In this document: piece by piece, positions 1-26,275 of the stretch | Layout of the letters: the number at the start of each line of letters is the position of its first letter | Numbering within the stretch: the first letter of the stretch is position 1 | Source: a virus | Strand: one strand, 5' to 3' | DNA length: 26,275 nucleotides | Virus record (IMG/VR): IMGVR_UViG_3300017740_002194 | Coordinates: 1 to 26,275 of that record | Translations under genes and position numbers: made by a program | The notes under the pieces: model-generated | Told to the model about the DNA's origin: nothing | Database searches by the model: none | Seen by the model: only the letters and a program-made list of their open reading frames with translations

Positions 1-2
1 AC

Positions 3-113
3 TTAAAAGTAACTCACATGCACAATGCTTGGAAAAAGATGGTTGATTATGATCTTTGGAAAAACATGAACACAAGTAGTCATGACAGTTACGTATATAA
101 AATAAACAAATAA
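3..113 (+). CDS. C-terminal end of an unidentified protein (5' truncated by window edge)
   Basis: The frame is open from the first complete codon at base 3 to a TAA at 111-113, giving 36 residues ending in VYKINK. It contains in-frame ATGs at 18 and 66, so a very short complete gene of 32 residues starting at 18 is also possible. The next gene starts two bases after the stop, as is usual in this window. The fragment is Lys/His/Trp-rich and I recognise no family. Confidence 0.5.
   Translation, partial: LKVTHMHNAWKKMVDYDLWKNMNTSSHDSYVYKINK
94..100 (+). promoter_or_regulatory. TATATAA late-promoter-like motif
   Basis: TATATAA lies 14 bases before the ATG of the next small gene, inside the 3' end of the preceding frame. 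It matches the short motif seen in many intergenic gaps further on. The genes that follow are of early type, so this copy could be chance in AT-rich DNA. Confidence 0.25.
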
Positions 114-114
114 T

Positions 115-270
115 ATGTCGGATTTAATTGCAATAATCGGAGTCATCGCAGCAGCCTATCTAATGGGCTGGTTGCGAGGTTCTGAAACTGAAAGAACGAG
201 AATCAGAAGAATGTTAAACTACACGATGGATGAGTGGGAAGAATTATTTAAAAAACACGAAGATGAGTAA
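115..270 (+). CDS. Small single-TM protein, 51 aa
   Basis: The ATG at 115 opens a 51-residue frame. Residues 4-19 (LIAIIGVIAAAYLMGW) form one hydrophobic segment. An Arg-rich stretch follows (RGSETERTRIRR), which by the positive-inside rule would place the C-terminus in the cytoplasm, and the tail is acidic (EELFKKHEDE). The stop overlaps the start of the next gene in the string ATGAGTAA, suggesting coupled translation. No family is recognised; small one-TM proteins like this are common in phage early regions. Confidence 0.6.
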   Translation: MSDLIAIIGVIAAAYLMGWLRGSETERTRIRRMLNYTMDEWEELFKKHEDE

Positions 271-433
271 AAGAAAAAATCAAATACAGCAAGAATTAGC
301 AATCTTAAAAATAGATTTAAACTCAAATTATGGTGTTGGTAGATATGAAGAGGAAAGATGTCAAAAGATATTTGATATAATGTTTAAACTAAAAGAAGAA
401 ATTAAATTCATAAACCAAAACAAAGATGAGTAA
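263..433 (+). CDS. Small charged protein, 56 aa, unknown
   Basis: I place the start at ATG 263 (MSKRKNQIQQ) rather than the upstream in-frame ATG at 230. The 263 start sits in an ATGAGTAA overlap with the preceding stop, exactly as at the next junction, while 230 would lie deep inside the previous gene. The product is Lys/Glu/Ile-rich, probably helical, with no cysteine pairs or membrane segment apart from one Cys near the middle. Function unknown. Confidence 0.6.
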   Translation: MSKRKNQIQQELAILKIDLNSNYGVGRYEEERCQKIFDIMFKLKEEIKFINQNKDE

Positions 434-551
434 TGTAATAAATAATAATCTTTTGGAAAAGTTTTTTCAAAAGTATCTAGACTTAGGTTATACTGATAAA
501 GAAGCAGAAGTAAAAGCAAATAACGACTTTTGGGAAACTTTAAACGTTTAA
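426..551 (+). CDS. Small protein, 41 aa, unknown
   Basis: ATG 426 overlaps the previous stop in an ATGAGTAA string. The 41-residue product (MSNVINNNLLEKFF...) ends NDFWETLNV. It contains YLDLGYTDKEAEVKAN, which reads like a short helix-turn-helix-type helical pair, but no family can be named. Its stop codon abuts the first copy of the repeated upstream element, so it ends a small transcription block. Confidence 0.55.
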   Translation: MSNVINNNLLEKFFQKYLDLGYTDKEAEVKANNDFWETLNV

Positions 552-633
552 TTGTTCATAACTTTTTGAAAAAAGTTGCCTCTAGATTTTTTTATGTCAA
601 AGATTATAGTTATATTAGTATTATAATTAAAAC
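551..633 (+). promoter_or_regulatory. Repeated upstream element, copy 1
   Basis: This is the first of six copies. It has the left arm TTGTTCATAACTTTTTG, an A/T palindrome (AACTTTTT, GA, AAAAAGTT), then TTGCC, and a core beginning GTCAAAGATTATAG at 596 that runs into TTATATTAGTATTATAAT. This copy lacks the CACGGG present in the others. The ATG of the next gene follows 10 bases after the element. TATAAT resembles a -10 box. Alternatively TATATTAG, preceded about 20 bases upstream by a T-run, resembles the Bacteroidetes TAnnTTTG/TTTG promoter with a mismatch in each box. Confidence 0.75.
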
Positions 634-642
634 TTAAACAAA

Positions 643-828
643 ATGAATAATATAGAAAAATTAGAGAAAAGCCTAAGTTTCCATACAGAAATGGGAAACA
701 TTGGTATGGTTAATACTCTTAAGCCACTGCTTATAAAAAAAATAAAAGATCTTCTTTTATTTAACATGGACATGGGAAATAAAGGCATGACTAGTATTCT
801 TACTAACAAACTTAATAAACTTAAATAA
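643..828 (+). CDS. Small protein with internal duplication, 61 aa
   Basis: This is the first gene behind copy 1 of the repeated element. The sequence holds two tandem copies of a roughly 24-residue unit: LSFHTEMGNIGMVNTL and LLFNMDMGNKGMTSIL. They share the pattern L-x-F-x-x-[ED]MGN-x-GM-x-x-x-L, so the gene seems to have arisen by internal duplication. No cysteines or membrane segment. Family and function are unknown. The next ATG follows the stop by one base. Confidence 0.65.
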   Translation: MNNIEKLEKSLSFHTEMGNIGMVNTLKPLLIKKIKDLLLFNMDMGNKGMTSILTNKLNKLK

Positions 829-829
829 T

Positions 830-985
830 ATGAATTGGAATAAAATAATAGATCAATTAGATGACAAGATGGATTATATGGGAGAATCCAAAATGATGCA
901 CAATAGATATTGGGTACACAGAGCTGCCATGACAATGAAAAAATTAATTAATCACAAATTAACACTTGAGAATAATGGAAAGTAA
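830..985 (+). CDS. Small protein, 51 aa, unknown
   Basis: The ATG at 830 follows the previous stop by one base and the 51-residue frame ends at TAA 983-985, overlapping the next gene's start at 975. The product is rich in Met, His and Lys (KMDYMGESKMMHNRYWVHR) and probably helical. No recognised domain. Tight spacing on both sides in the same direction is the main evidence that it is real. Confidence 0.55.
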   Translation: MNWNKIIDQLDDKMDYMGESKMMHNRYWVHRAAMTMKKLINHKLTLENNGK

Positions 986-1346
986 AGAAAAAATCTACGA
1001 AGAAGTTTTAGAAACAATGGGTGCAAAAAATATCTCATCTAAAACTCAAAAGAAAAATGGTACTTCAATGTGGAGACTAAAGACTGGAGAAACTGTAGCA
1101 GAATATTCTACTGGTTATGTTAGAAAAATAAGATATTATATTAGAATGTCAGATAGTAGACTGTTACAAGATACTTGTTGGCAATTAAATCCAACTAGAA
1201 CTTATCCAGCTTCTTGGAAAAGTCCAGAAACAGGCAATACTTATAATTGGATGGCTAGAGAAAGAATTATGCTAAACACAAGAGAAGAAAGACTTAAAAA
1301 AATTCTAAATTATGCAACTAAAAAAATGTTGAAAAAAGTTGCCTAA
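975..1346 (+). CDS. Unknown protein, 123 aa, ending inside repeat copy 2
   Basis: I take ATG 975 (MESKEKIYEE) as the start. A TTG three codons upstream is in frame but less likely. The product is basic and soluble-looking, with a Tyr/Arg-rich centre (YVRKIRYYIRMSDSRLL) and a Trp-containing segment (SWKSPETGNTYNWMARER). The last residues KKVA and the stop are encoded by the left part of the repeated upstream element (GAAAAAAGTTGCCTAA), so the element's edge has become coding sequence. No family recognised. Confidence 0.65.
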   Translation: MESKEKIYEEVLETMGAKNISSKTQKKNGTSMWRLKTGETVAEYSTGYVRKIRYYIRMSDSRLLQDTCWQLNPTRTYPASWKSPETGNTYNWMARERIMLNTREERLKKILNYATKKMLKKVA

Positions 1347-1395
1347 AAATTTTCACGGGTCAAAGATTATAGTTATATTAGTATTATAATTAAAA
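1331..1395 (+). promoter_or_regulatory. Repeated upstream element, copy 2
   Basis: This copy runs GAAAAAAGTTGCC, TAAAAATTTTCACGG, then the GTCAAAG core from 1359 and TTATATTAGTATTATAAT. It lacks the TTGTTCATAAC arm. Its left half overlaps the last codons and stop of the upstream gene. The next ATG (1405) follows 9 bases after the element, giving a very short mRNA leader if TATAAT is the -10 box. Confidence 0.75.
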
Positions 1396-1404
1396 ATAAA
1401 GGTT

Positions 1405-1593
1405 ATGGCAAATAAAGAAAATATAGAAAAGTTAAGTTTAAGTTGGAGTAGTAAATCTCAATATGATTGGGAGTTATGTTCTAATTTTCATTCAGATAAT
1501 CCAGTTATTACTTTGGACGAATATGTTGAAATAAATAAAATTCACGTTGAGTTTGAAGAAGGTTGTGAGAAATTAGGAATAAAATTTATATAA
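1405..1593 (+). CDS. Small acidic protein, 62 aa, unknown
   Basis: First gene behind repeat copy 2, with a GGTTATGG start context. The 62 residues (MANKENIEKL...) are acidic and Trp/Ser-containing (SLSWSSKSQYDWELCSNF). The C-terminus VEFEEGCEKLGIKFI looks like a helix followed by a strand. No family recognised; a small soluble early-type phage protein is the likeliest description. Confidence 0.6.
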   Translation: MANKENIEKLSLSWSSKSQYDWELCSNFHSDNPVITLDEYVEINKIHVEFEEGCEKLGIKFI

Positions 1594-1603
1594 AATAAAG
1601 GTT

Positions 1604-1738
1604 ATGAAAAAGAATTTATATATAGTAGCATTATATGAGTATAGAGATATTTATCAAGTCATTGATAATATAGATGATTCTGTTGTATTCCAAGGCAGTA
1701 AAGCTGATTGTAAAAAGCATAAACGTAAAAATAATTAA
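1604..1738 (+). CDS. Small protein, 44 aa, unknown
   Basis: ATG 1604 follows the previous stop by ten bases with the same AAAGGTTATG start context as the gene before it. The 44 residues begin with a hydrophobic beta-like stretch (NLYIVALYEYRDIY) and end in a basic tail (KKHKRKNN). Repeat copy 3 starts just after the stop. Function unknown. Confidence 0.5.
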   Translation: MKKNLYIVALYEYRDIYQVIDNIDDSVVFQGSKADCKKHKRKNN

Positions 1739-1747
1739 AAAATAAAT

Positions 1748-1805
1748 GCCTAAAAATTTTCACGGGTCAAAGAAAATAGTTATATTAGTATTATAAATTT
1801 AAAAC
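1748..1805 (+). promoter_or_regulatory. Repeated upstream element, copy 3 (shortest)
   Basis: The shortest copy: GCCTAAAAATTTTCACGG, then the GTCAAAG core in which ATTATAG is changed to AAAATAG, then TTATATTAGTATTATAAAT. It lacks the palindromic left arm altogether, which shows that the conserved part is CACGGGTCAAAG through TATTATAA. The ATG of the phosphatase gene follows 8 bases later. Confidence 0.75.
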
Positions 1806-1813
1806 GTAAAAAA

Positions 1814-2281
1814 ATGACAGATCAAAAATGGGTAATATTCGACTTAGATGGAACCTTAGCGAATATAGATGCAAGAAGAAAGCTTGCAACAAAGCCAAAT
1901 GGTAAAATAGATTGGGATATATTTTTCGATCCTGCAAATATAAAGTTAGATCAGCCAAATCATGCTGTGATAAAAATGGCTCAACTTCTTGCAGAGTCTG
2001 GTCACATGATCGCTATATTTAGTGGTAGAAGTAAAGGTACTCAATTGACTACTAAGAGTTGGTTGGTTAAACACAAAGTACCTTTTCATGTAATTAAGAT
2101 GAGACCAACTGGCAAAGATTGGATGTTTAAGCCAGATGATCAACTTAAACAAAATTGGTTAGATGATTTATTTCCAGATAAAGGCAACATTGTTTGTGTC
2201 TTTGATGACAGAGATAAAGTTGTAAAAATGTGGAGAAATAACGACCTAACATGTATGCAAGTTGCTCCAGGCGACTTTTAA
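1814..2281 (+). CDS. Polynucleotide 3'-phosphatase domain (HAD superfamily, PNKP-like)
   Basis: The 155-residue protein matches the phosphatase half of T4 polynucleotide kinase/phosphatase, which removes 3'-phosphates from RNA or DNA ends. Visible HAD motifs are FDLDGTLA with D10 and D12 (motif I), IFSGRS with S70 and R72 (motif II), FKPDDQLKQNWL with K106 (motif III) and VFDDRDKVVKMW with D131, D132 and D134 (motif IV). The CMQVAPGDF ending is also typical. No P-loop kinase domain is present, so this is a stand-alone phosphatase. It is preceded by repeat copy 3 and followed by a strong terminator, making a one-gene unit. It could serve RNA repair or DNA end clean-up with the ligase downstream. 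Confidence 0.85.
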   Translation: MTDQKWVIFDLDGTLANIDARRKLATKPNGKIDWDIFFDPANIKLDQPNHAVIKMAQLLAESGHMIAIFSGRSKGTQLTTKSWLVKHKVPFHVIKMRPTGKDWMFKPDDQLKQNWLDDLFPDKGNIVCVFDDRDKVVKMWRNNDLTCMQVAPGDF

Positions 2282-2284
2282 AAT

Positions 2285-2307
2285 AAAGACTCTTCGGAGT
2301 CTTTTTT
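2285..2307 (+). terminator. Rho-independent terminator with TTCG tetraloop
   Basis: AAAGACTC pairs perfectly with GAGTCTTT around a TTCG tetraloop, followed by a T-run (2302-2307). It begins four bases after the stop of the phosphatase gene. This is the only GC-containing, textbook intrinsic terminator I see in the window. Confidence 0.9.
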
Positions 2308-2370
2308 ACTTTTTTGAAAAAAGTTTTAGTTTTTATGTAAATTTGCTTGAAAACATGTAATTATAATTAT
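2308..2370 (+). promoter_or_regulatory. Leader region with partial resemblance to the repeated element
   Basis: Directly after the terminator lies ACTTTTTTGAAAAAAGT, the same A/T palindrome that opens repeat copies 1, 5 and 6, but the CACGGGTCAAAG core is missing. Further on, TTTGC and a TATAATTATATG box about 20 bases later resemble a Bacteroidetes -33/-7 pair. A promoter is needed here because of the terminator upstream, but which bases form it is uncertain. Confidence 0.4.
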
Positions 2371-2565
2371 ATGAACAAACAAATAAAAACACCGATAGCA
2401 AATTTAATCGAGCAATTCGAATCAGAATTATATCACGATAATACTAGAGATGGATTGAAATATGCTATTGAACTTTCTAAAAAGATGCTTAGAAAGGAAA
2501 AGAGTATAATGTGCTGGTTTGCTCGAGAGTGGCACAAAGCAAAACGTAAAAACAAATTCCAATGA
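2371..2565 (+). CDS. Small basic protein, 64 aa, unknown
   Basis: I choose ATG 2371 (MNKQIKTPIA) over a TTG at 2347, because 2371 immediately follows the promoter-like TATAATTAT. The product is helical, with an amphipathic first half (LIEQFESELYHDNT) and a basic C-terminus (EWHKAKRKNKFQ). The stop overlaps the next gene by four bases (ATGA). Function unknown. Confidence 0.6.
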   Translation: MNKQIKTPIANLIEQFESELYHDNTRDGLKYAIELSKKMLRKEKSIMCWFAREWHKAKRKNKFQ

Positions 2566-2987
2566 AACATTTATTTAAAGAAACTATAAAATATAACGAA
2601 CTAACTGGTAAAGAACAAGAGGTTTATAATTATGCTAAAACTGCATCGACTCTTGCAGACTATGGATTTGCATGTAATTTAATTACCGCAGATAAACATG
2701 GAGCAGATATGATAGCCTATAATTTTTTTACTAGTGAAAATATTCTAATTCAATTAAAAGGATCTCGTGCCGTAGTAGATAAAAAATATGTAGGCAGAAA
2801 TTTATGGATCGCATTTACAGATAGAAAAACAAATGAAATTTGTATATACGAACATGACATGGCATTAGAGATTTTTGAAAATTCAAAGAGCTCAACTACA
2901 AAAACTTGGAAACTTACAGGTCTTTATAGTGGTAGATCTTTGTACAAACAATTTAATGAAATTATATTACGCCTACCTTTAAACTAA
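2562..2987 (+). CDS. Possible PD-(D/E)XK-fold nuclease-like protein, 141 aa
   Basis: The central part reads like a restriction-endonuclease-like core. HGADMIAY places D49 at the end of a strand, about 15 residues later ILIQLKGSR gives a Q-x-K (Q64, K66) in the position of (D/E)-x-K, and a hydrophobic strand NLWIAFTDR follows. Helical flanks would complete the fold. Gln in place of Glu occurs in some family members but weakens the call. The gene is coupled to the preceding small gene (ATGA) and precedes membrane-protein genes. A stable-fold DNA-binding protein without nuclease activity is an alternative. Confidence 0.45.
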   Translation: MKHLFKETIKYNELTGKEQEVYNYAKTASTLADYGFACNLITADKHGADMIAYNFFTSENILIQLKGSRAVVDKKYVGRNLWIAFTDRKTNEICIYEHDMALEIFENSKSSTTKTWKLTGLYSGRSLYKQFNEIILRLPLN

Positions 2988-3000
2988 AAAATAAAAAAAC

Positions 3001-3201
3001 ATGAAACAACAAATAATAAAAAGAATAACTGAAAACGAAGGTTTAATAGGTTTTATAAATTGTTATTTAATAATAATGGGTTATAGAGATATAATAGATC
3101 CAAATTCTAGTCAATTTAGTGTATGGTGGGGATGGACAATTATGGCACTTGCTATTTATAGTTCAATTCCATTTTTTAAGAAATTGATTTTAGGTAGATA
3201 A
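3001..3201 (+). CDS. Small membrane protein, 66 aa
   Basis: Starts at ATG 3001 after an AAATAAAAAAAC leader. Two hydrophobic segments are visible, at about residues 15-28 (LIGFINCYLIIMGY) and 42-60 (WWGWTIMALAIYSSIPFF), joined by a short polar loop with IIDPNSSQFS. The tail is basic (KKLILGR). The layout suggests a two-TM hairpin in the inner membrane. No family recognised. Confidence 0.6.
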   Translation: MKQQIIKRITENEGLIGFINCYLIIMGYRDIIDPNSSQFSVWWGWTIMALAIYSSIPFFKKLILGR

Positions 3202-3219
3202 ACAAAACTACATTTTTTC

Positions 3220-3226
3220 ATATAAT
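3220..3226 (+). promoter_or_regulatory. ATATAAT late-promoter-like motif
   Basis: ATATAAT stands in the 29-base gap before the zinc-finger gene, four bases ahead of its ATG at 3231. It is a one-base-shifted form of the TATATAA motif found before later genes. The spacing is so short that the transcript would be nearly leaderless. Confidence 0.35.
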
Positions 3227-3230
3227 CTAT

Positions 3231-3365
3231 ATGAAATGTTCAATATGTAACAATAAAATAACAGGCTTTGGTAATAACGCAGAGCCTGTTAATAATGGAA
3301 GATGTTGTGATACATGCAACTTTACAACTGTTATACCAGCAAGATTAAAGGAATTAGAAAAATGA
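3231..3365 (+). CDS. Small zinc-finger protein, 44 aa
   Basis: The 44 residues contain two cysteine knuckles: CSICNNKITGFGNNAEPV and RCCDTCN. This gives a C-x2-C ... C-C-x2-C arrangement suited to binding one zinc ion. The block GFGNNAEPVNNGRCCDTCN matches a small protein I have seen repeatedly in phage genomes, always of unknown function. The stop overlaps the next start in ATGA. It is too short for standard ORF cut-offs. Confidence 0.75.
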   Translation: MKCSICNNKITGFGNNAEPVNNGRCCDTCNFTTVIPARLKELEK

Positions 3366-3571
3366 TAGAGATCTTAGGATATGTCGCAACAGCAATAGTA
3401 ATATTTTCATTTACTATAAGAAATTTAAAATGGTTAAGAATAGCCAATACTATAGGTTGTTTTTTATTTACAGTCTACGGTTTACTTCTCTTAAACATGC
3501 CTATTATAATTACAAATACGGCAATTATGATTATAAATTTGTATCAAATATCAGAAACTTTAAAAAAGTAA
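3362..3571 (+). CDS. YgjV-like small membrane protein, 69 aa
   Basis: ATG 3362 (MIEILGYVAT) forms an ATGA overlap with the zinc-finger gene, so the upstream in-frame ATG at 3314, inside that gene, is rejected. Three short hydrophobic segments follow each other (GYVATAIVIFSFTIR, IANTIGCFLFTVYGLLLL, IIITNTAIMIINLYQI) with the polar joint RNLKWLRI between the first two. This arrangement resembles the YgjV family of bacterial inner-membrane proteins, whose function is not settled. The C-terminal KK residues run up to repeat copy 4. Confidence 0.6.
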   Translation: MIEILGYVATAIVIFSFTIRNLKWLRIANTIGCFLFTVYGLLLLNMPIIITNTAIMIINLYQISETLKK

Positions 3572-3578
3572 AAAAAGT

Positions 3579-3645
3579 GAAAAAAGTTGCCTCAAAATTT
3601 TCACGGGTCAAAGATTATAGTTATATTAGTATTATAATTAAAACT
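3579..3645 (+). promoter_or_regulatory. Repeated upstream element, copy 4
   Basis: Runs GAAAAAAGTTGCC, TCAAAATTTTCACGG, the GTCAAAG core (3607) and TTATATTAGTATTATAAT. It is nearly identical to copy 2 over its whole length and, like it, lacks the TTGTTCATAAC arm. It begins 7 bases after the previous stop and ends 9 bases before the ATG at 3655. Confidence 0.75.
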
Positions 3646-3654
3646 TAAAACAAT

Positions 3655-3852
3655 ATGTCAAAAACAACATTTATTCTATTACTTATTTTAACGTTTTGTA
3701 TAAGCTCAAGCGTTATTTATTTAGCTATAAATATATTTTTTAAAGTACTACTATTTATAATTACAAGTCCATTACAAGCTTTAATAGCTTTAGTTGCTAT
3801 CTGGATAGCAAGTTTTATTATTAAAAAAATTATTAAAACAATCTTATGTTAG
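3655..3852 (+). CDS. Small membrane protein, 65 aa
   Basis: Nearly the whole chain is hydrophobic, with two likely TM segments at residues 5-37 and 41-57, and a basic end (KKIIKTILC). First gene behind repeat copy 4. Its stop overlaps the ligase start by seven bases, so ligase translation is probably coupled to it. A holin-like role cannot be excluded, but nothing specific supports it. Confidence 0.6.
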   Translation: MSKTTFILLLILTFCISSSVIYLAINIFFKVLLFIITSPLQALIALVAIWIASFIIKKIIKTILC

Positions 3853-5144
3853 AAAAAATAAAAGACTTTGTAGAGCAAAGCAATGCTTCAAATTCAAACT
3901 TAGACAAGTTAAAAGTATTAGAGCAGTTTAAGAACGACCTAGAGGTCACTAGAATGCTCAAGTATGTATATTCACCATTTAAACAATATCATGTTACTTC
4001 AAAAAATCTTAAAAAGAGAAGTGACCTGGTTAGTCCTATTGGGAATCAATATGGTAGCATCTTTACCCTATTAGATACGTTAAATGATAGAATAATCACA
4101 GGACACGATGCCATTGCAGCCGTAAACAGATTTATTCTCGAGAACAGACAATATGAAGAACTCATCTATAACATCATAGACAGAAATCTTAAAACAAGAT
4201 CTACTGCTTCGATGATTAATAAAATTATCCCAGGTTGTGTTCCAACATTTGATGTAGCATTGGCATCTACTTATGATGATAAAACTAAAAAGAAAGTAGA
4301 TTTTATAAAAGATGATTGGTATCTTAGCAGGAAGCTTGATGGAGTTAGATGTCTTGCATTTTTTAACGAATGGGGAGAAGTAAGCCTCTACTCAAGAAGC
4401 GGTAAACCATTTCTTACATTAGAAAACGTTAAAAAAGAATTACAGAGTTTAGACCTACAAAACGTTGTAATGGATGGTGAAATATGTATGGTAGACAAAG
4501 ATGGAAATGAGGACTTTCAATCAATTATTAAAGAGATTAAAAGAAAGAACCACACGATTGAAAAGCCATTATTTCAAGTATTTGATTTAATTACAGCAGA
4601 GGATTTTGCAAATAAGGTTTCAAAAGAGCCATTATATCTTAGACTACAGACGCTTGAGATGATTCTAGGCAATCCAAACCTAGGGTATATTAAATATTTG
4701 CAACAGTATTTGACTACCGGTGAGGACATGGTAAAGGAACAAATGGCAATCGCAGCTAAAGAAGGTTGGGAAGGTTTGATGCTAAGAAAAGACGATGTTT
4801 ATAAAGGTAAGAGAAGCCAAGACATTTTAAAGGTTAAAAAAATGTTTGATGCTGAATATGTCGTAGTCGGTCTTGAAAATGCAATTAACAGAGTAATTGT
4901 AGATGGTAGAGAAGTAGATGAGATGATGCTTAAAAATGTAGTTATAGAACATAAAGGCAATAGAGTACAAGTTGGTAGTGGCTTTAGTCTTGAACAAAAA
5001 AGAAACTTTTTTGAAAATCCTAATAAAATATTAAACAAAACCATAACTGTGCAATACTTCGAAGAAACTACAAATCAAGAAGGAGAACATTCACTAAGGT
5101 TCCCAGTAATTAAAGCAGTCTACGAAGAAGCCAGGGATTTTTAA
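3846..5144 (+). CDS. ATP-dependent DNA ligase
   Basis: At 432 residues it is about the size of T4 gp30-type ligases. An N-terminal helical part (1-150) is followed by the nucleotidyltransferase domain with RKLDGVR (motif I, nucleophile K163, with D165, G166 and R168), YSRSGK (Ia, 182-187), VMDGEI (III, E212), EGLMLRK (IV, 309-315) and ILKVKKM (V, K329 and K331). The C-terminal OB-fold holds VQVGSGFS and KTITVQYFE. It seals nicks using ATP via a ligase-AMP intermediate, most likely in phage replication and recombination. It sits in the transcription unit opened by repeat copy 4, which fits early expression. Confidence 0.95.
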   Translation: MLEKIKDFVEQSNASNSNLDKLKVLEQFKNDLEVTRMLKYVYSPFKQYHVTSKNLKKRSDLVSPIGNQYGSIFTLLDTLNDRIITGHDAIAAVNRFILENRQYEELIYNIIDRNLKTRSTASMINKIIPGCVPTFDVALASTYDDKTKKKVDFIKDDWYLSRKLDGVRCLAFFNEWGEVSLYSRSGKPFLTLENVKKELQSLDLQNVVMDGEICMVDKDGNEDFQSIIKEIKRKNHTIEKPLFQVFDLITAEDFANKVSKEPLYLRLQTLEMILGNPNLGYIKYLQQYLTTGEDMVKEQMAIAAKEGWEGLMLRKDDVYKGKRSQDILKVKKMFDAEYVVVGLENAINRVIVDGREVDEMMLKNVVIEHKGNRVQVGSGFSLEQKRNFFENPNKILNKTITVQYFEETTNQEGEHSLRFPVIKAVYEEARDF

Positions 5145-5154
5145 AGAAAACAAA

Positions 5155-5418
5155 ATGAAAAAAGCACTAAAACTAGTACAATTTTTTATAATTTTAATTC
5201 TTTTATCATGTATTATAATTTTAAGAAAAAATATAAAAAATTCAGAAAATAAACATAGAGAAAAACATTCTTTATTAGTAGATCAATATTTAGACTTACA
5301 GATAGACAACAGTGAATTACTAGACCATATTAATACATTAGACGATGAAATAAAAATATTAGGATCATGTTGTGCAAATGAGGGTTTAACTACTAAAGAC
5401 GTAGAATATGGCGATTAG
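5155..5418 (+). CDS. Membrane-anchored coiled-coil protein, 87 aa (spanin-like?)
   Basis: An N-terminal TM segment (residues about 7-24, LVQFFIILILLSCIIIL) is preceded by two lysines and followed by a long charged helix, with heptad-like hydrophobics in LLVDQYLDLQIDNSELLDHI. It ends in a Cys-Cys-containing tail (GSCCANEG). One N-terminal TM plus a periplasmic coiled coil is the layout of inner-membrane spanins, and a lytic transglycosylase-like gene lies two genes on. The size and layout are generic, so the spanin idea is tentative. Confidence 0.5.
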   Translation: MKKALKLVQFFIILILLSCIIILRKNIKNSENKHREKHSLLVDQYLDLQIDNSELLDHINTLDDEIKILGSCCANEGLTTKDVEYGD

Positions 5419-5578
5419 GCTTCGAAGCAGAAGAATGAGACATAGACTTTATGTAGAAGCAAGAATCCACGAACTACATCAAAAACTGTTTAAAGAAGTA
5501 ATAGACGAAGGAACAGTAGATCAACTATCAAGAAAATTATTATTAAAATATCATAGTAAACTAAAAAAAATAGAATGA
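5408..5578 (+). CDS. Small very basic protein, 56 aa
   Basis: ATG 5408 overlaps the end of the preceding gene by 11 bases and its TGA forms an ATGA junction with the next gene. The N-terminus is strikingly Arg-rich (MAIRLRSRRMRHRL) and the rest is helical (ELHQKLFKEVIDEGTVDQL). The charge suggests nucleic-acid binding, but no family is recognised. Confidence 0.6.
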   Translation: MAIRLRSRRMRHRLYVEARIHELHQKLFKEVIDEGTVDQLSRKLLLKYHSKLKKIE

Positions 5579-6090
5579 TTTTACACTCAATATCGGTACC
5601 TAGAATTAGTGCACTTTTAGTGCCATTTGCATTTTGGGCAGGTTCAACTACAAATGAACCTACAGAAGAAGAATTTTGTTTAGAAGAAAATGAAAAAATT
5701 ATACAAATAACAGACACTGTTGAGGTTGCAGACTCTTCGTTAATACATGCATTAATTAACGTTGAAAGTAGAGGTAAATCAAATCTTTTAGGAGATAAAC
5801 ACTTAGGAGAACCATCAGTTGGCGTTCTACAAATACGTCCAATTATGGTTAGAGAAGTAAATAGAATCTTGAAAATTCAAGGTTCTGAAATTCGTTATAA
5901 AAGAAAAGATCGTTTTAGTAGACAAAGGTCTATTGAAATGTTTGTTATTTGGAGAGACTTTCATCACAAAGGAGATAGTGATGAGGTAATTGCAAAATGC
6001 TGGAATGGAGGTCCTCGAGGCCCTAAGAAAATTAAGACTCAGCATTATTGGAATAAAGTACAGAAAGAACTTAAAGAAATAAGAGGATGA
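5575..6090 (+). CDS. Lytic transglycosylase-like (SLT-fold) protein, exported
   Basis: 171 residues. The start gives a hydrophobic leader (ISALLVPFAFWAG, about 11-23) that looks like a signal peptide or anchor. The domain follows with ALINVESRGKSNLLG (candidate catalytic E64), VGVLQIRPIMVREVN (the G-x-LQI motif) and a C-terminal KCWNGGPRG...THYW-type end resembling the YNxG/YxxKV motif of SLT lysozyme-like domains. Such enzymes cleave the MurNAc-GlcNAc bond of peptidoglycan. It could act in genome entry or lysis. It is coupled by ATGA junctions to genes on both sides. Confidence 0.75.
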   Translation: MILHSISVPRISALLVPFAFWAGSTTNEPTEEEFCLEENEKIIQITDTVEVADSSLIHALINVESRGKSNLLGDKHLGEPSVGVLQIRPIMVREVNRILKIQGSEIRYKRKDRFSRQRSIEMFVIWRDFHHKGDSDEVIAKCWNGGPRGPKKIKTQHYWNKVQKELKEIRG

Positions 6091-6320
6091 AAAAATTAGA
6101 AAATAGACTTAGACTTTTTATAAATTGGCTTGAAGATGCAGAATTCCATAGAGATCATTATAGAGACGGACAAGTTGAAACAATGATTAAGAATGCACAA
6201 GAAGAAACTTGTAGAAAGATAGCAGATTATTTAAGAGAAGTTTTAGATATGTCAGATGCTGCAGTTAATGAGTGTTTAGATAAGCCAGAAATTTTAGACG
6301 TAGACGAACAAGAAAAATGA
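6087..6320 (+). CDS. Acidic helical protein, 77 aa, unknown
   Basis: Starts in an ATGA overlap with the transglycosylase-like gene and ends in another with the next gene. The 77 residues are highly charged and helical (RLRLFINWLEDAEFHRDHYRDG, in parts), with an acidic tail (EILDVDEQEK). One Cys pair is spaced widely. No family is recognised. Confidence 0.6.
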   Translation: MKKLENRLRLFINWLEDAEFHRDHYRDGQVETMIKNAQEETCRKIADYLREVLDMSDAAVNECLDKPEILDVDEQEK

Positions 6321-6499
6321 ATATAGATCAATCATATGATAATGCTTATAGATTATACATGGGTGAAATAGACTATGATGATTTAGGCGAAGAGTTTTGG
6401 TTACCAGTTGACCATACAGATAGAGACGTAATATTAAAACATTACGAAAATGAAGAAGAATATGAACGTTGTCAAAAAATAGTAAATGCAGTTAGTTAG
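6317..6499 (+). CDS. Small acidic protein, 60 aa, unknown
   Basis: Starts in an ATGA overlap and ends inside the start of the thioesterase gene. The product is strongly acidic and Tyr-rich (YRLYMGEIDYDDLGEEFW, then HYENEEEYERCQKI). Acidic mini-proteins like this in phages sometimes mimic DNA or inhibit host enzymes, but there is no direct evidence here. Confidence 0.6.
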   Translation: MNIDQSYDNAYRLYMGEIDYDDLGEEFWLPVDHTDRDVILKHYENEEEYERCQKIVNAVS

Positions 6500-6869
6500 T
6501 ACACACCCAATAAAAAAATCAGATTTAGGCTTTCATGGAAACTTGTTTGGAGGGAAACTTCTGGCTTGGCTAGATGCAGCCGCAGCAAGCTATGCAGCAG
6601 AAATGTGCGATACTCCAAGAATGGTAACAAAATGTATCGATAAATGTGTTTTCACAAAGCCAGCAAAGGAAGGTCAACTACTAAAAATGTATGCAAAGAT
6701 AGATAGTATTGGAACAACTTCTATAGATTTATATTTAGAAGCCAGAAGCCATAATGTTTATAATGGCAAACAAAATATTATTTTACAAACAAATATAAAG
6801 TTTGTAAGAATTGATGAGATGGGAGATGCAATTCCAATTTCAGAAAGAGTAAAGGATAAATTTAAATAA
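6486..6869 (+). CDS. Acyl-CoA thioesterase, hotdog fold (YciA-like)
   Basis: The 127 residues match short bacterial acyl-CoA hydrolases: HPIKKSDLGFHGNLFGGK gives the HGN-x-FGG motif, followed by the hotdog helix LLAWLDAAAASYAAE with the likely catalytic Asp, and then strands (CVFTKPAKEGQLLKMYAKI). These enzymes hydrolyse acyl-CoA to free acid and CoA and form hexamers or dimers of dimers in the cytoplasm. The start overlaps the preceding gene by 14 bases and the next gene begins six bases after the stop. It is unusual as phage cargo and stands beside two other metabolic-type genes. Confidence 0.85.
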   Translation: MQLVSTHPIKKSDLGFHGNLFGGKLLAWLDAAAASYAAEMCDTPRMVTKCIDKCVFTKPAKEGQLLKMYAKIDSIGTTSIDLYLEARSHNVYNGKQNIILQTNIKFVRIDEMGDAIPISERVKDKFK

Positions 6870-6875
6870 AATAAA

Positions 6876-7616
6876 ATGGCACACATACAATGGGGCGGAT
6901 ATAAATGGCGTCCAAGAGAAAAATGGGGAACATATCACCCTGACAAAACATATTGCTATTATGATAGAAGCGCAATAGAAATAAATGAAAAGGACGAAAT
7001 GATCTTAAAGACTCAAATGAATCCAAAAACATTTAAAGGCAAGACACTTCATTATAGTTCAGAATTAACAGAACTTGAAATTCCAATAGGAGTAGGTTTA
7101 GTATCAAGCGTTGATGGCTTTGGCTATGGATATTTTGAAATAGAAGCTAAGTTACCAACAGGTAAGAATCTATGGCCTGCATTTTGGATGAGTCCATTTG
7201 AAAGCTGGCCACCTGAAATTGATGTTTTTGAAGCTTATTCAAAAAACAAAGAACACTTTTTTCATTTTGATCTTTTTAATCCATTTGGCTTTTGGAGAGT
7301 TGAAACTAATTTTCACTGTGGAAAGCAACCCGATAATTATAATTTAGGAGCAAAGACACATTGGCTAGGTTGGAAAAATCCAGCAAAACACTTTAATAAA
7401 TTTGGATGTTTATGGACTGAAGATGTGATTAAAATATTTTATAATGATAGACTAGTTAGAGAGCTTAAAGATCCAAAGTTATTAGATGAATATCGTGGTA
7501 AATCAATGAATGTAAAAATAAATGCACATGTCGATGCAGGTGTAGATGTAAACAATCACCCTACTTCAGAATATGTTGTAAGAAATTTTAAATACGAACC
7601 GCTATCTACTAAGTGA
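6876..7616 (+). CDS. Glycoside hydrolase family 16-like protein
   Basis: The 246 residues show the GH16 hallmark PPEIDVFEAY, that is E114-I-D116-V-F-E119, the E-x-D-x-x-E catalytic motif (nucleophile, assisting Asp, acid/base). It is preceded by a jelly-roll strand pattern GYGYFEIEAKLPTG and LWPAFWM. GH16 enzymes cleave beta-1,3 or beta-1,4 glucans and galactans. No signal peptide is visible, so the protein would act after lysis or as part of a virion. Spacing is six bases upstream and a GTGA overlap downstream. A non-catalytic concanavalin-like role is less likely because all three acidic residues are intact. Confidence 0.85.
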   Translation: MAHIQWGGYKWRPREKWGTYHPDKTYCYYDRSAIEINEKDEMILKTQMNPKTFKGKTLHYSSELTELEIPIGVGLVSSVDGFGYGYFEIEAKLPTGKNLWPAFWMSPFESWPPEIDVFEAYSKNKEHFFHFDLFNPFGFWRVETNFHCGKQPDNYNLGAKTHWLGWKNPAKHFNKFGCLWTEDVIKIFYNDRLVRELKDPKLLDEYRGKSMNVKINAHVDAGVDVNNHPTSEYVVRNFKYEPLSTK

Positions 7617-8446
7617 AAGAATACATTTTAAAAATAAGGTGTAAAGATGGCTTTGGAATAGTTTCTAGAATTTCAGAAATTGTTACGAAACTTGGTTTTT
7701 TCTTTAGAGAATTAAAAGAGTATGGAGACAAAGATACTAATACTTTTTTTATGCTGGCAAAAATAGCATCTCTAAATGAGTTTAATCATGTTGAATTTCA
7801 AAAAGTAGCAGATGACATTAATGCAACATGGTCTTTAAAGGAAGTAGAAAGTAAACCAAAGACAGCAATATTTGTTTCTAAATATGGACATTGTCTACAT
7901 GATATTTTATATAAGTGGAGTGCAGGTGAACTAAACATAGATATTCAATGTGTAATTTCAAATCATGAAGATATGAGAAAACTTGTTGAAGGCATGGGCA
8001 TAGAGTATCGATACATTCCAATTACGAAAAAAACTAAAGAAGAACAAGAGGAAATTACATTTGAAATTTTAGAAGAAAGAAACATAGAATTAGTTGTACT
8101 CGCAAGATATATGCAAATTCTATCGCCTACATTTTGTAAACTATATTCAGGTAAGATTATAAATATCCACCATTCATTTTTACCAGGCTTTAAAGGAGCA
8201 AGACCATACCATCAAGCACATGATAAAGGAGTTAAGATTCTTGGAGCTACGGCACATTATGTTACTGCAGATCTTGATGAAGGTCCAATCATTGAACAAA
8301 TGGTAGAGAGAATAGATCATTCAAAAAGCCCAAAGGATATGGAGTTAATAGGCAGAGACCTTGAAAAAGCCACACTATCAAAAGCAATAAAATATCATAG
8401 TGAACAGAGAATATTTTTAAACGGAAATAAAACTGTAATTTTTTAA
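7613..8446 (+). CDS. purU: Formyltetrahydrofolate deformylase
   Basis: The start is GTG 7613, fixed by a GTGA overlap with the preceding stop. The 277-residue protein has an N-terminal ACT-like domain (YILKIRCKDGFGIVSRIS, residues 4-75) and a formyltransferase-fold domain (85-277) with YGHCLHDIL, NIHHSFLPGFKGARPYHQA (N184, H186) and TAHYVTADLDEGPIIEQ (D222). This is the full PurU architecture and length. PurU hydrolyses 10-formyl-THF to formate and THF, feeding PurT-type purine synthesis and balancing one-carbon pools. All three catalytic positions are intact. It is an auxiliary metabolic gene that I would not expect in most phages. Confidence 0.92.
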   Translation: MKEYILKIRCKDGFGIVSRISEIVTKLGFFFRELKEYGDKDTNTFFMLAKIASLNEFNHVEFQKVADDINATWSLKEVESKPKTAIFVSKYGHCLHDILYKWSAGELNIDIQCVISNHEDMRKLVEGMGIEYRYIPITKKTKEEQEEITFEILEERNIELVVLARYMQILSPTFCKLYSGKIINIHHSFLPGFKGARPYHQAHDKGVKILGATAHYVTADLDEGPIIEQMVERIDHSKSPKDMELIGRDLEKATLSKAIKYHSEQRIFLNGNKTVIF

Positions 8447-8463
8447 ACTAACCAACTTTTTAG

Positions 8464-8470
8464 TATATAA
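8464..8470 (+). promoter_or_regulatory. TATATAA late-promoter-like motif
   Basis: TATATAA stands in the 29-base gap between purU and the next small gene, with the ATG only five bases further on. A transcript starting at the usual distance from a -10 box would be leaderless. Confidence 0.5.
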
Positions 8471-8475
8471 TAAAC

Positions 8476-8655
8476 ATGGAAGAAGCTGAATACAACAAGA
8501 TAGAAATAGAAATTTTAAAGGAAATGGAAAGCCTATTAGCGAGTGAAACTAATACTTCCAATTTAAAAGAAATACAAAGTCTAAGAGCAAAGCTTAGACA
8601 ATTAAGATTAGATAATTTAGATAAGTCAAACATCGATAACTTAAACACTATATGA
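8476..8655 (+). CDS. Small coiled-coil protein, 59 aa
   Basis: ATG 8476 opens a 59-residue frame rich in Leu, Glu and Lys, with heptad-like spacing (YNKIEIEILKEMESLL, then LKEIQSLRAKLRQLRL). The stop overlaps the guanylate kinase start in ATGA. It is too short for common ORF cut-offs, and the minus-strand frame here is its shadow. It may be expressed from the TATATAA motif just upstream. An in-frame ATG at 8524 is an alternative start. Confidence 0.6.
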   Translation: MEEAEYNKIEIEILKEMESLLASETNTSNLKEIQSLRAKLRQLRLDNLDKSNIDNLNTI

Positions 8656-9125
8656 AAATTATATTAGTAGGCAAGGCAGCAGCAGGTAAAGATTATTTTA
8701 GAGCAAGGCTGGCAGATAAAGGATTTAAAGGAGCTGTAAGCCACACAACAAGATCTCCAAGAGAAACAGAAACAGAAGGTGTAGATTATTATTATACAGA
8801 TGATGAGACCTTTATGAAAATTGTAGAATCAGGCGATATGCTTGAGTATATGGATTTTAAAGGTTGGAAATATGGAATGACAAGAGAAGAATATGAAAAA
8901 AGTGATGTCTTAATTATGTCACCAGATGGCCTTAAGTTATTACCAGAAGAAATTAAAAAGGAATGTTTAATAATTTACTTAGACATTAACCCTACTACAA
9001 GGTTAACTAGATTAATCTTGAGAGATGATAAAGCTTACCATCCAATGTCAAGAGAGATAGAGGATATGAAGCAATTTAACGAATTCGAAGATTATGATCT
9101 ACGAGTGACCAATCCAGAATTTTAG
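8652..9125 (+). CDS. gmk: Guanylate kinase-like nucleotide kinase
   Basis: The 157 residues begin with a P-loop VGKAAAGKD (residues 6-14) and the GMP-binding signature SHTTRSPRETETEGVDYYY (30-48). After this come a LIMSPDGLKLL strand-helix unit and ILRDD in the lid position. It would phosphorylate GMP or dGMP with ATP to supply nucleotides for phage DNA synthesis. It is shorter than typical cellular guanylate kinases (about 200 residues). Residue 14 of the Walker A motif is Asp instead of Ser/Thr, which is odd for magnesium coordination but seen in some phage kinases. Confidence 0.85.
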   Translation: MKIILVGKAAAGKDYFRARLADKGFKGAVSHTTRSPRETETEGVDYYYTDDETFMKIVESGDMLEYMDFKGWKYGMTREEYEKSDVLIMSPDGLKLLPEEIKKECLIIYLDINPTTRLTRLILRDDKAYHPMSREIEDMKQFNEFEDYDLRVTNPEF

Positions 9126-9134
9126 GATATATAA
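9126..9134 (+). promoter_or_regulatory. GATATATAA late-promoter-like motif
   Basis: GATATATAA starts one base after the guanylate kinase stop, 25 bases before the ATG at 9160. The same nine-base string recurs in four other intergenic gaps of this window. Confidence 0.6.
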
Positions 9135-9159
9135 ATAGTAATTTTAAAACAAACAAATA

Positions 9160-9696
9160 ATGACAAATTTAGAAGATTTAAAAGCAGAAAGAACAGAACT
9201 TGAAGGTAAAGTTACTGAGCTTGCTAAAGAAAATGCGGCTAAGATTTTTAATGTAGAAGTTGAAGACGTATCAATGATTAAAACAATTCAAGACCATTTA
9301 AATAAAGGATATACTTGGGAAACTAAGAATGCAGCTATTGTTGTAACTTTATTTGATAGGTTAAAAGCAGAAAGAAGTAGAATTAAAAAAGAAATGGAAA
9401 CCGCAGGTGACGATTATAAAGTAACACTAGAGCTTAAGGCTTATGAGTTAAATGGTCTCTATCAAGCATTATTAAACGTAAATGGAACTGGCGTTGAAAA
9501 CGCAAGAAAATTTGTAAAGATGCTTACATTAGTAGGTGAGTCAGTAACTAATGCAATGAATGAACTTACTGAGTCTAATAAAGAAATTTCAGAAATGCAT
9601 GTTAGATTAAGAGATCTTGACACTAACATTACTGCAATGGAAAATACGGAAGAAGTTGAACCTACTTTAGAAACTGCAGATGAAACAGAAGGTTAA
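9160..9696 (+). CDS. Coiled-coil protein, 178 aa, unknown
   Basis: Preceded by GATATATAA and an AAACAAATAATG start context. Both ends look helical and coiled-coil-like (DLKAERTELEGKVTELAKE near the start; residues about 130-165 near the end). The middle is mixed helical (TWETKNAAIVVTLFDRLKAE), and the tail is acidic (EEVEPTLETADETEG). No cysteines. This could be a structural or scaffolding-like protein, but no family is recognised. The end overlaps the next gene by 17 bases. Confidence 0.65.
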   Translation: MTNLEDLKAERTELEGKVTELAKENAAKIFNVEVEDVSMIKTIQDHLNKGYTWETKNAAIVVTLFDRLKAERSRIKKEMETAGDDYKVTLELKAYELNGLYQALLNVNGTGVENARKFVKMLTLVGESVTNAMNELTESNKEISEMHVRLRDLDTNITAMENTEEVEPTLETADETEG

Positions 9697-10216
9697 GAGT
9701 CAAAAGAGATTAGACTTCATGGAATTAATTTCTGAAGCTATTACACAAGACGATATATTTAATACAATTGATTATAAAAACAAGACTGAAGATCAAATTA
9801 AACAATTTGTTTATCCTCATCTTGTACAATCACTAACTCAATATTTAGTTGAAAATACTGATACTACTGCTGAGAAAGCAAAGGCTAAAGTAAAAGGAAA
9901 CTTAAAATGGGAAGGTGATGTAAATTCTACTGTACACCATACATTATTTATGGGAACATTGAATAGACCAGACATGGTATTAGAAATGAACGGTATGAAT
10001 ATTGCAATTGAATTTAAAAAAGGTGAAAGTGGAAATAGTTTAAGAAGTGGAATCGGACAAAGCCTTGTTTATTCAACAAATTATGATTTTGTAATGTATC
10101 TTTTTATTGATACATCAAAAGACCAAAGAATCAAGAATGCTCAAACTTCAACAAATGAAGCTGAATTAATGACAGATCTTTGGAACAGATACAACATTAA
10201 ATTTATAGTAGCCTAA
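9680..10216 (+). CDS. PD-(D/E)XK nuclease-like protein, 178 aa
   Basis: The C-terminal half shows a clear restriction-endonuclease-like core. RPDMVLEMNG gives P97-D98, NIAIEFKKGE gives E111-x-K113, then a helix with GIGQSLVYS (Q127), and the strand DFVMYLFIDTSKD. These are the D, E-x-K and Q positions of the PD-(D/E)XK superfamily. Residues 1-90 are helical and may bind DNA. The start at 9680 overlaps the previous gene by 17 bases; ATG 9719 (MELISEA) is an alternative. Likely roles are host DNA degradation or replication-fork processing. Confidence 0.7.
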   Translation: MKQKVKSQKRLDFMELISEAITQDDIFNTIDYKNKTEDQIKQFVYPHLVQSLTQYLVENTDTTAEKAKAKVKGNLKWEGDVNSTVHHTLFMGTLNRPDMVLEMNGMNIAIEFKKGESGNSLRSGIGQSLVYSTNYDFVMYLFIDTSKDQRIKNAQTSTNEAELMTDLWNRYNIKFIVA

Positions 10217-10740
10217 TGGGTAAAACATTTATAACAGGTAATATGCAACTAGGGCGCCAATCAGCCATTGGAAAGTGGAAGCGCCCTTATATTAGTGTTG
10301 ATAAAATGACTTCTGATTTAATTAAAAATTGGAACGATACAGTCACTAATGAAGATGTAGTTTATCACCTTGGTAATTTTGCATGGGATCCTAAAACAGC
10401 ATATGATTCTTTACTACAATTAAATGGTAAAATTATCTTTTTTATGCTAGGTGAAAATGATCAACCTTTAAAAGATCTTCACAATAAAGGCAATTTACCT
10501 AAAAATGTAAAATTGTTAGACCCGTACTTTACAATAGATACTTTAAAAATATGTTTAAATTATTGGCCTATGCAGGAATGGCCTAAAAAATCTAAAAAGT
10601 ATTATGGAGTTATAGGCTATCCAACTCGTAAATACAAAACAGTACCTAAAAAGAGAATGATAAATTGTAGCACTGATCAATGTAACTTTAAGCCACAGGA
10701 TATTAATTCACTCATGGACTTATTAAAAGAAATAACATGA
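10216..10740 (+). CDS. Metallophosphoesterase-fold pseudoenzyme, 174 aa
   Basis: The chain follows phage calcineurin-like phosphoesterases closely (RPYISVDKMTSDLIKNWN, EDVVYHLGNF, LNGKIIFFMLGENDQ, NFKPQD), but the expected metal ligands are replaced. The usual SDxHFGH is TGNMQLGR (N9, Q11, R14), GDF is GNF (N54), GNHD is GEND (E80, N81), CHYP is LNYWP (N115) and GHxH is GYPT (Y135, T137). The frame is intact and of normal length, so it is a maintained fold without the usual catalysis, perhaps binding nucleotide or protein. Start and stop overlap both neighbours. Confidence 0.75.
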   Translation: MGKTFITGNMQLGRQSAIGKWKRPYISVDKMTSDLIKNWNDTVTNEDVVYHLGNFAWDPKTAYDSLLQLNGKIIFFMLGENDQPLKDLHNKGNLPKNVKLLDPYFTIDTLKICLNYWPMQEWPKKSKKYYGVIGYPTRKYKTVPKKRMINCSTDQCNFKPQDINSLMDLLKEIT

Positions 10741-10853
10741 TGACATTTTTCGAATTTACATTTCAATCAATATGGCACTTTCTCGGAATGGTGCTACTAA
10801 TTTCTATCGTGGGCAATACCGTCCTTGATTTAATAAGAATTTTTAAAAAATAA
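10737..10853 (+). CDS. Small single-TM protein, 38 aa
   Basis: ATG 10737 overlaps the preceding TGA (ATGATG), giving 38 residues: a short aromatic N-terminus (MMTFFEFTFQSIWHF), one TM segment (LGMVLLISIVGNTVL) and a basic end (RIFKK). The TAA is the first part of repeat copy 5. Function unknown. Confidence 0.5.
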   Translation: MMTFFEFTFQSIWHFLGMVLLISIVGNTVLDLIRIFKK

Positions 10854-10936
10854 TTGTTCATAACTTTTAGGAAAAAAAGTGCCTAAAAGTTTTCACGGGT
10901 CAAAGATTATAGTTATATTAGTATTATAATTAAAAC
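10853..10936 (+). promoter_or_regulatory. Repeated upstream element, copy 5 (full length)
   Basis: A full-length copy: TTGTTCATAACTTTT, AGGAAAAAAAGTGCC, TAAAAGTTTTCACGG, the GTCAAAG core at 10899 and TTATATTAGTATTATAAT. The A/T palindrome is kept in a changed form (ACTTTT/AAAAGT), suggesting the pairing or its symmetry matters. The next ATG (10943) follows after six bases. Confidence 0.8.
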
Positions 10937-10942
10937 TTAAAC

Positions 10943-11137
10943 ATGACAGACGACATAATTGACACTTGGACTAAAAAAGAATTTTTACAGGTAATGAGCG
11001 ACGCCTATAAAGACGCACACGGGATTAGACCTAGAGGAATTAAATATTCTGAATGGTCTTTAGCAGAACTTAAAGATGAGTTCTTAATGTTGTGTTCAAT
11101 CGCAGCCGAAAATGAACAATGGGATAGAGAACATTAA
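10943..11137 (+). CDS. Conserved small phage protein, 64 aa
   Basis: A single-gene unit placed between repeat copies 5 and 6. The product carries VMSDAYKDAHGIRPRGIKYS followed by WSLAELKDEF. This DAYKD-x-HG-x-RPR block occurs in small proteins of many phages, whose function is unknown. It is acidic and helical with no membrane segment. Confidence 0.7.
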   Translation: MTDDIIDTWTKKEFLQVMSDAYKDAHGIRPRGIKYSEWSLAELKDEFLMLCSIAAENEQWDREH

Positions 11138-11220
11138 ATTGTTCATAACTTTTGAAAAAAAGTGCCCAAAAATTTTCACGGGTCAAAGATTATAGTTATA
11201 TTAGTATTATAAATTAAAAA
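11138..11220 (+). promoter_or_regulatory. Repeated upstream element, copy 6 (before sigma factor)
   Basis: A full-length copy: TTGTTCATAACTTTTG, AAAAAAAGTGCCC, AAAAATTTTCACGG, the GTCAAAG core at 11182 and TTATATTAGTATTATAAAT. It begins at the stop of the preceding gene. The leader to the sigma-factor ATG is longer than for the other copies (17 bases, with CGTAAAAAACAATAAAT), similar to the CGTAAAAAA after copy 3. Confidence 0.8.
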
Positions 11221-11237
11221 CGTAAAAAACAATAAAT

Positions 11238-11846
11238 ATGCCAAAAACAAAAATCACTTACAGAGAATTAGCAGAAAACTTCGTAGCAACAAGATCAGAA
11301 AAAGACTACAACGCAATTTACAGTAGAGTAAAGCCAGGTCTTAAAACTTATATCTACAAAATAGTAAAAGACAATCAAATTGCAAATGACTTAACTTCAA
11401 ACGTGCTAATTAAACTTTGGACTAAGATCGATCAATACAAACCAGAATGGCAAATCACAACATGGTTATATAAGATCGCATTTAATGAAGCCTTAGGTTA
11501 TATTAAAGAAAGAAATAAAAAATCATCACTTGACCAATTAAGAGAATTCGGTGTACAAGTAGGTGATGATGGTATTATTAATGGTTCTGCAAATGGACTC
11601 TTAATGGAATACGAACAAAAAACTGAAAATGACTACATTGAAGAAGACGAAGAGCTTATGCAAAAATACGAAAGTGCACTTAAAGCAATTGTAGATCTTA
11701 AGCCAATGTACAAAGAAATCATGGAAGATAGACTCTTAAAAGGTATGAAATACGAAGACATTTCTGCAAAACATAAGGTCAATTTACAAACAGTTAAAAA
11801 CAGAATCCGTAGAGGTAAAACATTAATCGCAGAAAAAATATCATAA
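11238..11846 (+). CDS. ECF-like sigma-70 family RNA polymerase sigma factor
   Basis: The 202-residue protein has the two-domain ECF layout. Region 2 (about 20-95) contains NDLTSNVLIKLWTKIDQY and ITTWLYKIAFNEALGYIKE. An acidic linker follows (100-140), then region 4 (about 145-200), with DLKPMYKEIMEDRLLKGMKYE and a helix-turn-helix ISAKHKVNLQTVKNRIRRGK. It would redirect host RNA polymerase to a phage promoter class, like T4 gp55 or giant-phage ECF factors. It sits alone behind repeat copy 6. The TATATAA motifs upstream of later genes are the obvious candidate targets. Confidence 0.9.
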   Translation: MPKTKITYRELAENFVATRSEKDYNAIYSRVKPGLKTYIYKIVKDNQIANDLTSNVLIKLWTKIDQYKPEWQITTWLYKIAFNEALGYIKERNKKSSLDQLREFGVQVGDDGIINGSANGLLMEYEQKTENDYIEEDEELMQKYESALKAIVDLKPMYKEIMEDRLLKGMKYEDISAKHKVNLQTVKNRIRRGKTLIAEKIS

Positions 11847-11870
11847 TCTTAAATCTTAAAAAAAAATAAA

Positions 11871-12119
11871 ATGAATAATCAAACAAACGATAGAAAGACG
11901 AGCCAATTATTAGCAGACTTAAATAAAAGAGCATTAATGCTCGTAGAAATTTACGACTATTATGAGCATATTGGAGAAGACATTGACAAGGCTAAAATTG
12001 ACATGTTAACTGATCAAAAACTAGAAGATCTACATGGACACTGTATGTGGGAGATGGATCAGTTTGAAACTCAAGAAGAAAAAGATATTAAGAATGGTTT
12101 ATACGGTGAGGAATATTAA
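11871..12119 (+). CDS. Acidic helical protein, 82 aa, unknown
   Basis: Starts 24 bases after the sigma-factor stop behind an AAAAAAAAATAAA leader, probably in the same transcript. The 82 residues are acidic (EEKDIKNGLYGEEY at the end) and helical (LLADLNKRALMLVEIYDYYE). A protein next to a phage sigma factor may be a co-activator or anti-sigma factor, but that is only position-based. Confidence 0.6.
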   Translation: MNNQTNDRKTSQLLADLNKRALMLVEIYDYYEHIGEDIDKAKIDMLTDQKLEDLHGHCMWEMDQFETQEEKDIKNGLYGEEY

Positions 12120-12122
12120 AAA

Positions 12123-12131
12123 GATATATAA
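12123..12131 (+). promoter_or_regulatory. GATATATAA late-promoter-like motif
   Basis: GATATATAA begins three bases after the preceding stop and 29 bases before the ATG at 12161. It is identical to the copies at 9126, 14608, 19186 and 23916. Confidence 0.6.
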
Positions 12132-12160
12132 ACAAATCTAAAACATAACATATAATTAAC

Positions 12161-12439
12161 ATGGAAGAACCAAAGCATATATTAGATATTTTAATCGAAA
12201 AAATATCAAAAAACTTAGATAAAGATATTAAAGTTTATTTAGCAATGGATGATGAAGACAAGGAGCTTTTAGCTATTAAAAAAGGTGAAGAAGAAAGAGG
12301 ATTAGACCTTGCCCAAATAGTTAACTCATATGGTTTTTATAGAATTTATCAAAGTGATTCTGAAGACGAAGCATTAGATAAATTAGCAGGAGGTTTAGTA
12401 AAATCTATAGAGAGTTTACTAAATGTTAAAGCTAAATAA
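12161..12439 (+). CDS. Acidic protein, 92 aa, unknown
   Basis: Preceded by GATATATAA and a 29-base leader. The product is acidic, with an N-terminal helix (PKHILDILIEKISKNLDK), a DDEDKELL stretch and a C-terminal helix (LAGGLVKSIESLLNV). No Cys, no TM. It is directly followed by the tRNA-Ala gene, so both may share a transcript. No family recognised. Confidence 0.6.
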   Translation: MEEPKHILDILIEKISKNLDKDIKVYLAMDDEDKELLAIKKGEEERGLDLAQIVNSYGFYRIYQSDSEDEALDKLAGGLVKSIESLLNVKAK

Positions 12440-12445
12440 AAATAT

Positions 12446-12519
12446 GGGGGTATAGCTCAGTTGGCTAGAGCGCCTGCCTTGCACGCAGGAGGCCGTGGGT
12501 TCGAATCCCTCTACCTCCA
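12446..12519 (+). tRNA. tRNA-Ala (anticodon UGC), no encoded CCA
   Basis: A complete cloverleaf can be folded. The acceptor GGGGGTA pairs with TACCTCC (one G-U), the D-loop has AGCTCAGTTGGCTAGAGC, the anticodon stem CCTGC/GCAGG encloses CTTGCAC with anticodon TGC, and the T-arm is GTGGG TTCGAAT CCCTC-like. The discriminator is A and the next bases are CTA, so the 3' CCA must be added enzymatically. GCA is a common codon in this AT-rich genome. Confidence 0.95.
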
Positions 12520-12534
12520 CTATTTAATAAAATT

Positions 12535-12966
12535 ATGAAAATAGGAATCACATGTTCAACATTTGACCTCTTACATGCAGGTCATATTAAAATGCTAGAA
12601 GAAGCTAAGAGTCAATGTGACTATTTAATATGTGCTCTTCAAACAGATCCAACAATTGATAGGCCAGACACAAAAAATAAGCCAATTCAATCTTTGGTAG
12701 AAAGGTTTATTCAATTAGAAGGTTGTAGTTATGTTGATAAAATATTACCATATCAAACTGAGCAAGATTTAATTGATATTTTTAGTTCATTTAAACTTGA
12801 TGTTAGAATTATAGGTGGAGAATATTTCGGCAAAGAATTTACAGCAAAAGACGTTTGTGAAAAGAGAGACATTAAAATCTTTTACAATAAAAGAGACCAT
12901 GGTTTTTCAAGTACAGAATTAAGAAACAGGATTTTTGAATTAGAATCTAAAAAAAGAAACAAATAA
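12535..12966 (+). CDS. Cytidylyltransferase family protein (TagD-like)
   Basis: The 143 residues carry the nucleotidyltransferase signature TFDLLHAGHIKML with H14-x-G-H17, NKPIQSLVERF around residue 48-58, and the family ending GFSSTELRNRI (the SSTxLR motif, 125-130). This is the arrangement of glycerol-3-phosphate cytidylyltransferase (TagD) and related enzymes that make CDP-glycerol or ADP/CDP-sugars. Phages carry such genes for surface-sugar or virion modification. It stands 15 bases after the tRNA. The exact substrate cannot be read from the sequence. Confidence 0.85.
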   Translation: MKIGITCSTFDLLHAGHIKMLEEAKSQCDYLICALQTDPTIDRPDTKNKPIQSLVERFIQLEGCSYVDKILPYQTEQDLIDIFSSFKLDVRIIGGEYFGKEFTAKDVCEKRDIKIFYNKRDHGFSSTELRNRIFELESKKRNK

Positions 12967-12975
12967 AAACTTCTT

Positions 12976-12982
12976 TATATAA
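12976..12982 (+). promoter_or_regulatory. TATATAA late-promoter-like motif
   Basis: TATATAA in the 45-base gap between the cytidylyltransferase and the histone-like gene, 29 bases before the ATG at 13012, the same distance as at 12123-12161. Confidence 0.55.
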
Positions 12983-13011
12983 TACTAGTAAATTAATAAA
13001 AATTATAAATT

Positions 13012-13194
13012 ATGACAGAATTATTAGAACAAATGCAAACAACTTTAGATAGTATTCAAGATGATGCTTCAAAGTTTAATGAAAAAGGTAACAAAGCTGC
13101 CGGAACAAGAGTAAGAAAAGGTATGCAAGCTATTAAAGCATTAGCACAAGACGTAAGAGTACACGTTTCTGAAACTAATAAAGCTAACAGTTAA
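13012..13194 (+). CDS. Histone H1-like (Hc1 family) DNA-binding protein, 60 aa
   Basis: The sequence matches small Hc1-type proteins of Bacteroidetes: an N-terminal helix, then KFNEKGNKAAGTRVRKGMQ and IKALAQDVRVHVSE. The EKGNKAAGTR-x-RKxxQ-x-[IL]KxLAQ[DE][IV]RV block is the family's core. Bacterial relatives bind and compact DNA without sequence specificity. In a phage it might organise replicating or packaged DNA, or condense the host nucleoid. Its own TATATAA motif suggests later expression. It supports a Bacteroidetes host. Confidence 0.8.
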   Translation: MTELLEQMQTTLDSIQDDASKFNEKGNKAAGTRVRKGMQAIKALAQDVRVHVSETNKANS

Positions 13195-13204
13195 ATTACA
13201 AAAT

Positions 13205-13264
13205 TAGTAGACAGGTTACATGACTTTCTAGGCACCTCTAGATAACTTTGTTTCCTGTCTATTA
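13205..13264 (+). ncRNA. Candidate structured RNA (nested hairpins) before tRNA-Thr
   Basis: TAGACAGG (13208-13215) pairs with CCTGTCTA (13254-13261). The stem extends three further pairs outward, including one G-U, to 13205 and 13264. Inside lies a second stem TCTAG/CTAGA (13227-13231 with 13238-13242) around a six-base loop GCACCT. It ends six bases before the mature 5' end of tRNA-Thr. It could be a small RNA, a processing signal or the terminator of the histone-like gene, though there is no proper T-run. Confidence 0.5.
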
Positions 13265-13270
13265 TGTTTT

Positions 13271-13344
13271 GCCTTTGTAGCTCAGCTGGCTAGAGCAGCT
13301 GATTTGTAATCAGCAGGTCGTGGGTTCGAGTCCCTCTAAAGGCT
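13271..13344 (+). tRNA. tRNA-Thr (anticodon UGU), no encoded CCA
   Basis: A complete cloverleaf: acceptor GCCTTTG with TAAAGGC (one G-U at the inner pair), D-arm AGCTCAGCTGGCTAGAGC, anticodon stem GCTGA/TCAGC with loop TTTGTAA (anticodon TGT), T-arm with GGTTCGAGTCC, discriminator T. The following bases are CTA, so CCA is not encoded. ACA is a frequent codon in the surrounding genes. Confidence 0.95.
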
Positions 13345-13357
13345 CTAAATAAAAATT

Positions 13358-13849
13358 ATGAAACTAACAAGCATCTTATATTGGTTATATCAACCATTTA
13401 GCTATTGGTACAACTTTATTCTAGAATTTAGAATTTGGTTTATCTTTCAAACTACTACCAAACGAAATAGAAAGAAACTCGAAGAACGCGATTTAAGAGT
13501 TGATTGGATTGGTAGAGTTTATGGCGTTGTGAATATACCAGATGAAGTTTTAGGTGCTGCTGAGGAAATACAACAAGCCTTTGTATTAAAACAACTTGGC
13601 CAATTCGGCGGTATCTTAAATGAACTTAAATTATCAAACGTTGTCTATCCACAGATGCAAGAAATTAAAGGCAGTGGAGCATATCTTGTTATATTTTGGC
13701 CAGTTCTTGATCGATTAAATGTATTTGCAATTATCGGTAGTATATTATATGCCATGATTTATGTATTCATCGTTTATTTAATTGCAAGATTTTTTATAGT
13801 GTATGAAGTATTTGGAGGTCTATTTGATTTTATCAGTAAATTAATATAA
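13358..13849 (+). CDS. Membrane protein, 163 aa, unknown
   Basis: Starts 13 bases after the tRNA. An aromatic-rich N-terminus (SILYWLYQPFSYWYNFILEF) may lie in or on the membrane. A soluble stretch follows with RVDWIGRVYGVVNIPDEVLG, then two likely TM segments near the C-terminus (residues about 106-145, including IIGSILYAMIYVFIVYLIAR). The DWIGR-x-Y-x-VVN-x-P-E/D block may mark a phage-specific family. Its last base is the A of the next ATG (TAATGG). Confidence 0.65.
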   Translation: MKLTSILYWLYQPFSYWYNFILEFRIWFIFQTTTKRNRKKLEERDLRVDWIGRVYGVVNIPDEVLGAAEEIQQAFVLKQLGQFGGILNELKLSNVVYPQMQEIKGSGAYLVIFWPVLDRLNVFAIIGSILYAMIYVFIVYLIARFFIVYEVFGGLFDFISKLI

Positions 13850-14604
13850 TGGAAGAAGTAAAAAGAGTCCACAAAGATGGAAAAAGATTTTATCAAGTTA
13901 CAAAAGACGGAGAAGTAATTGCAACGTTACCCTCTGTAACTACGGTTATGGGAGAGATGTCAGATAAGAGTGGCCTTGAAAAATGGAAGAAGAGAGTTGG
14001 TGAAAAAGAGGCTAATAGAATAAGCCAACTATCCATGAATAGAGGTACAATTATGCACCGTCAAATTGAATTATATAAAGGATTTACAGGTACTCCAGAA
14101 GAAATGAAAGAACAACTTGTTGAAGTTTGTAAAACCGATGAGGAAATTAATGAAATTGTACAGAAAGTAGGTGGTGATTTATATTTAGAAGAAGCATGGA
14201 AAATGTTTGATAAATTTTGGTATAATCAAAGTAGATTCTTTTCAAGGATAGATGAGGTATTAGATGCTGAAAGGTTTCTTTGGACTCTTAAAGGAGGTGA
14301 ATATGCAGGTACACTTGATAATGTATCAAGAATGAAAGACGGCAGCGTACAAATTATAGACTATAAAAATAGTAGAAGACCTAAAAGAATTGAATGGGTT
14401 AGAGATTATTTTAGACAAACTGCAGCATATTGGGTAGCCTATTGGGATAGAACAGGTATTAAAGCTGATGGAGCTGAAATATGGATAGCCAATGAAGAGG
14501 ATGATGTGCCACAGTGTTTTACATTAGATCAAGAAGATTTAATGGATAATTATAAAAGCTTTATGGAAACAAGAAAGGCTTTCAAGAACAAGTTCGGATA
14601 TTAA
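13849..14604 (+). CDS. RecB-like PD-(D/E)XK exonuclease
   Basis: The 251 residues show the full RecB/Cas4/MGME1-type nuclease core. H70 lies in RGTIMHRQIE, E141 in LDAERFLW, D157 in YAGTLDNV, D171-Y-K173 in VQIIDYKNS, and the QxxxY motif is RQTAAYW (Q190, Y194). All catalytic positions are present. Such enzymes process single-stranded DNA ends in replication and recombination or degrade host DNA. The start overlaps the preceding stop (TAATGG). A palindromic TATATAA promoter-like motif follows the gene. Confidence 0.88.
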   Translation: MEEVKRVHKDGKRFYQVTKDGEVIATLPSVTTVMGEMSDKSGLEKWKKRVGEKEANRISQLSMNRGTIMHRQIELYKGFTGTPEEMKEQLVEVCKTDEEINEIVQKVGGDLYLEEAWKMFDKFWYNQSRFFSRIDEVLDAERFLWTLKGGEYAGTLDNVSRMKDGSVQIIDYKNSRRPKRIEWVRDYFRQTAAYWVAYWDRTGIKADGAEIWIANEEDDVPQCFTLDQEDLMDNYKSFMETRKAFKNKFGY

Positions 14605-14605
14605 G

Positions 14606-14620
14606 AGGATATATAATCCT
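14606..14620 (+). promoter_or_regulatory. Palindromic GATATATAA motif
   Basis: GATATATAA (14608-14616) is embedded in the inverted repeat AGGAT-ATATA-ATCCT. It starts one base after the exonuclease stop and ends 18 bases before the ATG at 14639. The dyad could let a repressor or activator bind over the promoter. Confidence 0.6.
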
Positions 14621-14638
14621 ATAAAAAAACTTAAAGAC

Positions 14639-15829
14639 ATGTTTAAAAATTTATCTGAGAAGTTATTTCCTTTTTTAATAGCATTAACTGCACTTTCAGT
14701 GAGTGCATCTGCTGCATTTTATTCAGTAAGCGGTTTAAGTAAACTTTTTGCAGGAGCAAGTCTCGCAGTTATAATTATGGCAGGTAGTCTTGAAGTTGCT
14801 AAATTGGTTATCGCATCATTATTATATCAATATAGAAATACAATACCAAAGGTGCTTAAATACTATTTAACAATCGCATGTATAGTTTTAGTAATGATAA
14901 CATCAATGGGTATTTATGGATTTTTAAGTGCGGCATATCAAGAAACTGCAAATAAAGAAGGTAATAGAGATGCACAAATTACTTTAATAGAAACTAAAAG
15001 AGATAATGTACAAAGTCAATTAGATGTTTATACTGAAGAAAAATCAAATATTGATGAGGCAGTATCAGAATTAAGAAAAGGACTTTCAAATAATAAAGTT
15101 CAATGGAGAGATAAAGAAACAGGTCAAATTATTACATCAACTTCAAGCAGAACAAGAAAAGCTTTAGAAAAACAACTTGATCAGGCTATAGGCCGACAAG
15201 ATGTGATTAACGAAAAAGTGGATGTATTAAATGAAAAACTATTTAATTTTGAAACTGAAATAGTTGAAGCAAAAATAGGAGACGGTAGTGCAGGTGAACT
15301 TGGCCCACTAAAATATTTAGCTGGAATTACAGGTTTTCCAATGGATAAAATTATTAATGTTCTTTTATTAATAATTATTTTTGTATTTGATCCACTTGCA
15401 ATTGCATTGGTAATTGCTGCAAATTTCGCGTTTGAAAGACTTAAGAAAAAGCAAAAAGAATGGATTGAAGATAAAGCATTTTCAGAACACGTTGATGATA
15501 TTCTACACGATGATGAAAAAAACATTTTAGATGTGAATTCACCTTTACCAGGAGAGGAAGATGAAGAAGATGAATGGGGAAGTGAAGGCCCACCATGGTA
15601 TGATGAAGACTATGTTGAAGAAAAACTAACAGAAGAAGAGGAAGCTTGGAAAGATGAAATAGATGAAACTGAACATTTATTATCTTTAGAAAAAAATAAA
15701 GAACATTTAGAAGAATCAATAGAACAAGCTGAGGAAATAGTAGACTTATTAGATGAAGCAACTAAGAAAAAAGAAATAGAAGAAAGAGATAATATTTTGA
15801 AAAAAAGAGATAACGAAAATGGTGCTTAA
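14639..15829 (+). CDS. Four-TM membrane protein with coiled coil and acidic tail
   Basis: 396 residues. Three TM segments occupy the first 97 residues (LFPFLIALTALSVSASAAF; ASLAVIIMAGSLEVAKLVIA; YYLTIACIVLVMITSMGIYG). A long coiled coil follows (about 100-215), then a fourth TM segment (VLLLIIIFVFDPLAIALVIA, about 240-262) and a strongly acidic coiled-coil tail (300-396). The block around SVSGLSKLFAGAS and SLEVAKLVIASLLYQY recalls a membrane protein family common in marine T4-like phages, of unknown function. It has its own TATATAA motif, suggesting late expression, and overlaps the endolysin by 11 bases. Confidence 0.75.
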   Translation: MFKNLSEKLFPFLIALTALSVSASAAFYSVSGLSKLFAGASLAVIIMAGSLEVAKLVIASLLYQYRNTIPKVLKYYLTIACIVLVMITSMGIYGFLSAAYQETANKEGNRDAQITLIETKRDNVQSQLDVYTEEKSNIDEAVSELRKGLSNNKVQWRDKETGQIITSTSSRTRKALEKQLDQAIGRQDVINEKVDVLNEKLFNFETEIVEAKIGDGSAGELGPLKYLAGITGFPMDKIINVLLLIIIFVFDPLAIALVIAANFAFERLKKKQKEWIEDKAFSEHVDDILHDDEKNILDVNSPLPGEEDEEDEWGSEGPPWYDEDYVEEKLTEEEEAWKDEIDETEHLLSLEKNKEHLEESIEQAEEIVDLLDEATKKKEIEERDNILKKRDNENGA

Positions 15830-16709
15830 AGTAGGTTCAACAGGAGAATTAGTAAGAATACTTCAAGAACTTTTAGAAATAAAGGTAGATGGAATATACG
15901 GAAATAATACATGGAAAGCTGTAAAACGCCTTCAACAAAAGGTAGGTCTTTCACAAGATGGAATAGTAGGACCTTTAACTTGGAAGGCTTTAAAGTTTAA
16001 TCCTAAAGAGTCTATATTAGACACAGATCGAGAACAATATGAAAATTGGATAGAATCTTATCACCTTCCAGAAAATGAATATGTTGATAAGGAAACAAGT
16101 AAAAAATTCATTGTCAATCATCATACAGCCGGTAGAGAAAACCCATATAAGACAATAGATCATTGGGCTGAAGATAATAGAGGTAGAGTAGGGACTAATT
16201 ATGTAATTGGAGGAATATCAACTGATGGAACAAATATTAATTACGATGGTAAAATACTTAGATCAATAAACGATGAGTATTATGGCTGGCATATTGGACC
16301 TGGAGGCAGTTTTTATTTAAAAGAACATTCTTTAAGTATTGAATTATGTAGTGCAGGTGGTTTAAGAAATGTAAATGGAGTTTGGAGAACTTGGTTTAAC
16401 GAAAAAGTTGAAGATTCACAAGTCTGTGAATTAAAAAAACCTTTTAGAGGGTATAGAGCTTTTCAAAAATATTCAGAAGAACAATTAAAGTCTTTAAAGG
16501 CAGTTTGGATTTATTTAGCTAATAAACATGATATTGACATTAGAAAAGGTATGCAAAGCTGGTTACTCAACAATCAAAATGCCTTTGAATGGAATATAGA
16601 AGCATATAGTGGAAAAGTAGAAGGTATGTTAAATCATACAAATCTTAGAAAAGATAAATCTGATATGTTCCCTCAACCAGAATTATTAGATTTAATAAGG
16701 AGTATATAA
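15819..16709 (+). CDS. Endolysin: peptidoglycan-binding domain plus N-acetylmuramoyl-L-alanine amidase
   Basis: Residues 1-60 form a PG_binding_1 domain (GSTGELVRILQELL, VDGIYGNNTW, LSQDGIVGPLTWKAL). Residues 95-285 are an Amidase_2-type domain: IVNHHTAGRENPYKTIDHW with zinc ligand H101 or H102, TNYVIGG, GWHIGPGG, SIELCSAGG with E175, and the final LNHTNLRKDKSDMFPQP with the third ligand H273 and K280/D282. It cuts the amide bond between MurNAc and L-Ala. No signal peptide, so it needs a holin or other membrane disruption. The order binding domain then catalytic domain is common in phages of Gram-negatives. Confidence 0.92.
   Translation: MVLKVGSTGELVRILQELLEIKVDGIYGNNTWKAVKRLQQKVGLSQDGIVGPLTWKALKFNPKESILDTDREQYENWIESYHLPENEYVDKETSKKFIVNHHTAGRENPYKTIDHWAEDNRGRVGTNYVIGGISTDGTNINYDGKILRSINDEYYGWHIGPGGSFYLKEHSLSIELCSAGGLRNVNGVWRTWFNEKVEDSQVCELKKPFRGYRAFQKYSEEQLKSLKAVWIYLANKHDIDIRKGMQSWLLNNQNAFEWNIEAYSGKVEGMLNHTNLRKDKSDMFPQPELLDLIRSI
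16703..16709 (+). promoter_or_regulatory. TATATAA motif overlapping endolysin stop
   Basis: TATATAA covers the last codons and the TAA stop of the endolysin gene (AGT-ATA-TAA). The next ATG is 61 bases away and a second motif lies in between at 16744, so this copy may be accidental. Confidence 0.3.
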
Positions 16710-16736
16710 ACTTCGATTAAAAGTAAACTTTTATAT

Positions 16737-16758
16737 TTTAAGTGATATAATACTTAAA
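16737..16758 (+). promoter_or_regulatory. GATATAAT motif inside a perfect inverted repeat
   Basis: TTTAAGT (16737-16743) and ACTTAAA (16752-16758) form a seven-base perfect dyad with GATATAAT exactly between them, 12 bases before the ATG at 16771. A second small dyad TAAAAGT/ACTTTTA lies just upstream (about 16718-16733). The arrangement looks like a promoter overlapped by an operator. Confidence 0.55.
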
Positions 16759-16770
16759 CAACTAAATATT

Positions 16771-16971
16771 ATGGCAAAAGAAACAACAAAGGAAAAAACT
16801 GTAGAAACATCAACGGTTTTTAAACAAGCTCAAGAAATGACAGTTAATCAAGCAGTTGGTATATTAGCACAAACTGCAACAATTGCACAAAAACATGGAA
16901 TATTAACAGTTAATGATGCAGTATTAGTTGCAAGAGCTTTAGAAATGGTAAAATATAATGAAGAAGCTTAG
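16771..16971 (+). CDS. Small protein, 66 aa, unknown
   Basis: Begins 12 bases after the dyad promoter motif. A Thr/Lys/Glu-rich N-terminus (residues 1-18) is followed by a helical, Ala-rich part (VNQAVGILAQTATIAQKHG, then LTVNDAVLVARALEMV). The pattern of two helices joined by KHGILTVNDA resembles small phage structural or regulatory proteins, but no family can be named. It overlaps the secreted nuclease gene by 14 bases. Confidence 0.65.
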   Translation: MAKETTKEKTVETSTVFKQAQEMTVNQAVGILAQTATIAQKHGILTVNDAVLVARALEMVKYNEEA

Positions 16972-17551
16972 TCTAGTATTACTATTAATAATACCCCTAT
17001 CTTTATTCTCGCAAAAATCTAAAAAAGTTAAATTTGAAAAAGAATATTATTGGGGATTTTATAGTGAAGTATTCGAGCAGCCGCTTTATATAGAATATAA
17101 GGTACATCATTGTAATTATGGAGAATCTAGAAAAGGTATTAAATTTTTTAGAGATAAAGAAATACACACATCAGACAATGGTGACTACTACAAAAACCCA
17201 TGGGATAGAGGACATTTAGTGCCAGCCGCAAGTCAAAATTGCACATATCAAATGATTAAAGAGACTTTTAATTATTTAAATTGTGCATTACAATATTATA
17301 AATTAAATCAAGGAGTTTGGAGAGAATTAGAAGAATATGAAAGAGAACTTGCAACTAAATGGAACGTTGTTGTAGAAGTAAAGGTAGAATTTAATGAAAA
17401 TTCTAAAAAATTAAATACTGGCGCAGTTGTACCTTCAGGATTTTGGAAAACTATTATATTAGACAATGGTTTAATAGTTTATGAATACTATTTTCCAAAC
17501 ATAGAGCCAGTCTATAAAGACTATGAAAAATATCAAATATATAATAAATAA
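16958..17551 (+). CDS. Secreted DNA/RNA non-specific endonuclease (beta-beta-alpha metal)
   Basis: Residues 1-18 (MKKLSLVLLLIIPLSLFS) are a classical signal peptide. The rest matches the Serratia/NUC1 nuclease family: WDRGHLVPAAS (R84 and the general base H86), then N108, LNQGVW with N117 (metal-ligand position) and WRELEEYER with E124. The spacing agrees with R87, H89, N110, N119 and E127 of the Serratia nuclease. It cuts DNA and RNA without sequence preference. Export to the periplasm or medium is unusual for a phage nuclease. Start ATG 16958 overlaps the upstream gene. Confidence 0.88.
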   Translation: MKKLSLVLLLIIPLSLFSQKSKKVKFEKEYYWGFYSEVFEQPLYIEYKVHHCNYGESRKGIKFFRDKEIHTSDNGDYYKNPWDRGHLVPAASQNCTYQMIKETFNYLNCALQYYKLNQGVWRELEEYERELATKWNVVVEVKVEFNENSKKLNTGAVVPSGFWKTIILDNGLIVYEYYFPNIEPVYKDYEKYQIYNK

Positions 17552-17567
17552 TCACTAATTTACTGTT

Positions 17568-17852
17568 ATGAAAAAAATAGAAAGATTCTTACAATTATTT
17601 TCAGAATTTAATTTAATAGTAACTGCGCCTGGAAGCGATGGCTTTAGTAAAGGAACTTACTTAGCAGAAGAACATGTCATAAGCCCAGCAGTACAAGATC
17701 TACAAAAAAGTATTAAAAAATTAGAAAGAGAATATAACGCAGCAAAGAAAGCATTTAAAGCTGGTAGAATTCCAAGAGAAGAACTTTTTGATTATGAGTG
17801 GAGACTCTTTGAATTAAAGGAAGAGCTTAGAAAAATACAAGGCGGGGATTAA
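17568..17852 (+). CDS. Coiled-coil protein, 94 aa, unknown
   Basis: The N-terminus (MKKIERFLQLFSEFNLIVTA) vaguely resembles the leader of the CCA-adding enzyme (LYEEFSLIQEA) but lacks the Glu before the cut position. The remainder is a long helical hairpin (QDLQKSIKKLEREYNAAKK; EELFDYEWRLFELKEELRK) around AFKAGRIPRE, which is also seen in adapter-type helical proteins. Its stop shares a base with the next start (TAATGG). No family recognised. Confidence 0.6.
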   Translation: MKKIERFLQLFSEFNLIVTAPGSDGFSKGTYLAEEHVISPAVQDLQKSIKKLEREYNAAKKAFKAGRIPREELFDYEWRLFELKEELRKIQGGD

Positions 17853-18151
17853 TGGAAGATTTTATTTTAAAATATATTGGAGAATGGGGGCTTTTTGCCC
17901 TTTCTGCATTTCTTGGTTTTGCTTTTAAAGATACTATTCAGAATTTTTTTACAGGCCTACAATTTTTATGGGGTCATGACTTTAACGTTGATGATATAGT
18001 TTATATTAAAGGAGTTAAAGAGGCAAGGATTGTACGTCAAAATGTTTGGAAAACCACATTTTATGTACTTCCACATCAAAGAAAGTTTATAGTTCCTAAT
18101 CATTTATTATGGAAACTCGATATTGAAAAAGAATTACCAAGTAAAAAATGA
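17852..18151 (+). CDS. Mini-MscS-like membrane protein, 99 aa
   Basis: The chain resembles the pore helix and beta domain of MscS mechanosensitive channels. A TM helix GLFALSAFLGFAFKDTIQNF (13-32) is followed by FFTGLQFLW, the loop FNVDDIVYIKGV (MscS-like F-R-x-G-D-x-V-x-I-x-G), a strand region ending WKTTFYVL and the conserved IVPNHLLW (P82-N83). The first two TM helices and the C-terminal cage of MscS (286 residues) are absent. It may form a minimal pore, act as a holin-like protein or modulate host channels. It overlaps the neighbouring genes at both ends. Confidence 0.65.
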   Translation: MEDFILKYIGEWGLFALSAFLGFAFKDTIQNFFTGLQFLWGHDFNVDDIVYIKGVKEARIVRQNVWKTTFYVLPHQRKFIVPNHLLWKLDIEKELPSKK

Positions 18152-18846
18152 AAATAATAATAGGAGATGGGCTCTTAGGTAAAGAGCTAATTAAGCAGAC
18201 AGGTTGGCAATATATTTCTAGAAAAAAAGATGGTATTGATATTAGAAAAACAAATACTATTAAAAGGTTAATTCCTTCAAATTGCACTCATTTAATTAAT
18301 TGTGTAGCAAACACCGATACTTATTCAGAAAATAAATTAAACATGTTAGAAGCTAATTACTATTCTGTCAAAGACTTAGTTAGTTTTTGCAATATTAATA
18401 ATATTAAATATGTGCATTACTCTACGGATTATGTATATGCAGGTTCAGTTTCAAATGCATTGGAAACAGACAAGGCGGTTCCAGACGAAACATGGTATGC
18501 AAAATCTAAATTATTTGCAGACTATTGGATAGAATCTTGGTCTCTTAATTATTTAATAGTTAGGGGTAGTCATAGAATTTCTCCATTTCCGTATCCAAAG
18601 GCGTGGTCTAATCAAGTTGGAAATTTTGATGATGTTGAAATATTAGTAGATCAGTGGAAAAAACTAATAGAAGCCGATGAAACAGGCTTATGGAATATTG
18701 GCACTCCAACAAAGAGTGTTTATGAATATGCAAAGAGAAGTAGACAAGGCGTTGAAGCAGCTGAAGCCCCTACTCATTTTCCACTAAACACTACTATGAA
18801 TTTAGATAAACTTAATCATTTTTTAGAAAAGATTAAACAAAAATAA
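18148..18846 (+). CDS. RmlD-like NAD(P)-dependent sugar-nucleotide reductase
   Basis: The 232 residues form an extended SDR: an N-terminal IIIGDGLLGKEL nucleotide-binding loop (G6, G8, G11), HLINCVANTDTYSE, the catalytic YVHYSTDYVYAGS (S92, T93) and WYAKSK with Y117 and K121 (Y-x-x-x-K), then GLWNIG in the C-terminal substrate part. This is the layout of dTDP-4-dehydrorhamnose reductase, the last step to dTDP-L-rhamnose. It is shorter than cellular RmlD (about 290-300). With the TagD-like enzyme and the glycosyltransferase it suggests a phage-directed sugar modification. Confidence 0.8.
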   Translation: MKIIIGDGLLGKELIKQTGWQYISRKKDGIDIRKTNTIKRLIPSNCTHLINCVANTDTYSENKLNMLEANYYSVKDLVSFCNINNIKYVHYSTDYVYAGSVSNALETDKAVPDETWYAKSKLFADYWIESWSLNYLIVRGSHRISPFPYPKAWSNQVGNFDDVEILVDQWKKLIEADETGLWNIGTPTKSVYEYAKRSRQGVEAAEAPTHFPLNTTMNLDKLNHFLEKIKQK

Positions 18847-18884
18847 ATTAATTCTCAGAGAACATAAACTTTTTGCAAAGAGGT

Positions 18885-18893
18885 GATATATAG
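18885..18893 (+). promoter_or_regulatory. GATATATAG late-promoter-like motif
   Basis: GATATATAG lies in the 47-base gap after the reductase gene and is immediately followed by an ATG at 18894. If it is a -10 box, transcription would start at or beyond that ATG, which argues for the downstream ATG at 18918 as the true start. Confidence 0.5.
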
Positions 18894-18917
18894 ATGCTAA
18901 TAAATACAAATAGCATT

Positions 18918-19181
18918 ATGATAAATTCAATAGTTTATGGTCTTTTAGCCTCAATATTTTTAGTCTTAATTACAAGAATTATTATTCAACTTTCAAAAAG
19001 ATTTACACAAATCGGCATGGGCTTAGCCTATGGAAGTTTAGGTGTTAAACTTTTTTTTCTAGGCATTTTTACACTGGCTCTTAAAGGAGAGATAGAAAAC
19101 TCAATAGTTTATGCAACTATTATTCTTATGTCAATTATTTATTGTAATGCATATACGTTTCTCGCACTCACTAAAAAGTAA
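18918..19181 (+). CDS. Small membrane protein, 87 aa
   Basis: I choose ATG 18918 (MINSIVYGLL) over ATG 18894, because 18894 touches the GATATATAG motif and would fall at the predicted transcription start. Three TM segments can be drawn: IVYGLLASIFLVLITRIII, MGLAYGSLGVKLFFLGIFTLAL and SIVYATIILMSIIYCNAYTFLA. The only clearly charged parts are the short loops (QLSKRFTQ and KGEIENS) and the KK end. Small multi-TM proteins in late phage regions can be holins; no specific family is recognised. Confidence 0.6.
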   Translation: MINSIVYGLLASIFLVLITRIIIQLSKRFTQIGMGLAYGSLGVKLFFLGIFTLALKGEIENSIVYATIILMSIIYCNAYTFLALTKK

Positions 19182-19185
19182 TAGA

Positions 19186-19194
19186 GATATATAA
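19186..19194 (+). promoter_or_regulatory. GATATATAA late-promoter-like motif
   Basis: GATATATAA in the 20-base gap before the HAD gene. The ATG at 19202 is only seven bases downstream, so the transcript would begin at about the start codon; the in-frame ATG at 19241 would have a normal leader. Confidence 0.6.
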
Positions 19195-19201
19195 TTCTGT
19201 T

Positions 19202-19783
19202 ATGAGTCCAACAGAGTTATACGAAGCGAAGCCCTATAAGATGGGAAAGATCTTAGTTTTTGACTTAGATGATACCATCGTTGTTACACCAGCTAAAATT
19301 CAAGTTAAGAATAAAATGACTGGCGAAACGTTTTCTATTACTCCAGAAGAGTTTAATACTTTTCAAAAAAAACCAAATCAAATCCTAAGTTTCGAAGAAT
19401 TTAAAAGTCTTGAAATAATGAAAGCTGGTAAGCTTATTAATTATTATTTTAAAATACTAAAGAAGGCATATAAAATGAGAATAGCAATAGGGATTGTTAC
19501 AGCAAGGGATGATAAAAAAATGATTTACACTTGGTTAAAAGATCATTTAAAAACTCCAGTTGACAGCGATTTGATATTTGCAGTCAACGATCCAGTACAT
19601 GGATTTAAAGGAGATATTGCAGAAAAAAAGAAAGAAGCATTTAGAGAAATTATAAAGCAGGGATTTAACGACCTACAATTTTATGACGATGATGACAATA
19701 ATTTAAGGTTAGTAAAGTCTCTGGAAGAAGAATTTCCAATGATAAATATATCAACAATTAAAGCATTTAAGTCTAGAGGATGA
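19202..19783 (+). CDS. HAD-superfamily phosphatase-like protein
   Basis: 193 residues with VFDLDDTIVVTP (D21 and D23, motif I), IGIVTARDD (T100, motif II) and LQFYDDDDNNL (D162-165, motif IV). It resembles a phage HAD group with a TGE-x-F-x-[IL]TPEEF insertion between motifs I and II, here at residues 40-51. The substrate is unknown; a nucleotide or nucleic-acid phosphate is plausible. The start may be ATG 19202 or ATG 19241 (MGKILVFDLDDT), the latter suiting the promoter motif better. It overlaps the CCA-adding enzyme gene by four bases (ATGA). Confidence 0.8.
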   Translation: MSPTELYEAKPYKMGKILVFDLDDTIVVTPAKIQVKNKMTGETFSITPEEFNTFQKKPNQILSFEEFKSLEIMKAGKLINYYFKILKKAYKMRIAIGIVTARDDKKMIYTWLKDHLKTPVDSDLIFAVNDPVHGFKGDIAEKKKEAFREIIKQGFNDLQFYDDDDNNLRLVKSLEEEFPMINISTIKAFKSRG

Positions 19784-20937
19784 GAAGATTAAAACTATAT
19801 GAAGAATTTAGTCTCATCCAAGAGGCTCAACAAAAGCTTAAATTAAACGTCCCAAAAGACGTTAAAAAATTACATGCACTTTTCAAGAAAAATGGAAAGG
19901 AATTGTATATAGTGGGAGGAGCAGTTAGGGACGCTCTTCTTGGAACAACACCGAAAGACTTCGACTTGGCGACAGATGCGTTGCCGGAAGAAGTAGTAGC
20001 CATAATTAAGTCCGGAGGCTACGATACAATAGGTGAGGTTGGCCAACAGTTCGGCGTTGTTATTGTGAAGACTCCTACTTTTAGGGAGGGTATGGAGATA
20101 GCTACGTTCAGGGAAGACATCGGAAAGGGTAGAAGACCTGATGCAGTCAAATATTCTACGATAGACGCCGACGTGTTGCGAAGGGACTTAACAATCAACG
20201 CACTCTTCTACGATATCGATAGAGAGGAAGTTGTAGATCTTGTGGGTGGCATTGCTGACATTCAGAGCAGCACCATCAGGACGGTAGGCAGGGCACAGGA
20301 GAGGTTCGACGAAGATCCCCTAAGAAAACTAAGAGCCTTAAGATTTGCAGGCCGCACAGGTAGCAAATTAGAAAAGAATACAGCAGAAGCAATTATTAGT
20401 GATAACAGTCTCAAAGGCGTAAGTCCAGAAAGAATTAGAGATGAATTTAAAAAGTCAGTAATTTCGGCAAAGTCAACTAAAAAATATTTAGAAATGGTTG
20501 AGGAGTTTAAACTATGGGGAGTAATGTTTCCAGATGTTAATATTAACAAGACGTTTATTGATAATAAAAATTGGATGATTCAAATTGCAACTCTATTTGG
20601 AGATAATGAAGTTGACACAATTAAGAAGAGATTAAATAAGCTTACATTTTCAAATGAGGAAATTGACACAGTTGTATTTTTAAAGAATTTACTGGATATT
20701 AAACCAGAAGAAATATTTGAACTCTATAAAAAATATCAAACAACAGATATAGATAAAAGAACTATCTTAGATTGGAGTCGCTTAAACAGATTAGACACAA
20801 GGATGGTAAAAGCATTCTTAAAATATAAGCCATCAACAGATGGTAGAACTGTAATGAAAGACTTTGGCGTTAAAGGGCCAGACATTGCACAAAAGATTAG
20901 AGAAATAGAAGCAGAGAAGTTTAGAGAGTTGTTATGA
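19780..20937 (+). CDS. cca: CCA-adding enzyme (class II tRNA nucleotidyltransferase) with a capsid-targeting-like leader
   Basis: 385 residues. The class II core is clear: LYIVGGAVRDALLG (43-55), KDFDLATD with D60 and D62 as metal ligands, ATFRED (108-113), LRRDLTINALFYDI (133-146) and RFDEDPLRKLRALRFAGR (175-192) with the EDxxR motif at 178-182 that selects C and A. No poly(A)-polymerase signature is seen, favouring CCA addition. Both phage tRNAs lack CCA. The first 16 residues (LKLYEEFSLIQEA part) resemble the T4 capsid-targeting leader. The bases encoding about residues 43-187 have nearly 49% GC, against about 29% just after. Confidence 0.88.
   Translation: MRRLKLYEEFSLIQEAQQKLKLNVPKDVKKLHALFKKNGKELYIVGGAVRDALLGTTPKDFDLATDALPEEVVAIIKSGGYDTIGEVGQQFGVVIVKTPTFREGMEIATFREDIGKGRRPDAVKYSTIDADVLRRDLTINALFYDIDREEVVDLVGGIADIQSSTIRTVGRAQERFDEDPLRKLRALRFAGRTGSKLEKNTAEAIISDNSLKGVSPERIRDEFKKSVISAKSTKKYLEMVEEFKLWGVMFPDVNINKTFIDNKNWMIQIATLFGDNEVDTIKKRLNKLTFSNEEIDTVVFLKNLLDIKPEEIFELYKKYQTTDIDKRTILDWSRLNRLDTRMVKAFLKYKPSTDGRTVMKDFGVKGPDIAQKIREIEAEKFRELL
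19905..20340 (+). other. Higher-GC segment inside the CCA-adding enzyme gene
   Basis: Counting by hand, bases 19921-20340 hold 204 G+C of 420 (48.6%), while 20341-20760 hold 121 of 420 (28.8%) and 19861-19920 hold 18 of 60. Codons such as AGG, GGC, GTG, GAC and CGA are frequent here and rare elsewhere. The frame is unbroken across both edges. The segment corresponds to the catalytic head domain, so intragenic recombination from a less AT-rich source is the simplest reading. Confidence 0.85.
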
Positions 20938-21296
20938 GAAATATGAAGTCATATGATGAGTTTCAAAAGAAGTCTCCATTAATGAAAGAGATTGATATGT
21001 TATATGGCGATAAACTTAATTCCCTGTGGATATTCGAGGACACAGACAGCATTTATTTAGATCAAATAATAATTAAACCGCAATTTAGAAACGAGGGGCT
21101 AGGCAGTGATATAATGAACATGTTAGTCACCCATGCTGACCGAGAAGGAAAGATGGTTGGCGTTACTCCAGTTGATGAGTTTGGTAGTAATATTGGTAGA
21201 CTTAAAAAATTCTACAAGAGCTTTGGTTTTAAGCCAAATAGTGGTAGAAACAGAAACTTTAAATATAGAGACACTTTTCTCAGAGAGCCTAAATAA
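20934..21296 (+). CDS. GNAT-family acetyltransferase-like protein with a capsid-targeting-like leader
   Basis: 120 residues. The acetyl-CoA binding motif A appears as IIIKPQFRNEGLGSDIMNML (R52, G55 and G57 of R/Q-x-x-G-x-G), followed by a strand and the C-terminal RLKKFYKSFGF typical of GNAT motif B. The N-terminus MRNMKSYDEFQKKSPLMKEI contains MKSYDEF, close to the T4 leader MKTYQEF, with a hydrophobic-x-Glu (MKE) just after. It starts in an ATGA overlap with the CCA gene, so the two are coupled. The acceptor substrate is unknown; protein or antibiotic-like targets are possible. Confidence 0.75.
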   Translation: MRNMKSYDEFQKKSPLMKEIDMLYGDKLNSLWIFEDTDSIYLDQIIIKPQFRNEGLGSDIMNMLVTHADREGKMVGVTPVDEFGSNIGRLKKFYKSFGFKPNSGRNRNFKYRDTFLREPK

Positions 21297-21673
21297 TGGA
21301 TGTAATAGAATTCCATTTCTTTACAGATACACCGATAGATTTTGAATTTAAAAAATATAGTATGCTCTCTTACTTAATGAAGGTGGATGCAAAATATCTT
21401 GAATTAGAGTTTTCACCTTGGCTATTACATAATGAAAGACTCTATATAAATCTTAGTAACTATATTGACAGTTTTAACATTATCAAAGAGCAGCTTACAA
21501 ATAAAACAATAGGTTATTCAGATCGTTCAATATTCTATCATTATGAAGAGCCAGAAACATTAGATGAATTAAAAGACATTAGTAAACTAATAAAGTATGT
21601 AAAGCCAATTCTTTGGAAAAGCAACATGTATGGTAAAGAATTGGCTAAAGATTCAGGTATGATTTTATGGTAA
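21296..21673 (+). CDS. Unknown protein, 125 aa
   Basis: The ATG shares its A with the preceding stop (TAATGG). The product is rich in Tyr, Leu and acidic residues (YLELEFSPWLLHNERLYIN, then YHYEEPETLDELKD) and looks globular, mixed alpha/beta, without membrane segment or Cys. The end overlaps the next gene by seven bases. No family recognised. Confidence 0.65.
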   Translation: MDVIEFHFFTDTPIDFEFKKYSMLSYLMKVDAKYLELEFSPWLLHNERLYINLSNYIDSFNIIKEQLTNKTIGYSDRSIFYHYEEPETLDELKDISKLIKYVKPILWKSNMYGKELAKDSGMILW

Positions 21674-21870
21674 TAATTTTAGATCAATATACACCTCAAG
21701 AATTATTCGTAAAAATACTAACAAAATCATTTAACAAACAACTAGAACAAAAAAGTAGAATAACACGTTTAATTAAAACAACTAAAGGAGGAGAACAATT
21801 AGCTTGGATAAAAAAATATAATGGTCTTTTTATTCATCCATGGGGTTATAAAGAAAAAAACAAAAGTTAA
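21667..21870 (+). CDS. Small basic protein, 67 aa, unknown
   Basis: ATG 21667 overlaps the previous stop (ATGGTAA). A short hydrophobic strand (MVIILDQY) is followed by a basic helix-rich part (LTKSFNKQLEQKSRITRLI) and a Trp-containing tail (AWIKKYNGLFIHPWGY). The charge suggests nucleic-acid contact but nothing more can be said. Confidence 0.6.
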   Translation: MVIILDQYTPQELFVKILTKSFNKQLEQKSRITRLIKTTKGGEQLAWIKKYNGLFIHPWGYKEKNKS

Positions 21871-21876
21871 TATTTT

Positions 21877-21886
21877 GATATAAATA
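21877..21886 (+). promoter_or_regulatory. GATATAAATA motif (contains T4 late-promoter TATAAATA)
   Basis: TATAAATA at 21879-21886 is identical to the T4 late-promoter -10 sequence. It lies in the gap after the 67-aa gene. The first ATG (21890) is three bases on, so the ATG at 21902 is the likelier start of the next gene. Confidence 0.55.
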
Positions 21887-21901
21887 TATATGATAGGACA
21901 A

Positions 21902-22042
21902 ATGACAATAACGGAAATAGAGCCAGCTTTAAGTGCGATCGCTAAAGAATATGGTTTAAAATTAAGTAGAGTTAAAGAGTTTAATATTGCTAAAAAATTA
22001 CTTTCAATAAGATACTCCTACTACTATAATTATGAAATTTAA
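21902..22042 (+). CDS. Small protein, 46 aa, unknown
   Basis: The frame runs from ATG 21902 (MTITEIEPAL) or ATG 21890 (four residues longer) to TAA 22040-22042. The 46 residues contain a possible helix-turn-helix (EPALSAIAKEYGLKLSRVKEF) and a Tyr-rich end (RYSYYYNYEI). It was too short for usual cut-offs. It is flanked by a TATAAATA motif upstream and the glycosyltransferase gene 17 bases downstream. Confidence 0.55.
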   Translation: MTITEIEPALSAIAKEYGLKLSRVKEFNIAKKLLSIRYSYYYNYEI

Positions 22043-22059
22043 TATAAAAAATTAATAAA

Positions 22060-23898
22060 ATGGAAAAATATCATATTATAACTAGATGCACTAGGTTGCA
22101 AAACCTTTTGCAAATTAAAGAGAATGTATATAATTGCTCTGAAAATATAGAAATAAATTGGCATCTTATATTTGATGTAGGTCCATTAAAAGACATAGAC
22201 GCTGAACTTTTAGCAGAATTAACAGAAAAAGAAACTACAAATGTTTATTTTGTAGAAGGAACTAAAAAAGGACTATTATATCCTGAAGTTTCTAATTTAA
22301 TTTCTAAAATAAAAGAAGGATGGATTTATTTATTAGATGATGATAATATTTTACACGAAGACTTTTATGAAGAAACTTTAAAAAGCATTATTAGTAATAA
22401 AGACAAATCAGTTCATATTTTTTCACAAAAGGTAGATGGAAAGGATTTTACAGGCTTAGATATAAGAGTAGCAAGTCCTGAAAATACAAAATGGCAAGGT
22501 ATTGATATTGCACAAATGCTTATTGATAGAACTGTATTTAATGATTTTAAATTTGAGGCTAATTATTCAGCAGATGGATTTTTTATAGAAAAGGTATACG
22601 CAGATCGACCTGATAAATTTATATGGATAGATAAGATTTTATCATATTATAATTATTTAGAAAAAGATTCTACTCCTAAATTACCTAGAATTTTACATAT
22701 GGGTCCTAAGAAAAAAGAATTAAAGACTGGTATAATAGCAAAGGGAGCTGCTGTTGAACTTGAAATTTTATATAGAGAAAATGATAACAACATAATTAAA
22801 GATTTATATGAATTTAATCCAGATGCTATAGTAACTGAAGGAAAATCATGGAAAGATTTTCCTAAATTAGCCAGTCTACCTTTACAGTTTAGAAGAAAAT
22901 GGATAAACCTTAAAGAACCTAAAAATAATTTAGGAGACATTGCATATAGGGTTGCAACTGCATCAATGTTAGATCCAACTAATTTAGATGATCAAACAAT
23001 GATCTCATTTTTTACTCCAATTTATAACACTGGAGATAAATTATGGGAAACATATGATTCTTTTAGAAAACAAACTTATCAAAATATAGAATGGGTTTTA
23101 ATGAATGATTCTACAGATGGAGGTAAAACTTTAAAGATAGCTGAAAAAATAGCAAGTGTAGATCCAAGAGTTAAAGTATATGATTTTAGAGAAAAAAGTA
23201 AAGGAAATATTGGTGAAGTTAAATGGAGAGCATGTGCAATGGCTAGAGGATATATTGTAGCAGAGTTAGATCATGATGATCTTTTAGTAAAAGATTGTGC
23301 AGAGTATTTACACAAAGCTGCTCAAAAACATCCTGAATGCGGATTCTTTTACAATGATACAGCATTGGTTAATGAGAAATGGGAATCACAGAAATATCCT
23401 ATACCATTCGCGTTACATTATGGAAGTTATAGAACTGAGACATATGATGGAAAAGAATTAGCTGTTGTTAATCAGCAAAATATAAACCCAAAAACAATTA
23501 GACATATTGTAGGGGTTCCTAACCATGTTAGAGCGTGGAGAAGATCTACTTATTTTGAAATAGGAGGACATAATAGAAGCTTTACAGTAGCAGACGATTA
23601 TGAATTATGCGTAAGGACATTTCTTAAAACAAAAATATGTAAAATACCAAGATTAGGCTATATTCAATTTCTTTATGAAGGAGAAAGAAGAAATACACAT
23701 GATCTTTCTAGAGCAGATATACAAAGAAGAGTAAGAAGTATACAGGCACATTATGACTTGCAAATTAAAGAAAGATTTGAAGAATTAGGTTTAGAAGATT
23801 GGGCTTATGCGGAAATGCCACAATATGCGACGTTTGCAAAACCAAGATTTGGAGACGAAGAAGGATACGCTAACGTCATATATAAAGAGGAAGAGTAA
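22060..23898 (+). CDS. Tandem glycosyltransferase (two GT-A domains), 612 aa
   Basis: Two sugar-transferase modules lie in one chain. The N-terminal one (about 1-205) begins YHIITRCTRLQNLLQI and has WIYLLDDDN with D93-95 as the metal-binding DxD. The C-terminal one (about 312-560) is a classical GT2 domain: MISFFTPIYNTGDKLWETY, IEWVLMNDSTDG, then VAELDHDDLLV (D404, D406, D407) and later WRRSTYFEIGGHN and ADDYELCVR. A linker of about 100 residues joins them. It would transfer nucleotide-activated sugars, perhaps to virion protein, phage DNA or host surface polymer. The RmlD-like and TagD-like genes could supply donors. It starts behind AATAAAATGG. Confidence 0.85.
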   Translation: MEKYHIITRCTRLQNLLQIKENVYNCSENIEINWHLIFDVGPLKDIDAELLAELTEKETTNVYFVEGTKKGLLYPEVSNLISKIKEGWIYLLDDDNILHEDFYEETLKSIISNKDKSVHIFSQKVDGKDFTGLDIRVASPENTKWQGIDIAQMLIDRTVFNDFKFEANYSADGFFIEKVYADRPDKFIWIDKILSYYNYLEKDSTPKLPRILHMGPKKKELKTGIIAKGAAVELEILYRENDNNIIKDLYEFNPDAIVTEGKSWKDFPKLASLPLQFRRKWINLKEPKNNLGDIAYRVATASMLDPTNLDDQTMISFFTPIYNTGDKLWETYDSFRKQTYQNIEWVLMNDSTDGGKTLKIAEKIASVDPRVKVYDFREKSKGNIGEVKWRACAMARGYIVAELDHDDLLVKDCAEYLHKAAQKHPECGFFYNDTALVNEKWESQKYPIPFALHYGSYRTETYDGKELAVVNQQNINPKTIRHIVGVPNHVRAWRRSTYFEIGGHNRSFTVADDYELCVRTFLKTKICKIPRLGYIQFLYEGERRNTHDLSRADIQRRVRSIQAHYDLQIKERFEELGLEDWAYAEMPQYATFAKPRFGDEEGYANVIYKEEE

Positions 23899-23915
23899 TA
23901 CACCTTGTTTTAAAA

Positions 23916-23924
23916 GATATATAA
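23916..23924 (+). promoter_or_regulatory. GATATATAA late-promoter-like motif
   Basis: GATATATAA in the 52-base gap before the giant ORF, 26 bases ahead of its ATG at 23951, matching the 25-29 base spacing at 9126, 12123 and 12976. Confidence 0.6.
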
Positions 23925-23950
23925 CTAAATAGAAAAAATTATAATATTTA

Positions 23951-26275
23951 ATGGAAACTTTATTAACTTTAGAAATGGTTACTTTAGTCAATGGCTTAGC
24001 TATCCAACATTCTAGTGAATGGGAAGACTATTTAGAAATGAATGCACAAATTCATGGCATGACAAAAGAAGAATATACTGCACATTATTTAGGTACCCAA
24101 TGGCAAATGCAATGCATGGAAAGCTTACAAAGATTAACAGAAAAGAAAGTTACTCGTAAACAATTAGATAAAGCAATTAATGATCTTGCAAAAATTACAA
24201 ACGATCTTAAGAAAGTAGTAAAAGAGTGGGCAGCTGCAAGAGATGCTGGTAAAACTGAAAAGCAAGAAGAGAAACTACAGGAGCTTAAAAAACTAAATGA
24301 CGAAAAAACAGCTGCACAAAAAGTAGTTGATGATCACATTCAACAGTTAGATAAAAATGCAACTCTACAAACTACTGAAGATTTAGAATTAGACATTGAA
24401 TTACGTCCTAGTAGAGAAAAAATGTCAGTTACAATACCTGGTGATTTTGAAGATAATGAAGGAGAAAAAGCAGTAGAAGATGAATTAAAAAATCAAAATA
24501 AAGAATATAGAAGTTTTAGAGTTAAAGATATTAAATTAAAAGAATCCATGAATGAAAAGAAATCAGAATTTAAAGAAGGAGATAGAGTTAAGTTAACTCT
24601 TAAGGGACTTCAACAAATGAATAGAGACAGAACTCCTGGAATTTCAAATAACTATTCAAGAAGTTTAGGTAAAATTAAAGATAAAGATATCGCAGGTACG
24701 GTTGAAAAGGTTTTTCCTAGTGGAAGTATGAATGTAAGATTTGATGAAGTATTATATGATATTAAAGACTATATGGTAGTTAAAGAATCTGTAAATGAGA
24801 AATATAGAGAAACTAGACATCAATCGACTGATTTTTCTAAGCCCGGTAATGACGGCGATATTTACTTTTCAAAAAGAGAAGGTAGTGCTGTCGGTGTAAA
24901 AAGAGGAGATAAATTACAAATGATTTATGTTTTTCAAAAAGAACCTAAATTAGGAAAGATTCAAAAATCTGATAAACGTTGGGAAAACATGGGTCCAGCT
25001 TCTGAAAAACTTTTAATTGATTTAAGAGGTAGAGAAGAAGGTAAAATCTTATTTAAGTTTGTTTCCACACTTGAAGAATCAGTAAACGAAGCTGTTTCTA
25101 GATCTACTAAAATATATTGTGTTGCAACACCAGCTCCTCAAAAAATGTTAGTTCAAGAGTTAGAAAATATTTTTGGAGATGATTATAGAAATATAGTTAC
25201 AGAGTTCACGGACGATGAAGGTTATGAGTCAGTTTTATTATTTAATCTTACTAAAAATGATATCGCTTCAATACAAAAGAGAGTTGCTGATGTTTTAATT
25301 TGGGAATACTCAATTAAAAAGGGTAAAGAAATTATGGAATCTGTAAATGAAAAAATTCAAGTTGCAAGTTTAGAAGATGCAATAGAAGCTGAACAAGGTG
25401 GAGATTTAAACAAAAGACATTTAGATAAAATATTAAAACTTAAGGCAGCAAAAAGAATGCACACAATGACAAGGGCTGAAGAAAAAACTTATCAAGCAAT
25501 TCTTAGAAAATATAAAATTGCAATGGATGATGCACACGTTGGAGATATGATGGAAGCAATTGACATAGATATGATAAATACTGAATATGGCTTTTGGGGA
25601 ACTATGGCAGATTATCATGATGAAGAACAAGTAGAAATAGCAACCGAAGAAGCAATAACTATTTTAACAAGCAGGTATGGATTTACACAAGACGGAGTCT
25701 ATAACTTTTTAAATAGTAAATGGGGTAGAAAACTAGCTGATGAATATTTAGATGGTCAATACTATAATATGATAGATGCAATTGAAGCATTTACAAGACC
25801 ATCTACTTATAAAAAATACGCGAAACAATTTAACGAAGCGAAAGAAAATACTATGAAAAATTTACAAACATTAGAAAGTTTTATAAATGAAGATACTGTA
25901 GTTATGGATGCAATGGATCCTAAATCAAAGATACTTAAAAAACTTTTAAAGAAACATAAAGTTACAATGAAAGTTTTAGATCCTAATGGACCAAGTGGTT
26001 GGCCAGAAGTTGAGCTAACAGGTTCAAGAGAAGATCTACAAGCGGTTTTAGCATCTCCTGATGGATGGGACGATCCAGAACTTGGAGAGTATATTGAAGA
26101 AGCTAGTGCTGAAAAACTAGAAGAAAAGATTAAGGTTACTAAAGACGAATCGAAAGAAAATACTATGAAAAATTTACAAACATTAGAAAGTTTTATAAAT
26201 GAAGCTGCGCCTAAACTTAAAACAAGTAAAGAAGAAGCAGGTTTATTAAAACTAAGAGACGAAATACGTAGATCA
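23951..26275 (+). CDS. Giant modular protein with repeated ES-x-NE motifs (3' truncated by window edge)
   Basis: The frame is open for 775 codons and runs off the window. After a coiled-coil N-terminus (1-195), six motifs recur: ESMNEK (E198), ESVNEK (E279), ESVNEA (E376), ESVNEK (E463), ESFINED (E642) and ESFINEA (E746), mostly 81-104 residues apart. Between them lie different small domains: an SH3/KOW-like stretch (EGDRVKLTLKG, then GTVEKVFPSGSMNVRFDE), an alpha/beta segment (KIYCVATPAPQKMLVQELE) and helical parts. The last two motifs lie in MKNLQTLESFINE, which aligns with the T4 capsid-targeting leader MKTYQEFIAEA and ends in hydrophobic-x-Glu, the T4 prohead-protease cleavage pattern. 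A capsid-internal polyprotein is inferred. Confidence 0.8.
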   Translation, partial: METLLTLEMVTLVNGLAIQHSSEWEDYLEMNAQIHGMTKEEYTAHYLGTQWQMQCMESLQRLTEKKVTRKQLDKAINDLAKITNDLKKVVKEWAAARDAGKTEKQEEKLQELKKLNDEKTAAQKVVDDHIQQLDKNATLQTTEDLELDIELRPSREKMSVTIPGDFEDNEGEKAVEDELKNQNKEYRSFRVKDIKLKESMNEKKSEFKEGDRVKLTLKGLQQMNRDRTPGISNNYSRSLGKIKDKDIAGTVEKVFPSGSMNVRFDEVLYDIKDYMVVKESVNEKYRETRHQSTDFSKPGNDGDIYFSKREGSAVGVKRGDKLQMIYVFQKEPKLGKIQKSDKRWENMGPASEKLLIDLRGREEGKILFKFVSTLEESVNEAVSRSTKIYCVATPAPQKMLVQELENIFGDDYRNIVTEFTDDEGYESVLLFNLTKNDIASIQKRVADVLIWEYSIKKGKEIMESVNEKIQVASLEDAIEAEQGGDLNKRHLDKILKLKAAKRMHTMTRAEEKTYQAILRKYKIAMDDAHVGDMMEAIDIDMINTEYGFWGTMADYHDEEQVEIATEEAITILTSRYGFTQDGVYNFLNSKWGRKLADEYLDGQYYNMIDAIEAFTRPSTYKKYAKQFNEAKENTMKNLQTLESFINEDTVVMDAMDPKSKILKKLLKKHKVTMKVLDPNGPSGWPEVELTGSREDLQAVLASPDGWDDPELGEYIEEASAEKLEEKIKVTKDESKENTMKNLQTLESFINEAAPKLKTSKEEAGLLKLRDEIRRS
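25839..25892 (+). repeat. 54-bp direct repeat, unit 1
   Basis: Identical over 54 bases to 26151-26204 and in the same reading frame, encoding KENTMKNLQTLESFINE. The match extends a few bases upstream with a mismatch. The two units are 312 bases (104 codons) apart. Confidence 0.95.
26151..26204 (+). repeat. 54-bp direct repeat, unit 2
   Basis: Second identical unit, encoding the same KENTMKNLQTLESFINE, followed by AAPKLKTS instead of DTVVMDAM. Perfect base identity, including third positions, points to recent duplication or gene conversion. Confidence 0.95.

Follow-up and report, generated by a model that had tools for sequence, protein, structure and literature searches.

Exchangeable modules joined by motifs resembling prohead-protease sites suggest a head-internal cargo polyprotein in a T4-like marine phage

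The internal proteins IPI, IPII and IPIII of bacteriophage T4 are small, unlike cargo proteins, each with one N-terminal leader (MK-x-(F/Y)-x-x-F-I-x-E), in which positions 4 and 7 act in targeting and positions 8 and 10 in processing; Asp at position 10 prevents the processing and leaves targeting intact, and the T4 protease gp21 cleaves after L/I-x-E (PMC9026906). Several prohead-protease sites may also lie within one head protein, as in T4 gp22 and gp67 and in head proteins of SPN3US, where the cuts destroy the scaffold or propeptides (PMC9026906, PMC10052503). Polyvalent proteins, described by Iyer et al. (2017) from phages and conjugative elements, are mosaic, combine many unlike domains in one polypeptide, and are thought to be packaged and injected; their release is attributed to embedded zincin-like peptidases, common though not universal among them, and an analogy between them and viral polyproteins has already been made (PMC5512222).

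Here we describe a protein of an uncultured virus, hereafter the chain, that resembles a row of T4 internal proteins linked in tandem, and resembles polyvalent proteins as well. With the T4 internal proteins the chain system shares the form of the leader, hydrophobic-x-Glu processing motifs, small unlike cargo and an S77 protease, here found in relatives; in place of one leader per single protein, however, the chain has recurrent internal segments and interchangeable modules. Like gp22, gp67 and the SPN3US proteins it has several predicted prohead-protease sites, yet the segments between its sites are conserved, exchangeable domains. As in polyvalent proteins, unlike domains stand in a single polypeptide and are exchanged as a mosaic among chains, but in place of embedded peptidases the signal points to a prohead protease acting in trans: no peptidase family was detected in the chain or in ten related chains scanned, a search that a divergent member could escape. 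Our literature search gave no example of a polyprotein that a prohead protease divides, at serial sites, into conserved cargo modules. The suggestion in the first-pass annotation of this DNA that such a serial layout is undescribed thus holds, in the literature searched, for a cargo polyprotein, and does not hold for serial prohead-protease sites as such, which are known from gp22, gp67 and SPN3US.

The DNA analysed, hereafter the window, is a contig of 26,275 bases whose end truncates the chain open reading frame (ORF); the features of the locus are collected in Table 1. A 205-kb relative, G001, is collinear with the window at 91% DNA identity over 82% of the window, which is therefore a piece of a G001-kind phage. 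Orthologs of the chain measure 680 aa in G001 and 662 aa in a second relative, G002. In the alignment, the G001 ortholog extends 35 residues past the window end, so that about 35 residues are absent from the C-terminus of the chain; to call the ORF giant, as had been done, was an overstatement. Chain relatives are encoded on 21 viral contigs, while the window chain has no homolog among 50,697 phage records (INPHARED collection) and gave zero family matches against Pfam. Upstream of the chain, at window positions 22060-23898, lies a glycosyltransferase family 2 gene that is missing from the collinear G001 site; a 74%-identical stretch occurs at 162.8 kb in G001, and the gene may have been relocated.

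Table 1. Positions of the chain ORF, its putative promoter, modules, motifs and repeat in the window.
Feature	Position	Strand	Description
GATATATAA, putative virion-gene promoter	23916..23924	+	35 nt upstream of the chain ORF
Polyprotein-like ORF (chain)	23951..26275	+	775 aa, 3'-open; ATG start, no stop; full length of ~810 aa predicted by homology
N-terminal part	23951..24541	+	Residues 1-197: conserved domain, helical hairpin, acidic linker; no canonical leader
Motif 1, ESMNE	24542..24556	+	Residues 198-202
Module A	24557..24784	+	Residues 203-278; in G002, missing from G001
Motif 2, ESVNE	24785..24799	+	Residues 279-283
Module B	24800..25075	+	Residues 284-375; in G001, missing from G002; also in several other chains and ORFs
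Motif 3, ESVNE	25076..25090	+	Residues 376-380
Module C	25091..25336	+	Residues 381-462; missing from both G001 and G002
Motif 4, ESVNE	25337..25351	+	Residues 463-467
Module D	25352..25555	+	Residues 468-535; ends at candidate site MME|A, residue 535
phrog_8020-like module	25556..25837	+	Residues ~536-629; ends QFNE|A; phrog_8020 E 1.5e-12
54-nt direct repeat, copy 1	25839..25892	+	Encodes KENTMKNLQTLESFINE; internal ATG
Motif 5, ESFINE	25874..25891	+	Residues 642-647; full leader-like copy
Module E	25892..26185	+	Residues 648-745; phrog_5922-like, 'TVVMDAMDPKS' module
54-nt direct repeat, copy 2	26151..26204	+	Exact match of copy 1
Motif 6, ESFINE	26186..26203	+	Residues 746-751; full leader-like copy

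Six ES-x(1,2)-NE motifs divide the chain, at exactly the residues given in the first-pass annotation, and are spaced 81, 97, 87, 179 and 104 residues apart. In 20,000 shuffles of the chain the motif appeared 0.05 times on average and at most twice, and it is absent from the remaining 7,201 aa of window ORFs. The 179-residue interval contains additional candidate sites of the form hydrophobic-x-E|A: MME|A (residue 535) and QFNE|A (residue 629). Because the Ser codons of motifs 1 to 4 vary (TCC, TCT, TCA and TCT), the likeness of these motifs is at the protein level; motifs 5 and 6 both use AGT and lie inside the exact 54-nt direct repeat. Multi-motif ORFs hold 45 ES-x?-hydrophobic-NE motifs in 11,169 aa as against 10 in 226,330 aa elsewhere; of those 10, most belong to leaders, to protease ORFs or to ORFs of related chains.

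The position-by-position alignment with the T4 leader proposed earlier stands for the two ESFINE copies, which fit all four leader positions. The four ESxNE copies have Ser at position 7, where T4 has the targeting Phe, and preserve the processing positions 8 and 10; position 4 is hydrophobic. From this pattern, we infer that the ESxNE copies are chiefly cleavage signals. The N-terminus of the chain, METLLTLEMVTLVNGL, has no leader match and is not leader-like. Its leader-like segments are internal, at residues 642 and 746, and not in the N-terminal 10-19 residues; the chain is thus a protein that would work like a T4 internal protein and is not filed as one.

Leaders in the N-terminal position are frequent in the relatives, with leader-like N-termini on 16 G001 ORFs, where internal frequency predicts 2.6, and on 10 ORFs in another relative, G005, where 1.2 are expected. 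Over all loci there are ~110 distinct examples, with Asn at P2 in 41% as compared with 13% in internal controls. Their form is MK-x-x-K-L-F-E-x-F-(I/V/L)-N-E or a near variant, such as MKxxKLFEEFINE, and one in G001, MKTYEEFINEA, is almost the T4 leader MKTYQEFIAEA. ORFs with T4-like capsid-targeting leaders number dozens across genomes, 14 or so in G001, exceeding the number in T4, with sizes to ~800 aa, and their products are numerous candidates for packaging. Two genes elsewhere in the window belong beside them as observations: a 178-aa protein (9680-10216) with the leader-like N-terminus ...RLDFMELISEA and, by eye only, a PD-(D/E)XK-like pattern, RPDMVLE...IAIEFKKG, is possibly a packaged nuclease, and a tRNA nucleotidyltransferase (19780-20937; phrog_2244) has a leader-resembling N-terminus, MRRLKLYEEFSLIQEA.

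A gp21-like protease, for which the first-pass annotation had proposed a search, is found in relatives and not in the window. No S77 prohead protease is encoded in the 26-kb window, as expected of a fragment; S77 proteases above the family cut-off occur in G001, G002, G003 and G007, adjoining the portal and major capsid protein. In three of these genomes a single ORF combines the protease with a scaffold-like coiled coil (G001:85645-87540, L024; G003:28711-30591, L025; G007:16175-18538). The scaffold-like stretch in G001 contains seven [YH][LIV]AE sites and one YIAESINE motif, and the seven Y-x-x-[YH]-[LIV]-A-E repeats of this ORF are likely serial cleavage sites. Before the G001 protease is a gene for a 114-aa protein with the leader MKIKTFNQFITEA. 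The scaffold-like stretch of the clade sits in another ORF than the chain, which has conserved exchangeable modules instead. By major capsid protein, the closest named phages are Prevotella Lak and Tenacibaculum phages, on which basis our guess is a Bacteroidota host. Tenacibaculum phage PTm1 (NC_049340) has a related major capsid protein and a fusion that bears the annotation 'prohead core scaffolding protein and protease'; the search of 50,697 phage records gave no homolog of the window chain.

As putative cleavage sites, the chain motifs follow the gp21 rule with a wider range of hydrophobic residues. Of 62 motif instances, 59 have I, L, V, M or F at P3, against a background of ~28% and in a search whose pattern left P3 free. 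Among 51 positions compared in divergent pairs, conservation is highest at the P1 Glu (85%), and altered motifs become VTE, ISE or similar, retaining hydrophobic-x-Glu. P1' is mixed, often Lys or Glu instead of Ala or Gly. As remarked earlier, all six motifs of the chain end in hydrophobic-x-Glu, and by this pattern the chain carries candidate processing sites of the T4 type.

We prefer the reading, which we hold to be probable, of the chain as a head-internal cargo polyprotein that the prohead protease cuts as the head matures. A T4-like marine phage would make several small unlike domains as a single chain, which would be drawn into the prohead core, probably via the LESFINE leader-like segments, the N-terminal domain or both. 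The S77 (gp21-type) protease would then cut each hydrophobic-x-Glu motif directly behind its Glu, and the resulting separate small proteins would stay in the head, ejectable with the DNA. Cleavage, head location, cargo function and injection are thus what we infer for the chain; the sources that we searched contained no virion proteome for these phages. Were the chain instead a polyvalent injected protein kept whole, its motifs would be uncut linkers or docking tags for the scaffold core. Polyvalent phage proteins with 2-15 domains exist and the N4 virion RNA polymerase is packaged uncut (PMC5512222), and the permissive P1' residues would suit a protein of this kind; conservation, however, lies on the processing positions, P1 Glu and hydrophobic P3, Ser occupies the targeting position in four of the six motifs, and relatives have an S77 protease, so that we regard a whole protein as unlikely.

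Comparison among relatives favours the polyprotein reading. Between motifs 1 and 4 the window chain has modules A, B and C, the G001 ortholog B only and the G002 ortholog A only, and in the alignment of the three the module joints sit on ES-x-(N/D)E. At the end point of module D, G001 and G002 have an additional segment terminating YVSE|AIDIDM. A second chain, compared between G001 and G002, has gained segments of 116 and 172 aa, with motifs at both ends. The comparison of six pairs of chains gave 24 indel boundaries, and 14 of these lie no more than 8 aa from a motif Glu, where random positions would do so in 9.8% of cases (simple binomial ~5e-9, with boundaries that are not fully independent); the other 10 lie away from ES..E motifs, some of them at the hydrophobic-x-Glu sequences YVSE|AIDIDM and RVLNE|DYSQ. 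Among all chains and proteins, homology breaks within 10 aa of a motif at 33% of 480 ends, a count inflated by redundant loci, as against 9%. Module E directly follows hydrophobic-x-E in 10 of 10 sequences (FINE, PICE, GVFE, NLNE, SYNE, AIHE and LLNE), and five unrelated sequence contexts lie upstream of it in those ten. The same modules recur in unlike chains and as small stand-alone genes, many of which carry T4-like capsid-targeting leaders. As a layout, the chain of unlike small domains joined by targeting- or cleavage-like modules is therefore well supported, by the gain and loss of modules at motifs, the stand-alone leader genes and the S77 protease of relatives. The motif would double as an evolutionary joint at which leader-plus-cargo genes and chain modules interconvert.

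Exchange of this kind also bears on a different origin, in which neighbouring leader genes fused after stop-codon loss and the motifs are functionless relics that serve as recombination joints. We judge it improbable, for the four ESVNE/ESMNE motifs have varied Ser codons and no Met start, Glu is the best-conserved residue and the architecture recurs in many contigs, even though an exact 54-nt repeat with an internal ATG encodes both ESFINE copies, modules occur both free and fused, and local homology could promote exchange. Slightly less probable again is the production of separate proteins from internal translation starts, such as MKNLQTLESFINE at residue 635, and not by proteolysis. ATG codons do stand ahead of both leader-like segments, but we saw no strong ribosome-binding site, and Met is lacking from the leader position in most motifs. 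One related chain is split by a stop codon immediately before MTIEESVFNE (L004:10001-12004, compared with L005:10001-12004), which would suit internal starts; we did not accept it as a natural split, because the two copies are 99.6% identical and the stop codon results from a single-nucleotide difference, possibly a sequencing error.

The polyprotein-like chain and its module B were also modelled. The whole-chain AF2 model (17 rows) was poor, with a pLDDT of 47; the N-terminal part was predicted helical at residues 39-138, with generic coiled coils and helical hairpins as its top PDB matches. Modelled alone, module B gave a modest prediction (pLDDT 62) with no significant structural match in the PDB or among viral structures. 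Related chains match the DUF5824, HicA-like and HD phosphohydrolase families in Pfam. Two long ORFs, L078:5020-9633 (1,538 aa) and L080:1784-6445 (1,554 aa), have NEEVELDE-like repeats separating unlike modules that include the same three families, possibly the same layout with a different motif. Related pieces occur in small marine T7-like phages as well, which to our knowledge have no prohead protease, and for this reason the two ORFs were excluded from the evidence as a second flavour of the system.

The chain also appears to be transcribed in company with head genes. Of the 245 G001 genes, 34 have GATATATAA or GATATATA in the 60 nt ahead of them, compared with 2.1 in shuffles, and nearly all occurrences are on the coding strand. 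GATATATA is found before the core protein, the protease, several leader genes, chain ORFs and the window ORF; its presence before both head genes and chain ORFs suggests that the chain is co-expressed with virion genes. GATATATAA is found 9-55 nt upstream of ORFs in G001, G002, G003, G005, G007-G009, G011 and the window, and is a candidate for the late promoter of these phages. The T4 late promoter TATAAATA showed no enrichment upstream of genes, whereas GATATATAA was enriched. A putative promoter shared with tail and head genes would also suit a structural protein of several domains, in the tail or on the virion surface, with linkers that share the motif by chance. This is the least probable of all the readings, given that dozens of small proteins have the motif as their N-terminal leader and that modules occur alone behind leaders.

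If the chain is cut in the head, as the polyprotein reading predicts, it would be a swappable multi-protein delivery cassette within the virus head. One sequence rule would then identify the packaged, probably injected proteins of T4-like marine phages, which are now unrecognisable, and a phage polyprotein would deliver many small effectors at equal dose, in the manner of RNA viruses, with a ready joint for swapping them. On a wider claim our judgement is evenly balanced: that dozens of leader-tagged head proteins in each genome and chains of exchangeable cassettes would form a general cargo-polyprotein system, served by one protease at a shared leader-derived site, with new effectors acquired by insertion of modules at the cleavage joint. 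Such a system, if true, would be a mechanism of phage packaging, processing and evolution not previously described. The layout of the chain also points to a modular scheme by which several proteins could be loaded into one phage head.

Follow-up and report, generated by a model that had tools for sequence, protein, structure and literature searches.

The last part of a viral DNA stretch of 26,275 nt (IMG/VR record IMGVR_UViG_3300017740_002194, positions 1–26,275; hereafter the window) is occupied by an open reading frame (ORF) composed of seven modules separated by short linkers that end in glutamate. We consider it probable that this array encodes a capsid-cargo polyprotein of a T4-like marine phage that is targeted to the head, cut by the prohead protease and evolves by cassette exchange at the cut sites, with targeting and cleavage deduced from sequence features. 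A perfect repeat, the linkers themselves, gain and loss of whole modules at these linkers, stand-alone genes headed by a similar leader, and a T4-type protease in the lineage are firmly established by direct observation.

The repeat consists of two identical 54-bp copies in frame with the array ORF (Table 1), their starts 312 bp apart and 258 bp lying between them, which confirmed with exact coordinates the observation of the sequence-only reading that each holds an in-frame ATG followed by a targeting-like peptide. Each copy comprises 14 bp of A-rich sequence, the ATG (positions 25853 and 26165, corresponding to residues 635 and 739), the codons for the leader MKNLQTLESFINE, and the first base of the next codon. 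When extended to 25833–25892 and 26145–26204, the copies agree at 59 of 60 bases (one mismatch). Among the near-perfect direct repeats listed for the window, the 54-bp pair is the longest, and a rough estimate places the probability of a perfect 54-bp match arising by chance in 26 kb at the window's AT content at <1e-18.

Two other IMG/VR genomes, G001 (3300028131_000823, 204,977 bp; locus L003) and G002 (3300028284_000003, 107,642 bp; locus L004), hold both copies at the same 312-bp spacing, and a joining error is therefore not the source of the repeat. That the window contig stops 71 bp past the second copy would have suited an assembly artefact, i.e. a collapsed or wrongly joined repeat, as had been considered from the sequence alone; this explanation is rejected and hardly credible, given that the same structure is present in two contigs of other metagenomes that are 17–26% different just upstream.

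The L004 copies match those of the window at 60 of 60 bases each, while L003 deviates at 1 of 60 bases in copy 1 and at 6 of 60 in copy 2, with five differing sites in the upstream stretch of the latter. From copy 1 to the contig end, identity among the three genomes amounts to ~97–99% (L003 copy 2 excepted), compared with 83% (L003) and 74% (L004) identity to the window over the 253 bases that immediately precede copy 1; the change thus falls close to the leader. By this comparison, the duplication predates the split of the three genomes. A recent duplication as the origin, as initially proposed, is rejected and was not borne out by G001 and G002, which already possess both copies. The proposed alternative of gene conversion fared better: a codon that is CAA (Gln) in all copies of the window and L004 is GAA (Glu) in the two L003 copies, suggesting that copies have likely been homogenised within genomes, as judged from few sites (this shared one and the short upstream stretch). 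Recent tandem duplication or replication slippage without any function would account for the perfect identity over 54 bp in a window ORF whose other linkers vary at silent sites, but it is very improbable in view of the conserved spacing in G001 and G002 and of the module between the copies, relatives of which were found in 17 of the 21 records searched, mostly in other contexts.

Linkers of the ES..NE type at residues 198, 279, 376, 463, 642 and 746 delimit the modules of the array ORF. Module order is 0-1-2-3-4-5-6 in the window, 0-2-4-5-6 in G001 and 0-1-4-5-6 in G002. The shared modules 1, 2 and 5 are equal in length in the window and its relatives, and module 0 of the window is 89% identical over 150 aa to module 0 of G001 and G002. 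Modules 0 and 4 differ in length between the window and its relatives, and therefore have undergone inner changes that no linker explains. G001 and G002 encode a second array, the shared modules of which are 98–99% identical, with a 172-aa module exclusive to G001 and a 116-aa module exclusive to G002. The arrays of the window, G001 and G002 thus differ by whole modules (81, 97, 87, 116 and 172 aa), and the boundaries of these differences fall exactly at linkers.

Table 1. Positions of the array ORF, its modules and the 54-bp repeat in the window. Met-leader, linker-type peptide starting with methionine.
Feature	Position	Strand	Description
Array ORF	23951–26275	+	775 aa, no stop before contig end, seven modules
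Module 0	23951–24556	+	N-terminal, coiled-coil-like by eye; closing linker ESMNE 24542–24556
Module 1	24557–24799	+	81 aa; closing linker ESVNE 24785–24799; in G002 array, not in G001 array
Module 2	24800–25090	+	97 aa; closing linker ESVNE 25076–25090; in G001 array, not in G002 array
Module 3	25091–25351	+	87 aa; closing linker ESVNE 25337–25351; in neither G001 nor G002 array
Module 4	25352–25891	+	180 aa; phrog_8020-like region; closes with first Met-leader
Module 5	25892–26203	+	104 aa, VVMDAMDPK module; closes with second Met-leader
Module 6 (start)	26204–26275	+	AAPKLKTSKEEAG..., cut by contig end; 59 aa in G001 and G002
Repeat copy 1	25839–25892	+	54 bp: A-rich upstream stretch, ATG and leader MKNLQTLESFINE
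Repeat copy 2	26151–26204	+	54 bp, identical to copy 1

Among the loci retrieved, 75 ORFs with at least three linker motifs were found and reduced to 26 non-redundant ones and, after dropping two protease-scaffold ORFs and L110 9318–10454, to 23 array proteins. The linker pattern, which like the strict leader pattern used below was devised with examples from these genomes already in view (plus T4 leaders in the case of the leader pattern), occurred 77 times in this set; shuffled sequences gave 0.755 occurrences on average and at most 3. Among 299 homology ends across the 23 arrays, 25.8% lay no more than 8 aa from a linker, compared with 7.9% in a circular-shift null (s.d. 2.0, maximum 16.1% in 1000), a statistic to be read with the related arrays not being independent samples and with shared linker residues potentially drawing homology ends to linkers; the exact pairwise comparisons are therefore the stronger evidence.

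Linkers of the array ORF follow an E-S-x-(x)-[NT]-E type, with the Met-leader junctions reading ESFINE|D and ESFINE|A, and MKNLQTLESFINE resembles the capsid-targeting leader of T4 IPII and IPIII (MKTYQEFIAE|A). The prohead protease of T4 cuts after hydrophobic-x-E; T4 IPII and IPIII contain FIAE|A and T4 gp23 contains LTE|A, which we take to be the cut positions of these proteins. The window leaders likewise end in hydrophobic-x-E, one of them before Ala, and at the sequence level the array consists of several units split by repeated protease-site-like motifs. In 80 distinct linker contexts, where P1 Glu and the hydrophobic P3 were set by construction and P1′ was free in the search pattern, P1′ was Ala in 37 and Lys in 22, as opposed to Ala following 118 of 1520 other Glu residues; at the LRTE|AAPK junction, P3 is not hydrophobic. 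Many linkers, e.g. ESVNE and ESMNE, are shorter than the T4 leader and would therefore be cut sites at most, not targeting signals. Alternatively, linkers might be hinges that stay uncut within a long modular protein, structural or ejected, without targeting or cleavage at these sites and with the repeat as a by-product of recombination. The long linker-free stretches of the array ORF and the variable distance between linkers (5 to 378 aa across arrays) would fit such hinges, yet the Ala enrichment at P1′ and the occurrence of the same motif at the N-terminus of stand-alone genes, including one between the portal and S77 protease genes, make this reading unlikely.

Serine codon usage distinguishes the Met-leaders from other linkers. 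The serine of ES[VILM] linkers was encoded by TCN in 58 of 58 cases and that of all eight Met-leader copies by AGT, as in two further ESF linkers, with six ESF linkers using TCN; over the entire array ORFs, 742 serine codons were TCN versus 267 AGY. Since one silent change cannot join TCN and AGY, the Met-leaders look like a separate DNA lineage, which suggests that they are gene leaders fused into the arrays. The codons of stand-alone ESF leaders (9 AGY, 5 TCN) are consistent with this, albeit not proof. Whole internal Met-leaders are also found elsewhere, namely in L036 (MKKVKLFEEFLNE), L041 (MKKLQTLESFVNE), L037 and L110.

The ESFINEA peptide was rejected as the sole marker of leader genes (N-terminal in 6 of 30 other ESFINEA ORFs, not in the remaining 24), and a loose leader pattern, which hit 32 of 467 ORFs including some clear false hits, was replaced by a stricter one, [FY]xx[FW][IVLMF]xE near the N-terminus. 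Counts refer to ORFs of at least 80 aa (at least 60 aa for L055) with nested ORFs removed, and expected numbers derive from the internal rate of the pattern; PTm1, crAss001, G027 and G038 played no part in drawing up the patterns. Strict leaders headed 11 of 204 ORFs in G001 (0.77 expected), 7 of 119 in G002 (0.54 expected) and 5 of 171 in G038 (0.52 expected). Counts were high in L055 (12 of 21 ORFs) and in the 482-kb record G027 (36 of 625 versus 2.44 expected, ~5 of the 36 being accidental by eye), partly by selection, as both had been reached via the ESFINEA scan. The 62–111 kb region of T4 yielded 2 of 58 ORFs, which were exactly IPII and IPIII, whereas IPI, the leader of which differs, was missed. 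None of the window's own 33 ORFs and none of 88 in crAss001 (97 kb) carried a strict leader; the single hit among 99 ORFs in the 94.7 of 224.7 kb of PTm1 searched was not leader-like by eye, and in this part of PTm1, a phage with a fused protease-scaffold, neither leaders nor arrays were seen.

One of the G001 genes begins with MKTYEEFINEA, compared with MKTYQEFIAEA in T4 IPII and IPIII. The comparison with related phages suggested by the sequence-only reading showed that stand-alone genes with such leaders are present there. The bodies of some of these genes have homologues among the internal modules: the G001 gene MNNIKNFNDFINESQEINEGTRSQFGK... matches module 218–351 of the L083 array (63% identity) and L055 3394–3942 matches module 606–677 of L109 (47%). 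Together with the recurrent internal Met-leaders and the serine codons, these homologues lend support to the earlier idea that leaders were fused or copied between modules. No G027 ORF contained three linkers; arrays and stand-alone leader genes seem to be alternative arrangements.

Several leader-headed genes were found in clusters or had recognisable domains. L055 1112–13477 is the tandem cluster in which 12 of 21 ORFs are leader-headed, among them genes for a ferritin-like (PF00210, E 2e-20) and a cytidylyltransferase-like (PF01467) protein. G027 harbors clusters of MKHIKLFE.FLNE-headed genes at 147–158, 265–270 and 458–477 kb (L138, L144, L154, L155); at 205 kb, another leader-headed gene encodes a DNA polymerase beta thumb domain. 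In the window, a tRNA nucleotidyltransferase gene (19780–20937; phrog_2244, E 1.7e-57) starts with MRRLKLYEEFSLIQE|AQQ, which is leader-like with an insertion, and its product is possibly packaged into the head.

The genomic neighborhood links leaders to head genes. In both G001 and G002, a leader-headed gene (MKIKTFNQFITEA...) has a portal-family gene (phrog_213, E 1e-50, as tested in G001) on one side and the S77 protease gene, in turn followed by gp23, on the other. With the annotated T4 order being 20-67-68-21-22-23, this gene occupies the slot of T4 gp67/68 (prohead core). The protease is part of a 632-aa ORF; in PTm1, ORF-300 is annotated as 'prohead core scaffolding protein and protease'. 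When aligned with T4 gp21, the G001 S77 protein shows GEL-x-HP and SSR as invariant motifs, which presumably hold the catalytic His and Ser. S77 (PF03420) was detected in all 16 leader- or array-bearing records of at least 100 kb, many of them close strains, and in 23 of 47 records of all sizes (4 of 22 in one set, 19 of 25 in the other). The 25-record set comprises 6 of 32 new loci of the ESFINEA scan (N-terminal leader), 17 of 29 and 2 of 8 loci from two further sets, with many of the 17 being close strains of one phage. No match to gp23 or S77 was found in the window record, a 26-kb fragment. Relatives of module 6 (AAPKLK...) occur in six other T4-like records as part of a gene that starts with MKL[SR]NMINE, where the similarity starts after TE|; in L117 this gene directly follows the S77 gene and precedes scaffold-like and gp23-like genes (named by eye).

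The closest relative of G001 gp23 is a 462-kb uncultured phage record (49.7%), followed by Lak phages, other huge uncultured phages and PTm1. Visual inspection of gp23 from L028, L029, L030 and L031 revealed an N-terminal block (NPGM..GGMG...FP....GSGD.PAG) shared with the genes at L009 7795, L020 8402, L108 11548, L110 9318 and L050 3883, a second shared head-type N-terminal motif.

The array ORF had no match in Pfam or PADLOC, and its PHROG matches were restricted to families of unknown function. A tblastn search with the window array and the L011 array against 50,697 phage records returned no array relative, nor were relatives of module 5 found among cellular genome contigs. An AlphaFold2 model of module 5 (mean pLDDT 78) matched KH domains best in the PDB (E 0.0098, TM ~0.5) and, among viral proteins, an 88-aa Erwinia phage protein (E 2e-5); as these matches are too weak for naming one, a function based on the fold was rejected. 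L023 6307–6798 encodes a tandem pair of near-identical modules that both end in ESVV[NT]E and are distantly related (38%) to module 5 of the window. Just upstream of the array, 22060–23898 encodes a 612-aa protein with a glycosyltransferase family 2 domain (PF00535, E 8.9e-19). The window further contains six copies of a 79-nt element (TTGCC...GGGTCAAAGATTATAGTTATATTAGTATTATAA; 559–637, 1322–1400, 1729–1807, 3570–3648, 10862–10940 and 11145–11223), 78–92% alike to the reference copy and probably representing a phage promoter family.

The ATGs within the repeat might serve as working internal starts, giving nested or separate leader-headed products from one mRNA. Such use is possible and compatible with the polyprotein reading, and there is precedent in T4 gene 21, annotated with a shorter product from an internal start; both copies, like other arrays, retain the methionine, and the two window copies share the A-rich stretch ahead of it. 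However, when scored with a start-context matrix built from 277 predicted starts of the lineage, the two sites ranked only at the 14th and 22nd percentile among those starts and at the 71st and 85th percentile among 1687 internal ATGs, and the stretch upstream of L003 copy 2 differs at five sites. Functional internal starts thus appear rather doubtful.

In the polyprotein reading favored here, each E-S-x-(x)-[NT]-E linker, both MKNLQTLESFINE copies included, would be a prohead-protease site of the T4 gp21 type, and the Met-leader copies would be complete capsid-targeting leaders that formerly stood at the start of separate genes. The prohead core would take up the chain as the head assembles, and the chain would be cut after each (hydrophobic)-x-E into products of ~80–180 aa, which would stay in the head and be delivered together with the DNA. 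The linkers would double as recombination joints at which whole in-frame modules are gained, lost or exchanged; the repeat pair of the window would then delimit an in-frame excisable cassette of 312 bp, or 104 codons. More broadly, and with less assurance, we lean towards the view that T4-like giant phages combine numerous injected proteins in a single ORF, that a capsid-targeting/prohead-protease signal loads and separates them, and that the DNA of this signal acts as the recombination joint by which effectors are shuffled as in-frame cassettes.

If arrays are cut and packaged, tailed phages would have a route by which head cargo is made as a polyprotein and evolves through the exchange of cassettes at the protease sites. 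The leader signature could moreover serve to list injected cargo in uncultured giant phages and hence numerous candidates for anti-defence and takeover functions (G001 has 11 strict leader ORFs and the 482-kb G027 has 36, ~5 of which look accidental), because T4 internal proteins 1–3 are injected inhibitors of type IV restriction enzymes (PMC12373910). A search of openly readable literature found no description of capsid-targeted polyproteins; the one paper in it that contains both 'capsid targeting sequence' and 'polyprotein' applies the latter term to a displayed antigen, and a 2026 jumbo-phage review mentions none of 'capsid targeting', 'prohead protease' and 'polyprotein'. Since T-even internal proteins are already known to share little besides their leader (PMC12373910 and PMC3012670), the novelty lies in the array layout and in exchange at the linkers.

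As to known systems, a review (PMC9026906) describes T4 leaders as 10–19 residues long, targeting proteins to the core and removed by gp21, reports that Asp at position 10 of the IPIII leader blocks processing and not targeting, and proposes that the capsid-targeting sequence (CTS) may let T4-like phages package varied proteins. SPN3US and phiKZ resemble the present case in packaging large sets of ejection proteins processed by the prohead protease; in the available part of PMC5694885, however, several of their propeptides exceed 100 residues, compared with leaders of ~10–14 aa here, and no module arrays are described. P1 DarB similarly owes its entry into the head to an N-terminal signal, but this is one signal on one 250-kDa protein, with no repeated internal signals described in the accessible text of PMC9024508. 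The closest likeness is to T4 IPI, IPII and IPIII with their CTS, with which the lineage shares a short Met-leader ending in hydrophobic-x-E, Ala after the cut site, highly diverse bodies behind a common leader, and an S77 prohead protease. An N-terminal leader of 10–19 aa is found in the relatives' stand-alone genes, whereas both leaders of the window are internal. And while T4 devotes a separate small gene with one N-terminal leader to each protein, the leaders and cut-site-like linkers of the present ORF are internal, and it comprises seven modules in place of one small cargo protein.
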